A program made the translations under genes and the position numbers. Below the pieces are notes generated by a model. The model saw nothing but the letters and a program-made list of their open reading frames with translations. It searched no databases and was not told the DNA's origin. This document shows, in pieces, positions 1 through 64,000 of a stretch of 64,000 bases of DNA (positions within the stretch are counted from its first letter, which is position 1; every line of letters begins with the position of its first letter). Location of the stretch: contig NW_026516204.1 of the NCBI RefSeq assembly GCF_025602895.1, positions 992,001 through 1,056,000 on the forward strand, written 5' to 3'. This DNA is from Polychytrium aggregatum. Its lineage: Eukaryota > Chytridiomycota > Chytridiomycetes > Polychytriales.

Positions 1-1251
1 CCTTGCAGTGCATGGAGGAACTATCGTGCACACGGCCGGAGGAGTGTCCAGAGCGAGCTGCTTGAGGGCCCACTTGATCCTGGATGCCAGCTTGTTGATC
101 TTGGCCTTGGTGGTGCCGAGCTCAGACTTGGCCGTGGTGAACCTCTTGTCGTCGGAGGGGATGCCTCTGGCAGTGAGCTCGTCCAGCTTGGCCTGGCGCT
201 GCAGCTCAGTGACTCGGAGGGCGGGCATGTCACAGTCGATCCACTTGTGGACATTGTCGACCATCTTGTCTCGGGCGAGGATTCTCACATGGTGTGAGAG
301 GCGATGGAGGGCCCGGAAGCGGTCCTGGTCGCTGCTGTACCGAAACTCGTCCAGGACGTGGCCAAAGTCTGGATAGAGGAACTCGAGATCGGCCTTGGGT
401 GGAGTCTGCCCTGGTTTCTCGAAGAGCTCGAGACAAGCCTCGATGGCTTCGTGCTTGTGCTTGTTGGCTGGGAAGACGGCAGCACAGAAGCGGCGAAGGA
501 GTCGCCAGTAGGCCAGGTTGAGGTGGGTGGTGCAGTTGGTGGCATAGGCATTGACAGCGAGAGTGAGAAGCTGACTGTGAGCACCATCAGGCAGACGAGG
601 GGCCGGAGGCAGGTCTGCGTGCCGAGTGGTCTGGTAGTCGCGAAAGGAAGCGACCAGATGCTCGTTGTATTTCTCATTGTCCCCGGTCGGGGAGAGGGCA
701 CCGTCCTCGACAATCGTGAAGCATTGGCGGATGAAAGCAGGGGTGGACTTGGAGATGACAGGGACGGGAAGATCCTGCTCGATGCACCGGAGGATGTGCA
801 GGTTGAGCAGCCTGGATGCCTCGAACTGGATCTGGGTCATGGTCTCGACGGTGGCCTGGATCTTGTCGCGGAGAGCGGGATTGAGACAACAGCCATCCAT
901 CGTCTGCTTGAAGCAGCTGAACTGAGGGGCGGATGACCTTCCATCCACGAGTGGGACGACAGAACTCTTGAGGGGCCGGTATTTGGGACACTTGTTGGTG
1001 TTGCTTCGCTCCTGGTCGGTGCCATCGCACTGGCGACATCGCTTGACAGGACCAGATGAGGGACCAGGCTCGGTGGGATCGACATCCATTGGATCTGCAG
1101 AAGCAGTGGTGGTGAGCGACGGAGCAACAGACGACCAAGCATGCGTGAGATCAGAATACGAACCAGAGACAGGCTCCGACTGTGACTTGGCTTTCTTGGG
1201 CCTGGGTGGCCGAGGCTGGCCATCACCGGTACCCTTACGCTTCGGAGGCAT
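1..1251 (-). CDS. Fanzor (TnpB-like RNA-guided nuclease), N-terminal part, copy 1
   Basis: The frame is open from the ATG at 1251 to the window edge (417 codons) and matches residues 1-419 of the intact 789-residue Fanzor at 53737-56106, with substitutions and a two-codon length difference near residue 66. This half holds the basic N-terminus and the alpha-helical region; the RuvC and zinc-ribbon parts are off the window. In the N-terminal zinc-knuckle segment, copy 1 has CRQCDGTD followed by ERSN where copy 2 has CPKC and ERCN, so one putative zinc-binding Cys is Ser here. Over the last bases (about 4-6) copy 1 aligns to copy 2 only with a one-base gap, which may be a frameshift. Whether copy 1 still makes a full protein cannot be told here. 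Confidence 0.9.
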   Translation of the reverse strand, partial: MPPKRKGTGDGQPRPPRPKKAKSQSEPVSGSYSDLTHAWSSVAPSLTTTASADPMDVDPTEPGPSSGPVKRCRQCDGTDQERSNTNKCPKYRPLKSSVVPLVDGRSSAPQFSCFKQTMDGCCLNPALRDKIQATVETMTQIQFEASRLLNLHILRCIEQDLPVPVISKSTPAFIRQCFTIVEDGALSPTGDNEKYNEHLVASFRDYQTTRHADLPPAPRLPDGAHSQLLTLAVNAYATNCTTHLNLAYWRLLRRFCAAVFPANKHKHEAIEACLELFEKPGQTPPKADLEFLYPDFGHVLDEFRYSSDQDRFRALHRLSHHVRILARDKMVDNVHKWIDCDMPALRVTELQRQAKLDELTARGIPSDDKRFTTAKSELGTTKAKINKLASRIKWALKQLALDTPPAVCTIVPPCTAR

Positions 1252-1378
1252 GGGGGCAGAGAATGCTGGATGCCTGCCAGTGGTACTGGTCAGAGCAGAG
1301 ACTTTTTTTATCGTACAATAGCGCGATGATCAGATCAAGGCGAGATGATGGAAGAAAGCAGCAGGACGAAGGTGCGGC

Positions 1379-1385
1379 ATTTATA
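1379..1385 (-). promoter_or_regulatory. TATA box upstream of Fanzor, copy 1
   Basis: A TATAAAT sequence on the minus strand lies about 130 bases upstream of the Fanzor ATG and is conserved at 56234-56240 in copy 2. Its role as a promoter is inferred from sequence and position only. Confidence 0.4.
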
Positions 1386-1501
1386 CCCGAGAGCAGGAGC
1401 CCGTCTTTGCGGGCTGGTTGGGGAAGCGACCTGTTCAAAAATCGCCGAGAGGTTCAAGCCAGGGATGTGAACGCGAAAATGGCGGCTTGATTGGAGGGAA
1501 C

Positions 1502-2434
1502 TCAACCCCAGAAGCGCATCGCTCGCTCAATCAGCCGTGGGAAGACATCTGGAAGCACCCTCCGCACGGCAGACTCAAACAGGGTCACCATCCCGACTCT
1601 GAACCCCTCGGACGCATTCAGCGCTGCCACCTTCCTGTACTGGTGCTTCACAATCCCAAAGAAGTTCTCGATGGGATTGAAGTCGGGTGAAGCAGGTGGG
1701 GTGAAGATCACTGACCATCCTCGGCGCTCGATGCAGTCCAGGACAGCCATTGTCTTGTGCATGCTGACATTGTCCATCACAACCACAGAGTCGTCTGGGA
1801 AGGTCGCTCGCTCAAAGAACTCGACCATCGAGTGTGTCTTGAATGATGTGGAGATGTACATGCGATGCAGCACACCAGAGTGGTTGATTGCAAATGCAGC
1901 CGAGACAGACTTGCGTTTCATGTGATTGCGCTGGCGAAGCGGAGCACCCTTCGGTGAGTATCCGTAAAGAGGGAAAATGGATCTCCTGATCCCTGTCTCG
2001 TCGACAAAAACGAATCACCGCGGGTCGATGGAGCAGGCCTGGTCCCTGAACTGTGCCACTCGCTCATCCAGTCGCTTGGACTTGTAGAGGTGTGTTGCCC
2101 TCTTGTGTGAGAGACCTGCTCGGTGGATGGCAGTGTGGCAGAGTGAGAGTGATACTTTCCTCTGGAGGATGGACTCGAGCTTGCACCGCAACACAGGACC
2201 AGTCTGGAACGGGTCCTGTTCAATCAGGGTGCGAATGACTGGACATGCCTGCTCAAAGAAAGTGGATCTGCGAGCTGGGACCCGGGATGGGTCATCCAGC
2301 TTGCATCCTCGGTGCCATCGATGGATGGTGCTCTTGGATACACTGAATATGGAGGCGACCTTACGCAGGCTATGGATGAGGGCGTAGCATCGCAATGCGG
2401 CGGTGCGAAAGTCGGATGTGTGGCGAATGGTCAT
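1502..2434 (-). pseudogene. Tc1/mariner (IS630-like) DDE transposase, copy 1, nonsense-disrupted
   Basis: From the ATG at 2434 the frame encodes about 310 residues. A Homeo/HTH-like N-terminus (KVASIFSVSKSTIHRW) is followed by a DDE domain with VDETG, then MDNVSMHK, then NPIENFFG, the three acidic positions of the Tc1/mariner and IS630 families. A TGA at 2015-2017 replaces the CGA arginine codon present in copy 2, just before the first catalytic Asp, so only a DNA-binding fragment could be made. Downstream of the stop the frame is otherwise intact to 1502. The frame also continues upstream of 2434 without an ATG to about 2476. The protein would cut and join transposon ends at TA targets; this copy should be unable to. 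Confidence 0.92.
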
Positions 2435-2490
2435 GGCCAGCGCGCGATAACATTGGGTAACAAAATATTCGATCAATGGTCAAAACCTGG

Positions 2491-2510
2491 GTGTCCCGTT
2501 TTTTATTGGA
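2491..2510 (-). repeat. Right terminal inverted repeat of transposon copy 1
   Basis: Read inward on the minus strand the end is TAAAAAACGGGACA, followed by CCCAGG. The core AAAACGGGACA recurs at the left end of copy 2 (53651-53664). The exact outer boundary is uncertain because TTGGAT follows in both copies. Confidence 0.7.
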
Positions 2511-3795
2511 TCGACCGAAATAACCTCGCCGCATCTGATCCACATCCCGCCCCCATCTGTCTGGCCGCTGCAGCGACCGGCAAGCTCAGATCGTCTGATT
2601 CTCTTCGCCCTGCTCACACCAGCTGGCTCTGCAGCTGCTCTCTCCTCGCTCCTCGGCATCTCTCAGCATGACCGAGGATGACCAGCATCGCGATCACATG
2701 TGGACCGGATAGTGGTGCTGCGTCCTTCGGCGAGCTGCCAAACGGCGAGCTGATCGTTGGGGTCTGCATGGAACGAATGATACGGCAGGCCTCGGTCAGT
2801 CAGCATGCTCTCCGCGCTTGCCAAAGCGGCCCGATCGGCACCAAAGCACAGGGCGCGATTGTCAGGTCGTAAAATATGTGTTTCAGGCATGGTCCCCGGC
2901 CCCGAGGGGCCTTGGGACTATGAAATTAAGCCTTCTACGTAACATCATTCGGATCTGCTGCTGTGGTTTGTGCAGCGCAGAGGGAGACCGCATCTCGGGA
3001 CAGGGTACTCACCGGCGCCGGAGGAAGAGGTCCCAGGACATGCGCATGTGGTCGCTGCTGGCACACTGAAGCAGATCGAGAAGGAAACGGACAGATGCGG
3101 GCAGAGGCAAGAGAGAGAGGAGAGCGCAAAGAATCCGCTGTTTTGATGTCGCGCGCCAAGCCACATGCGCCACACTCCCGATCACCGACACAGAACGTTC
3201 TGTGCGGGGCAGATTCGGATCCAATCGGCAGCAAGGGGCAGGGGGTGCAGCCAGGGGAAGATGTGGTGCTGGGCCCGCCGTTGGCACCGATGCCGATGGC
3301 CATCTGGTGGCCGGTTGCCTCGGCCGGACACAACTTGTGTCTGCCATCACGGCAGCCACCGCCGAGCAGCCCGAAGCCCGAAGCTGCATCCGAGCACCAC
3401 TCGAATCGGCTGTTTCTCTGGCCTCGGTCTCGATCCGTCGCGTCAACCCGAGCATCCATCGCCTGTAGCACGCCGAACGCCGCTCTATTGAACGCAGCTG
3501 TCCAGCGAACATATTGCCGCTTTCTACGCAAGTGCAACTGCTGCATTGGCACCATCTCCCCCCCTCGCCACGCAGTCTTCTCGACCACACTCGGTCTGCG
3601 GCGCGTACTTTCGTCCTCGTCACTGCGGCTGCCACCGACATCCGTTTGCCTCGTCTGGCCCATCCCGTTTCAACTCCGGCATGCTGAGATGCTCTCGTGT
3701 TGCGGTGGACGTTCCAAAAGTAATGATAGGCCCACGCAGCAACCGATACCGCAGCCAACGTCGTCACCAGTATCGCAGCTCGCTCTGGGATATCA
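2511..3795. other. Flank of transposon copy 1, no convincing gene
   Basis: About 1.3 kb of GC-rich DNA with overlapping open frames on both strands and no recognised domain. A weak minus-strand candidate (3009-3827) is listed separately. Confidence 0.5.
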
Positions 3796-3827
3796 GTGTG
3801 TCGTCGTGCCCGATTAGCTCGCATCAT
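3009..3827 (-). CDS. Doubtful open frame with one N-terminal membrane segment
   Basis: A 272-codon open frame. Its only protein-like feature is a hydrophobic stretch near residues 19-38 (AAILVTTLAAVSVAAWAYHY) after a basic N-terminus, as in small inner-membrane or type II proteins. The rest is Arg-, Ser- and Ala-rich with no domain and could be chance in GC-rich DNA. It overlaps the start of the plus-strand frame at 3796, so at most one of the two starts is right. It is not recognised as any known family. Confidence 0.18.
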   Translation of the reverse strand: MMRANRARRHTDIPERAAILVTTLAAVSVAAWAYHYFWNVHRNTRASQHAGVETGWARRGKRMSVAAAVTRTKVRAADRVWSRRLRGEGGRWCQCSSCTCVESGNMFAGQLRSIERRSACYRRWMLGLTRRIETEARETADSSGARMQLRASGCSAVAAVMADTSCVRPRQPATRWPSASVPTAGPAPHLPLAAPPAPCCRLDPNLPRTERSVSVIGSVAHVAWRATSKQRILCALLSLLPLPASVRFLLDLLQCASSDHMRMSWDLFLRRR

Positions 3828-5280
3828 TCTCGCGCAGCCATTTCTGACGGCCTTGCTCGTTTCCGCGACGCTCGTTGATCCAGGAAAAGTTCAGAACAGC
3901 TCCCTTCCGGGAAGCTCGTCGTCAAAGAGCGCCCAGGTCATCCGGACCCAGCCCAAGCCTCTGGTCGTGGCGCCGATACGGATCCAGTCCGGTGGTCCGA
4001 CGAGATCCCAGACCCTCCAGGTGCACTTTGCCGATGAGGTGACGCCTCAGAAGGCTCGCAAGGAGCCTGAAGGTGCCGCAGTGCCTCCGAAAAAGTCTGA
4101 GCCCAAGACGCTACCGAGTCCCAGGCCTCCACGGAGAGAGGTTCTGGCTCAGGGACAGCCCGACTCGGACTCTGAGCAGCCTTCTGTCTCCAACAAAGCC
4201 AATGAATCGCAGGGCTCCGCGGCACCAGCAAATCTACCATCGCCACAAGCCGACCCAGGCACATCATCCAAACCAAGAGAAAGCATCGGATCCTCCCGCG
4301 TCTCTGGATCCAGCGAGAAGCCTCAGCCACAGTTTGGAGCCGCAGGCCCATCTAAACCCAAAACCAGCAGCGAGGAGACCGACATTCGCACACACTCGAC
4401 GACCGTCGCCGCTTCCAACATCACCAACATCACAACCTCATCCAATGTCACCTATGTTGTCAGTGCCTCTGGAGGTACCACTGTCGTTCGCACATCTGGC
4501 ACATCAACCAGTACTGTCCCATCCGCAGACACAAGCGGCCCTCCGGAGCTCAGTTTCACATCCTTTGCAACAAAACCATCATTACCCGCACCCGCATCCG
4601 CACCAGCGCTTCCAACAGCGCCGTCGACATCCTCCTCCTTCTCGCCTCGGTCAGAGCGACTCGACACAACACAATCCGGCCCCAACGAAAGCCGAAAGGT
4701 GCTTCGGAAAAACGACTCGGGGAGCACCGTGGCCGTCCCGTTTGCCTCAGATCCGCCGCCTGGGAACCGAAACGCCGTGCCAGTCTCTGCCTTCCAGAGT
4801 CGGCCAGAGAGCAGCAACGAAAGCGTCAATGCGCCAACGCCGATGCTGAACGCCTTTTCGAACGAAGCCGCCAATCCTGCGCAGGGAGATTCGGACGGCC
4901 TGAGCTCACTGGCTGATGGACTCTTGAGCTTTCTGGCGCTTGGCCGTAAACCACAGGCCCAGGTCATTGTCATGAAGCCTGTTGCTGCTCCCCTCGCCGA
5001 CAATATCGGGCTGCTTGAGGACTTTGACGAAGACGACGATGACGGCGACGACGGCATCGAAGTCATGCTTGAAGCCGGCCCGCTGGCACACAAGGGCCAC
5101 CGGCGTGTGTTTGACATGGGCGATTCGGCCAGCCAGCTCACCGACACCTCCTCAACCGATGCCATCTTTGAGAGCTCGCTGGAAAAAAGGAAGCCCGACG
5201 AAAAGCCTGCCGCTGCACCGCGATCCAAAATCAAGCCCATGCCGACCAAGCATCCCTTTGCCTTTGACGACGAGGACTAG
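3796..5280 (+). CDS. Hypothetical low-complexity Ser/Thr/Pro-rich protein
   Basis: An open frame of up to 494 codons. The encoded protein is largely disordered: Ser/Thr/Pro-rich through residues ~30-380, then an acidic stretch (EDFDEDDDDGDDG) and a C-terminus ending FAFDDED. Third-position bias and the long frame through low-complexity sequence suggest it is coding. The first ~28 codons may be non-coding: a plausible 3' splice site (TTGATCCAG) lies just before 3883, so the true start may lie in an upstream exon. No enzymatic domain is seen, and function is unknown. It lies tail to tail with COG6. Confidence 0.5.
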   Translation: MCRRARLARIILAQPFLTALLVSATLVDPGKVQNSSLPGSSSSKSAQVIRTQPKPLVVAPIRIQSGGPTRSQTLQVHFADEVTPQKARKEPEGAAVPPKKSEPKTLPSPRPPRREVLAQGQPDSDSEQPSVSNKANESQGSAAPANLPSPQADPGTSSKPRESIGSSRVSGSSEKPQPQFGAAGPSKPKTSSEETDIRTHSTTVAASNITNITTSSNVTYVVSASGGTTVVRTSGTSTSTVPSADTSGPPELSFTSFATKPSLPAPASAPALPTAPSTSSSFSPRSERLDTTQSGPNESRKVLRKNDSGSTVAVPFASDPPPGNRNAVPVSAFQSRPESSNESVNAPTPMLNAFSNEAANPAQGDSDGLSSLADGLLSFLALGRKPQAQVIVMKPVAAPLADNIGLLEDFDEDDDDGDDGIEVMLEAGPLAHKGHRRVFDMGDSASQLTDTSSTDAIFESSLEKRKPDEKPAAAPRSKIKPMPTKHPFAFDDED

Positions 5281-5659
5281 TCACGGAGGGCTTGCGTGTT
5301 TCTTGGAACTGCTCGAGGTCCATTGTTTCTGAGTGTGGGGGGTTCTTGGACCCTTGTCGCTGTGCTGCGGGCACTGCCCTTTGGAAGGCTCGCCCCAATT
5401 CTGCTTCTCGATGCTCTTCTATGACCCTGCTTCCATACACAATAGACAGCCGGGTTGGCTCGACCCGGTGCCTATTTGCAGCCGAGCTTCCAAGCCAAGT
5501 CAAGCAGGGCGTGTTGGCAAGTCGACTTCCGAAACAGCAGCGATTTATTGGCTGGCAGCGGCCCTGAGGGCACTTTTCCGTGTGCTTCCTTGGCTGGCAT
5601 GGCGGATCGTTCGCATTGCTGGGAATATCCACTGCTCGGCTACACCGCGTCGGCATCCC
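5281..5659. other. Intergenic, convergent 3' ends
   Basis: About 380 bases between the convergent hypothetical gene and COG6. No gene, repeat or RNA recognised. Confidence 0.5.
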
Positions 5660-8600
5660 TCACAGTAGATCATCACCCAGCAGCGTCTCGACCTCGCCCA
5701 CTGTTCGGGCCAGGATTGTCGACGGGAACTCGTATCGGTTGGAGGGATCCATAACGGCGTCGTGGAATCGCGAGTAGTCGTCGACAAAGAGCCTCAGCGC
5801 TCGCTGGACCACGGTCTTGGCCAGGCGCGAGCTCGTGAGCCGCGCAAGCAACGACGACGCCTCGACAGCGACATTGCAAAGGAAAGTGTCGAGCTGGGAC
5901 ATGGCGTCGGAGATGGAGCGGGCGTCCATTCCGGGGAGGAGCGCGAGTGGTTCCTGGCAGTGGCGTGGGCGTTGGATACAGCATCAGCACGAGCGACGCA
6001 GACACGGACGATGGAGATGCCCAGCGAAATACTCCCCCGCTGCTCAAACCACGCAAGAGATTGATTCGGACAGCTGCAGCGTATCTCACATGCTTATCAT
6101 TCTTGTCCATGGTCTCAACCATGTAAGCCAAGCCTGAGCGCTTGAGAATCGTTGTGTGCTGTGGGGGAAGGACGAGATCAAACACGATCATGCGAGTGAG
6201 GATACTGGCTCGCGACCAACACTCCAAGCAGCCAAAAGAAAGCGTACCAGTACGCACGTCCACGTCGCGACGGATGGCATACCTGCTCCTGGATCAACGT
6301 TTCAAGTTGATGCTGAATCTGACCTTCGAGTGCCGCGATTTGCTGGTCGGTGAAGGGATATGGCTTCAAGGTCGTCTGTTGCGCGAGGCGCAATGCGATT
6401 CAAGGCAGCAACGGGCTGTCAGACACTCTCGGAGACTCGCGGGGGCCAGGACCATCGATCGTGAACAAAACCGTCGTACCTGAACGTGGTAGAGGCAGTT
6501 GGCCATGTAGATGGCGCTCTCAAAGGTCGAGAGCGCGGCCGAACCGAGCACACAGACTTGCAGCAGTGGGTCGAGCAGGGCGCGCAGCAGGTTGGCAAAG
6601 TCCTTTTCGCGTTCCTCGTGCGGCACCAGCGATGACTGGTACGAGGTCATGATCTCTTTCTGTGGTTGCGAGTTGGGGCACCGGTGGGATCAGTCGCTCA
6701 TTGAGAGTGACGAGCCTGGATGTGCTGCCCTGCGCTGCTCGACAGTGGATATCCAACAAGACTACGGTGCCGTCTGGCAACTCGGTGCGCGCCTACCAGC
6801 TGCGAAACGGCGTCGTTGATGGTCGGGGAGGGCAGCAGATCGCGCTTTGGAGCCTGGGTGAGTTGGAGTCGGTGAGAAGAGCGGTCGCGCAGCCACCCAG
6901 GATGACATTCTGGGCAACCGTTCGGCGGATACTGACCTCAGGAGCCTTGATCATCTCGGATGCCTGGCCGTTCAGATTCTCGAAGAAGGCATGGTTGGCC
7001 ACTCCCTCGATCCTGGCATGGCGAATGCAGGGTCGGTCATGCGTTTCAAGCGCCTGTCTCTGCTGGGCATACAGCGCACTGGCTCAGTCCAAACTTACTC
7101 GTGCAGGGTGATGGTGAGCTCAGCCGACGACCCCAAGACTCGACTGACGGTGTTGTAGTAGAATTGGACGAGATTCATCAGCTTGTAGTTGACCAGGGGC
7201 TTCTGTTGCGTGGCGATGATGGACTCGAGACGAGCCTGGGTGGCATCATGGCGGATGTAAAAGTCAAAACACGACATTACGGAGAAAGGATCATCAGCTA
7301 GTTATGCAGGATGACAGTCATGCTGCTGCAAACTGAGAGCAATCCAGAAGCCTGGCACTCGGGCCGCTGCAGCACACTTACTCTCAGCGGACGGCACACG
7401 CCTTCGAGCCCTTTGTTCAAGATCCGTTCCACCACGTCCGAGTCATCCAGAAGGGACTCAAGGCCGGACGGGGAATCTTCCTCGGCTGAGCTCTGTGTCC
7501 GGATAGGACTGTGCAGGGCCGGCTCTGTATTCGCATCCAAGAGTAAAGCCATGTTCGGCGAGAGGACTGGAGTGAGCGATCCAGTGCAGTCCAGTGCAGT
7601 CCAGTGCAGTCCAGTGCGAATACTATCATATTGGCGAGTCCGATTGCTGGCGATGGCGCACTGTCCGCCGACTTACTCTTGCGGATGTCGAACAGCCCCT
7701 CAAGCATCTCGTGCTCGCCCACCGAGGCCTGGTGGACCCACGCGAGCATTTCGCCGGCATATCGCAGAGGATCGTGGGCATGCAGCTCCATCGGCCTGGG
7801 AAAGCCACCCGGCCCGCCTCGGGTGAGGGCGTCAAGGAAGGCCTTCCCGACGGCCGTGCGCCGGATATGGCACACATCCTCGACGCATGTTCTGTTATCG
7901 GTAGCGAGGGCGATTGTCGTGCGGGGTTACTTGAGAGGGACACAGGCGAACTCGGACGATCGATGCGGACGGAGGAGCTGGCGATGGATGCGGCATAGAG
8001 TCACGCAAGGCGAGTCGACCAGAGAACTCACTGAAACAGAACTGGGCGAAGCTTGAGTGCTCGCATGGCGTCCTTGAGCGTTCGGTTGAGGTCCGGCATG
8101 TCCCGGGTCAGTCCGCGGCACTGGGCTTGTGTCCATTTGAACAACTTCTCGTAGGCCAGATCCTGGTAGATGGTGATGGAGTCCATGATCTCGAGGCTTG
8201 AAGATTCGAAGCCAAGGGCAGGCGGGGATCCGTCAGCGAGTGTGTGTGAATGCGCGGCGCTCGTCCGTTATCGAGAGGAAACGTCCAGACCGATTCTGGG
8301 TCAGCCACCTACCCTGCATGTTGATGGTCGGTGACAAGCAGCGCTCGACAGTCCTCGTTGATCTGGTGCAGATGGTCCAGGGCATCAAAGAAGCTCTTGT
8401 TGATCTCGAGATGTGGGGTCGTCAGGATCTGGATTTCTTGGTCCGAAAGCGTGAATCGCTTCACGAAGGCTTCGGCGAGCGATTTGCGGATGAGAGCACG
8501 TTGGCTGAGGAGATTAAAAAGGAGGTTCGAGATGAGCAATTGAGACAGCACGATGGAAGAAAGGGCGTGATGTCAGACCAAGCGAGCGAGAATCTGGGGG

Positions 8601-9421
8601 GAGGATGTTTTCACAGCCAGTCGGCGGCCATGGAGATGCCTGCGGCAATAGCTGGGCTGGCGAACATGGACCTGCTCTCCTTCATATCCTTGATTCTCGA
8701 CACAATTCGGAAGGTTCGCTCGTTTGCGGTCTTGAGCTTGTCTTCCATCTCCTGGCACTGCGAGTTCATTTCTGTGACCTGCTTTTCGATATCCAAGAAG
8801 GCCTGTCAAGCAAGCCAATGTTAGATCCTGGCGCTTTGCCTGTGCCACCGCCGTCGATGCTGGGATCAAGCGAAGCCGAGTCCCAGGCAGAGACGAGACG
8901 GTCCCATGTCGATATGGAATTGAGAAGGAGGAAGGGAGCGGAATGGCGATGTCGGGGTTGTTGTGTCGTTGCTCGCTGGCCCCGCTGCTGCTCATCTCGG
9001 ACAGCAAACACGGACCTGGTTGATGCCATTGAGCGAGTCGAGGAACCGGTTGTTCATCAAGATGACTCTGCGCTCGACATCTGCCCTGAAGCTTCGCTTG
9101 GATGTGCCCTTGCTAGACACATAGAACTCCGAGAGTGCCTCGAGCGCATTTTGAGTTTGTTGATCCTCAAGCGACTAGGATGGTGGTGGGGGGCCAAGGA
9201 GGAGTAAGGGGAGATGGGTTACGATGGGGAAGATGGAGATCCGGTGCGGCCAGCCAGGCCGATGCAGCAGGAGCCGAATGGCTTGTGGTGGACGGCTCGC
9301 TTACGATCGTGAGGACCTGGGCGAGCTTCTTGGCCAGGGGGTTGGTGTGGGCGAGCTTGCTCTGCGGCGTTGCTCCCGAGAGGTCTGCGGCAGCGCCGAT
9401 TGCAGGCTCGGCGGTGTCCAT
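5660..9421 (-). CDS. COG6: Conserved oligomeric Golgi complex subunit 6
   Basis: COG6 is a subunit of the COG vesicle-tethering complex at the Golgi, needed for retrograde intra-Golgi traffic. Fourteen exons read by eye: 9421-9305, 9174-9016, 8802-8672, 8504-8313, 8196-8032, 7891-7677, 7524-7382, 7235-7099, 7012-6937, 6853-6797, 6659-6480, 6375-6283, 6158-6090 and 5953-5660. All junctions keep frame and give 583 residues, close to the family (human 657). Diagnostic segments in order are [11 protein letters not shown] at the N-terminus, a coiled-coil exon ([16 protein letters not shown]), [12 protein letters not shown] with [13 protein letters not shown], the segment ending [19 protein letters not shown], and the C-terminal stretch [11 protein letters not shown]. 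Introns are mostly 80-140 nt. Intron 6 holds a decamer tandem repeat. Confidence 0.93.
7581..7618. repeat. Decamer tandem repeat in COG6 intron 6
   Basis: CCAGTGCAGT repeated three times and a fourth partial unit, wholly within the intron between 7524 and 7677. Confidence 0.9.
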
Positions 9422-9801
9422 CGCTGCAGAGCGAACGAGGGGGAAGGCGGCGGACTGTGCGGGAATCGGATTCAGGACAGATCCTGGTCCAAGCAGGCGG
9501 GAGTCGGTGCTGGCGGCCGCTGGCTGTTTCGTACACTACGCGCCACGGCCAGAACTCTGTTCGGATGGTCGATTTGATTGCATGTGGCTTTGCTCGACGC
9601 AAGCTGTCGCATACTAGACTGACACATGGGGGAGAGAGGGTGTCCTGAGTCCCCTGCATAAAGTGTGTATTTATCCACAGGGAGGGACGCTGGAGCTCAG
9701 CGCAAAAGACACCAGGGGTCTTGAAGGACCATCATCAGTTGATCTGGCAGAGAGCATCAGCACACCCTGCACGCACGCGGACGGAAATGTCACCAGGGCC
9801 T
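9422..9801. other. Intergenic between uS9m and COG6
   Basis: About 380 bases between the 3' end of uS9m and the COG6 start, both on the minus strand. It should hold the COG6 promoter; no recognisable element or RNA was seen. Confidence 0.5.
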
Positions 9802-11378
9802 CTAACGCTTGACCCACTGGTTCTTGGCACGGGCACTGGGCTGGCCAGTCTTCTTGCGTTCCTTCTGTCGTCGGTCGATCTTTGTCAACCCCACTGGCGG
9901 TCGAATGTCGGAACACGTTGGGTGAGTATGGCGCAACATGCAACGAGCCCGCGAGCAAACCATGCCATCGACGAGTAAATATGGGCTCCGATCCCGATGG
10001 AGTATTTGCCGGATCAAAAAACGCTCGGGTGTCCACCGATGCAGCAGGGCAGCATTCATATCAAACGGATCCGAAGGACGAGATTGCAATCCACATCACA
10101 GCAATCGGGAGGTCGCTTACGCTCGGAAAAGTGCTTGACTGCTGAGGGGTCGTGGGCCAACAATGTTCGAGCCAGCGCAACGGAGATGGCTCCAGCTTGT
10201 CCTGAGTCAATGGAGAGGGGGGGGGAGTGAGCGAGTGATGTGCATATTCCGAGCATCCAAACGGCAGTAATCGAGCAAATCGATCAAGGAAACACATTCG
10301 ACATCACGATCTCTGCGCATGTCCAAGAGCATCGTCGTCTGTTTGTCGGTGTCCAGCTCGTGGCTCAGAAACGAGCAGTTGCCGCCCAATGCCCCCGTCG
10401 TGAAGTCTTCAGGCTGCGGAGCCTTGGCGGTGTCGATGCCGCGGCGCTTACCCGTGAATCCGCCGCCCTTTGTAAGTGCCCAGATGTTGTAGTCCGTGAG
10501 CTTGCCGAGGACCTCGAGCGCACGGGTGCATGTCTGGCGGTGATCGAGCTCGGTAAAGTATTCGGCGAGCGGCACACCGTTCACAAAGAACTGGCCGTCT
10601 CCCTTGACGGTCCAGACCTGTGCGCGGGCCTTCTTCTTTGATGCCAAGGCATAGCCCCGTCCAAACTCGTCGAGCTTGGTCTTGCTGGCCGAGGCAACCG
10701 AGAAGGACTGGCCTGGCGAAATGAACTGAGAGAGCTTCTCCATGATCTCAGGGCTCTCGTCTATAACGGAGAGCGAGGGCACGACGAAATGTGAGCGAGT
10801 TGCGTCTGGAGGACGTCGATTCGCAGGAGTCGTCCAGCCAGACTTTGGCCAGCAAACCCCCCCCCGGCAGACAGCCAACGAGCACATCCAGGCCATCCAG
10901 GCTATCCAGGCTATCCACGTCACATGGACCAGGGCATGCCGTCCGAATTGCAGCGACAGCACGCACCAATCTTTGTCGCCAGGATGTTGAGCTTGGTGAT
11001 GAGCGCGCTGTAGGACGGGTCGTCCAGCTTGAAGTGCAGAATCGACCGCATCAGATCGATGGACATCCATTTGACGGGGATCTTGTGGGCCTTGGCAGAC
11101 AGCTCCTCCTTGGTGAAGGGCAGTTCGTATTTCCGGATCAGCTTGTTCAGGTCCATAATGGCATCGTAGTAGTGTGGGTTTCCGGTGAAGAAGGCGGGAT
11201 GGCTGGTGGGGTCGCTTGGCAGGGCCGATGCCGTCGCTGCGGTGCTGGCGTGCGAGCGCTGCAGAAGCTGCGAGGCGATGCAGGCGACGGGCGACGGGCC
11301 CGCGGCAAACCGGACAGGCCGGGCGGCAGCAGCAGCGCAAGTGGCCGATGCAGTTCTCAGAAAGCGGGGGACGTTCAT
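9802..11378 (-). CDS. MRPS9: Mitochondrial small-subunit ribosomal protein uS9m
   Basis: Component of the mitochondrial small ribosomal subunit; the S9 tail contacts the P-site tRNA. Exons 11378-10967, 10760-10452, 10201-10121 and 9893-9802 keep frame and give 297 residues. An Ala/Arg-rich N-terminus suggests a mitochondrial presequence. A mitochondrial-specific region follows (FFTGNPHYYDAIMDLN), then the S9 core: ARAQVWTVKGDGQFFVNG, LTDYNIWALTKGGGFTG, the QAGAI segment across the intron 2 junction, and the very basic C-terminal tail (RRQKERKKTGQPSARAKN) that family members share. Intron 1 contains short CCAGGCTAT repeats. The start is set by the ATG at 11378 before the presequence. Confidence 0.92.
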
Positions 11379-11500
11379 GCCGCAGTGCCGATCGTGGACG
11401 AGATGATTCCGTGCGGCAGATCGGCTCTGCGTTTTTTCACCAGCGACAAGAAAAAAGCGAATGCAGCCGCGTCGGATTGTGCGACATGCCTGGATCGATC

Positions 11501-11580
11501 CAGGGCTGCTAGGGCTGTCTAGGGCTGTCTAGGGCTGTCTAGGGCTGTCTAGGGCTGTCTAGGGCTGTCTAGGGCTGGCT
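11501..11580. repeat. Decamer tandem array AGGGCTGTCT
   Basis: Six perfect AGGGCTGTCT units at 11511-11570 with one degenerate unit on each side. Intergenic, upstream of uS9m. Confidence 0.95.
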
Positions 11581-12450
11581 GGAAAGGTCGCCGCCCGCTG
11601 ATTGGGCAGTCGTCCCTGGTCGCGCAATCGGTGCATTGGCACATCAGGGCCAGACTCGATGGAGAGTATCCCACAGCCCAGCCGGCGGAGTGGTGTGCTC
11701 GGCACATTGGCAGACGAGCGGATGGGGCAGCAGCAGAGACGGAGCCAGTGTGCTCGGCCGACTTGTCCGCCAGCCCGCGAGCATCCAGAGACACGCTTCA
11801 ATCCCACGACTTGAGTCTCGATCGAGCCCCGATATCGCATGCAGCCATGTCGTGTCGTGCTGGCACTTCTCCGCGGGGGCTCTGGCGGGAATACATGGAT
11901 AGAGGCATCGCCTTGAATGTCTCCAGATGGATTTGTCGAGAGCTACTGTCTTGGTGCAATGGCAGAACTGCACGACCCGTCGAGTGCTCTGTCGAGGTAC
12001 TTGCTTTGTGAGGATACCCACATATCCGTTTCAGGTCGATCAAGACTGGACAAGCGCAAGCAGAGCACGGCGACGGGCTGCCCGGGCGAGATACCGCTGC
12101 TCGTGCAAGACGGATCCACAGATGATGCTCTTTGGCGGGCAATTTCGCCATCGCGCTCGCAATGACGCTCGCAATGGTGCTCGCCATCGGACCTGCCGAT
12201 GAGCGAATGCGATGGCAGTCCGACTGCCAGCCAGCGAGATACTTTGCAGTAGTCCGGCCGTTGAGCTTGATGTGCGAGTGGGCCCGTCCGGGACGAGATT
12301 GGTCTGCGATGAGCGCAATTCGCTCGGATGAGCGCAATCTCGCTGGGGTGGGAGCTCTGCGCTGCAGCATTACTTTCCAGGAGGGTCTGTCGAGAGCAAC
12401 TGTTCCTGCGACACCTCTGCTTTCCCACAGACACATCCGCTAACAACCAG

Positions 12451-12492
12451 AGCCAAAGCCAAAGCCAAAGCCAAAGCCAAAGCCAAAGCCAA
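12451..12492. repeat. Hexamer tandem array AGCCAA
   Basis: Seven consecutive AGCCAA units, about 225 bases upstream of the carrier start codon. Confidence 0.95.
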
Positions 12493-12715
12493 CGGTGGCA
12501 GTCGCTGATGCTCTCGCCAATGTCCCGCTGGCACTGTGGCAGTCGTCTGTTGCTTGGCCGGTGCTTCCGCTTCGACACGCCTCTTTGTTCGGGCCCAAGA
12601 TAGGCCGTCAGCAGTGCCACGCTTCCGGTTGCTTGCCCGCCCCGTTGATCAGATTACCACAACAGACCGACCTGGGATTATCAATACCCCACTTGCCCCC
12701 CGTCTGCTCTTGCGA

Positions 12716-14933
12716 ATGTCGGCCGAGATCGCCTTCGAGACCGCCGAGCAGCTCCACAGCGACCAGCAGCACCTCCACCGCTTCTCCGACATGGCCCAGC
12801 CCCCGTCCTCGGTCCTGATCGCTCTGCCGCCCAGCATCCAAGGCCCTGCGTCGCCGTCAGCATCGTTCAAGCCTGCGTCTCGTTCGGGCTCGTCCGTGAC
12901 GACTGCAGCGCCCGGGGCGACCCTGGCCAGGATTGTGTCGGCATGCTCTGGTGCTCTTCTGACCTCCCTCCTGAGTAAGCGCCGCCATCGATCACCCCCC
13001 CACAGCATGCCTCATTCCTTGCTTGACTGATTCGACAAACCCCACGCACACTGAGTCCGTCGCTCTTGCCTCCATCAGTGACGCCGTTCGATGTCGTCAA
13101 GACCCGGCAGCAGACCATGGCGCACAATGTAGGATATGCCGTCAGTCGCTCCGAATCCCTCCTCTCCTCCTCTGTGGCGACCCGCTCTCTGTGGAGTCGC
13201 TCCCGCCCCGGTTCGCCCTTGCCTCTCAATCTGCCTCCCTGTGTTTCGCAGCCCGACCTGCACCAGCACCAACTTGATCGTCGCCTGCGGTTTCGGCCCG
13301 CTCCTGCTCCTGCTGACTGCGGTTCCTGCTTGATTCGCCTGTCTGGCCCCACCCTAGCGCACCGTATTGCAAATCGTCCGGAACGAAGGCGGGGCTGCCC
13401 TCTGGAAAGGACTGAGTCCGACCTTGTACGTATTGCTCGTCGCTGTTCATGTCGTTCCCCGTGGCCCGCAGTCCACCGGCCCGTCGTCCGGTCCAGTCCA
13501 GGGTGGCACTCCAAGTCGGATTCCCTGCCCAAGCCAGTCCCCGAGTGCGGTCGACTCACGCCATGTTCGTGAATCGTTCTTTCCTCTGCCCAACCTGTGC
13601 AACCGCCTTGGTGGCCACATAGAGTCATCTCGGTGCCCTCGACTGTGCTCTACTACGTCGGATATGAGAAATTCCGCAACCAAATCTCGGCGCCGCTGTC
13701 GTCGATCGGAGCCGGTTTCATGGCACCGCTTCTGGCGGGATCGATCACACGAGGTGGGTGCAGCAGGCCATCGGCATATACGGCGCATTGGGGCCACGCT
13801 GTATCGCCTGAGTGGTTCTGCTGATAATGCGATCCTGTGGGAGGGGCTGGTCTGGAGAGCATTGCTCGTCCTCGGCCTATTGCCGTCCTCCCCGTATCGA
13901 AACTGACAATGGCCTCTGGCCTTTTCTCTGTCGACAGGAGCCGTTGCGGCGATCGTATCCCCTATTGAGCTGGTGCGGACCCGGATGCAGGGCAAGACCG
14001 ACGAGCACCACAGCCTCGCCAAGACCCTGAAGCGGGTGCGGTTCATGACCCGGCAGTTCGGGATCCTCTATCTGTGGCGGGGCTTGATCCCGACGCTCTG
14101 GCGAGACATTCCGTTCTCGGCCATGTACTGGGTGGGCTACGAGCAGCTCAAGCCCTTGTACTCGCGATATCTGGGTGGCGGCGACAGCAAAGCCTATTCA
14201 GAGTTTCGGTCAAGCTTTGCTGCCGGAGCAACGAGCGGAATGGTAGGTTGCTGGTAGAGAGGAAGAAGGGAGACGGTGCCGGTGGCCCACTTCACGCATC
14301 TGCGGTGGTGATGAGAACGGAATCCCTGGGGGTCGCGTTCTGTCGAGGCTGCACCGGGTGTTGTGCGGCTGACGCCTTCTCACCGATGTGTTGTTATCCC
14401 TCCTTCCTGCCAGATCGCTGCAATCGCCACCACACCATTCGATGTCGCAAAGTCGATTCAGCAGGTCGACACTTCGCACTCGCCGCAAAAGTTCTCTTGC
14501 AGCCCACACGGACGCATGACATGCATCCTACGGGAACTCTATCGCACCGAGGGACTGCCGGGGCTGTTCAAAGGTAAGCTGACGGCTGGCGATCGCACGG
14601 GCGACTTGGCATTTGGCTCTGGGTTGGGATACCGGCCAGCAACACCACCGAAGGAGTGAGTTGCGAGCTGCACTTTGTCGCATCGAGGGATCCTGCATGT
14701 CAATTGTGGCTCCGTAGATGGTGGGAGCAACCCATAGAGAGTGCGCCACGGCAGCCATGTTCCGAATCCCTGTCAGCCGCTTGCCTCGACTCACCAATTC
14801 ACTTCGTGCATCAACCTGTCCGTGTCCAAACAACAAAGGCATCGTGCCTCGGATTTCCAAGATTGCCCCTGCGTGCGCCATCATGATTTCAACATACGAA
14901 GTGGGCAAGCAGTTCTTTTCGATGGAGGCGTAG
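12716..14933 (+). CDS. MTM1: Mitochondrial carrier, Mtm1 / SLC25A39-SLC25A40 type
   Basis: Inner-membrane solute carrier; the Mtm1/SLC25A39/40 group is linked to mitochondrial glutathione import and to manganese and iron handling. Exons 12716-12974, 13079-13128, 13358-13425, 13623-13753, 13938-14242, 14414-14573 and 14839-14933 keep frame and give 355 residues. Three carrier repeats are visible, each with a P-x-[DE]-x-x-[KR] signature: TPFDVVKTR (across the intron 1 junction), SPIELVRTR and TPFDVAKS. The repeat-associated segments [12 protein letters not shown] and [17 protein letters not shown] follow the first two. A ~60-residue N-terminal extension precedes repeat 1. The assignment to this subfamily rests on the first repeat and overall pattern; the carrier call itself is firm. 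Confidence 0.92.
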
Positions 14934-15623
14934 CGATTATCCGCTGAGCGGGGGCACCGTTCCCCGACGTTTCTTCGACCCGCCCGCCGCCCGTGCCCCG
15001 TCGCCGACTCCTTGGCAGCCCAGTCGGTGTGAATGGTCCCTGGACCTGGTTCGATATTGTGGCACGTTGCCATCTTTGCTCGTTTATTCCCCTTGGACCG
15101 CGAGCGCACCATAGAGTATAATGTTTGAAGTTGGACTTTCAGTCCGGCCTGACGGCTACACGGATAGACCTCGACCTGGCATATGGTTCCAGGCAGCAAC
15201 CAACAGCAACAACAACAACAGCAACAATGCCGATCACTACAATGTTCGTCGGGCCTGGGCTGCATGGCCGGATGATGGCCATCGCTTTACACTCTCCAAA
15301 AACAAAGATTGGGGCGCAATCCCACGGCCTATCCACCGACGCCTGCAGATCACTGTCCTGTTTTGTTTCAAACACAATAATATCACGACTAAGGAAGCTG
15401 TATTTTGATATATACATGGGTTGCCTTGGGAGGCGGGGGGTATGATTACACGAATGCCGGGATCGAGGAAGCCCCGGCGGGTGAGCAAAGCTGAGCAAAA
15501 CTGGGTAATAGAGAGAGGGAGCAGGAGGCACGAGGGAGAAGCGACAATGAGGTTGGGCATGCAGCAGGGCCATACTCTGTCGCCCGTCGTGTGTGCAGCC
15601 CTCCCAAGACGAACTCAAGGCGT
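14934..15623. other. Intergenic, convergent 3' ends
   Basis: About 690 bases between the carrier and the LRR gene. It contains a short AAC/AGC-rich run near 15197-15227. No gene recognised. Confidence 0.5.
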
Positions 15624-17153
15624 TCACATCTTGATTCGCATTCGCGGACTGTCGGCCGCCAGTCGCTGCATTGTCCCACAGCAATAGGCGATCAAGTTGT
15701 CCGAGAGATCCAAAACTTGCAGTGTCGACAGCTTCAAGACAGGAGGCGGCACCGAGACCAACAGATTCCCGTCGACATGGAGCTCTGAGAGGGCGGCGAG
15801 GCTCTCGACGCTCAGGGGCAGGGCCCGGAGCCGGTTTGAGCTCAGCACCAGCGTCGTCAGAGTCGCCAGATTGCCGATCCAGACTGGGAGGCTCGCGATC
15901 CGGTTGTTGCGCAAGCTCAGCACCGAAAGGGCACTCAGGGCACTGAAAGACTCGGGCAGGACGCACAGCTGGTTGTTGTCGAGGTGCAGCTCGGTGAGGC
16001 GCTCGAGGCGCCCAAAGGTATCGGGGAGCTGGACGAGCTGGTTGTGGCCGAGATAAAGCTTGGTGAGCGACGAGAGGCTGCCGATCGAAGCGGGCAGCTC
16101 TCGAAGTTGGTTGTTGTTGAGGTGCAGGACCGACAGACTCGACAGGTTGCCAAAGGACGCCGGCAGGGTCGTCAGGCAGTTGAACTCGAGGTGCAACTCA
16201 GTTAGCGAGGCCAGGCCGCCAAAGGACATTGGCAGGGAGCGGAGGCAGTTGCGGTGCAGGTCGAGCTGCGAAAGTGCAGCGAGGCTGTCGATGTGGGGCG
16301 GCAGGGCAACGATCTCATTGGAGCTGGCCGAGAGCTTGGTCAGGGCGGAGAGACTGATCACCGAGTCCGGCAGCGTAACGAGCTTGTTGCTGTTGAGTGA
16401 GAGCTGCGCGAGCGACGCCAGCTTTCCCAGGGACCGCGGCAGTCCCGCGGTCGTGATTTGGGTGTGGTTGAGCTCCAGACGGACGAGGCTGGCAAGACGA
16501 CCCAGGGTCTCTGGGAGCCGGGCGATAGCGTTGTTGCACAGATGCAGCTCGGTAAGGGCAGCGAGGTTGCCGACGGTGGGCGGCAGCGACGACATTTCCA
16601 GGAAAGGGCCGAGGACGGCGATGGAGGCGGCATTGCCGATCGAGTCGGGGAGGGACTGCAGCTTGGGGAGCAGGTCGATGGTTTTGGCAAAGTCGCCCCA
16701 GACGCTGAAGGCGTTGACGACGGAGCGATCAAACAGGTTTTCGGGCACATCTTGACCAAAGTCCTGGGCAGCAGACCACCGCCGCATGAGCCGGCTGTCG
16801 TGGCGGGCACACTGTCGCATCGTGGCCGCAAAGAGAGCGTCGTCCTCGGCCACAAAGGACCAGAACAGGTCCTCGAGCTCGTGGGGTTGTGGGCCGGAGC
16901 GGGTGAAGAACGAATGGGCGCCCAGGGCCAAGTACTTGTATGTCCCGCCGGGAGGACAGAGCAGGGCCGGGACACCCAGCAGGTTGGCAAAGCACTGCCG
17001 CCAGGCGCGGCCGGAAGGTGCAGCGTATCGTGCGGCCAGCTGCCGCGAGCAGCGGGCGAGCTTGGTGAGAACGAGGGGATCGAGGTGGCCGGAGAGGGCC
17101 AGAAGGTCGAGCACGGTGACGAGAGTCAACTGCGAAAGTGTTGTGGAAGACAT
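15624..17153 (-). CDS. Leucine-rich-repeat protein
   Basis: Single-exon gene of 509 residues from the ATG at 17153. The frame stays open further upstream to 17426, but that part reads as low-complexity 5' sequence. Residues ~1-150 form an alpha-helical N-terminal region somewhat like an F-box (VLDLLALSGHLDPLVLTKLA), not certain. From about residue 170 to the end run some thirteen 23-residue leucine-rich repeats of the pattern LxxLPxSxGxLxxLxxLxLxxN, as in Ras-associated SHOC2/PIRL-type proteins. There is no kinase, membrane segment or signal peptide. It probably acts as a protein-binding scaffold; the partner is unknown. It is divergent from the Pho85-like kinase. Confidence 0.8.
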   Translation of the reverse strand: MSSTTLSQLTLVTVLDLLALSGHLDPLVLTKLARCSRQLAARYAAPSGRAWRQCFANLLGVPALLCPPGGTYKYLALGAHSFFTRSGPQPHELEDLFWSFVAEDDALFAATMRQCARHDSRLMRRWSAAQDFGQDVPENLFDRSVVNAFSVWGDFAKTIDLLPKLQSLPDSIGNAASIAVLGPFLEMSSLPPTVGNLAALTELHLCNNAIARLPETLGRLASLVRLELNHTQITTAGLPRSLGKLASLAQLSLNSNKLVTLPDSVISLSALTKLSASSNEIVALPPHIDSLAALSQLDLHRNCLRSLPMSFGGLASLTELHLEFNCLTTLPASFGNLSSLSVLHLNNNQLRELPASIGSLSSLTKLYLGHNQLVQLPDTFGRLERLTELHLDNNQLCVLPESFSALSALSVLSLRNNRIASLPVWIGNLATLTTLVLSSNRLRALPLSVESLAALSELHVDGNLLVSVPPPVLKLSTLQVLDLSDNLIAYCCGTMQRLAADSPRMRIKM

Positions 17154-18443
17154 GGTGGTCTGGATATCGGGGGAGTGTGGGTGGAAGTGGAGGGCCAGAA
17201 AGGCAACACTCGAGGCAGTAATGAGCGAGCTGGGATGCGCAAGTACAGGCAAAGTAATCCACTCGCTGGCCGGGACGCAGACTCGGACAGCACACAGGAG
17301 CGTAGAGGAGGGCTCGATGGAGGGTTCGCGGATGGCTCGCGGATGGTTCGCGGATGATTCGCGGATGGTTCGCAGATGGCAGAGATTCAGTCGTTCCCGC
17401 CGGAGGATGGGCTGCAGGACGGGCATGGGAAGCGGCGACTTTTAAGCCAAAGGCCCGAGGACAAGCGATAGGGAATGTCGGGCGCCAACCATGCGGATAT
17501 CCGATAACGCGGCCAATCAGCGGGCGGCACGGGCGATAACGGGGCGAGATTTCCGGACACAAGCAAAGGGCCACAAGACCCACAGGCGACGCAGCACGGC
17601 TCACTGGCGATCGCTGCCGCACGGCCCACATGCCGATACGGCGCGATTCGCTTGCAGACGCCGATGCAGCGATGTGCCCATCGGTGTTGAGTTGTGGTGT
17701 TGAGTTGTGGTGTTGGGTTGTGGTGAGGGCGTCCACGTGATGCAGCCGTTGACGGCGATGGATGGCGTGGCGGTATCAACGGAGGCGCCATCGGTATCCG
17801 AGTCGGATGCGTTTGATGCATTGGATGCGGTCGATGCAGGCGATGTCATCAGCCAGGTCATGCTATCGGCCAGGTCATGTTATCAGCCGAGCCAATATCA
17901 TTCGAACGGAATCAGTCATCACACAGACAGCTTCCGTGTGGCTCAACTACTCTGTGGCACCCATGGGAACACCGAGTCACTTTGAGTAACCGCAGCGCGC
18001 CCACAGCCACAATGCAGGCCGCAGCAGCAGCTTGCACCACACGATCCGGCTGGCAGATGCGCGGGAACACATGTGTGACGATCGGGTGCACGAGCGCACG
18101 CAAACGGAAGGCGGCAGACCACGCCGGACACAGACAGTGCGCACCACGCAGCACGCCGCACACAGACAGTGCGCACCACGCAGCACGCCGGCAGCCACAG
18201 CCACAGCGCCTCCACACAGACAGCCGCATTCCCACCCCCCGCCTGGCTCCGGGCTTCCCCCCCCTTTTTCTTTCGCCTCTGCCGCCTGCTTGCTCGCCTC
18301 GGGCTGTCTGCCGAAATCCCCCGGAGCCCTCCTGCACCTCCATCGCCTGTCTCCTCCAAAGCTTCCCCCCTGCCGTCGCCTCCTCAGGTCCCGTCGAACC
18401 TGCTCCACCACCCACCCGCCTCTCTCTTGCTCACGCTTTCGCC
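17154..18443. other. Intergenic, divergent LRR / CDK promoters, with tandem repeats
   Basis: About 1.3 kb. It contains a GAGTTGTGGTGTT-like repeat near 17690-17725, ATGCATTGGATGCGG-type repeats near 17810-17840 and a ~32-base duplicated unit at about 18128-18192. The last ~150 bases before the kinase start are pyrimidine-rich, as in a fungal 5' leader. No gene recognised. Confidence 0.6.
18128..18192. repeat. Two tandem copies of a ~32-base unit
   Basis: The unit beginning CACAGACAGTGCGCACCACG is repeated twice in direct tandem in the upstream region of the Pho85-like kinase. Confidence 0.85.
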
Positions 18444-20364
18444 ATGGAACGATACCTGCGACTGGAGCGGCTCGGCGAAGGCACCTATGCCACCGTTTAC
18501 AAGGGCAAGAACAGACTCACCAACGAGATCTTTGCCCTCAAAGAAATCCACCTCGATCCAGAGGAGGGCGCCCCCTCAACCGCCATCCGAGAGATCTCGC
18601 TGATGAAGGAGCTCCGCCACCAGAACATTGTCCGCCTCTACGACGTCATTCACACCGACCGAACCCTCACCCTGGTCTTTGAGTTCATGGACCAGGACCT
18701 GAAGAAGTTCATGGATACCCATGGAAACCAAGGCGCTTTGGATCCCATGACTGTCAAAAAGTTCATGTACCAGCTGCTGAAGGGCATTGCCTTTTGCCAC
18801 GAGAACCGGGTTCTGCATCGAGACCTCAAACCCCAAAACTTGGTACCGATCGTTCTGTCTGGTCTTGGATGCGCTGCCGTTTGGTGTTGGATGGCGGCGG
18901 CACTTGGCCGGCTATGTCCCTGGACTTGGCGCCCGGCCTGGCACGCCAGATCTCGGCAGTCTCCTCCTGGTGTGGACGTGGCTCGTCTCGCTGCTGCTTC
19001 CTGCCGCTGCCTGCTTCGTTGGTGCAGTTATCGTCACCGCACTCGTTCTTGCCCGGCCTCGGTGACGCTTTTTGGAACCGGCCTTCGGACCTGCTGCTGG
19101 CTGCCTCGCAGTCGGGCGGAGGGGTGGGGTTTGCCGGCCGACGCTGCCACTCTGCGGCGGCGGCGGCGGCGGCGCCTCTCCTGCCCGATGTGTGCCGTGC
19201 TTCGCCGCCTGCGCTGCCATTCCCCCGCCTTGATACCCCAACCTTGTGCGGGATGGCCGTCCGCCTTGACCGACAGCGATACTCACCGGGGTTCTTTCTG
19301 TCTCCGTCTTCTGTTCCAACAACCTCCCTGCTCCATCTCCCTTGTCCAAACGCACCCACCAAACATCTATCAACTGCAATGCTTGTGGGTCCACTTGCAT
19401 CCACCCATCGGGCTCTTCCCCCCCTCCTACCCCGGATAACATCTGTCCGTGACCACGCTTCCAGCTCATTAATCGCAACATGGAACTGAAGCTGGCCGAT
19501 TTTGGTCTCGCCCGTGCCTTTGGCATCCCCGTCAACACCTTCTCCAACGAAGTCGTCACACTATGGTACCGTGCCCCGGATGTCCTGCTGGGATCGCGCA
19601 ACTACTCCACCTCGATCGATATTTGGAGCGCAGGATGCATCATGGCCGAGATGTTCTCTGGCAAGCCCCTCTTCCCCGGAAAGACAAACGACGACGAGCT
19701 CATCAAGATCTTCAAGGTCCTTGGCACCCCCTCTGAAACCACCTGGCCCCGAGTCGTCGAGCTGCCAGACTACCGCAAGGGCTTCCAATACTTCCCGCCT
19801 CAGAACCTGTCAGCCAAGCTGCCCATGATCGATCCCTATGGCATGGACCTCCTGCAGCGCATGCTCCAGTACGATCCGCAGAACAGAATCAGCGCCAAGG
19901 ACGCCCTCAACCACGTCTACTTCAACGACCCCTCGCTGGCTCTCCCTTCCGCCATGCCAACCATGCCGCTCTCGGCCGGACAGGGACGCCAGGCCATCCC
20001 TCAGCCGCCAACGCAGCAGCAGACTTCCCAGGCGCAAGCGCAGTCGCAGGCGCAAGCGTCGCAACAGCAGCAGTTTGGCCAGGCACCGGGCTCCTCCGCC
20101 TCGACCATGAGCAGCGGCGGCCGCGTCGTGCCCAACCAAGTCTACGGCGCCGTCCCTGCCTCCAGCGTCCAGTCCAACCCGGCCATGCCTCACCATGTGC
20201 AGCAGCAGCTCTTGATGCAACAGCAGCAGCAACAGTACCTCCAACAACAGCAGATGAACCAGCACATTAACCAGCAGATCAGCCAGCAAATGAGCCAGGC
20301 TGTGGGCTCGCAGCAACAGCAGCACCTCTCCAACCACCACATGGGTGGCCCTCACTATGGATAA
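18444..20364 (+). CDS. PHO85: Cyclin-dependent kinase, Pho85 / CDK5 type
   Basis: Ser/Thr kinase that pairs with cyclins to control nutrient and phosphate signalling and the cell cycle. Two exons, 18444-18842 and 19465-20364, give 432 residues. Visible motifs are [11 protein letters not shown] (ATP loop), FALKEIH (catalytic Lys), the cyclin-binding helix [27 protein letters not shown] and, in the T-loop, [24 protein letters not shown] together with [15 protein letters not shown] and the [13 protein letters not shown] segment favours Pho85 over Cdc28. After the kinase domain (~residue 290) comes a ~140-residue Gln-rich, low-complexity tail, also seen in some fungal Pho85 proteins. The 622-nt intron splits the [13 protein letters not shown] junction and is much longer than other introns here. 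Confidence 0.94.
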
Positions 20365-20933
20365 GTCGAATTGCCGCAGCAATCGCAGCCGTGATCGCCA
20401 AGGGGCGGTATGATTCTCATCTCGGTGGATCGATCCTGGCCGGCAGACTGGTCGCCGGTCTGTCGTCGCAGCGATGTGTCCATACTCTCCGGATGAGCCG
20501 CCGCCTGCCTGCCTTCTAGCACCGCTATAGCTTTCCTCCTGCCTTGCCTTACGTGAGACCTTTATGCGCTATCTGTTCTGGCCTGCCCCCCCCCTCTCTC
20601 TCTTTTTGTGTGCTTCTTGCGCTCCGTTTCTCCGACCCACCCTCGCTCGCGCTGCATTGATCGAAATATATAGCTCATGGCTGTCCGCACTCTGCTGTCG
20701 CAAGCCGAGAACGGTGCATCCGAGGTTGGTGGAGGCGATGGTGCTCTCCTACCGAAGTGCTGTCTGTCGTTTCCTGCGGTGACTGTGATCAAGGTCGCAT
20801 CACAGCGTTTCCAAAACGCGCCGAGACAGCTCGTTTTCATCCTGTTTGGTGTGATCTCGCCTTCGTCTTCGTCTTCGTCTTCGTCCTCGTCCTCGTCCGC
20901 CGATCAACTTGCCGACTTGCAGCGACAGCCGCC
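20365..20933. other. Intergenic between CDK and HAD phosphatase
   Basis: About 570 bases. A TCTTCG/TCCTCG-rich tract lies at ~20860-20900, just upstream of the phosphatase start, and an AATATATAG stretch near 20664 could be a TATA-like element. No gene recognised. Confidence 0.5.
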
Positions 20934-22339
20934 ATGAGCATCGACCCCCCTGTCACCCATGTCTTATTCGACATGGATGGCCTGTTGCTGGTGAGGATGC
21001 ATCCTGGGTGCCGAATGGCTCCACGAGCCTGCGTCGCCTCGATCCCTTCCGGCTCCTGTTCTCTGGCTCACCATTCCAACACGCCAACACCCGTCGATCG
21101 CTCGCCCTGCTGGACCACCATCGTCGCCGGCTCCAGGATACCGAGGCCGTCTACACCAAAGTCACCAATGACATTGTGAGTCGGTACGGCAAGACCTATG
21201 ACTGGGATCTGAAGGTTGGTATGCCAGCGATTGCTGGTGCCGTCAGGCCCCAAGACTGCCCATCAATAGCCACAAAATTGGCCCTCGCGATCCTCGCCGT
21301 GTCGTCGTCGCTGCCTCTATACTGACATGGGCTGCCCTGCTCCCAACAGTCCAAGATGATGGGGATGAAAGAGCGAGACGTAAGTGAATTCCTATTTTTA
21401 TCCGCTCGCTGCGAATGGATCGGCATCGCGGATCGACACCCTGGATCGACACCCTGGATCGACGCCATGAATCGACTGGTTGCTGATCTTCCACTCCCTC
21501 TCCATCCAAGGCGGGAGAGCTGCTCGTCAGGACCCTCGGGATCCCGATGACCGTGGACGAATATCTAGCCGAACGCAACGCTGGTCACGTAAGCCATTGA
21601 CATCCGCCGAGCAACATCCGCCATCTGACAGTGGGCCGCTCTGTCGATCTGTCTATCCGCTGGAGCTGGCCATGGCTGGCCGTTCTCAATACAGCAGAGA
21701 GCACCGAGATGCTCACCCTGGCCATTCCCGGGACGCTTGTCAGGAGGCGCTCTTCCCGCACTGCCGTCCGCTCCCAGGCGTCATGAAGCTCGTCTCGCAT
21801 CTGAAGAAACACAATATCCCCATTGCGGTACGGATGATGGAAAGGCTCGGGGTGCGACGAGGAGGGGGGACGAGGATGGCTTCCTGGAAACGAGGGTGGA
21901 TTGGCATGTCCTGACCTCATCGGCATCTGTCGTCTACCCTGCTATCGGCGTCCGGGTTGGTAAATAGGTGGCCACCAGCTCTCACAGAAGTGCCTTTGAA
22001 CTCAAGTCCTCTCTCAACGGCGAGCTCTTTGGCCTCTTCGACGGCCACATCACCTGCGGCGACGATCCCAGCATCAAGCACGGCAAGCCCGCACCCGACT
22101 TGTTTCTGGCCGCAGCCAAGGCCCTCGGCAACCCGCTCGTCGACCCGCGATCCTGTCTCGTTTTCGAAGACTCCAACCCGGGCGTGCTCGCCGGCCTGAA
22201 TGCCGGCATGTCCGTCGTCTGGATTCCCGATCCCAACCTCAAGACCGATGACCCTACCCTGGGCGAACGTGTCTCGGATGTCCTGGGCTCGATGGAGGAA
22301 TTCCAGCCCGAGAAGTATGGCTTGCCGCCGTACGAGTGA
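20934..22339 (+). CDS. HAD-superfamily phosphatase, HDHD1 / pseudouridine-5'-phosphatase-like
   Basis: Haloacid dehalogenase phosphomonoesterase of the beta-phosphoglucomutase-like group. Exons 20934-20990, 21137-21214, 21350-21379, 21511-21588, 21744-21827 and 21968-22339 keep frame and give 232 residues. Motif I is LFDMDGLLL joined across intron 1 to DTE. The cap region carries KMMGMKERDAGELL and PLPGVMKLVSHLKKH. Motif II is AVATSSHRS, motif III has the Lys of KHGKPAPDLF, and motif IV is LVFEDSNPGVLAG. The substrate is not shown by sequence; pseudouridine-5'-phosphate and glycerol-phosphate phosphatases are the nearest described relatives. It ends 35 bases before the left arm of the 280-bp inverted repeat. 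Confidence 0.9.
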
Positions 22340-22373
22340 GCTTCGATTCGCGCATGATGTGAAGATTCAAGCC

Positions 22374-22653
22374 TCACATATTCACCGCGCACGGAATCGA
22401 AACAGGCCGCTCTGCTTTTGACGCCGATGCCACATATCTCTGCATCCTGAATACAGCCCATGTGCTCCGTTCAATATCGCCAAGTGCGCGGCACAGCCAG
22501 GAGCATATACCGAGCGCGCGGGTCGGCACCACTCGTGGCAATCGAGCAGTGGGATCCAAGAACACAATGCCAGAGACAAAGTGGTCATTACTGTCAGTCG
22601 CAGGCGACATCGGCGGGTGCAGTTGCAGTTGCAGTTGCAGGTCGGCAGTCGCT
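22374..22653 (+). repeat. ~280-bp inverted repeat, left arm
   Basis: This is the reverse complement of 29292-29572 with only a handful of differences over ~280 bases (about 97-98% by eye). Divergence begins abruptly on the outer side at TCACATAT and more gradually on the inner side after GGTCGGCAGTC. The arms point towards each other and enclose the hydrolase and reductase genes. An open frame of ~75 codons crosses both arms but matches nothing recognised. In the right-arm orientation GTTTCGATTCC resembles a Pol III B box; the surrounding bases do not fold as a tRNA. Confidence 0.93.
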
Positions 22654-22742
22654 CATCGATCTGTCAGCGATCCGTCAGTCTAATGTGGGGCGATGTGTTT
22701 CGAAACAAACAGGATTCACTCTATATTGTTCTTGGGTGAGCC

Positions 22743-24261
22743 TTAGTTGATCTGGACTACATCCGACATGGCCTCCAGCTTCAGATTCCGCAACGCCAGA
22801 TGTGCTCCTAGAAACTGGAAGATCATTGACATCTCGGCCTGGGATTGAGAGCGAGAATGTGTGAGCGAAATCGGTGTGCGGTTGTGGCTCCACCAGACCA
22901 CTATGTTGAACTGCCACATTATCAACGACGCGGCTCTGGAGGATGATGGACATTGGCCGAAATGCTTTGGCGTATGACTCACATGGCTGTTTGGCATGGA
23001 GATGCCCTGTTTCCCGCTGATCACTTCGACTTGAACATGGTCCTCGAGAAGCGACTTGAGCCTCGACAGCTGGAAGTAGGCAACGAGCACAGTCGGAATC
23101 AGTTCAACCCATGGCTCTAGCTCCAGCTCGTTTGTTGGCCGTCACAGACCGTTCACCGGAGCTGTGAATCACCAACCTGCCGTGTTCCAAGGCCGACGGA
23201 GGCGTCGATCGAGTCGTCTTTGGTGACTAATGCCCAGAGTTGTCTGCGTTCGACGGGGAGACTGGCTCGGACGCACGATGCAGCGTCAAAGAGCCCTCCG
23301 GCGATCGATATCACACCACCACATAGGATTGGAGCAGGCCCAGGCCCAGGTGCATCGAGATCGCCCCAGAGAGCCAGATCCAGAGCAATGGTGCCTCCCT
23401 GCGCGAATCCAAGCAAGAAGATCTGACCCGGGGGCCATCCTATCCCACTGCCTGGTGATTTCTCGATGAGACAGGCTCGAAAGAACTCGACAAGCAACTT
23501 GCGAGTGTTCTGGACGCCGGTGGAAGCTTGGGGCGACGACCACGAGATCTCTGGAGATCCAAAGGAGGGTCAAACGGAGAATTCAGATCCAGATCCAGAT
23601 CCAGATCCAGATCCAGCAGCTAGTAGAGAGCAGAAGTATCAAGAGAACCAACCTTCTCCAAGTTGATCAAACGCCGGAAACCATCCAGTGCCGTCGTCAA
23701 AGTATGGGATTGGGGATGGCCTTGAGATGCCGTGGGGTTTTGGAGTTGGTCAAAGTGCAAACTCGATAGCTCTGCCAACACCAGTCCATCTCATACCATC
23801 TCATCTCATCGCATTCTCGGCGGTACACTCCGACTGCTTTACCCCCGAATGGCCAGCAAGGCTGTTTGCGGCAGTTGCATCTTGGCACCGAAGCTCAGGA
23901 AGTTGGCCGGGTTGTCTCCTGAATGGACAACGAGGTATGGGTGCGTGGTCGGTTTCAGTGGAGGGACTCATGCCTCGAGAGAAAGATTATGGAATGGTGC
24001 GGGAATATTTGACGATATCCGACGTCATCTGGATATCTATCACGCAAAGCATCCAGTCGGTTTATGACAATCGCGTGGTGTCGATGAGCGGTCTCGAAGA
24101 TGCGATGGGAGAAGAGCAAGCCAGATCGGCAACCGACCCAGCCCGTGGAACAACACCAGCAAGTTCTCGTCGACACCATCGGCGCTGGCGAGATATGCGA
24201 ATTTGACAGCAGGAAAATCGGCTTGGCAAGGAGGCCGTCGACGCAGCGGTCTTGGGTTCAT
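22743..24261 (-). CDS. Alpha/beta hydrolase, phospholipase/carboxylesterase family, with nucleophile Ser replaced by Ala
   Basis: Relative of acyl-protein thioesterase and LYPLAL1. Exons 24261-24138, 23918-23843, 23720-23653, 23550-23177, 23069-22983 and 22838-22743 keep frame and give 274 residues. Family motifs are LLVLFHGLG (oxyanion region), GDNPANFLSFGAKMQLPQTA, PYFDDGTGWFPAFD, FLLGFAQGGTIALDLA at the nucleophile elbow, and WALVTKDDSID holding the probable acid Asp. The elbow usually reads G-F-S-Q-G; here codon 23404-23402 is GCG (Ala), so a classical Ser nucleophile is missing. It may be a pseudo-enzyme or binding protein. The start ATG at 24261 gives a short basic N-terminus; an upstream exon is not excluded. 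Divergent from the reductase gene 350 bases away. Confidence 0.88.
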
Positions 24262-24611
24262 GGGGCGATGGATATGAGAGACGCAGCACGAGCTTGATGA
24301 ATGTTAAAACGGGGAACCAGAGCGATCGGGATGGCAACCGCTTTGTTCTTGCTCCCGCCTGATCCGGGGATTGGCCAACCATGCATGACTGGCCTCAGCG
24401 CCATCGGTGGAAGGGCACATCTGTTGACGACACAAGTGCCATTGACGAACTGGTGCGAACTCGGCCGGCTGCCAATGGCATCGCCTGCTCTCCTTTCTGC
24501 CCCTCCCCTGTGGCCCTCTCCTTTCGCTCTTCGACTTCGTCACCGCTCTCCTGCCTCGTCTGCACATCGTCGATTGCTGCTTCCTGTCTCTCCTCATCCC
24601 ACCTCTCCGCC
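24262..24611. promoter_or_regulatory. Shared divergent upstream region
   Basis: The 350 bases between the start codons of the hydrolase (-) and the adenylation-reductase (+). Co-regulation by this bidirectional region is inferred from arrangement. No specific motif was recognised. Confidence 0.45.
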
Positions 24612-27600
24612 ATGCTCAGAGCCTTTTCCTGTTGCTTTGGAGGGCTGGCAACCCCACCCAAGGACCGAGATGTCTCCTCACAGACCCCTGTCTCCCAACA
24701 ACCAACATTCCCTTCCCAGCCCGATCCCTTGGGCCCCTGGCTCCATCCCGTCGAGTGTCTCATCAACACTGCCCGCGACGAGCCTGATGCTCTCCTGATT
24801 AACACATACGAGAACGGCGACTCGGAGCGCTTCAGCTATCTCCAGGTGTGGAGAAGAGCTTACTTGATCGCCCAGGCCCTCAAGGCCCTCCCTGGCTGGA
24901 ACGATGACGGCCACGACGTCATCGGCACCTTCTGCGAGGCTGAAGCCAGCTGGGTGATCTACTCGTTCGCCGTGTGGATGCTGGGCAAGTGAGTATCCGC
25001 TATTGGTGCGGTGTGATGTTGTGCTGTGAGTTGTGAACACTAATTCAAGAAAGGGACATGTTCAACCCTTGCTCCGTGCCATGTCAAGGGTCGAGTCTCA
25101 CCTGTCTCTTGATCCTCCTTCAATCCAGGAAAACACTCAACTTTGCCCTCAACCTGCCTCCTGCAGCCCGCAAGGCCCTGTGCGAGAGGTATGTCCCTGC
25201 CATGTTGTCGTTAGGATGAGCAGGCTGGTCCGGGGGTTGAATCGAGTCAGCTATGCCTGATCCCGATCTGACACTCACATCACCATCAACCGACAGACAT
25301 GCAATCAAGTACATTCTCTACCACCACACCAAGCCCGGCCGCACCGAAGGCGTGACGCTGGTCGATGCTACCACCTTCCCGGTGTTGGACGACATTCCAT
25401 CTCCGTCCCTCGAAGTCTGTGAGCCTCTCAATGAGTTTGTTGCCTATTTGGGAACCTCCGGAACAACCGGTATGTGAGAGGAGTATGCGAGTGCCTGGGA
25501 TTGCTGATAAGCCAAGGTCCAGCCACAAAGGTCGAGCATGGGAAGTTGAGCTCTAGCGGTTGCGACAGTAGATGACAGACATTGAAGCAACGGTTAGAAA
25601 CCTATTTGACCTCTGTCTCAATCCTCAATACCGTTTCCTAATCACTCAAACAGGCATTCCGAAGACGTAAGTGACCCATGGTATTGCATCCATACTCCTC
25701 ACTCGGATCGAATGAAATATCTAACTCTCAGTGCCTTGTGGTTCTTCAGATACAAGTTCCCTCATACTGGCGCAATCACTGGCCGAGCTGTGCTGGGGCT
25801 CAAGTATGTGAGTTCCGGGCTGTGCCAGGTAAGTCACACGATTCGAAGCAACAGAGGGGAGTCATCCATATATTGGGAGCTAACACGAAATGGCGATCAG
25901 GCACCTTCGTTTACTGCAACCCTAGGCTGGATGCTTTGCGCCTTGAGCCTTAAGGGATCGGTTTGGATGCCAGAACCCACACCCAACACCGTTGGCAAAG
26001 TCAAGAGCATCATCAAAATGCTCGATGATGGTTTATGGTACTTACTTATGGTAAGTCGTAAACCCCATTGACATGCTCCTTCATCCCAGCGCTGACGGAT
26101 TCTCCTTCGTTAATCCATCTTTACAGACGCCTTCGTTCATGAAGTTGATCATCAACGTGGCCCGGGCTCAGAATCCCAATGTCAAGTGGACGAAGACGAG
26201 AAAGATTGGCTTGGGTTCGGAGCTCGTTCCAGTCAGCGTGGTCGCACAGGTTAAGAATACATTCCCCAACGCTGATATCATGTCCGGTTATGTCTCCAGC
26301 GAGGTAAGTACTTGCTTATCGTGTTAGCACAACGATTTGATACTAAATTCATCAATTGTTCTTGCTCCAGACAGCTTTGATTGGTGCAATCACGATATTC
26401 CTCCTCCCAGCCAGCAGTGAAGTTGTTCCGCGAAAGTTGCATTACAAGCTCGTCAAACCCGGTGTGAGATGCCTCCTCTTTGATGAGGAGGGCAATATTG
26501 TCGACCAGAGTATCTCCAAGAGTGGTGTACTCGTCTTTGCCGTCGACAAGGATCATCCCATCAAGAACCACCCCAACTTTGTCAACGCCGATCCGAATGA
26601 CAAACTCGCACCCTTCGGCTTCCTCGAGGATGGTTCACCTCGAATCTGCACCATGGACTGGGTCGAGATGGTTGGCGAAAAAGAGTTCACTGTGGTTGGA
26701 AGGTGAGGTCGATGGCCGGGTGTTGCATCTCTCGTTGATGGCGACTGCACATCTGGCATCCTGACGACACATCCAACTACTGTATCCGGAGTACTCACGC
26801 CATCCATTCCCTCACTTCACACCATCACTCCAGATTCGACCAGAAGATCAAGGTCAACGGCGTCTATGTCGACCTCAACGCCCTCGAGGAACTGGCCAAC
26901 GAAAACATGTCCAAGATCATCTCGGACTGTGCCTTCATCCAGACCTCCGAGAAGAAGATCGTGATGCTCTTTGTCCGCAGAAGCGGCTCTCAGGTCAACC
27001 CCACTCCTGCCGAGCTTCTGCAGCTGACCGAGGACATGTTTGCGCTGACGAACGTCGCCAAGTTCCCGATCCACAACTGCTTCGAGCTCGACGAGTTTCC
27101 CTTCAACGACTCGGGCAAGCGCGACCTCAAGAAGCTCAGGCGCATCGCCGAGAATGTCGATCAGTTCGGCAAGTCGGTCGAGTACCCTCGTTTGAAACTC
27201 GCCAACACTCCCCTGTCCCGCACCGCCGCCAAGATATCCCAGATCGGTAGCCAGATCATCGACAACCCCACCCTCGACGGCCGCAACTACTATATCGGCG
27301 GCGTCGGCTTTGACTCGCTGAGTGTCAGTCGTCTGGCCCTCGCCATCAAGGACGAGTTCAATGTCGAGATCTCGCCTCTGATCTTGCTGTCGAACGGAAT
27401 GACACCGACTGATGTCGCCCAGCTGGTTGTCGACATCCTCGACGACAGACCGATGATTCCCCCGACCGTCCATCTGGCTGCCGAGGCCGCCAAGCTCGAC
27501 GATGCGAGTGTGACGGCCGAGGGTCTTCCTCCGTTTGTCTATCCCAAGGACCCTCGCGGTATCGTCCTGACCGGTGCCACTGGCTTCCTCGGTGCCTTCC

Positions 27601-29096
27601 TGGTCTTTGAGCTGGCCCACAAGTTCCCTCGGGCCAAGATCTACTGCCTGGTCCGAGCCCCGACCGAGCAGGTGGCTGTCGAGCGCATCATCAGCACGGC
27701 TCAGAAGCTGGTCCTCGATCCGAGCCAGAGAGCCTTCCTTGACCACAACCTCAAGCCTCGACTCGTTGGACTGTGCGGCGACCTGTCGCAGGACAAGTGG
27801 GGACTCTCGGACGAGCGATGGAAGGAGATCAGCGAGGAGACCGACATGATTGTCCACAACGGCGCCGAGGTCCACTGGCTGTTTGACTATGACAGACTCA
27901 AGGGACCCAATGTCCTCAGTACGGCGACGGCCCTGAGACTGGCCACAACCCACCACCTGAAGCCGCTGCACTACATCTCGACCATCGGCACGATCCCGAT
28001 GGCCAAGAAGGCAGACAAGCCGCTCGAGGAGACGATCTACTCGGCCTGGAACATCTCTGGCGGGTATGGCCAGACCAAGTGGGTCTCTGAGCAGCTGGTC
28101 AACAAGGCACGATCGAGGGGAGTACCTGCGACGATCATTCGCCCAGCCGTCATTGCCGGCGACAGCCAGTACGGAGGTGAGTCGAATGTGATGTGGTGTG
28201 GTGTGGTGTGGTGTGGTGTGGTGTGGTGTGGTGTGGTGTGGTGTGGTGGAGATGTCTCAATCGCTCATATGAACTGGCCATGAATCGATGGTCTCGATTA
28301 TCAAGTGGTACTCACTACCAACTGACACCAACTGACACTTTCACACCCTTCATCGCCCCAGTGTCCAACTCTGATGACTACATCTGGCGATATGTCAAGG
28401 GATGCATCCAGCTTGGTGTTGCTCCCTCGCACGCCACTCTCGTCACGATGACCATGGATCCCGTCGACCATATTGCCAAGGTGGTTGCCGAGATTGCCGG
28501 CTCTGAGGAGTCCCTGTCCAAGTTTGTGTTCCACATCAGCGACTCGGAGCACAGGTGAGGAGTGTGTGATATGGTGTGATGTGGATATGGTGTGATATGT
28601 TGTGGTGTGGATGGTGGATCCTGACTCTGATTACTCACTCACTCACTCACTCACTCACTCACTCACTCACTCACTCACTCACTCACTCACTCACTCACTC
28701 ACTCACTCACTCACTCACTCACTCACTCACTCACTCAACTCCCACCGCAGTGTCCTCTCCGAGACCCGGCTGTTTGAGATTGTCAGGAACCATGGCTGGC
28801 CGATCCTGTTCGAGACCCGCGAGCAGTTCAAAGAGGCATTCCACTCCCATCCCGCCGTCGAGAGCAACGCCCTGTTCCCGCTCATGCACATCATGATGGA
28901 CATGTCCTTCAAGATCGACAACGCCAACACCCGCTCGATCTACCCGGCGCCGTGTCCCTCGCTGGAGGAGGTTGTCGAGAAGTGTCTCAACTATCTGCAC
29001 CACGTTCGCTTCTTGGGTAATCCCCTGGACCCGTCTTCGTCCTTCAAGATCAAGTATCCCGAGACCAGCGTGGTCACCCGCACTGGCCGCAACTGA
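24612..29096 (+). CDS. Adenylation-carrier-reductase (NRPS-like / carboxylic acid reductase type) enzyme
   Basis: Predicted to activate a carboxylic acid as an acyl-AMP, load it on a phosphopantetheine arm and release it reductively with NADPH as an aldehyde or alcohol. Eleven exons (24612-24988, 25129-25188, 25297-25469, 25654-25666, 25750-25828, 25901-26050, 26127-26303, 26371-26702, 26834-28176, 28362-28554, 28751-29096) give 1080 residues. Adenylation: YLGTSGTTGIPK, then FTVVGRFDQKIKVNG. Carrier: GVGFDSLSVSRLAL, with the pantetheine Ser in FDSLS. Reductase: VLTGATGFLGAF (NADP loop), then an SDR-type YGQTKWVSEQL. There is no condensation domain, so this is A-T-R rather than full NRPS; it is shorter than Lys2. 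Exon 4 is only 13 nt. The acid substrate is unknown. Confidence 0.93.
28192..28249. repeat. TGTGG pentamer array in a reductase-gene intron
   Basis: About ten TGTGG units in the intron between 28176 and 28362, beginning 16 bases after the 5' splice site. Confidence 0.95.
28633..28737. repeat. ACTC tetramer array in a reductase-gene intron
   Basis: About 26 tandem ACTC units fill most of the intron between 28554 and 28751 and end just before the 3' splice site. The open frames across it (Ser-Leu-Thr-His repeats) are artefacts. Confidence 0.97.
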
Positions 29097-29587
29097 TGTC
29101 CGATGCATGACGGCGATGTGGATTGGAGACTCTGGATGCTTCATAATCTTGATAATGTCTCAAGTCCCTCTCCTTTCCTCTTCCTCGCTTTCGCTTACCT
29201 TTCCTATTATGTATGGATGACCCAATCGCTCCTGTTTATCGTTTCCGGTTACTGGTTAACTGTATAAGCATGACGTGGGTGATACATCAACGAGTGACTG
29301 CCGACCTGCAACTGCAACTACAACTGCACCCGCCGATGTCGCCTGCGACTGACAGTAATGACCACTTTGTCTCTGGCATTGTGTTCTTGGATCCCACTGC
29401 TCGATTGCCACGAGTGGTGCCGACCCGCACGCTCGGTATATGCTCCTGGCTGTGCCGCGCACTTGGCGATATTGAACGGAGCACATGGGCTGTATTCAGG
29501 ATGCAGAGATATGTGGCATCGGCGTCAAAAGCAGAGCGGCCTGTTTCGATTCCGTGCGCGGTGTATATGTGAGCAGCAGTTCCAGCG
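29097..29587. other. Convergent intergenic region containing the right repeat arm
   Basis: Between the reductase and GH16 3' ends. Apart from the ~280-bp repeat arm nothing is recognised. Confidence 0.6.
29292..29572 (-). repeat. ~280-bp inverted repeat, right arm
   Basis: Reverse-complement partner of 22374-22653. Its outer end is TATGTGA at 29566-29572. It starts ~195 bases beyond the reductase stop codon and ends 16 bases before the GH16 stop codon, so it lies next to or within the GH16 3' UTR. Confidence 0.93.
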
Positions 29588-31460
29588 TCACGACAGTAAC
29601 TTGATTGCTCTCAGAATCAAGAAACCGTATATCCAGAACATCGCCATGTCCCAGTTAATGGATGCACTTGCAGCGCTTCCGGGTGGTCGCGACCCAGGCG
29701 GTAGTTTACTTGGGTCTCTGAACGTTGGTGCCGAGGCATTTGCTATCATTCCGGGGGTCAGGTTGGATGTGTTTGTGTTGGGAACAAGTGATGGATTGGA
29801 CTGGCCCATCACGGAGCCATCGGCGAGCATCGGCGGATCAACTACGCCATTGCCTTTGCGATTGTCCGGGGTATTTGGCGGCCATCTGTCGACGGGTTGA
29901 TCTTGATCGTTGTAGCACTAGAGTCAGATTAAAAGATTAGGTCTCCACTCGATAGCCTGTCCGAGATCAAGCTGGCTCGATGGCATGATGACCCGATGGA
30001 AAATGGCTTTACATGTAGCATGACAGACGAATCGACTTTGTTGGGATTGTACCTGGATGTCAATATACTCGAAAATGGCGGTCCGTCCATATACCGGATC
30101 GAGGTTGCTCCAGTCTGCTTCGCCCGACCAGTCCATGGTTGATGGGTTGTCGCCGGCGTCCCAGAGCGAGAATTGTACGAGCGATGGAGTTTGTGGGTAC
30201 CACAGAGGCACCATTCCTTGCTGCACTTGTGTCGAGTTCATGCCGTCGACGGCCCTGGTGAAGGTCTTGACGACGAGTCCATCGATGGACCATCTATGTG
30301 CAAGCAAGTCAACCGTTAGTCTCACGAAGAAGGCCCAGACGCATAAGGCAAGGCTGTCCGACGACCCCGCCACAACAACGGTAATGCCCATGTGGCCTGA
30401 GCGTGGGAATAAGGAGTCAGACCGAGCGCAACCCCTGCGCCTCTTGGCCAACCTACGTGATCTTGTCGTGGCCCCAGTCGATGGTGTAGATGTGCCAGTC
30501 GTCGAGCCGGCCGCCGGTCACGTTGAACATTCCAAAGTGCTTCCCGAACTCGGGGTCGAGTGTCGTAAGGTTCCAGGGTGGCTGATCTTCAAACTGGTGG
30601 TAAAATACATTGGTCTGTGCCGTGTTCTTGACCAGTTCCCAGTCAATCTCATCTCCGATGTCGGACATGGTGATCAGCGATGTCACAAAGCCCGACTGCT
30701 GGACAGCTTTGATACGGGCTGTGATGCGGCCATAGAGCATGTAGCGCGTTGTTGAAATCCGGGCACTTGCTGTTGAGCACACAGCCAGGGAGTTATCCGG
30801 CATGGAGCGAAGGCATGCAAGGATTAGTGCGAGCAAAGCCATAATTTGGCCAACGGGCTTTGTAGCGAGATATTCTGCGAGATATTCTGCGAGATATTCT
30901 GCGAGAACCGCCGCCATCGTCTCCATCCGCATCACCATCGGCCAAGGACAGCGGCCCCAATACACTCCCACCGTCGAGTACAGGCACTTGGTGCTAGTAG
31001 CTTACAGGCGCTGGTCTGGTTTTTGGAGGGGTCGGCAGGCATGCAAGAAAGCATGAGTCCTCCAGTTCCGCCAAACTATCGGTGCAAAGTATAGTTAGCC
31101 ACCCGCCAGTATGCGGAACGAATGAGACTCGGCAAGCCACATGATCGGTGGAATAGCGCCAACAACCGCTCGCACCCCAGCATCCTACCGTTACGAGGTC
31201 CTTTGAAAAGTCGATTGTCCAATCGTAAACAGTATAGTCGATGAGCGGCGGGGCACCCCTCCGCTGAGGAATGGTTTGGTCTGGAGCGGCAATGCGAGAG
31301 TAGTCTTGGAACGTGTGTCGCTTCGAGACACAGTTGCCGACAACGCTCGGGATGTCACTGGCGACCGATGGCGGTGGGCCGTAAGAAATGGCGGGCATGT
31401 TGGGTTTGGCTGTAGTGCGGTGCTGGCCTTGGATACGAGCAGCAGAGACAGCCTGATCTA
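29588..31460 (-). CDS. Crh-type GH16 cell-wall glycosidase/transglycosylase (5' end unresolved)
   Basis: Crh/Utr2-family enzymes transfer chitin chains to beta-glucan in the fungal wall. Readable exons are a first one ending near 31189 (start uncertain, about 31460), then 31075-31006, 30769-30457, 30293-30053 and 29917-29588. The catalytic motif is DEIDWE, flanked by TTRYMLYGRITARIKA and GFVTSLITMSDIG. Further hallmarks are WHIYTIDWGHDKI, then WSIDGLVVKTF across an intron, and CYNDQDQPVDRWPP after FEYIDIQ. The C-terminal exon is Asn/Ser/Pro-rich and ends with a hydrophobic stretch (MAMFWIYGFLILRAIKLL), suggesting membrane anchoring. A signal-peptide exon is expected further upstream but was not identified. 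An intron holds a 12-base tandem repeat (30865-30905). Confidence 0.85.
30865..30905. repeat. GCGAGATATTCT tandem repeat in GH16 intron
   Basis: Just over three consecutive 12-base units in the intron between 30769 and 31006. Confidence 0.95.
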
Positions 31461-32348
31461 GGCACGAACAATGATTATTGAAACTTGGAAGTTTGACGAC
31501 TGCAAATGGGGAGCGAGCCTCGGCGGACTTGGCCACAGCTTTTGTAGTTGAGGGCCGCGAGGGCTCTGCCCGGGTGCGGCCAAAGCCCAGCACTCTCCCT
31601 CGACGCAGCGTCGCCCAGCGTCATCATCTGCGCGCAAATCGCCAGGGCAAGGGCATGGCCACCCTGCTCTGGCCTTGCTGCTCCTGGGACTTGGGGCTGT
31701 GGTCTCCGCCCCCATGACCCGCGGGGCTGGCTGGGGTCCTGGCCACGGCTCCGTTTCGCCACAGTCAGCGTCTTTGGCAGCTTGCTGTGGGCTGGAGCGC
31801 CTCTGATGCACTTCGACTCACCACGGTCGGCTGTGGGCAGGCCTGGTTCGCAGCCCAATCCAAAGTTGCGGCGACAAGGCTGTGTGCTGTGCCAATAGGG
31901 CTGCGTTCATCTCACACAAGTGGGGGCTGTGACGTGCTGTGAGCCACACAGGCTGGCCAAGGAGCAAGATTTTGCACATCCAGGTCCGCCATGGAGCTGC
32001 ATGCAGCCCGCCGCTCAATCTCACCCACGAGCATGGCCCCCAGGCACGTCCGCCGATGCTGCTCGGAGCAGCCACCGGCGGCCCTGTTTGGCGGACGAGG
32101 GATTCAGGCAGGACGGACCCTGACGATGGCGGCTGCTGTGTCGCCCGCACTTCGGACCCGTCGACAGCATCCGCCCGAGTCCACAACCGGCCTGCCAGGC
32201 TCCACCCGCACCCCAGGTTGCGTCGGCGGGCTGTATCTGTTTGTCCAGCTGCTCGCACTGACCCCTCAACCAGCGCGTGTTCTTCAATGTCAGATTCTGT
32301 ATTGCAGCTGTGTCGGCCTCATTCGCCGTGGTTGATCATGTGCATTGC
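31461..32348. other. GC-rich region expected to hold the GH16 5' exon and promoter
   Basis: About 890 bases between uS10m and the readable GH16 exons, with open frames on both strands but no recognised domain. A minus-strand candidate exon around 31915-31825 ends at a good donor (GTGAGTCG), but could not be tied to a signal peptide. Confidence 0.4.
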
Positions 32349-33494
32349 TCACTTGGACGCCTTGGCCTTCTTGCCAGAGGTCTCGGCATTCTTGCCAGAG
32401 CTCTCAACTTTGGCCGGGCTCTTCTTTTGTCCACCCTTCTGCTTCATCATCTCCGCAAGGAGCTCGTTGCTCTTGGCGGCAACCCGGTCCTGGAAGAGCA
32501 CCTCTTCGGCTTCCTGGGCAGTCAGCTTCCAGTCGCTGACGAAGCCCAGCTTCTGCCACTCGTAGTGAATCACCTTCATGTCCACGCCCGCGGGTAGGCT
32601 TTTGTTGATGTAGTCCACGAACAGCTCAATGGTCTCTGGCGAGGCGTCGTAGAGCTGCAGCAGGCGCTTGTAGGTCTTCCGCTCAAAGAGCTCCTTCGTC
32701 TTGGCGTGAACAAACGGACCTTTGTTGACGGCCCATCGCTGGGTGTTTGTCCTGAGATGGATGACGGGATCACACGGGATACCAGCAACGTGCGCCGAGT
32801 ATCGGGCAAAGTAGCTGACGAAGTCAAGGTGATCGGGCATGAATCCTCTGAACTCGAGCTTGCACACCAGATCGTTGTGCTTTGCCTCAGGCTCGGCAAC
32901 AGTCGGTATTGTGATGGGCTCGGGCACTGTCGTTCCAGAGGAGTAAAGCAAGGGCTTCAGTACACAGATGAATGTGAGACTCGAGCATGCTGTGTGGCGC
33001 ACGACGTGGAAGGGCCTCTTACGTGAGATATTTTGCCATCCATAAGCATTTTGACCTGAAAGAGAAGGTCAATCGTGTCAAAGAGGCAAGTTGTCAAGAT
33101 CAGACACCCAGGCTGGAACGCATTGACCAGTAGGTGGCACCCTCGATTACAAGAGCCCGTCATCTGAAAATAGCTTCAAAGCCCATACACCGATCTTGAC
33201 TGACTGAAGTACTTTGGTGCCAATGAGCGGAGTGCGTTGGCCGCTCCAGACTCCTCGCATCGACTCACCAACGTTATCGATAGCAGGCAGCAGGGACTTG
33301 TTCTTCCTGCGCGCCGTTGGGGACTGGCGACCCTTTGGTGCCTCAGCGATTTGTCCTTCGACAGCATCCTTTGGTGACTGAGTGGCAGACCCGGTCTCGG
33401 CTTGTTTGCTGGATGATGACGATGCCCCAATGGCCGACTCGGCACTATCCTTGGCAGTCGCCGGCGATTCCGTTTTAGTCGCTTCTGATGACAT
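32349..33494 (-). CDS. RSM10: Mitochondrial small-subunit ribosomal protein uS10m
   Basis: Component of the mitochondrial small ribosomal subunit. Exons 33494-33269, 33055-33023 and 32926-32349 keep frame and give 278 residues. A Ser/Ala-rich, variable N-terminal ~75 residues is followed by DNVGQNAYGWQNIS built from three exons. The S10 fold then runs through CKLEFRGFMPDHLDFVSYF, FVHAKTKELFERKTYKRLLQ (the tRNA-like beta hairpin region) and FVDYINKSLPAGVDMKV. The C-terminal extension is Lys-rich. The ATG at 33494 was chosen as the first good one; the frame is open further upstream. A gap of ~870 bases separates it from divergent RRP12. Confidence 0.86.
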
Positions 33495-34366
33495 TAATCG
33501 ACTGATCGAATACAGCGAAGGGGCTTGGGCGATGTAGGCAGATTCTGAATCCCATGCGAGGAGGAAGTCGGTGGTGATGAGTTCAGCATGTCGCCAACGG
33601 GGACACTCGTTTGGCACACTGCCCATTCGGGCGATTCACGGGATTCATCTTCGAGACTTACTCTGGGCCGTGGAGAGGGCTCGCGCCGTCCAGAACCCGA
33701 CCTATACATCCAGCGATCCAGATGTCCGGGGAGATCAGAATGGATGGGTGAGGAACGAATGCTTCATGGGTGTCGCCGGATCCACACCTCAGACCCTATA
33801 TCCAGTTCACACAATCTCCCTACGAGCCATGATGCGTGTCTGACGGGCGCGATGAGCTGGTCTTTCGGGATCTGCTGCTGCTCGACTCTGGGTATTTACC
33901 CTGGATGAGACTGAGGAGATCATGACTGGTCTGGCTGACTGGGCAGGTCTGTGATCTTGGTTGGTGTGCTTCAAGTGTTCGGTAGCAGGTCGATGCGAGG
34001 CAGCTGAGGCGGTCTGGGCGTGTTCAGACACCGTTACAGCAGCGAGATGCCGGGCTCGATCGTGGGGCGGGCTGATACGCTGTGTGCAGATCGGGGGTCG
34101 GCAGCAGATCGAGCTGGTCCTGACCGAGACTTGCTTGGGTGTCGCCGTGCTGCGTTTTCACTTTTTTTGCACACAGGCGCACCGGTGCGAGGGTTAGGGC
34201 TGCCGCGCCTACGCCACAGCTGAGTTTGAAAATCCCATTGCTTTTTTTTTTGTGCCCGCCAGCAGCACCAGCACCAGCACCAGCACCAGCAACATCTGTC
34301 CAAGGCCGGCGCTGACCCAACACCCATCGATCCGACGGCGCCCCTCCGCTGCACACCGCACCCGCC
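33495..34366. other. Divergent upstream region of uS10m and RRP12
   Basis: About 870 bases with no gene recognised. A T9 run at 34242-34250 and a CAGCAC repeat at 34260-34290 lie just upstream of RRP12. Two ribosome-related genes share this region, which is compatible with co-regulation. Confidence 0.5.
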
Positions 34367-37300
34367 ATGGCAGACTCAGACATGGACAGCCATCTCGACG
34401 GCACGGACACTTCTCAGACCGATTTCGCGAGCAACGAGCTCTTTGTCAAGATCCGATCCCAGGCCAACTCCAACCTCGAAAACCAGAAGCAGGTACAGCG
34501 GCGGCCTGTGCTTGCCGTGTGCTTGCCGTGTGCTCGTCCGCGGCTCTGGAATGCTCAGGGAACTCGTTTTGTATCGTGGAACTGGCAGGCGGCTTGGCGA
34601 CAAATTTACATCCGCTTCTCGTTTGGCAGGCCGCATTCATCCTCCTCGCCGTTGAGGAGACCATCAAGGAGCAGAATGAGCGTCTCTCACCTCTCGCATA
34701 CTTTGGCGCTCTGGTGGGTAGCGTCTGCTCTCAAGTCACTATGGCGTATACCGCGGCTGCTTCGATATCTGGAATCCTCTGTTCTTCGCATCCATACTTA
34801 CGGCTCGCCACTTCCGTCCTGGCAGATGACCATTCTGGAGCAACAGAGTGCCGCAGCCGCCGGCGATGCCAGCAAGGAAAACATCATAGTTGCGGTGACC
34901 TATCTCCTATCGATTGTGTTCCCAAGGTCAGTATCGTCAGTTCAGCAGCGCAGACAGTGGCTGGCACAAGTTGATGGCCGCTGAGCGCATATATGGTACT
35001 CACAAAGCAAACAACCCTCTCCGACCGCAGAGTCCCATCGAATGTGCTGAAGCTCAAGTTTGCCGATATCACCAAAACCCTCTCCGAAACTCTGGAACTG
35101 CACCAACAACACGCCCCTCTCGTCCGAGCGGTAAGGGCTGCTTGCGTCCTGCAGATTTGCATATCAGCATTGTGCGTGTGTTGCATCGTACTCGCCGGCG
35201 ACGTTGCTCAAATGAAACCATCATCCCGGTGCTCTCTTTGCTTGTTCAGCTCATCGGATGCATCGAGTTCCTACTTGTGGCCCAAGAATCTTCGACCTGG
35301 TCCTCGGCTGAAGCGAAGGGCCTGCTAAAGTCGCTTCTGTTCCTGTGCCTGGACTCCCGTCCCAAGGTGCGGCGAAGAGCCAACGATGCCCTCCGCCGGG
35401 TTCTGTCGCGGCCTCCCCCGCCAGCTCTGCATCACCCTGGCACCATTCCCACCATCGATTTCTGTGCCCGACACCTCGAGGAGTACCGCAGCGCCAAGAC
35501 CTCGCAGGAGAAGAAGGCACTGGAGACCCACGTCCTGCACATCCTCGTTTTCCTCAAGATGCTGCTGCCTGTGGTGTCGCTCCAGGCTCGCCATGAAAAG
35601 ACAAAGTCCAAGCTCAAGAACCTGTGCCAACTGCTCCTGCACATCCCGGTGCGCTCCTCGGGCTCGGGCAACACCATCTTGACCCAGTGGATCTTCCAGG
35701 CCATGGAATCTCTCTTCACCGCCGACAGCGGCGAGACTTTCCCGCTGCTCGACATTGCCCTTGTGGATTCGGTCATCCGCGAGCTCATGGAGGTCCGCCC
35801 TTATCAGAACGACGTGAGCTTGACGCCTGCCTGGTTCGACTTACTCGGGCGCGGCTTCCAGACTCTCGCCCTGCTCGTTCGGGAAACGCTGGAGTCGGAA
35901 GATGCCGATCCATCATCGGCTGAATACAAGTACGCCCAGCACCAATACGCCAAGCTTGTCCTGGACTTTTTCGAGGCCACCTTTGCTCCTGTCTTTGGCG
36001 AGTCCAATCGCCAAGTCATCATCCAAAACGCCGCCACTGCCTTTGTGTCAATGATCCAGAACTCGCTTGTGGGCTACATGGTCGACGACGCCGCCAGCTT
36101 CGACCCAGACATGGGAAGCGCGGAGCTCCCGCCGCTCATCCGCATCCTCAACATGATCCGCGAGTCCTTCAAGAACGTGCGCTTCCACGACTCGTGGGGC
36201 GCCGTGTTGTCCATCGCCGAGGCTGTTTTCGTGGTAAGCCATTGCACTGCACGGACTGGTGTTTTGTGATCATGTCGCTCCTCACGCCGATCGGAGGCTT
36301 GATGCTGGGCACATGCAAGCAGTCAGCGGCTTGCATGCTTGGTTCATCATGCTGTTGATTGCCGTGTGACTGCAGCCACTCGCTCACCTTCGTCGCCCAT
36401 CGCTTTCTACCCCTCCCACGCACACTGGCACTCCTCAAAGACTCTCGGCCGCAACAGCGCAGAGCTGGTTCATGGACTGCTCGAGGATATCGTCACTCTG
36501 CGCGACGATCCCAGCTACGGAGAGTCCTTCCTGTTCAAGAAGGAGCTCGAGTCGGCATTGCAGATGGCTGGCCAGGCCATTGGCATCGACACCTTCCTCA
36601 CCTACATACCCCACAATATCGAGAACGATCGGCCGAACCTGCCGCGCCGGCCATACGTGCTCGCTCTGCTGCTCGAAGGCCTCGAGCGGCCGCTTCCCGA
36701 AACCAAGATCTCGAGCCCGACGCCGTTCGGTCCCCACTCGCTGCGGTACTTTGCCACCGAGATCATGCCTCTTGTCAAGCGCATGCTCGACAGGAGTTCG
36801 GAGCTGTGGGGTGGAGCAACGCGCAAGGCCCTCGAGGCCAAGCTCTACGAGACTCTCGGAACACAGGCGTTCGGCCTCCTCGGCGGCATCTGCGCCTCTG
36901 TCCCCGAGGACCTTGGCGAGTCCTTTGCATTGCTCGGTCCTCACCTCGGCCGTATCCTGCAGATTCAGCCCACCGAGCTATTCCCCAACCTTCCGTCGGA
37001 ACCCGATATGCGCCCTCTCGTTTGCAACGCCTTGCGACAACTGATCGACAGCTTTGTTGAGCTGTCGTCCGAGCACGCGGACTCGGAGAACTTTATCGTC
37101 ACCAGCCGCATCAACAGTGGCCTCGATCGACTGAAGGAATATTCGACGCGCTTCCTTGCTACGCTCTGCAACAACTACAGCACTGTCCCGCCCGAGTTCC
37201 TGGAGTCGATCCGCAGCAAGTCCAAGGGCCAGAATCTCCAGGTCCTGTACGAGCGCGAGAACCAGCACTACGAGATCGCCATCAAGAGCTTCTTGAAGAT

Positions 37301-39746
37301 TGCCGACGCCGAGGCCATCCAGAACTACTTCTTGAACCTCGTCAAGACCCTGCTTCAGTCCCAAACCGAGCAGGAGTCGCTCGAAGGCGTGGAGAAGCAG
37401 ATTGTCCAGCTGCGCAACTATGCCATGCTTGATCTGCTGCTCATCTTGTTGCCGTTCCTGCCCGAAGTTAAGGATGGCAGCGCTCCGAGCCAAGCTGGGG
37501 ACACGCCACTCTCCCTCTTCTACAAGGTTCTCTCTGGCCAGCTGCGCGATGATGACCCGACTCTCCAAAAGAAGACCTACAAGGCCCTCGACCATGTCAT
37601 CTCTGTGCTCACCCACAACCCCAAGCTGCTGGATCTGGACGACCTCATCGAGAACCTGATCGACCCGGATGTCCTCTCGGTTGTGGCCTCGGGTGCCAAA
37701 AAGTCGCGCATCCAGTGTCTGATGAAGGTGGCCGACGCTATCCCGCCCAAGAAAAAGTCGCTGCTCTTGCAGTTTGTGCCCGTCGTTCTGTCGGAGGTCA
37801 TGCTGGCCACCAAGGAAGCGAGCGAGCGCGCGCGGAACACGGCCTTTGAGTGTCTTGTGGCCATGGGGAAGAAAATGATGATCTACGGCGAAGAGGGCAA
37901 GGTCAAAGGCCTGTGGGACATGACTGTCCTCTCCAAGCAGCTCGAGACCTCCAAGGGCGACGACGATGACGATGAGGATGACGACGATGACGACGACGAC
38001 GAGATGGAGGGCTCTGAGCAGGAAGTTAGCCTGCGCGAGTACACTATGATGATTGTCGCTGGTCTTGCTGGCTCAACCGTTCATATGCAGAGTGCTGCCA
38101 TCTCGAGCTTGTCGCGAGTTGTTTTCGAGTTCCACGGTACGCGGCTTTGTCGAGTGTGGGGCACATGCGCCGTCGAGATTGTGGCAAGGGCCACAATCGA
38201 TGCTGTCAGCCCGGCCTGCTGTAGAGACGGCCACGGCGATATCTAACAGCCCTCGTTCTGGCCGCAATCTAGAGCATATGGCTGACGAGCTGGTGAAGGA
38301 GCTCATCACCACGATCCTGTACTTCATGGCATCGCCCTCCAAGGAGATTGTCAAGGCTGTCCTTGGTTTTGTCAAGGTTGTGATCGTCACGCTTCGCCAA
38401 GAGCTGCTGGAGGATCATTTGGAGGAGATCTGCGTCTCGATTCTGGCGCACTCGCGTGACCACAAGTCGCACTTCAAGTCCAAGGTCCGACATATCTTTG
38501 AACGACTTGTCCGACGGTTCTCATACGAGGCCATCGAGGGCTTCGTGCCTGAACAAGACCGCAAGCTCCTGGTCAACATCCGCAAGCGCCGCGAGCGGCT
38601 CAAGAAGAAGAAGGCCCTCGAGCGCGCTGATGAAAGCGAGGACGACGATCCGACGGCCCCCGGCGCCAAGGCTCGAGCCGCCGAGCGAGCCAAGAAGCTG
38701 ATTGCGCAGAGCAGCCAAAGGGCCTTCGAAGATGCCGTCCATGGCAGTGAGAGTGAGCTCGACAGTGATGGCGAAGACCTCGAGCAGTATCTTCCCGAGC
38801 GCCTCCGTGATGGATCGTCCAAGTCGAGCCAGCGCGGCGCGGCAGCCGAGACCCGCATCCGCGAGGATGGCGACATCATCGACTTTTTGGACTCCAAGGT
38901 CGTCTCCAAGGTGACGACGGCGCCGACCAAGAAGAAGACCGCCGCTAAAGATGGCTCCGCCAAGGCATCGTTCGCGCTGGGCGATGATGGCAGGATGATC
39001 ATCGAGGATGAGGACGATGAGGACGATGTCGCCGGCGCCAAGGGTGCAGACGAGGCCCAGAACGAGGCCGAGGACTACTACAAGGAGACCCTGACGGGCG
39101 AGGCTGCCTTTGTGCGCCTGCCCAATGGCAGCATCAAGTTCCTCAAGGCCAACAAACGGAAGCGCGACGGTGATGCCGACGGCGACGAGCGAGACGTTGG
39201 CGCCAAGTTCCCAGGCTTTGGAGGACGCATCGAAGCTTCGCGTGGGCAGGAAGCTGCCGTGGCCAAGATGCTGGGCCGACAATACAAGGCCAAGGTACGT
39301 CATGGGTGTGTGCTAGTTTTGTGTGTGCGCATACATCGCCGTGGCTCGAGACTCTTTCCCAAGTGGATTTGCTCACCCGAGATGCGTTGGGGCTGCGATT
39401 GTCTTGTGCAGAAAGCCAAGGGCGACATCAAGAAACCCAACATGCCCGATCCCTTCGCATACATCCCGCTCAACTCCAAGATTGTTGGCAACAAGTAAGT
39501 TGGCTGCCGCTGTCGGACCAATCCACACAGACAACAGAATGGCGGAGGAGAGTCCCGGCACTCGGTTCGCTTGCTCGTGTGCTCGTTTGCTGACTATAGC
39601 CTCCTTCCAGACGCAAATCCACCAAGATGGCGGGCCAGTTCAAGACCATCATCAAGGCCACGCAGCGAAACGAGGATGTCACGCTGCCAGGCCAGAGCTC
39701 GGGCGGACCCGCGGGTGTCAAGAAGCAAAACAAGAAACACAAGTGA
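34367..39746 (+). CDS. RRP12: Ribosomal RNA-processing protein 12 (Rrp12, NUC173 domain)
   Basis: HEAT-repeat protein needed for maturation and nuclear export of pre-ribosomes, mainly the 40S particle. Nine exons (34367-34492, 34630-34713, 34826-34926, 35031-35130, 35250-36233, 36441-38136, 38273-39294, 39412-39494, 39611-39746) keep frame and give 1443 residues, slightly longer than yeast (1228). Recognisable parts are helical repeats throughout (e.g. LLFLCLDSRPKVRRRANDAL), the NUC173 region in exon 6, an acidic tract of ~15 Asp/Glu near residue 970, and the segment HFKSKVRHIFERLVRRF with GFVPEQDRKLLVNIRKRRER, which is strongly diagnostic. The C-terminus is highly basic (KKQNKKHK), as expected for a nucleolar RNA-binding protein. 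Confidence 0.95.
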
Positions 39747-39925
39747 GCACGAGTCTCTCGGTAGATCCCCGGGCAACACGAGTACAGCCCTGGGCGACAG
39801 TGGGCATGTCTTTGTACCGACAGACTGCCCAGCGCCGGCACAATTGCAGGCTTGTGCATGCACGGAGCAACAAGCCGACTGTCAGCCAAAGTGGCGCAAT
39901 ATATTTCATATTCTAGCATTGACCG

Positions 39926-42823
39926 TCACCCCAGCACGAACAGTCTCGGATGGGTGGCAAAGACGTTGCTGTAAAACCGAATGCCTTCGATCGTGTCGTC
40001 TCTGCATACCAGTCCTTGCTTTTCTGCCGCCTGGAGAATGGGGGGGGGGCGATTGAGCATTGAGTGCAACAGTTGCAGCCCGTCTCGACAATCAAGATGC
40101 TCGCTTTGACACTCGGACCAGCGCAAGAACGTCCATTGCACAGACCCGCACTCGCCGTACCAATAGCTGCTCCTTGACAAGGATCGGCGACATTCCGTGT
40201 CTAAGGGCAAGCTCGGTCGCTGTGAGTCCGTGAGCGGACTCTTGAATCCAGCGGTGCACTTGCTCGGCGCCCATCCTGTCGGTGAACTGCCGTGAGAAAC
40301 AGACGCCATAGACGACGATAGTCAAGGACAGCAACAATGTCCACCAAATGAATGCAGCAGATTGATGGCGATGGTCGGCGGTCGGCAAACGCGCGCATGA
40401 AAAAGGATATTTGAATGCACAGCCAGCAAACCCGAGTCAAACTTTCGCAGGACAAAGGGCAGCAAGTGCGCTTCAAACGACGAGCACGCCTTGTTCAGGT
40501 CTTCGGGAGATATCAGAGCTGAGCAGCATCGCAAACAAACTCGTCAGAGCCAGCACATTAACACACGATCATTCAGCACAGCCTGTACCTTCGAGTGCTC
40601 GGCCTGATACATGGAAGGCACTCTGCTGTCATCCAACGGAGCCATCCAACGGAGCCATCCAACGGAGCCGTCCAACGGAACCGTCCAAGACTGACCTGTC
40701 CCTCCACGGGCGCGATTGTACAAGCAGTACAGATCTGCCAGCGACAACATGCCGCCGTACTTGGGCAGAACCTTCTGCAAAAATCCCGCGATCTCGAAAG
40801 CCAGCTCCTTGATGTAACTGTCGCCGACAATGTCTCTTCAATGACAGGGGATGTTTGAACAATGAGCGTGCGAAAGAAACGCAGCCTCCCCTTATCGTCC
40901 TGTGCTGATTCAACCAGAGCCCCCCAGCCGGCCATGCTCCAAGACTCGATCAAACGTGCTCATGCCCTACTTTGTGACAGGGTTCTGAATGCCCAGATCG
41001 ACCAAATAGCTGCGGAACGCAACGAGATCGACGTTGTCGTCGGAAGCGATGAATCCAGACGAAGAAGATAGCCGTTCACTGATGGCTTTTGTCAGCTCAA
41101 CCTACAAAGCCCCCAATGTGAGTGATCGTGTCGCTTCTGGACAGGCGTCGAAGCATACATCACAGGACGCAGCGAGTTGCCACCAGCAAGCACATGCACA
41201 GCTCTGGCTCACCATTGCCGCAGCCTTCTCCATAAGCCTGGTCATGTCACGGAAGGCTTCGGTCATGGAGTCGTCGACGATTTGCTTGGACTCGTTGACG
41301 TTTTTGATGATGCCCGCTGAAATCGCGGCGGCGGTTAATCACAGCCCCAGTCGCATACCGCAACAGCCATGCACAGCTCGGAGCTATGGACACAGGACGG
41401 CGTCAAGCGATGCCAATGCAAGCACATCGATGGGCTTACTTATGCCGCCGACACTCGATGCGGTGATCTTGGTTCCCAGAGATGGTGTTGGATTGGATGC
41501 TTGCTGTTTCTGGATGTGTCCGGACAACACCTGCGGGTCAGCGGCAAGGCACAACAATCGCCCCAGATCCATCCTTGGCGACTCGGCCCCTCCCATGATC
41601 CGGCCTCGGCGACTCACCTCCCACGCCTTCCGTGACAGTGAGTCCTTGATATGGCCATAGAATTCTCGGGATCCACCTTTGCGAAAGGACAACTTGATCA
41701 GGCCGTTGCTTGGCTGCAGAGCGCCAGGTGCTGCGGCTGCGCTTGTAGGCGACTGCATCTCGGCAGCCTCTGCGTGCAGTCTGGAGCCGCACATCTGGCA
41801 CTGACGCTCGCTGCTCGGGTTGGCAAAAGTGCAGACGGAGCATGCGTTTGGAGCCGGGGATGGCAGCACCACTGTGGAGAGCGGGGAGCCGCACATGTCG
41901 CATTTGCTGGAATCGGAGGTATTGAGAAAAGTACAAATCTCGCAAGCCAGCAAGTCGGATGTGTCTGCGATAGGAGCCGTCCCTGCTTCCTGCATCGAGT
42001 CCAACGAAGGGTAAAGGTACGCAGCGGCGCTGGATGGTGTCGGGTTCGTTGCGGGGGCATCGGTCGGAAGGACAGCGCTCGCTCGCTCGATCTTGGGAAC
42101 GCCACACAGAGCACATTTGGAGAGGTCGCTGGGCCCGTTGGTGTGGTCGCAAATGTCACAAATCCATCCTCTGCCCGACAAGCCGGCCGATGGAGCGACA
42201 GACGGGGATGTGGTGAGCTTTGGCGAGATGACTGTGCTTTTGGGTGGATTTTCATGGAGATCCAGAGCGCCTGATGTGTTTCTTGTCATTTGAGTCAGTT
42301 GAACGACGATCTTGGGGGACCGAGTCAGGAATCCTGGCTGGTGGAAACAAAGTCAATGGAATGGAAGCGAGGCAGCAGTCCCCTTTCGAGCACGGTGCAA
42401 GAAAAACAGAGCCATTTCCTCCGATGCACTTGTGTTCCGTACATCCAGTTCTGCCGAGAGGACGCTGGACAGGGCAAGAGCGAGGCCTTTGGGCTCTTGG
42501 ACGCCTTCGCGGACCCAGAGGATGCGATGCGTTGTCACATAGGCCAGCCCGTCGTCGAAATCGGTGAGGCGGAGCTTTCTGTGGAGATCGAGCCGCAGAC
42601 GAATCGGCAGAGCAGGGGTCAGCGGCGACGTCTCTTGCAGCGGCTGCAGAGCTCAGCCGACAGTGGCCATCCAGAGTTGAGGGGGAGCTGCTCACCCATC
42701 GTAGAGACCCACACCACCTTGGGTCAGCAGCAGCGTCTCGCCGGTTTCGAACGATGGGCGGCCGTGAATCAGCGAGGATGTGATGTCCACGAGAAATGGC
42801 ATGGTGTCGGTCTTGGAGGACAT
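39926..42823 (-). CDS. VPS36: ESCRT-II subunit Vps36 with three NZF zinc fingers
   Basis: ESCRT-II subunit that sorts ubiquitinated cargo into multivesicular bodies. Ten exons (42823-42696, 42578-42443, 42337-41618, 41530-41440, 41316-41213, 41101-40971, 40835-40696, 40518-40421, 40286-40161, 40030-39926) keep frame and give 592 residues. A split GLUE (PH-like) domain comes first (TLLLTQGGVGLYDG, then YVTTHRILWV, then SPKIVVQL and IKLSFRKGGSREFYGHIKD). Three NZF fingers are inserted within it (ICDICDHTNG, ACEICTFLN, ACSVCTFAN, each with a closing CxxCG). The EAP30 winged-helix domain follows, ending KQGLVCRDDTIEGIRFYSN. Yeast Vps36 has two NZF fingers and animals none. An intron carries a CATCCAACGGAGC repeat (40630-40688). 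Confidence 0.92.
40630..40688. repeat. CCATCCAACGGAG-type tandem repeat in VPS36 intron
   Basis: About four 13-base units, with slight drift in the last, between exons ending 40696 and starting 40518. Confidence 0.9.
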
Positions 42824-43083
42824 GGCTGGCGATCGATTCTTGCGGACCAGCTTCGAGTCGTGCGGCAATCAGCGCGAGACGAGCTTGAGGAGCGATATGC
42901 AGCCCAGCACGACCTGCGTCGACCCGATGGAAAGCAATGTCCGGGGGTGGTCTGGCCGCGTGGCTCATCCGGCCTGGCCCACGCGGCCTTGGCTCGGCCA
43001 GACGGCCACTGCGCAGTTGCCTGGCGGCCTCTGGCCCAGATCGTCCTTCTGCCGCGGCCTGCTCTGGCCTGGATCTCGCCATC
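42824..43083. promoter_or_regulatory. Short divergent promoter region of VPS36 and BRCA2
   Basis: Only 260 bases separate the two start codons. It is GC-rich with no TATA-like element seen. Confidence 0.4.
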
Positions 43084-46000
43084 ATGCCCGGAGAGCCCCC
43101 CAGCCAGCCGCCCGGCGGGCCTGTCCTCCGTCGGTCGTTCCAAAGCCCCGGTCTGCGTCCGTCGCACAGCCGGCCTGTCGGCGGCACCAGCAGCGACCGA
43201 GGTCTGTTTCCTGGACCAACACCCTCGCTGCGGCGGCTCCTGTGCTTCGCAACCCAAGCACTGCGTCTTGCTTGTCGGTTTCGCATCGTTCTGATCCGCC
43301 GACCGGCACCCGCATCTTGTCTCCTGCTTTTCTCGCATCTGCATCTCCCAGGTATGCTTGCGTCGGCCGTTTCCCCGCCCTCAACCAGACTCAAGCGACC
43401 CTCGACTCCTGATCTCCATCAAGGCACAGACATGGTGGCATCGAGCCATCTGCGACCGTCGACCCTTCAGCGGTCGACCAGCCAATCTCACTCGCCCCCA
43501 CGACGCACCCCGAAAGCTCCACCAAAGACGCTGGGTGTGCGGCGTGCATTCTCCCGGAGAACCCCTGTCATGCGCACCGAAAAGCGACTGCGAGCCGACC
43601 CGAGCACTGATCAACCTCGCACCAGCTCATCGCCGACCCGCCGGACCGGCCTCCAGAACGAACTCTCCGGGCTGTGGACCTCGTCGCCCGCGCTGATCGG
43701 CGACGACAATGACGCTTCCCAGACCTCGCCCCGCTTTATATCGGCCGCGCATTGTGACTACGGAGTGAGTCTTGTCGCCCATTGGCAACGGCCGGCCCGC
43801 ACCTAGCCAAGCCATGATGAATTGCAAACTAAGGCCGTTCATTGCATTTCAGGACACCCAGCTGGTCGAAGACAACGAGCTTGATGTGCGTCGGCAAGAA
43901 TATCCGCTTGATTCTCCTCTGCTGGGCGGCATCATTCATGACCGAGACGAAGACCTTGACGATGACCCGGATCTCAATTACGCCGGCAAGGACGACAGGA
44001 CCGAGTACGGCAGTCCGATACTCGCCTCCCCGGCCCTGGTCTCATCGCCCTTGTACCCTGAGGCAGAATCGAGAGACGCATCGCTCGACTCACTTTATGA
44101 CGAATCGCCACAAAGTCCGAAAGAATCGGCGCCATCGCCTAAGCCAGATGGCCGGCATCACGACTGCCATTGCAGCCCCATTTTGGCATCGCCAACTAGG
44201 CACCTGGTGCTCTCAACTCCAGAGGCCTCGGACGTCAGCTTCCGAGACGATGCAAAGTCAACTGGTCCAGCAGCTGTGATTTCGTCTCCGGACGACCACA
44301 GAGCAATGCCGGGCGATGACAACTGTGCAGAACAGCAGATATCCAACAGTGGTGCGGAGTCAACCAGCGTCTCGGCACGATGCGAGAGCCCGATACTTGG
44401 CAGCCTGGATCTAGATACTGGCTTTATTCACGCCAGTTTCCCGCGCCTCTCGACCGGGTTCTCCAGCTGTGAGGGAGAAGAGCCGGACCAACGCTCCCTG
44501 GAACATGTGGCATGTGAAGACCCAAAGCCATCCCAGGGCGTCGAGGCCACTGCCGACTCTCGACTGAGTGCATCTTCTCCGCAGCAAGCACCTCTCGAGT
44601 CACTTGAAGAATCAGAGCACACTCTGCCAACTTGCACCGACTCGTTGGTCGGGAGACTCCCTGACCCCGACCATCTGGATGGAGATGCCGTCTCAGAGAC
44701 CACATGTTCCCTCTCGTTGCCTCCAGACATCGCCTCGGCGCCGATGGCCACCAAGAGTACCTTGGGGACCTTTAGACCAACCCGTCTCGGTACAGAAAAG
44801 TCGTTTGGCTCTTTCCAAAGCTCGGTCAGTGAGATTCAAAGCGAGACAACTCTTGTAGAGTCGCCATCGGTCGGTGGTGCCTTTACTGCCGATCGCTCCG
44901 CTGTTGAGGCAGCCGACGAAACTGCCAAGCCTCAACACCCTATCCCAGCGTCAGCCAGTCCCACTACCACAGACGTCGAGGATAATTCAGATCAGCATCG
45001 GCCAACTTCGAGCGGTCCGAGCATTGGCTTTACAACAGCGCGGGGGTCCTCACTCCCACCGCCCTCGGCTCAGGCACTCGCGATGGCCCACAACCTCCTC
45101 TCGGGCGCTGGCTCCACCGACAGTCACTCGAGCAGGTTTGCCTCCGAAGACACTCCCAGCGTGCCAGCAATGGTAACCACCGGCAGTCGCACGACCTCCG
45201 GATTCCAGACAGCCAGAGGACACTCGCTTCCTACCCCTTCAGCCGAGTCCATGAAGCGTGCCCGAGATCTCCTCTCAGACTCTTCGGATACTGACACGCT
45301 GCGCAGTCCTCCAAAGCGGCAAAATCAAGGCACTGGTCCTCCACAGCCCCCATCGAGCAGCTCCTCCGTATTCTCCCACCCAGATACGACCTTGTCGGCC
45401 AAGTTTCTGGAGGGCGCCATTTGCGAAGAACCATCTGGACCTGGAACATTCATGACTGCCTCTGGCAAGCACTTCCCGAAACTGTCCGGTGCGGCTCTAG
45501 AACGGGCACAACGAATATTCGCGGATGCTGACGATTCACACGCCGAGCAGCCAGTCAAGTTGCCAAGTAAAGGGCCACCCCAAACTCCCCTTCGCACATC
45601 CCGGCCGGTATTCAAGACCCCAACCAGAATGGCACCAAAATCAAATGTTCAAGATTCCGTCGATCCAGCGGCTGAATCAATGGGAGCGTATACTCATGAC
45701 AAGGCAGCCTCGCAGGCTCCGTCCCAGTCTCCAACCCGCCCTGCCACAACGCCGTCGATGTCTTCAGCTGGATTCTCGACCGCCAAAGGCAGATTGCTGC
45801 CGCCGCCATCGAGAGAAGCATTGCGTCAAGCGGAAGCATTGCTGAGCTCAGGCAGCCCAGCCGAAACAGATCGCAAGCCTATGCCCAGCACGCCGACGGC
45901 TCGTAAAGTCGCTCCTTCTGCCGCTGCCTCGGCAACACGACCACCGGTCCCCTCACTTGCGCCCGCTGGATCACCGCTCCGCCTGGGTGGCTACCATTCC

Positions 46001-49000
46001 GATCCTCTGAAAGCTCTGCCCACGACGCCCAAAACACCTGTCTCACGAGCCATCGGCAGCCAGAACAAACCCTTTAAATCTCCGTTGACGGCCCGATCCC
46101 GCAACCTGGCCAACCCGCCGACATCCAGATCATACGAAAGCCCTCGGCGTAGTGAGCGGCAAGAAATTCCCCAGATATTCGATGTGTCAAGTAGGTACCA
46201 AACTCACAGCAACGGTAGCTACAGCCACGGCCACTGACGATTCGCTTCCTGCAGATTCAGCCCCCCGCCAGTCGTGGAAGGAGTGTTTCACAGAAGTCAA
46301 GCTCGATAATATTGACGGTCGCCAGGCGCTGTATGTCCCCGCGCTCAACCATTGTCGTCCAATGCATAATTACGTTGATCTGCCTCTGATCTTCTCGCCC
46401 CGGCTATAGACCCGATGATATCCTGAGGATGAACTCGGTGCTGTCCAAGACGCACAAGTTTGTTTCTTGCTCTGGAGAGTCGCTCGATGCAGAGGCCATC
46501 ACGCAGGAGCTTATTAAGCGTGGCTGTCAGGCCTCGCTTCTCACGACGGATTGGGTCATGAACCACTACCGCTCGATTGTGTGGAAGCTTGCCTGCATGG
46601 TCCGCCAGTCGCCTCGCCTGCAACAATCATACTGGAATATCGAGATGGTCGTCTCGCAGCTGCTCTATCGGTTGGTTTTGTCGCTGCAGCCGTTGCTGAT
46701 GCATGTTCAGGCATTGCATCCGAAACTCTGTCGTGCGGGTCCTGACGAACATTGCCCTGTGCAGGTATCAGCGCGAAGTCAACATGGCCCATCGATCTGC
46801 CCTCAAGCTGGCTGTCGAGCGGGATCATCCCGCATCAGCGCACATGGTGCTCTGTGTTTCGCGAGCGTCGCCCGAGCTCACTCCCGGTCGACATTTGGGT
46901 CTCGGTATGGAGCTGCAATATGCGATCATATCCCCAAACAGTCTGTGATCTTTTGTATTGGGCGTCGTCGGTGCTGTAATCCCGCCAGTGTGCAACGATC
47001 GCAGTTTAGCCACCGATTGATGCGCCAACAGAATCGCATAGCTGACCCACCTTTCTCCCAAACTGTGTCTCCGCCCAGACGAGATCGAGTTGACGGATGG
47101 ATGGTACTTTATCATGGCCAAGCTGGACCAGTGCCTTGCCAAAGCGCTTCGAGATAAAAAGATCTTTACGGGGCTCAAGTTGCATGTTCAGAACGCCAAG
47201 GTTGGTCATGTGCATCGGGTTGCTCGGGAATGACAGCTGTCCAACGCATCATTATTGTTGTCATCATGGGTTGCTCAGGACTCCCTTATCGACTGACCTC
47301 TTTACCTTCTGCCGTCCTTGGTGAACTACTGTATGATTTATCCAGCTGATTGGCGCTGGTACCGATATCCTGAACACGGATGGCGCGGTGTCGTTGCAGC
47401 TAAACGCAAACAGCGTCCGTCGAGCCGCGTGGGATGCAAAGCTCGGCCTGCAGCGCCAAAGATTGTTTGTCAGCGGCCTGGCCTCGTTGAGTGCCGACGG
47501 TGGCTCTGCTGGATGCGTTGATGTCGTAGTTTGCAGGGTCTATCCGATTCTGTACCTCGACAAATCGATCGGTGGGCGAAACATCATCCGAAATCAGAAA
47601 GAAGAGGATATCGAGCAGCGGCGTTGGGAGGTAAGTCGCGGAGCGCTTTGTCGTCGATCTGCATGCGCTCTAGGCTTCTCGCTTCATCTGATGCATCACT
47701 GGTCCCATGCGATAGATGCAACAAAGCAAGGCGGCCGATGGCTCTTTCCGTCGATTTGGCGGCGGGTACGAGAACGAGCCCCCGCTTCATTCGGCTCAAG
47801 ACGGCGCCACTGCGCCAGCTCAGACTATGGACATCCGAGAGAGACGCCGCCGGTTCGATGCGCTTCTCGGCTTTTCCGAAGGTCCCGACCACGGCGAGGT
47901 GAGCACAGTCGCGCTGTGCGATCCTCTACTCCCGGAGGCATAGCAGGGTAAATCACAAACCGAGTGCTGGTGGCACCGACTGGCTCTCATCATTCCTCTG
48001 CTTCCAGCGAAATGTCACATCCTTTGTCAACATCCGGATTTGCGACTACCCGCCCGAAGGCACCAGCCCGGATGAAGTTGCAGAGACAATGCTGACCATA
48101 TGGACTCCGTCGCTGGATCAGCTTGCCGAAATCACAGAGGGCACTCGACTCCAGGTTGGCAGCCATGACGCTGTCTTTGCTCTTGGCGGCTTGGTCTTGC
48201 CCTTTCCGCGCCTGTGATGAGAGGGCCCTGACGGAGTCATTTCCTCCACTGATAATTGGTCCGTATTTCACCAGATATACAACATTCAGTGCATCAGCCC
48301 AAACCGAGTGATATGCAAGAATACATCGGTGGTGCTGAAAGCCTCTCGTCAGATCAGCTGCCGGATACGACCAACCACACCCGAACGGCTGGCAAGATCG
48401 ACCTATCTGCCTCGTTCGCTCTTCTGGTCGTCCGAACTCGCGGTCAAATCTCACGGGGACGAGGTCGACATGGTTCTGGTTGTCGAGCGTAAGTTGAAGC
48501 TGTCTTTTTGGATGCCTTCTCGTTGGCTGTCGTTGTGTGATCACTGATGTCGATTTACCCGAGCAGGCATGTCCCAGCAGATGCCAGTGGGCTTTGGAGA
48601 CTTCTCGCCAAAGCTCGAAACCCTCATAATGTGCTATGATCGCGAGGGCACTCCCTGCGAGATTCAAATGTTTGGCTATCAATCCCTGTCATCGGTAAGT
48701 TGGCGATGTTGCTGATGGCACATAGTGGCGTGCATCTCTGACTTACACTCCCCTCCGGCCTCAGTTGAAGGGGATCGTGCACTTTAGGAATCTGGAGTAC
48801 ATCGCATTTCAGCAGCAACGTGGATGCCACCGCCTTCGTGGCAACAGCGAGACAGAAATCTCGACTGCATTCAGATCCGGGCCTGCCAGCGAGCGGCGTG
48901 AAGCGCTTGAACAGTGGATGAACGAGTACGTAATCTCAACGGACGCTATAGTTCATGATCCCGAGCACCCGTCAGTTGACACCGGCTCTCGTGCTGCGCC

Positions 49001-50125
49001 TTGAACATGGATATTGAACTATGTCGCCCATCTGCTCTCGCATTCGTCAGGAACCCAGGCAAAGTTCAGGAAGTCAAGGAAGCCGTCGAGCTGGTATTGG
49101 GACGCAACAATACCATGTCGACAGCTGCGGCGCGGGAACCGAGTCAACTGCCGACCCCCACAATCCACATGGCTCCACAAAACCGCATTTCGGGTCTGAG
49201 AAAACGCCGTCCCTCCGCCGCAGTCGACAACTCAAGTCCTGGGCCATCGAAGCGCCCCGTCACCCCGGCTACTACACCACCGCTTAGCAAGCCTCCCACA
49301 GCCCAGTCGCCTAGTAATTCGATTGAGAGGGTCTCGAATGGCCCTGCCACCGGAATCCCGTCCAACGGCCCGAAACCTCCTCCGGAGAAGCTCCAAGTTT
49401 GCGGCTCAATGGTCCGCTTTGCGACTGTGAGGCGAGAGTGCATCGGTGCCGCTGGAAACATCAGGATCCGCATGGCCAACGAGATGCCCGATCCCGCCGA
49501 TATCGGGCAGATGGCGCTCGCGGAAGACGCCGAGATCTCCGTCGAGTTCCAGATCGACGACGGCATCGAAGGACGATGCATTGTGGCAGATGGCGACAGA
49601 TTCAGCGCCGCCTTGGCTCTCTATCTCGGACTCGACGACACCCGTGGCAGCGCTCTGTTTGACGCTTTTGTCGGGCACGACATACAAGATCCATCCCATC
49701 GTGCTCGCCAGGAGTGGGTGCAGACGCAGATCCAGACGCACATGTCCGACCCAGGCCAGCAGGCTACCTGCCTCGTCAAGATCCTGGCGCAAACGAAGGT
49801 TGTCGCTGTCGGGGCTGTGAGTCCGTCCCAGGAAGAACTGGCATGCGACCATGAAACATGGGCAACATTCACGAAGCAACTGTCGGAAAGCATCTGTCCG
49901 CCGTGGCTCGAGGTAAGCGATTGCACCAGCCATAGATCTGGCAAATCGCAGCTGGAGTACCGAGCAGGGTGACCGTCAAATGCGAAACTCATGGTTCTTG
50001 TCCATCGACACTCACACCGTCTCATCTGCTGCCCATCCACGGCCGACTTTCGTCAGTGGGAGATTGAGCACTGCAGCGATACGACCGGCTTCCATCGCCT
50101 GCTCGCCGTTCGGCTGATGGGATGA
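43084..50125 (+). CDS. BRCA2: BRCA2-like recombination mediator with four BRC repeats
   Basis: Loads RAD51 on RPA-coated single-stranded DNA. Fourteen exons (43084-43764, 43853-46190, 46255-46330, 46410-46670, 46765-46904, 47079-47200, 47346-47630, 47716-47898, 48008-48154, 48275-48488, 48567-48694, 48765-48925, 49051-49912, 50057-50125) give about 1888 residues. Exon 1 may hide a short intron. Four BRC repeats lie in exon 2 at about 45024, 45202, 45446 and 45772, each with the RAD51-binding FxxA core (FTTA, FQTA, FMTA, FSTA). The DNA-binding region follows: the helical domain (WVMNHYRSIVWKLACM, LLYRYQREVN), OB1 (IELTDGWYFIMAKLD), a short tower-like segment (RERRRRFDALLGF), OB2 (NVTSFVNIRI) and a C-terminal OB3-like part. 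Recognition by helical domain plus OB1 is firm. Confidence 0.93.
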
Positions 50126-50314
50126 GCTTCACATTTGCTCGTCTACCCCGCGGATGGCATTCAGTCCGAGCCGGCTTGTCTGTGGCATGGGCCTGGCTGA
50201 AGTTTTGGAATCTGCAATCTAGCTCCCATAATCGACACAATGGCCGGGGCCGTCGTGATGAATGACCTACGAGTCGATGTATTTGCCACATTGGAGACAC
50301 GGCTGGATTGCATA

Positions 50315-50968
50315 TCAGGGCATCTCAATATTGGATTGTTCCGGCAACACAAGCTCCCCATGCGCATCACAGATGCCATAGATCGATGCTCGTTGAATGT
50401 CGAACGACTCCCAGCTTTGCTCGAGAAAGCTCCCCAGATCCGGCAGCGCGAGCAGGAGAGGCAGGCGGGGCCCAGATGCATCGCCGCCAGAAAGCAGTGC
50501 GTTGAGTTCCAGGATGGAAGAGTGCAGCGGGCGGATGGCCGAGTCATCCGCAGCAGCGTCATGGAGCAGCCCCGATGGATTGCCGGGGTACTCCTCGATC
50601 TGCTGCAGCTTCTCCACAAGATGGGTGATGAGATTGCGGGCAAGGTCGTTCCGGAGAGCCAGGCGGTGGTTATAGGTCTCGAGCTCGCTCGCCCATCCGT
50701 CCAGACGCAACTTCTCTTCCTGCCAACTGGCTCGCTCGCGGGCCTGCATGTCGAGCTGCTGACCGAGCCGGCCAAGGGTCGACTCCTGTTCGGCCCGCCG
50801 CGACCTGGCTTCTTCGAGCTGGTGCGATCGGATGGTGCAAAGCCGAGAGGTGGACTCGAGCTGGCTGCGTCGGTGCTGCTGCCGGGCCCGGAAGGCTCGC
50901 TGGACTTCGGCCTGCCGATGTCGCGGAATGTGGTCCTCGGCGGCTGTATCGAGCGGCTCGGACGACAT
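50315..50968 (-). CDS. Possible bZIP / coiled-coil protein with degenerate basic region
   Basis: An open frame of 217 residues from the ATG at 50968; the frame stays open upstream and may start in another exon. Near the N-terminus EVQRAFRARQQHRRSQLES resembles the basic region of fungal Yap/Pap1 bZIP factors (AQRAFR). The invariant Asn three residues before AQR is not present. A long charged coiled coil follows (REQ-, LE- and RLGQQL-rich), then a less regular C-terminal ~90 residues. If it is bZIP, DNA contact may differ from the Yap family. It may instead be a plain coiled-coil protein. It lies convergent with BRCA2 and divergent from the UPF0598 gene. Confidence 0.45.
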   Translation of the reverse strand: MSSEPLDTAAEDHIPRHRQAEVQRAFRARQQHRRSQLESTSRLCTIRSHQLEEARSRRAEQESTLGRLGQQLDMQARERASWQEEKLRLDGWASELETYNHRLALRNDLARNLITHLVEKLQQIEEYPGNPSGLLHDAAADDSAIRPLHSSILELNALLSGGDASGPRLPLLLALPDLGSFLEQSWESFDIQRASIYGICDAHGELVLPEQSNIEMP

Positions 50969-51295
50969 GGGCTCGGTGCGGATCGGCGTCGAAAAGGGCG
51001 CCGACGGAGCGGGGAGCGGGGCTGGTCTTGAGAGCAGCGGTGATCGGGACGCAACTGGCCGGAGCTTGACTTCCGTGCGGATCCGTTTGGTCTGGGCGAT
51101 GCGAGCGAAAGCGCTGGCCGAGAGGATGCCATGGGCTGCTGGCAGGACACACTATTGCCCTGGCCGAGAGGGCAACAGCACCCACACCCCTCTTCGCCGC
51201 CGTCGTCCGCTCTCCCAAGAGCACAACCACTCCAGCCTCGATCTGTGCGCCGCAGAACCAAGCTCTAGTCGAACACCCACTGCTTCTCAGCCGAC
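50969..51295. other. Divergent upstream region, possibly with bZIP 5' coding sequence
   Basis: The minus strand stays open in the bZIP frame for most of this 327-base gap (Pro/Ala-rich), so the gene may begin further upstream. No other element recognised. Confidence 0.4.
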
Positions 51296-52391
51296 ATGCC
51301 TGTTCGCATCAATCTCGGGCCTCTCAGAAGCCTCGTCGCCATCGGCCGCGCTGCCCCGGTTGCGGCGACTCGCCGGCTGCTCACCAGCGCCCCGCAAAAG
51401 TGGGACCGGGAATACTTCTATCACGTCGATTGCCACGGCCAGGTACGAGTGCTTTTGGAGAGTGAGGCCGAGGACATCAACCCGTTGCTTGCAATGGCAA
51501 TGACGACCAAACCAACAGCGGTCGGATATCTCCATCTCGTCAATGCTTATCGTCGCGCTCGCGAATATATTGCTCCAGCTGTTCCTGGAAGACATAACCC
51601 ACAAGAACTTTACGACATGTAAACCGAGTCGCTGGGTTATCTGCTGTTTGCTGCTGTCTGCTATCCGCCGCTCCTGCTCGGTCTGACTCACCAGCCGGTA
51701 TCGGATGCGGCCCTCATGGACAGGCTTCAAGAACAGAGAGTTTCTCAACTTTTTCTACGCGCGGCTCCAGCCCAACACCATCCAGCGCAGCTTGGACCGC
51801 GACGGCAAGACCGTGGAGTATCCCTTTATCAGTCCCTGCGGCCGAGAGATGAACTTTGTCACGGTCGAAGACTGTGAGTTGCTGGCGGTTCGGTGCTGAG
51901 TGCGCTTGTCCAGCAGTGTCGTTGGTGCCAAGACGCACTCATGATGATGCTCACACTGGGTTTCGATCGACACCGCTGCCAGCTCCAATTGTGTTTTACG
52001 ATATCGACATGGGTATGTTGGTGCCGCAGCGCAGCCGCCGTGCTGCAAGATGGGCCGAGGACGAGGCTAACCTCACTTCGAAATGCCCGATGGTTGGCTG
52101 ATTGGCTGCCCTCCCACAGAGCGAGACCAGCTCAAGTGGGGAGGCAGCTTCGAGTCCCCCTTCGAGCCTGCAGTTCTCTATCTCTCCAACCAGGGTCGGC
52201 TCTACCATCCATCGCCCAAAGCAGAGCTATACACCGTCTTCCAGAAGGAAGGCGAGTTGATCGAGTACCCGCCTCTGACGCTGATCCGGTCGTCGGTGGT
52301 CTCGCGGATCTTTGGCGAAAGCATGGACTGGGAGAACTTGGAACTCACATGGAAGGGCAAAGTGTTCCCTGTCAAGACGCTGCCGTGGTAG
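51296..52391 (+). CDS. UPF0598 family protein (C8orf82-like)
   Basis: Conserved eukaryotic protein of unknown function, thought to be mitochondrial. Exons 51296-51442, 51579-51618, 51724-51873, 51983-52012 and 52120-52391 keep frame and give 212 residues. The N-terminus is Arg/Ala-rich with no acids, like a mitochondrial presequence. Family segments are WDREYFYHVDCHGQ, LFLEDITHKNFTTC joined across the intron to FKNREFLNFFYARLQPN, FISPCGREMNFVTVED, PIVFYDI and NQGRLYHPSPKAELYTV. Exon 4 is only 30 nt. The exon 3 start was chosen at GGACAG before 51724 because it restores the frame of the conserved block. Confidence 0.88.
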
Positions 52392-52945
52392 ATGCCGGAT
52401 GCACTGAGGTCCTCAGATAGGTGGGATCGGGCTGCCTCTTGCCGGATACCACTCGGCCGCACAGCTGCATTTCTCAATCTTTTGAATATGCCCCTCTGTC
52501 TGTTGCGCATTGCTGTGATCCATTTGTCTCGCCCGAGTTGGTACTGTTTCAGCAATGGATATGTCCGCATGAGCCATGCCAACACGACTTCCATCTCATA
52601 CGACCCTGCATCGCTCCCAGTCGCATTCTCGTTTGGTATGTTGTGAGAGTTTCTGGCTGATATCGACAGGCCATTGCCATAGCCGGACTCTGCAGAGCTT
52701 GCTCCTGAGCACGGCCGCAATTGCAGTGATGAGCCCCCAAACAGGGTCGGCTGGTCCAGCATATACCCTCCGAGTATTCTGGAGCGGCCAATCTTGGAGA
52801 AATCTTGATTTGTTTTATTGGGCGCACTGCACGACTTCTCTGGCCGATTGCGGTTCAAGATAGCCTTCTGCGATTGTGCTCTCGCGGGTGAAGAGCGGCC
52901 ATAGACTCCAAAGGCCATCATTCAGTTGATCGACATCGATGATAA
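52392..52945. other. Intergenic, convergent 3' ends
   Basis: About 550 bases between the UPF0598 gene and BOL2. No gene, repeat or RNA recognised. Confidence 0.5.
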
Positions 52946-53509
52946 CTACTGTTGCTGCTGCTTCTGCTTCTCGGCCCACTGAGCTGGAGTCAGGGTTTTC
53001 TAAGGACAGAGCAGAGTGCGGGCTAGCGTGAGCCGACACCGACTGCAGGATCTGGAGGTCCAGCGATCCATCGACCCGAGAAGGGGGGGGGCGAACGATG
53101 CCGTACCTGCGAGAAGGCATGGATGCGAGCGATTTCATCCTTGGCACTCTCGTTGACCAGACTGAGAAGACGGCATATTTCCGTGGTGAGGGATCGGCTG
53201 TTTGGATCGACGTCGAGTGCAGCAGAACGCAGTGCCAGCCGATCTTACCGGTGACGCTGGATCAAGCTTTTGCCTTCGAACTGGGACGAAACGATGGTGG
53301 CTTCGAAGCACTGTCCGCATCCGTTGGATGTGTCGACGACGCTCTGTTGAACGACAAGTGTCGTTTAGAAGCAGGACAGGCGGCAATCGGGCTGTCACTC
53401 GGCAGAGGAATGCCATGCGACCTCGGGCCCGATGGAGACGCACCACATGCTCGGCCTGGAGCTTGTCCTTGAAGATTTGCTCGAGTTCGGCGGTCGAGAC
53501 GGCAGACAT
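52946..53509 (-). CDS. BOL2: BolA2-like protein
   Basis: BolA2/Fra2 binds monothiol glutaredoxins and helps deliver or sense cytosolic Fe-S clusters. Exons 53509-53444, 53343-53249, 53161-53107 and 52999-52946 keep frame and give 89 residues, the usual length. Motifs are the N-terminal helix [33 protein letters not shown] (with the Cys region of BolA2-type proteins), the SLIQRHRLVN signature containing the invariant His, and [15 protein letters not shown]. The transposon left end lies ~140 bases upstream of the start codon in the same transcriptional orientation, so the BOL2 promoter or 5' UTR is interrupted or replaced. Confidence 0.92.
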
Positions 53510-53641
53510 GATGGTGGCGGGTGGAGGAGAGTCTTGATGGAGCGAGGGCTGACGAGGGAAGAGCCTGGGCAGGCGAGCCAGAGGCGATCGCTGAATTGAA
53601 ATGCTGACCAAAACGGCTTGTGCCTTGCTTCCGCTGTACAC

Positions 53642-53647
53642 TTTATT
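53642..53647 (-). terminator. AATAAA polyadenylation signal at the outer edge of transposon copy 2
   Basis: On the minus strand AATAAA lies ~90 bases after the Fanzor stop codon and just beyond the A/T run of the inverted repeat. It could end the Fanzor transcript in host flank DNA. Use is inferred. Confidence 0.4.
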
Positions 53648-53664
53648 CAGAAAAAAACGGGACA
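53647..53664 (+). repeat. Left terminal inverted repeat of transposon copy 2
   Basis: Reads TTCAGAAAAAAACGGGACA starting at 53646-53647. It matches the right end in inverse orientation over AAAAACGGGACA, with further partial match outside. Confidence 0.75.
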
Positions 53665-53760
53665 ATATAGCCGTTTCCATGAACAGGTAGTATGTGCTGT
53701 GCTTGCGTCAAGCAAAGCCACAAGAAATAAAACAGATCACTTTGGCAGCCTCCGAGTGAA
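53650..53760 (-). ncRNA. Candidate guide-RNA (omega/fRNA) 3' scaffold at the Fanzor end
   Basis: TnpB and Fanzor guide RNAs arise from the element end next to the nuclease 3' end, with the guide copied from flanking DNA. Here two hairpins follow the Fanzor stop. One is a 6-bp stem with a 3-base loop at 53700-53714 (TGCTTG/CAAGCA). The other is a 6-bp stem with a 10-base loop at 53655-53676 (AAACGG/CCGTTT), overlapping the inverted-repeat core. A guide would then run from about 53650 downward into the BOL2 upstream region. Hairpins are seen in sequence; the RNA itself is inferred. Confidence 0.4.
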
Positions 53761-56106
53761 GACCGCCGGTCGCTCTCCGGTCTCCACAATCGACCTGCAC
53801 ACTGCGATCATGCGCGCCGCATTGACGTCGCGATTCCACACTGTCCGGCAGCTGGGATTCTTGCAGCTCCTGACAAAGTGGGAATTCGCAACACTAGGCG
53901 CATCGAGTCCTTCCAACCGAACCGGCTCCAGGCACTTGGAGCACACTTGCGAGGTGTTGAACTCGTTCGTCGAGGCCACCTTGACGCTTCCGTGAGGGTG
54001 ATTGGGACGGCGTCGGTGGTGCTCGAATTGCTCAAAGTACCGAGCAAACCGCTGCCTCCGAGGGCTGGATGCATAGCCCTTGCCTTGTCGCCATGACGCA
54101 TTGCCAAAGGCGATCACCACATCGGTCCGTATCGGGACGTGCTTCAGGACGGCCTTGCACATCCTGTCGACGGCCACTTGGCGCCTCTTGTGACCCGTGA
54201 ATCGATGGTGGCGAGTCTTCTTGCCAAGGTGGAAGTCGAGCTGCACTCGCAGCTCCGGTCGCAGGACATGGGTGAGATGGACCTTGAAGGCCTCCGAGGA
54301 CGACACCTTGGGCGAGGGGGTGGTTGACATCCAGGTCTCGATGCTGAGTCGATACTTCATGGTGTTGTGCCACCTGGTGTTGGACGTATGGCCACACATG
54401 TGCTGGTAGTGGCCATTGGAGAACGAGACCACCTCGTCTTGGTGGCCCGGTGCTTGGATGACCGCCGTGAAGACGGAGCCGACTCCAGGATCGATGCCAA
54501 TCCAAGTGGTGCGATCGGGGTCTGGGTCGCCAATGTGCTCCTGGATGCGCTGCTCGGCAGTCGGAGGAGGCTCGATGGTCTCGGTGTGATCGGTTCGAGG
54601 CACAAACTTGACGAGACCGATGGTGCATCCAATGCCATCGGTGCTGATCTCGTAGTTGAACAGCTTCTTGTCCCTGACCCGCTCTTGGAAGAGGGAACTA
54701 CGCAGCTTGAAGCAACTGCGCCAGAGACGATCCTGGTTGTTGATGCCGTCCTCGCCTTCTTCCTTGAGCATGTCCCGGGTGAGTCCAAGGCGCTTCTTTG
54801 GACCCAGGAGTTGCCAAAGAGTGACCGTGTCAATCTTGACATACTTGGCCTTGGCTGTGCACAGAGGGACCATCGTGCACACGGCCGGAGGAGTGTCGAG
54901 AGCGAGCTGCTTGAGGCACCACTTGAGTCTGGATGCCAGCTTGTTGATCTTGGACTTGGTGGTGCCGAGCTCAGACTTGGCCGTGGTGAACCTCTTGTCG
55001 TCGGAGGGAATGCCTCGAGCAGTGAGGCTGTCCAGCTTGGCCTGGCGCTGCAGCTCGGTGACTCGGAGGGCGGGCATGTCACAGTCGATCCACTTGTGGA
55101 CATTGTCGACCATCTTGTCTCGGGCGAGGATTCCCACATGGTGTGAGAGGCGATGGAGGGCCCGGAAGCGGTCCTGGTCGTTGCTGTACCGAAACTCGTC
55201 CAGGACGTGGCCAAAGTCTGGATAGAGGAACTCGAGATCGGCCTTGGGTGGAGTCTGCCCTGGTTTCTCGAAGAGCTCGAGACAGGCCTCGATGGCTTCG
55301 TGCTTGTGCTTGTTGGCTGGGAAGACGGCAGCGCAGAAGCGGCGAAGGAGTCGCCAGTAGGCCAGGTCGAGGTGGGTGGTGCAGTTGGTGGCATAGGCAT
55401 TGACAGCCAGTGTGAGAAGCTGACTGTGAGCACCATCAGGCAGACGAGGGGCCGGAGGCAGGTCTGCGTGCCGAGTGGTCTGGTAGTCGCGAAAGGAAGC
55501 GACCAGATGCTCGTTGTATTTCTTGGTGTCCCTGGCCGTCGAGAGGGCACCGTCCTGGACGATCTTGAAGCATTGGCGGATGAAAGCAGGGGTGGCCCTG
55601 GAGATGACAGGGACGGGAAGATCCTGCTCGATGCACCGGAGGATGTGCAGGTTGAGCAGCCTGGATGCCTCGAACTGGATCTGGGTCATGGTCTCGACGG
55701 TGGCCTGGATCTTGTCGCGGAGAGCGGGATTGAGACAACAGCCATCCATCGTCTGCTTGAAGCAGCTGAACTGAGGGGCGGATGACCTTCCATCCACGAG
55801 TGGGACGACGGAGCTCTTGAGGGGCCGGTATTTGGGACACTTGTTGGTGTTGCAGCGTTCGTGATCGGTGCCATCGCACTTGGGACATCGCTTGCCGGTA
55901 CTCGAGGAAGTAGATGGACCAGGCTCGGTGGGATCGACATCCATTGGATCTGCAGAAGCAGTGGTGGTGAGCGACGGAGCAACAGAGAAACAAGCATGCG
56001 TGAGATCAGAATACGAACCAGAGACAGGCTCCGACTGTGACTTGGCTTTCTTGGGCCTGGGTGGCCGAGGCTGGCCATCACCGGTACCCTTGCGCTTCAG
56101 AGGCAT
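53737..56106 (-). CDS. Fanzor, eukaryotic TnpB-like RNA-guided DNA nuclease (intact)
   Basis: Single-exon gene of 789 residues from the ATG at 56106. Fanzors cut DNA using a guide RNA encoded at the transposon end. In order: a basic N-terminus like a nuclear signal (KRK, PRPKKAK); a zinc-knuckle-like CPKC...H..C....C at 74-90; a long helical recognition region; RuvC-I IGIDPGVGS with Asp539; a VVIAFGNASW strand (663-672) where canonical TnpB would have its RuvC-II Glu; the alternative Glu of Fanzors in STNEFNTSQ (Glu715); a zinc ribbon with Cys722, 725, 748 and 753; and RuvC-III WNRDVNAARMI with Asp760. All expected catalytic positions are present. A TATA box lies ~130 bases upstream. It stays open while the neighbouring transposase is broken. 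Confidence 0.96.
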   Translation of the reverse strand: MPLKRKGTGDGQPRPPRPKKAKSQSEPVSGSYSDLTHACFSVAPSLTTTASADPMDVDPTEPGPSTSSSTGKRCPKCDGTDHERCNTNKCPKYRPLKSSVVPLVDGRSSAPQFSCFKQTMDGCCLNPALRDKIQATVETMTQIQFEASRLLNLHILRCIEQDLPVPVISRATPAFIRQCFKIVQDGALSTARDTKKYNEHLVASFRDYQTTRHADLPPAPRLPDGAHSQLLTLAVNAYATNCTTHLDLAYWRLLRRFCAAVFPANKHKHEAIEACLELFEKPGQTPPKADLEFLYPDFGHVLDEFRYSNDQDRFRALHRLSHHVGILARDKMVDNVHKWIDCDMPALRVTELQRQAKLDSLTARGIPSDDKRFTTAKSELGTTKSKINKLASRLKWCLKQLALDTPPAVCTMVPLCTAKAKYVKIDTVTLWQLLGPKKRLGLTRDMLKEEGEDGINNQDRLWRSCFKLRSSLFQERVRDKKLFNYEISTDGIGCTIGLVKFVPRTDHTETIEPPPTAEQRIQEHIGDPDPDRTTWIGIDPGVGSVFTAVIQAPGHQDEVVSFSNGHYQHMCGHTSNTRWHNTMKYRLSIETWMSTTPSPKVSSSEAFKVHLTHVLRPELRVQLDFHLGKKTRHHRFTGHKRRQVAVDRMCKAVLKHVPIRTDVVIAFGNASWRQGKGYASSPRRQRFARYFEQFEHHRRRPNHPHGSVKVASTNEFNTSQVCSKCLEPVRLEGLDAPSVANSHFVRSCKNPSCRTVWNRDVNAARMIAVCRSIVETGERPAVFTRRLPK

Positions 56107-56233
56107 GGGGGCAGAGAATGCTGGGTGCCTGCCAGTGGTACTGGTCAGAACAGAGACTTTTTTTATCGTACAATGGCGCGATGATCAGATCAAGGCGAGA
56201 TGAGGGAAGAAAGTAGCAGGACGAAGGAGCGGC

Positions 56234-56240
56234 ATTTATA
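56234..56240 (-). promoter_or_regulatory. TATA box upstream of Fanzor, copy 2
   Basis: TATAAAT on the minus strand ~130 bases before the Fanzor ATG, inside the transposon and conserved in copy 1. It suggests Fanzor has its own promoter, separate from the transposase. Confidence 0.45.
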
Positions 56241-56356
56241 CCCGAGAGCAGGAGCCCGTCTTTGCGGGCTGGTTGGGGAAGTGACCTGTTCAAAAATCGC
56301 CGAGAGGTTCAAGCCAGGGATGTGAGCGTGAGAATGGCGGCTTGATTGGAGGGAAC

Positions 56357-57287
56357 TCAACCCCAGAAGCGCATCGCTCGCTCAATCAGCCGTGGGAAGA
56401 CATCTGGAAGCACCCTCCGAACGGCAGACTCGAACAATGTGACCATCCCGATCTTGAACCCCTCGGACGCATTCAGCGCTGCCACCTTCCTGTACTGGTG
56501 CTTCACAATCCCAAAGAAGTTCTCGATGGGATTGAAGTCGAGTGAGGCAGGTGGGGTGAAGATCACTGACCATCCTCGGCGCTCGATGCAGTCCAGGACA
56601 GCCATTGTCTTGTGCATGCTGACATTGTCCATCACAACCACAGAGTCGTCTGGGAAGCTCGCTCGCTCAAAGAACTCGACCATCGAGTGTGTCTTGAATG
56701 ATGTGGGGATGTACATGCGATGCAGCACACCAGTGGTTGATTGCAAATGCAGCCGAGACAGACTTGTGTTTCATGTGATTGCGCTGGCGAAGCGGAGCAC
56801 CCTTCGGTGAGTATCCGTAAAGAGGGAAAATGGATCTCCTGATCCCTGTCTCGTCGACAAAAACGAATCGTCGTGGGTCGATGGAGCGGGCCTGGTCCCT
56901 GAACTGTGCCACTCGCTCATCCAGTCGCTTGGACTTGTAGAGGTGTGTTGCCCTCTTGTGTGAGAGACCTGCTCGGTGGATGGAAGTGTGGCAGAGTGAG
57001 AGTGATACTTTCCTCTGGAGGATGGACTCGAGCTTGCACCGCAGCACAGGACCAGTCTGGAACGGGTCCTGTTCAATCAGGGTGCGAATGACTGGACATG
57101 CCTGCTCGAAGAAAGTGGATCTGCGAGCTGGGACCCGGGATGGGTCATCCAGCTTGCATCCTCGGTGCCATCGATGGATGGTGCTCTCGGATACACTGAA
57201 TATGGAGGCGACCTTACGCAGGCTATGGATGAGGGCGTAGCATCGCAATGCGGCGGTGCGAAAGTCGGATGTGTGGCGAATGGTCAT
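56357..57287 (-). pseudogene. Tc1/mariner (IS630-like) DDE transposase, copy 2, frameshifted
   Basis: Same protein as at 1502-2434. From the ATG at 57287 the frame is intact through the HTH (SVSESTIHRW), the first catalytic Asp (VDETG) and on to about residue 190. A 2-base deletion relative to copy 1 near 56732-56733 (CACCAGTGG versus CACCAGAGTGG) then shifts the frame. The second Asp (MDNVSMHK) and Glu (NPIENFFG) continue in another frame down to 56357. At the position of the copy 1 nonsense codon, copy 2 still has Arg. Neither copy in the window can make a full transposase, so mobility would need a source elsewhere in the genome. Confidence 0.93.
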
Positions 57288-57345
57288 GGCCAGCGCGCGA
57301 TAACATTGGGTAACAAAATATTCGATCAATGGTCAAAAACCTGGG

Positions 57346-57364
57346 TGTCCCGTTTTTATTGGAT
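57346..57364 (-). repeat. Right terminal inverted repeat of transposon copy 2
   Basis: Read inward on the minus strand: TAAAAACGGGACACCCAGG. The outer six bases (TTGGAT on the plus strand) are also shared with copy 1. Confidence 0.75.
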
Positions 57365-57617
57365 TGCCTGTAAGCGCTCCGAAACCGACTGCACACCGAC
57401 CTCTCTGCCGGTATGAACTCATGGCACAAATGACAGCTGTAAGTCGAGCCGCCAGCCCAGATCCCGCAGGAAACTCTTGCACCAGCGGCTCTGGATATCA
57501 AGGTTGTTCCTGATGGGCGATGAGGGACCTGCACGCAGCATCTCCAGACACACTCGGCGACCACATGTGTATTAGGGATCAAGAAACAAAGAATGGCCGC
57601 CGGGGACTCATCGGGCA

Positions 57618-57964
57618 CTAGTTTGTCCTGAAGAACTTCATCCCAAGCCAGTTGAAGAACACAAAATACACCATCACCGGCCCCAGGATCGGCAGTAGCA
57701 GGCAGTAGTAGGTATCGTCCTTGACCCAATCCAGGACCTGAAATCGACACAGCAAGCGGATGAGGAATGTGGACTCGGGTGGAGACGAACAAGTGTTCGA
57801 TGGTGATGCATGCAAGGACTGCTCTCCCAGCTCTATACCCAGCTCTATACCCGGCTCACCCAAATGCCGGTATACGGCAGCCACTTGGAGATGCAGATGG
57901 AATAGATCGCCGATACAAAGTAGACGCTGGTAGCGACTGCCAGGAGCAGGCCGGCGTTTGTCAT
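57618..57964 (-). CDS. PIGY: PIG-Y, small subunit of GPI N-acetylglucosaminyltransferase
   Basis: Small membrane subunit of the complex that starts GPI-anchor synthesis at the ER. Two exons, 57964-57860 and 57737-57618, give 74 residues (human 71). There are two membrane helices, at about residues 4-25 (GLLLAVATSVYFVSAIY) and 46-66 (CLLLPILGPVMVYFVFF), and the C-terminus NWLGMKFFRTN resembles the family ending GIKLFRHN. Splice sites GTGAGC and TTTCAG keep frame. The stop codon is ~250 bases from the right end of the Fanzor transposon. Confidence 0.86.
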
Positions 57965-58504
57965 TAGCCGTGTCGGTTTGCTCTGGCGGCGTGGACTCGA
58001 TCGTCCGCTCGCTTCTTCCGACGCAATAGGATCTCAGTCTATGGCGTATAATTCAAGGCAAATGCCGCCGAGTGTCATTAGCGCACTTGCAAAGTCGCAG
58101 ACTGGCCGAGCGCAGGCCCTTGGAGATGGCGGATTCATGGCGGGCATCGGCGCCGGATCGGCCGGAAAGCGCCAACTCGGCTCCAGAGCCCTGTCGTAAG
58201 GCCGGTGCCGCCATCTGCTGCTCTGACGGAGATCGATCTCCCAACATTGCCCCGCAGCCAGTCAGCTCGTACCAGTAATCAAGCGAAAGCAATGCTTGCG
58301 AACCGCAAACAGGTGTGTTGGGTGCATCTGCCCAGGGGTGATGGACGAGGAACCAGGGCCGCTCGGAGCCAGCCAGCCAGACGCCGCAGCATTCGCCCTG
58401 TGGCGGACATGCCTCGATCCTTCTGCCTCGATCCTTCTGCCTCGATCCTTCTGCCTCGACCCTCATCTTCCGACACCAACGTTCGCCCACAGAACAAGCC
58501 AGCC
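57965..58504. other. Divergent upstream region of PIG-Y and TBCA, with tandem repeat
   Basis: About 540 bases. A GCCTCGATCCTTCT-type repeat (three units plus a partial) lies at 58410-58460. No gene recognised. Confidence 0.55.
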
Positions 58505-59092
58505 ATGTCGCTCCGTGATCTCAAAATCAAGACCGGCGTCGTCAAGCGGTAAGCCCTGCTCTTGCACGGCTGCAGCAACATCCTCAGTGCCCTGATCCGC
58601 CCGGCTTTGACTCGCTCGCCTTTGCCTAGATTGGATAAGGAGCTCTCATACTACCACCTCGAGTCGACCAAGCAGCAGGACCGCATCGACAAGCTGAAGC
58701 AGAGCGGCGCCGACGATGCCGACATCCGCAAGCAGACCGAAGTCCTGCAGGAGACCACCGTGATGATCCCCGACAGCAAGAAGCGGCTGGAGGCTGCCTA
58801 CAAGGAGCTGGAGTCTCTCCTGGAAAAGCTGCAGGTGCGATCGGCGCTTCTTCTCTCGGACGCTGTTGCATTGCTGGGCTGCGAATCTGATGCGGACGGA
58901 CGGATGCCAGCTCGCCGAGAAGGCGCAAGCGTCATATGCGGATTGCGTGCGTAGCGATCAGGAGGCAGGCTGGATTCTCACATGCCGCACCGGCTCTGCC
59001 GCTCTTCCTTCCAGGCCGAGAACCAGGAGGCCGAAGAGGTCGTTGCCGCGCAAGATATTCTCCAGCAAGCTCTTCCCCAGCTCAGCTTGTAG
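58505..59092 (+). CDS. TBCA: Tubulin-binding cofactor A
   Basis: Chaperone that captures beta-tubulin during tubulin heterodimer folding (yeast Rbl2). Exons 58505-58548, 58630-58834 and 59015-59092 keep frame and give 108 residues, the same length as the human protein. It is an all-helical bundle: MSLRDLKIKTGVVKRL at the N-terminus (with the intron in the conserved VKR position), then YYHLESTKQQDRIDKLK, a central VMIPDSKKRLEAAYKELES, which is the family signature, and an acidic, Gln-rich C-terminus. Confidence 0.93.
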
Positions 59093-59591
59093 ACGCACTG
59101 GCTCGATGCTGTCCCATGGAGGATGGGCAACACAACCCTCCGTCCCTCACAGCGGCAAGCACGCACCTTGCAAGAACACTCCTCTCTGGAGGCAATGTAC
59201 GGGCAGTGCCAGTGAAGCAGCCCAAATCGAAACCGGTTCTTAGTGCAAGTAGTGGCTCCTGCGGATCCTGAATACACACCGTGAATCGCCCGACATGATG
59301 GCCAACAGTGGATTCAAGGAGACCGACGTTGTGGTTGTCGTTGGGGATCAAGTGGATGCAGAGCAGCAGTGCGTTATCGGTGGATGATGCTCCTCGGTGT
59401 GCTGTCGATGGGCACTGCCTCGCGTGGCCCGCGAGTTACAGGGCGAGTTACAGCCCATACGAACGAGTACTGAATGAACATGCGTATATTCAGGATCCAG
59501 AAACGAGAAAGGCTTCTTCGTTGTGATCGCTGCAATGGATGGGCAAGTGCATTCGAGGGAGGGATCCACACAGCAAAGACATGTCCGTCCA
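59093..59591. other. Intergenic, convergent 3' ends
   Basis: About 500 bases between TBCA and MOB1. No gene, repeat or RNA recognised. Confidence 0.5.
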
Positions 59592-60874
59592 TCAGATGCG
59601 ACCCGACTTTTCCAGCTCCGTGATAAACTCGCTCATGGGCGACAGCTCCTTCTTGTCGAGGAGATCAAACTCCCGTCCGAAACAGATCACATGTGCGAAG
59701 AGGGTGTTGAGATGGCCTTCGGCCGACATGTGGAGGATCTTGTCGTAGTGGCAGTGGTAGATGTGCGCAAAGATCCGGAAGAGATGCTTGTAGATGGCTC
59801 GGAGGGTGTTCTGGAGATCCTTCGGGAACGGGTTTGCTGGAAGAGTGGGTGTGCACAGGATGAGCCGCAGGCAACGCCACGACCAGGATTCACTCTGCCC
59901 GTCCGATAGCTTTTCCCAGGCCCTATGGATGCGTGACTTTGTCTCGTATACAGCCTGTTGGAGTACTTACTTCCCTTGGTTGGGAATATTTGCTCATCGT
60001 ACAGCACCGTCTGGATCCACGACATGGCCGAGTCCACGTACTGCGGCGCCGAGAGCTTGACTGTTCGCCTCTGGCTATCCGTCCAGGTATACTCGAAGCT
60101 GCGTAGATCCAGTGGACGCCGCAGTTAGTGTCCACGGCGGCGACCACTCCAACGATCGAGTGCATGCGATCCAGCAGACGAGCCCTTTGCGCATCGCCGG
60201 CGTCCTGCTTACCTCGGGCCACCGTTCATGACAGCACACTCTCCGGCCTCGTCGCAGAATTCGGCAACAGCATCGTAGAAAAAGTTGGTGTGCATGAAGA
60301 AGTCGAATGCTAGAAGACACATGATTCAGTATCAGAGATTTTGGGCACACGCGGGTGGGCGCTTCAATGACAGCAGGATCCAGACAAGCAGCAACGTCTG
60401 TCGATGCGCTCCACTGGTTCGGGCGCGAATGGCAGCAGTCGGACGCTTACTGTTAACTGCCAGCCTGTGGTGGTGCCGAAGATCAGCGGGTGGAGAAGGC
60501 GTGATGTTCTTGATTAGTTTGGATTGTCGGGTGGAACCAACCAATCTTGCTGCCATGGCAAGTATACCCTTCGCCTATCCGATGGCGGTGGGGCGAGCCT
60601 GTACGTACCACTCATTGGAATCCACGAAACGAGGCAGGCTGCAGACTTTCCGAAGGCTTCCGTTCACGAGCGTGGCGTTGACAAAAGGCTGCTCCAGAAA
60701 CAGAGGCTTTGAGGCATTAGGCCGAGAACCTTTGCCGCGGCCTCCGAGACGACTGTGATGCCGGAGTCCCGAAGAGAGCGACCGGGACGATGTTGACGAG
60801 GATTTAGTAGAAGTAGAGGTGGCAGAAGAAGAAGATGTGTTTTTTGAGACAAAGGTTGCATAGATGGATGACAT
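59592..60874 (-). CDS. MOB1: Mob1 kinase activator
   Basis: Binds and activates NDR/LATS-type kinases in mitotic exit, septation or Hippo-like signalling. Exons 60874-60609, 60464-60451, 60309-60213, 60098-59971 and 59836-59592 keep frame and give 249 residues. The N-terminal ~40 residues are Ser-rich. Then come KPLFLEQPFVNATLVNGSL, LPRFVDSNEWLAVNTFDFF (the LAVN part from a 14-nt exon), EFCDEAGECAVMNGGP (zinc-binding Cys), FEYTWTDSQ, LSAPQYVDSAMSWIQTVL, FPTKG, the zinc-binding His pair in FAHIYHCHY, and HLNTLFAHVICFGREFDLLD. The match is closest to fission-yeast-type Mob1 rather than Mob2 or phocein. Confidence 0.93.
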
Positions 60875-62138
60875 ATAGCTGTGAGAAGAGGGATTGTATG
60901 AGAGGCAGATTTGGATCCAACGGCAAAAACAATGCGCCTGCGTTATTTCTGTCATTGTCGGCCAGCGTGAGGCAGGTGGGATCATCTGGCTGGCCTGAAA
61001 CTGGGAGGATGAAGGTGGGGAGGAGGAGGGAGGAAAGGATGCGGTTCCACGCAGAGTAATCCAGACGAGGCTGAGACCGGCACTCGTCCGAATGAGAAAG
61101 GTAGAACCAGCTCAATGCAAGTGTTGGCATGGCGAGCCGATCGAGTGGACAAGACCACCAAAGGAATGGAAGGGGGCGAGTGCAAAGGACGAGATTGTGG
61201 AGCAGGGGTTGCGGGAAATGTGTTGGTGCTGCCTTGAAAGATGAAGCTATTGCAAGGCTTTTGGAGCTGTGGCAGATGCATGTGTGGCGGGAAGAAAAAC
61301 CGTCGCCCGAGGCAAGGACCAGCGAGGAGCAGCAGCGACTCTGGCAGCCAGATGTCGATCCGGCAGCGCTCAGTGCATCGACAGAGGCGCCGTGTCGCAG
61401 TGCAGATCCACCACCTCCGTGAATTGTGGATGAGCTTGTCGGCGCCATGAGCCCAAAAGCCGAGCACCGACGAGGGCGAACGGATGTGGTAGGCTGCGTG
61501 ACTGGCCATCTGGCAAGCTCACGGGCTTGCGGGGCTCTGGCAGAAACGATTGATCGATTGATCGAAAGAGCACGAAAAGCAGCGGATCCGTGGGGGAGGT
61601 GGGAGTCAAAGGGGGACCAGGATCATGGGCCTACCTGAAGAAGCTCATTGTGATGTGCAGGGGTGTGGGCTGGCGACGGGCGGGATGCGGTTGCGGTTGC
61701 GGGTGCTGTGTGTCCAGGAAGATGCAGAGGGCGGCTACAGAACGGTCTCAGGTACGAGTCTTGGATCGACAAGACGGGGGTGGACGGGGACGGCGATGGG
61801 CGGTGGGCTGGGCGGCAGACTAGCTGGCTGCGAGGGGTGCGCTCTCGAGTCGATGGAAGGTGAAGAGGACGGCCAGCGCCAGCCGGGCGACGGGCCAACC
61901 AAAACACCAACGGCGGCTGTGGGACAGGTCTTGCCTGTTTTGGGCTGTGCGACGCGGCCGGCATGAGGTCAGTCCAGCACATCGCTTTGATCACCGCTTT
62001 GATCATCGCTTTGATCATCGCTTTGGTCATCCAGACTGCAGCGGCGCCATAGATCGCTGTATTTCCGTCCGTGCGAGTCGATGGGCGAGACACAATGACA
62101 GAACACTAGAGCCCACAGAGGGCAAAGCAGCCAATTTC
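60875..62138. other. Intergenic with a 12-base tandem repeat
   Basis: About 1.26 kb upstream of MOB1 and downstream of PIN4. A CGCTTTGATCAT-type 12-base array lies at 61981-62030. Open frames here are Arg/Gly/Ala-rich and have no domain. Confidence 0.55.
61981..62030. repeat. CGCTTTGATCAT tandem repeat
   Basis: Four 12-base units in direct tandem with small variations, ~110 bases beyond the PIN4 stop codon. Confidence 0.93.
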
Positions 62139-63360
62139 TCAGTTCTTTCGGTCCTCGACCTGGCGACAAGTCCGCACAAGAGCAGCATATGCGTGAGCTT
62201 CTCCATCGACTTCCCTCCTCCTGTCCTCGAGGCTGCCTGTGCTCTCTGTCGCTCTTGATCCATGTCCTCACCATGATGATGTGGTAGCCAAAGTTGGTCT
62301 TGACTGAGGAGCAGTCGAGCGAGAGCCGAGTGGGCGTTAGAAGTGGTGCGCCGTGCACTTGCCCCATCGCTTGAGCCGATATGGGCCACGTCGCACTGCA
62401 GCGACGATCAGAGAAACCTACTTGGCGGATCGGTGATGATGGGGGCATCGCAGGTGCTGGGCGTCAAAGCAAAGGCGGCGTCCTGTGTTCCATTGTGTGC
62501 ATATATGTATGGGTATGGGAGTTCAGCAGTTTGCAGGTAGCAGCTCTATCGCATCCATGGGGTTGCATTTGGGCTGGACGGGTTGCAGCTTCGACGTCCC
62601 GAAGTCGCAGAGCGGCAGTAATATAGGCGATGTTGGGAGTGGGGACCCTGGCTTCAGATCTGCGGACATCGCGCCGAGCAGACTGGGGCACCATCCTTGA
62701 AGCCATCGGTATCCCCGCTTACCTGGAAGGGACCAACCATGGATCCTCGCACCATCCAGCCAAGCGATCCTCCTGCCTTGGCCTTGTCTTCAGAGTAAAT
62801 CTCCGCAACCTGTGCAGACGGAACACCGAAATCAACATCTTCACGGTCGATGACGTTGGCTCAGCGGAGCGGGGCATCCATCATACTGATGAAAGGAGAC
62901 TCGTCAAGGTCGGACGATCGGTGCCTGTTCCGCCTCGACTGCCGCGAATAGAAAGCCCTACCTTGTCGAATCGCATTCCATCGACCTTGATCTTATCGAG
63001 AGCTTCCATGCACTGGATCGGATCAGAGGTCCGAGGTCAGGGGGCTTTGTCGGGAAGCAAACGCTCGGGGATCGCCGCGGACCGCCACGGATCGGAGAGG
63101 TCATCGGTCGGTAGAGCCCAGGGAGAGTCCCTCGGTCCGCCACCTACCTTGGAGTGCTTCTCGCACAAGATGTGCCTCACTTTGACCGAGTTGGCTGACT
63201 TTAGCTTGCCGCTGCCGGACTTGCCGCCCTCATCTCCGTCTGGTGATTTGAAAGAATATTATATATCGATGGACCGATCGTCGAGGGGGAGCAAGCGCCA
63301 AACGGGCTTACCGTTCTTGGGCTTGCTAGATTTAGACGAAGAGCCCTTCTTGCCAGCCAT
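62139..63360 (-). CDS. PIN4: Parvulin peptidyl-prolyl isomerase, PIN4 (Par14) type
   Basis: Peptidyl-prolyl cis-trans isomerase of the Par14 group, linked to ribosome biogenesis and chromatin. Seven exons (63360-63312, 63239-63148, 63012-62962, 62809-62723, 62482-62422, 62303-62272, 62159-62139) keep frame and give 130 residues (human 131). A basic, Gly/Ser/Lys-rich N-terminus without a WW domain separates it from Pin1/Ess1. The parvulin core shows [60 protein letters not shown] and [10 protein letters not shown]. The last exon is only 21 nt. Confidence 0.94.
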
Positions 63361-64000
63361 GTTGGGACCGAGTCTGAGACGGCGATGCCCGGACCAGCCC
63401 ATCAATCAGGTTTGATACACATCGGATCACGTGTCATCTGGTGCGCACGTGGACAGTCCGTTCAACATATTGCCCCAAACGACAGCCCATCCGCACCCGA
63501 GACAGGATGGCACCGTTCCTCCAAGGAGACTGTATTGATTCCACTGATCAATAAGCTGCGTCGCCAAGAAGCAACTACATGTCTATGGGCCCGCATCATG
63601 GGGGCTGTGCCCCTGGGCCGTTTTTTTTTGGGGGGGGGGCTTTGCAAACAACTGACACAAAACCGAGTGGGTTCTTGCTCCAGGCATCGAGACTCATCGC
63701 GCGAGACCGGGAAACAAGAGAAAGCCCGCGCACGAGGAAAGGTCGAGTTGAAAAAAAAAGTTACTAGGCAAGGAAAGGAGATAAATTCAAGGCAAGTAAA
63801 ATAGAGCCGAGACGAATGCGGTGCGGATGAGAGATTAGCAGACCCAAAAGAGTATTAGAAGTGAGTGTGATACAAGGATGATTGAGATGGAGGGCAGGAC
63901 AGAACAAGCGGAAGAGTTGTCGAGATAATCTCGGCGTCAGAGGCACGGGGAGAGCTTCAATTGCATATCAGTTTCGAGGGAGGCGTGTGGTATCGGATGT
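63361..64000. other. Upstream of PIN4, no gene seen
   Basis: About 640 bases to the window edge, with a T9/G9 homopolymer junction at ~63621-63640 and an A9 run near 63752. No gene recognised. Confidence 0.5.

Follow-up and report, generated by a model that had tools for sequence, protein, structure and literature searches.

Why does a Tc1/mariner-type transposon of the chytrid Polychytrium aggregatum carry a Fanzor nuclease, and does the nuclease take part in the spread of the element? The question arises from a composite element in the 64,000-nt stretch of DNA analyzed here (the window), in which the following features were located:

53639..57370, minus strand: composite Tc1/mariner-type element, 3732 bp, left end at 57370 and right end at 53639 (ends shared by the family, 40 long copies compared)
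57371..57373, minus strand: left target-site TA plus a conserved T, 5'-TTA as read on that strand, the predicted target motif of Fanzor (TAM; from TTA counts over insertion sites)
57342..57370, minus strand: left terminal inverted repeat (TIR), starting CAGGCAATCCAATAAAAACGGGACA (genome-wide pattern matches)
56357..57287, minus strand: transposase gene, DD34E, PF13358, frameshifted in the window copy, 310 aa where open elsewhere (frames and profile match)
53737..56106, minus strand: Fanzor nuclease, 789 aa, uninterrupted (PF07282, E 2e-8; active-site residues)
53637..53726, minus strand: predicted omega-RNA scaffold of 90 nt at the right end, folding as two hairpins whose outer stem includes the paired TA (fold and retention in derivatives)
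53639..53665, minus strand: right TIR, which also supplies the 3' portion of the predicted scaffold (genome-wide pattern matches)
53637..53638, minus strand: right target-site TA (sequence read)
53617..53636, minus strand: predicted guide of the window copy, 20 nt at the start of the right flank (placed after the Fanzor1 RNAs in passages of PMC10432273 and PMC10711439)
1..2512, minus strand: copy 1, truncated at the start of the window, the whole copy being locus L009; its left tip equals 10 nt of the opposite flank (sequence comparison)

An earlier note on this DNA described a composite of a Fanzor and a Tc1/mariner transposase with clear ends and two copies some 54 kb apart. The description is correct (the spacing is about 54.85 kb, and copy 1 and the window copy share 96.0% identity), except that ends at 53645 and 57365 were slightly too narrow: they lie at 53639 and 57370, with TA at 53637-53638 and 57371-57372. 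Allowing up to three mismatches, the left TIR pattern has 436 genome-wide matches and the right one 261, with 0 for each reversed control; the inverted repeats, aligned by eye, are imperfect and ~26 bp long. TA flanks both ends at most of the 71 unique sites, exceptions including L017, L035 and L063. The transposase has the catalytic residues D145, D221 and, 34 residues on, E256 (DD34E), and matches PF13358 with E 1.4e-20; against solved structures, it gave a chance-level match (E 0.28). DD34D/E spacing is a hallmark of the Tc1/mariner superfamily, and the element shows the DDE spacing, the TIRs and the flanking TA of the Tc1/mariner (IS630) group. The family is represented by hundreds of ends, with full-length, transposase-deleted, 1110-bp and miniature forms side by side. 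Judged from sequence, these findings fit a recently active Tc1/mariner-type family with Fanzor as cargo; recent activity fits the distance of copies from the majority sequence, 1.9-3.3%.

The nuclease is uninterrupted over 53737-56106 (minus strand), and Asp539, Glu715 and Asp760 are present as described before, along with four cysteines (722, 725, 748 and 753). Fanzors are defined by a RuvC DPG motif, a rearranged Glu six residues ahead of the first CxxC, a zinc finger, and a final Asp 4-8 residues past the zinc finger (passages of PMC10711439). The protein has this signature (DPG539; E715 six residues before C722/C725; C748/C753; D760), and departs from the published search string in the DPG-to-Glu distance (173 residues, string 120-160), in the distance between the cysteine pairs (22 residues, string 12-18), and in the second pair, which is CX4C rather than CxxC. 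In the profile search, PF07282 was matched above its cut-off (E 2e-8), and NF040570 (guided_TnpB) at E 4.4e-5, below the model's own cut-off. Among solved structures, no sequence match to the whole protein was found at E up to 0.1, and the C-terminal 308 residues gave chance-level matches only (E 0.61); tblastn found no protein relatives in the collections of viral contigs and phages searched. Because the protein is borne by a DDE transposon, it fits Fanzor1, which is described as cargo of non-IS607 transposons, Fanzor2* exceptions existing (PMC10711439, in part).

The two sides of the insertion sites differ. TTA precedes the left end at 68 of the 71 unique sites (14 of 85 rows in the site table were dropped as repeats of the same site, and L099/100, at a contig end, has no right flank), and in 204 of 214 exact left-end matches with alleles unmerged; Fanzor-less ghost derivatives have the same left TTA. 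The first base to the right of the element is unbiased (14 T, 23 C, 11 A, 22 G; n=70). Since the left side has TTA and the right side lacks a comparable preference, TTA is the predicted TAM. It should be noted that the TTA counts come from the Fanzor-bearing family only, and that the bias could reflect a preference of the transposase.

Some copies bear a scar at the left tip. In the unselected sample, the two-base left tip is altered at 6 of 71 sites, and all six tips match the opposite flank; two more altered tips were found by pattern, one matching the opposite flank over 7 nt and the other (C400) not matching. Thus, at seven of the eight sites read, the altered tip repeats the start of the opposite flank, usually beside microhomology. 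The agreement between tip and opposite flank over the eight sites totals 39 nt, a value reached in 0 of 20000 permutations (maximum 23). At six scarred sites, the flank resembles the element's left end more closely (p = 8e-5; L009 and C400 left out), and NNGGC flanks are scarred in 3 of 5 cases versus 3 of 67 for other flanks (p = 0.003), the unscarred ones being L077/078 and L079/080. Six of seven scars gained as many bases as they lost, an equality that a variable stagger of the transposase could also produce; the L009 scar gained ~10 nt and lost ~5-7. The scars of L054, L056 and L058 are as little as one C-to-T change from the usual tip, so each of these is weak on its own. A single-change origin of the scars in general was rejected: it would do for L056 and L058, perhaps for L054, and for the tip of C400, which does not match its flank, and it fails for the longer scars.

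The scars hint at RNA-guided cutting of empty sites, which would have been repaired by copying the element. We lean slightly toward a mechanism in which both proteins cooperate, defined by the following steps: (i) the transposase would move elements into TA sites; (ii) Fanzor would bind an RNA comprising the final ~90 nt of the element and the first ~15-20 nt of the flank; (iii) this complex would cut the unoccupied version of its own site, i.e., TTA followed by the right-flank sequence; (iv) the occupied allele or sister would serve as the repair template, and the element would be copied in; (v) normally, the cut left end would be trimmed to TTA, giving an exact copy, whereas with a flank resembling the element's left end the untrimmed tail would anneal at that end, and its first bases would replace the tip, leaving a scar. 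Ghosts, which have the ends and the scaffold only, may borrow both proteins in trans. We are evenly divided on whether the scars and the TTA on one side only are the footprints of a eukaryotic RNA-guided nuclease homing on behalf of a cut-and-paste transposon, so that repair of the cut empty site copies the element, ghosts included, back in; if they are, they would be natural evidence for a biological role of Fanzor, whose role is called unknown in a passage of Saito et al. 2023 (PMC10432273).

The same observations can be explained by the transposase alone, with Fanzor as a passenger: the transposase would prefer a T before the TA on the left, and ends short of 1-2 tip bases would occasionally integrate with a correspondingly longer target duplication. 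We regard this explanation as possible but rather unlikely. It accords with the equality of gain and loss in most scars and with the TTA of the Fanzor-less ghosts, which is expected if the transposase sets TTA; however, the TTA bias is one-sided, whereas target capture by Tc1/mariner transposases is roughly symmetric, the resemblance of the bases after the replaced tip to the element's left end is not predicted, and gain and loss are unequal in L009. For the mechanism with RNA-guided cutting, we searched for unoccupied alleles at 16 sites and found none: none of the joined flanks was matched over 120 bp (of 78 candidates, 40 were scored), and the listed matches covered half sites, 70 bp at most. 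Consequently, cutting of a live empty site is not visible, and the TA duplication is unproven by an empty site. Since transposase, nuclease, predicted guide RNA, ghosts and hundreds of ends occur in one family, the cut-and-copy idea is directly testable.

How far can single copies be trusted? Seven pairs of copies occupy the same site, with flanks 0-0.2% apart (one with a 72-base gap, and one left flank departing structurally after about 490 bp) and, in six of the seven, elements 1.1-3.5% apart. In these six pairs, 75-90% of the differing sites show both states among other copies, and linkage between variants is at chance level beyond about 20-50 bp. The combination of near-identical flanks, diverged bodies and linkage lost past about 50 bp makes assembly mixing likely, and we think it rather probable that the differences between copies, including the frame breaks on which the earlier note builds, arose in large part during assembly, through mixing of reads from the many near-identical copies within each copy. 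In line with this, the members of short same-site pairs agree over 333 nt (L059/L061 and L058/L062 are identical, L064/L072 has one mismatch). On the other hand, L026/L027 differ at 1 of 3738 sites, differences also occur outside the element interior, and natural ectopic gene conversion among the many copies of the family would give a similar picture. Single-copy frames are therefore doubtful, and copy-specific claims on the transposase frameshift were dropped, assembly mixing explaining the copy differences equally well. Fanzor-driven conversion was considered for the same-site divergence and set aside as unproven; with linkage decaying in 20-50 bp, assembly mixing explains it equally.

With this limit, we compared the two frames across the family. 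The earlier note had seen an intact nuclease beside a dead transposase, which it took to fit either very recent decay or selection on the nuclease. The transposase is indeed broken in the window copy (a stop after 206 codons, with continuation in another frame) and in copy 1 (139 codons), and both lesions seem to recur: the first transposase frame of L041 ends in the same residues as that of the window copy, and that of L033 ends after 139 codons. For the family, the view of a dead transposase is wrong. In 40 fetched copies, picked for likeness to the window copy, with the seven same-site pairs included and repeat copies looking mosaic, the 310-aa transposase frame is full in 20 and the Fanzor frame in 33; both are open in 16, Fanzor alone in 17, transposase alone in four, and neither in three, so an intact nuclease with a broken transposase is not a family-wide trait.

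A dead or dying transposase, with the nuclease kept by its own selection, appears very improbable to us. It would account for the Fanzor frame being open more often (sign test p = 0.007), and for the shortened copies: by pairing of perfect ends among the matches listed, 25 of 59 copies measure 3.1-3.7 kb, below full length, and the gaps of L041-L048 fall inside the transposase gene. However, half of the fetched copies keep the full transposase frame, the same-site copy of the window element on contig C50 has its 310-codon frame open, and Fanzor is often broken or missing too: among the 80 listed rows matching profile positions 17-60, 42 Fanzor frames reach 750 codons or more, another 13 correspond to the 1110-bp derivative with its 135/136 codons, and the remaining 25 are shorter frames of other kinds. 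With one copy per same-site pair removed (seven copies, also for the linkage counts), pN/pS hardly differs between the two genes when all variants are pooled (Fanzor 0.37, transposase 0.40). Variants in at least four copies give 0.36 for Fanzor against 0.20 for the transposase, and singletons (0.49 against 0.57) and variants in 2-3 copies (0.22 against 0.32) point in the opposite direction. Selection on the nuclease alone is thus unsupported. By pN/pS, purifying selection is not clearly stronger on Fanzor, a result that goes part of the way toward refuting the earlier note's reading, although the Fanzor frame is broken less often.

The last ~90 nt of the element, ending AAAGTGTA, together with the first ~14-20 nt of the right flank, are the predicted guide RNA. 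This 3' end is predicted to fold into two hairpins, the outer stem of which takes in the TA. In the scaffold alignment (11 of 21 divergent copies were dropped beforehand, their right end being unrecognizable in the stretch examined, and so was L033), 86.9% of cells pair versus at most 53.1% with the partners slid. Two of five shuffle measures stand out, namely, cells paired (4 of 500) and cells changed on both sides (12 versus 5.1; 6 of 500), and three lend no support (93 of 500 for pairs changed on both sides, 179 of 500 for the covariation score, and 447 of 500 for further pair types). For several divergent copies, shuffled sequence folds at least as well. All 10 fetched young deletion derivatives (279-1110 bp) retain the last 160 nt or more, the outermost 29 nt being retained by condition of the search, because derivatives were located via both end patterns. 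This Fanzor, which had no sequence match to solved structures in the searches made, now has a specific predicted TAM (TTA) and a predicted scaffold.

Fanzor1 within mariner elements is already known, and the left-tip scars look new. In the passages on PGv-1 and PUl-1 (Bao and Jurka 2013, PMC3627910), mariner transposase and Fanzor1 occur together with TIRs and TA duplications, comparable to the transposase, Fanzor, TIRs and flanking TA here, and PUl-4 is a Fanzor-only relative with mariner TIRs; these passages give no TAM, guide RNA or scars, and the present family adds hundreds of ends in one genome, four size forms, and insertion-site scars. SPu-1 of Spizellomyces punctatus, with SpuFz1, shares the inverted repeats, conserved bases flanking the left end (CA), a guide RNA ending at the right repeat, and abundant nuclease-less ghosts (Saito et al. 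2023, PMC10432273, in part), as well as TA duplications (per PMC3627910). As described there, SPu-1 has no transposase between its inverted repeats, and its TAM is CATA, whereas the present element holds transposase and Fanzor within shared ends and has TTA as its predicted TAM. For the Fanzor1 reRNA of Spodoptera frugiperda ascovirus 1a, TIR and target-site duplication are predicted to belong to the scaffold with the guide just past, as predicted here, although transposon type and host differ, and that RNA was sequenced (Yoon et al. 2023, PMC10711439, in part), whereas ours is predicted. The proposed logic, in which an empty site is cut and recombination restores the element (cut-and-copy), is shared with TnpB of IS200/IS605, whose partner TnpA is peel-and-paste (PMC10432273, in part), whereas the present partner is a eukaryotic DDE cut-and-paste transposase. 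KolobokP is likewise a eukaryotic composite-like DNA transposon combining a DDD/E transposase with a homing-type endonuclease, which is a His-Me finger protein (PMC9587614, in part) rather than a Fanzor.

Read on the minus strand, the window copy of the composite element runs from TTA through the left inverted repeat, the transposase gene and the Fanzor gene into about 100 nt that terminate in the right inverted repeat, followed by TA:

57370 to 53639, minus strand, composite Tc1/mariner-type element, TA at either side

The earlier note was right on three points: the 789-codon Fanzor frame is free of stops and retains Asp539, Glu715, Asp760 and the zinc cysteines; the transposase is frameshifted, with a stop after 206 codons and a different frame beyond it; and the second copy, put at about 54 kb, lies 54.85 kb away. 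In copies with an open frame, the transposase has 310 amino acids, matches PF13358 and shows DD34E spacing (D145, D221, E256). The association of Fanzor1 with a mariner transposase has been known since 2013 (PMC3627910). Two features that separate Fanzors from TnpBs (PMC10711439), a DPG motif and a relocated Glu, are present in the Fanzor of this family. Its second cysteine pair is CX4C, and its spacings are looser than those of the search string given in PMC10711439. Profile matches are confined to the C-terminal zinc-ribbon region. All 150 PF07282 candidates scored, out of 663 in the genome, exceeded the cut-off, with frames of 101-977 codons, and part of them differ from the window family in score and frame; therefore, the genome probably holds several further Fanzor families.

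The ends of the element were searched for in 64.7 Mb (418 contigs), allowing up to 3 mismatches. This yielded 261 right and 436 left ends, and no match to the reversed control patterns of either end; distinct insertions are fewer than these counts, because an insertion site assembled on two contigs enters twice. Among the perfect ends listed, 59 copies could be paired: at least 21 of 3725 bp or more, at least 25 of 3.1-3.7 kb, at least four of 1110 bp and at least nine under 400 bp. Sequences were retrieved for 40 long copies, including 1-kb flanks, and for ten short ones; the long sample is tilted to full length because it consists of copy 1 (the second copy in the window) and matches to the window element.

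Seven pairs of copies occupy one insertion site on two contigs (e.g., L011/L013, L015/L031, L037/L042). Their flanks differ by 0-0.2%, except for one 72-base gap and one divergent left flank, which is a structural departure after about 490 bp. The element bodies diverge by 1.1-3.5% in six of the pairs and at a single site in the seventh; in those six, 75-90% of the differing sites show both states in other family copies, and linkage among 33 copies falls to chance level past about 50 bp. The window copy and its same-site counterpart on contig C50 have the first ~340 bases in common and diverge afterwards, and the transposase frame of the counterpart is open. We think that reads of near-identical copies were mixed during assembly, although intense ectopic gene conversion may produce the same divergence; in either case, no conclusion about selection can be drawn from the frameshift of the window copy alone. 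The frames of single copies are less reliable than variant classes and flank junctions: junctions include unique flank, and short same-site pairs match (at 333, 333 and 332 of 333 positions).

The earlier note took a dead transposase beside an intact nuclease to be the state of the element. Across the 40 long copies, this does not hold: both frames are open in 16, Fanzor alone in 17, transposase alone in four and neither in three. Nor did the proposed stronger selection on Fanzor emerge when pN/pS was counted over 33 copies, one per site (Fanzor 0.37, transposase 0.40). Split by variant frequency, singletons gave 0.49 for Fanzor against 0.57 for the transposase, variants shared by 2-3 copies 0.22 against 0.32, and those present in at least four copies 0.36 against 0.20. 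Constraint thus acts on both genes, and Fanzor is not clearly the more constrained. Nucleotide diversity, compared by value only, is 0.028 in the 100-nt right end, 0.040 in the intergenic stretch and 0.030 in the transposase.

TTA precedes the left tip at 68 of 71 unique sites, with L009, the whole version of copy 1, taken at a shifted TTA; the exceptions are L017 and L037 (ATA) and L063 (TTG). A column-wise count also gives 68, but with L009 as A and L063 as T. Across the genome, TTA stands before 204 exact left ends and ATA, CTA or GTA before 10 together, same-site copies being unmerged. The first base right of the element is T at 14, C at 23, A at 11 and G at 22 of 70 sites. In S. punctatus elements, CA is conserved at the corresponding position, and their nuclease requires CATA (PMC10432273); TTA is therefore the predicted TAM, the motif next to the target, of the window family. 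At 10 of 70 unique sites the first three bases of the right flank (+1 to +3) are CAG or TAG (expected ~2, p = 6e-5); thus, targets tend to look like the left end of the element itself.

Some of these CAG/TAG flanks have the appearance of TIRs from related elements, and some copies directly adjoin ends of older related elements. On the left, the outward TIR-like AAACGGGACAC (up to 2 mismatches) occurs in 2/43 flanks within 40 bp of the junction, 1/43 at 40-80 bp and 0/33 farther; on the right, in 0/33 per distant bin, 0/43 at 40-80 bp and 5/43 unique flanks within 40 bp (L018, L023, L029, L048, L053). The right flank of L097/L098 resembles the first 14 nt of the left end joined to the last bases of the right end, like an aborted copy.

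After TTA the element usually starts with CA or CG. Six of the 71 sites depart from this, and each time the altered tip is identical to the beginning of the right flank.

Length of the match between scarred left tip and right flank, by insertion site
L009: 10 nt
L020: 7 nt
L129/130: 5 nt
L058: 4 nt
L054: 3 nt
L056: 3 nt

A pattern search listed 17 non-C left tips genome-wide, six of them among the sites covered above; two more, on contigs C179 and C400, were compared with their flanks (eight of 17 in all). The C179 tip equals its right flank over 7 nt, and the C400 tip does not match its own. Agreement over the eight tips amounts to 39 nt, reached by 0 of 20000 permutations (maximum 23). With L009 and C400 excluded, the six remaining sites have flanks that resemble the element's left end past the replaced bases (p = 8e-5), and scars occur at 3/5 sites with NNGGC flanks and 3/67 others (p = 0.003).

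A transposase with variable stagger may produce such scars and would account for bases lost equalling bases gained; however, it leaves both the flank microhomology and the 10-nt case of L009 unexplained. Such a scar calls for a broken empty site, whose left DNA end carries flank past TTA and joins the element's left end by annealing, and for a template contributing the intact right junction. We favour the reading that a Fanzor cut downstream of TTA, repaired from an occupied allele, would provide these. SpuFz1 cuts after bases 16-17 and 20-21 (PMC10432273). We infer Fanzor cutting and repair, rather than observe it, because searches with the joined flanks of 16 sites turned up no empty allele (40 of 78 candidates scored). 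Among the titles and abstract openings listed for literature on Fanzors, transposons, homing, gap repair and chytrid or fungal genomes, none reports left-tip scars of this kind.

Ghost elements, i.e., nuclease-free short derivatives, and the guide-RNA logic were described in 2023 (PMC10432273 and PMC10711439). Here, the last 90 nt are predicted to form two hairpins; in the second, an inner complement pairs with the right inverted repeat and the stem closes on TA, a feature that this predicted RNA shares with other Fanzor1 RNAs (PMC10711439). Fold z of the majority sequence is -2.5 (90 nt) and -1.7 (103 nt), that of copy L020 is -2.15, and seven divergent derivatives, folded singly, range from -1.74 to +1.72. 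Of 21 divergent derivatives fetched, the ten with a recognisable right end entered an alignment of 19 sequences. Paired cells make up 86.9%, compared with 21-53% for slid partners, and 4 of 500 shuffles were equally high. Cells changed on both sides number 12 versus 5.1 (6 of 500 shuffles); the other three of five measures were not exceptional (93, 179 and 447 of 500). The ten young short derivatives have varied left breakpoints, and all keep the last 160 nt or more; because they were located through both end patterns, only what lies inward of the outermost 29 nt is informative. They correspond to the ghosts known from S. punctatus (PMC10432273). The L040 site seems to be occupied by a full element on one contig (C375:1096317-1100040) and by a ~1110-bp derivative on another (C93:35624-36734), the latter as judged from flank matches and coordinates.

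The window also contains an inverted repeat whose two 294-nt arms are 97% complementary and lie 6.6 kb apart:

22373-22666, first arm
29280-29573, second arm
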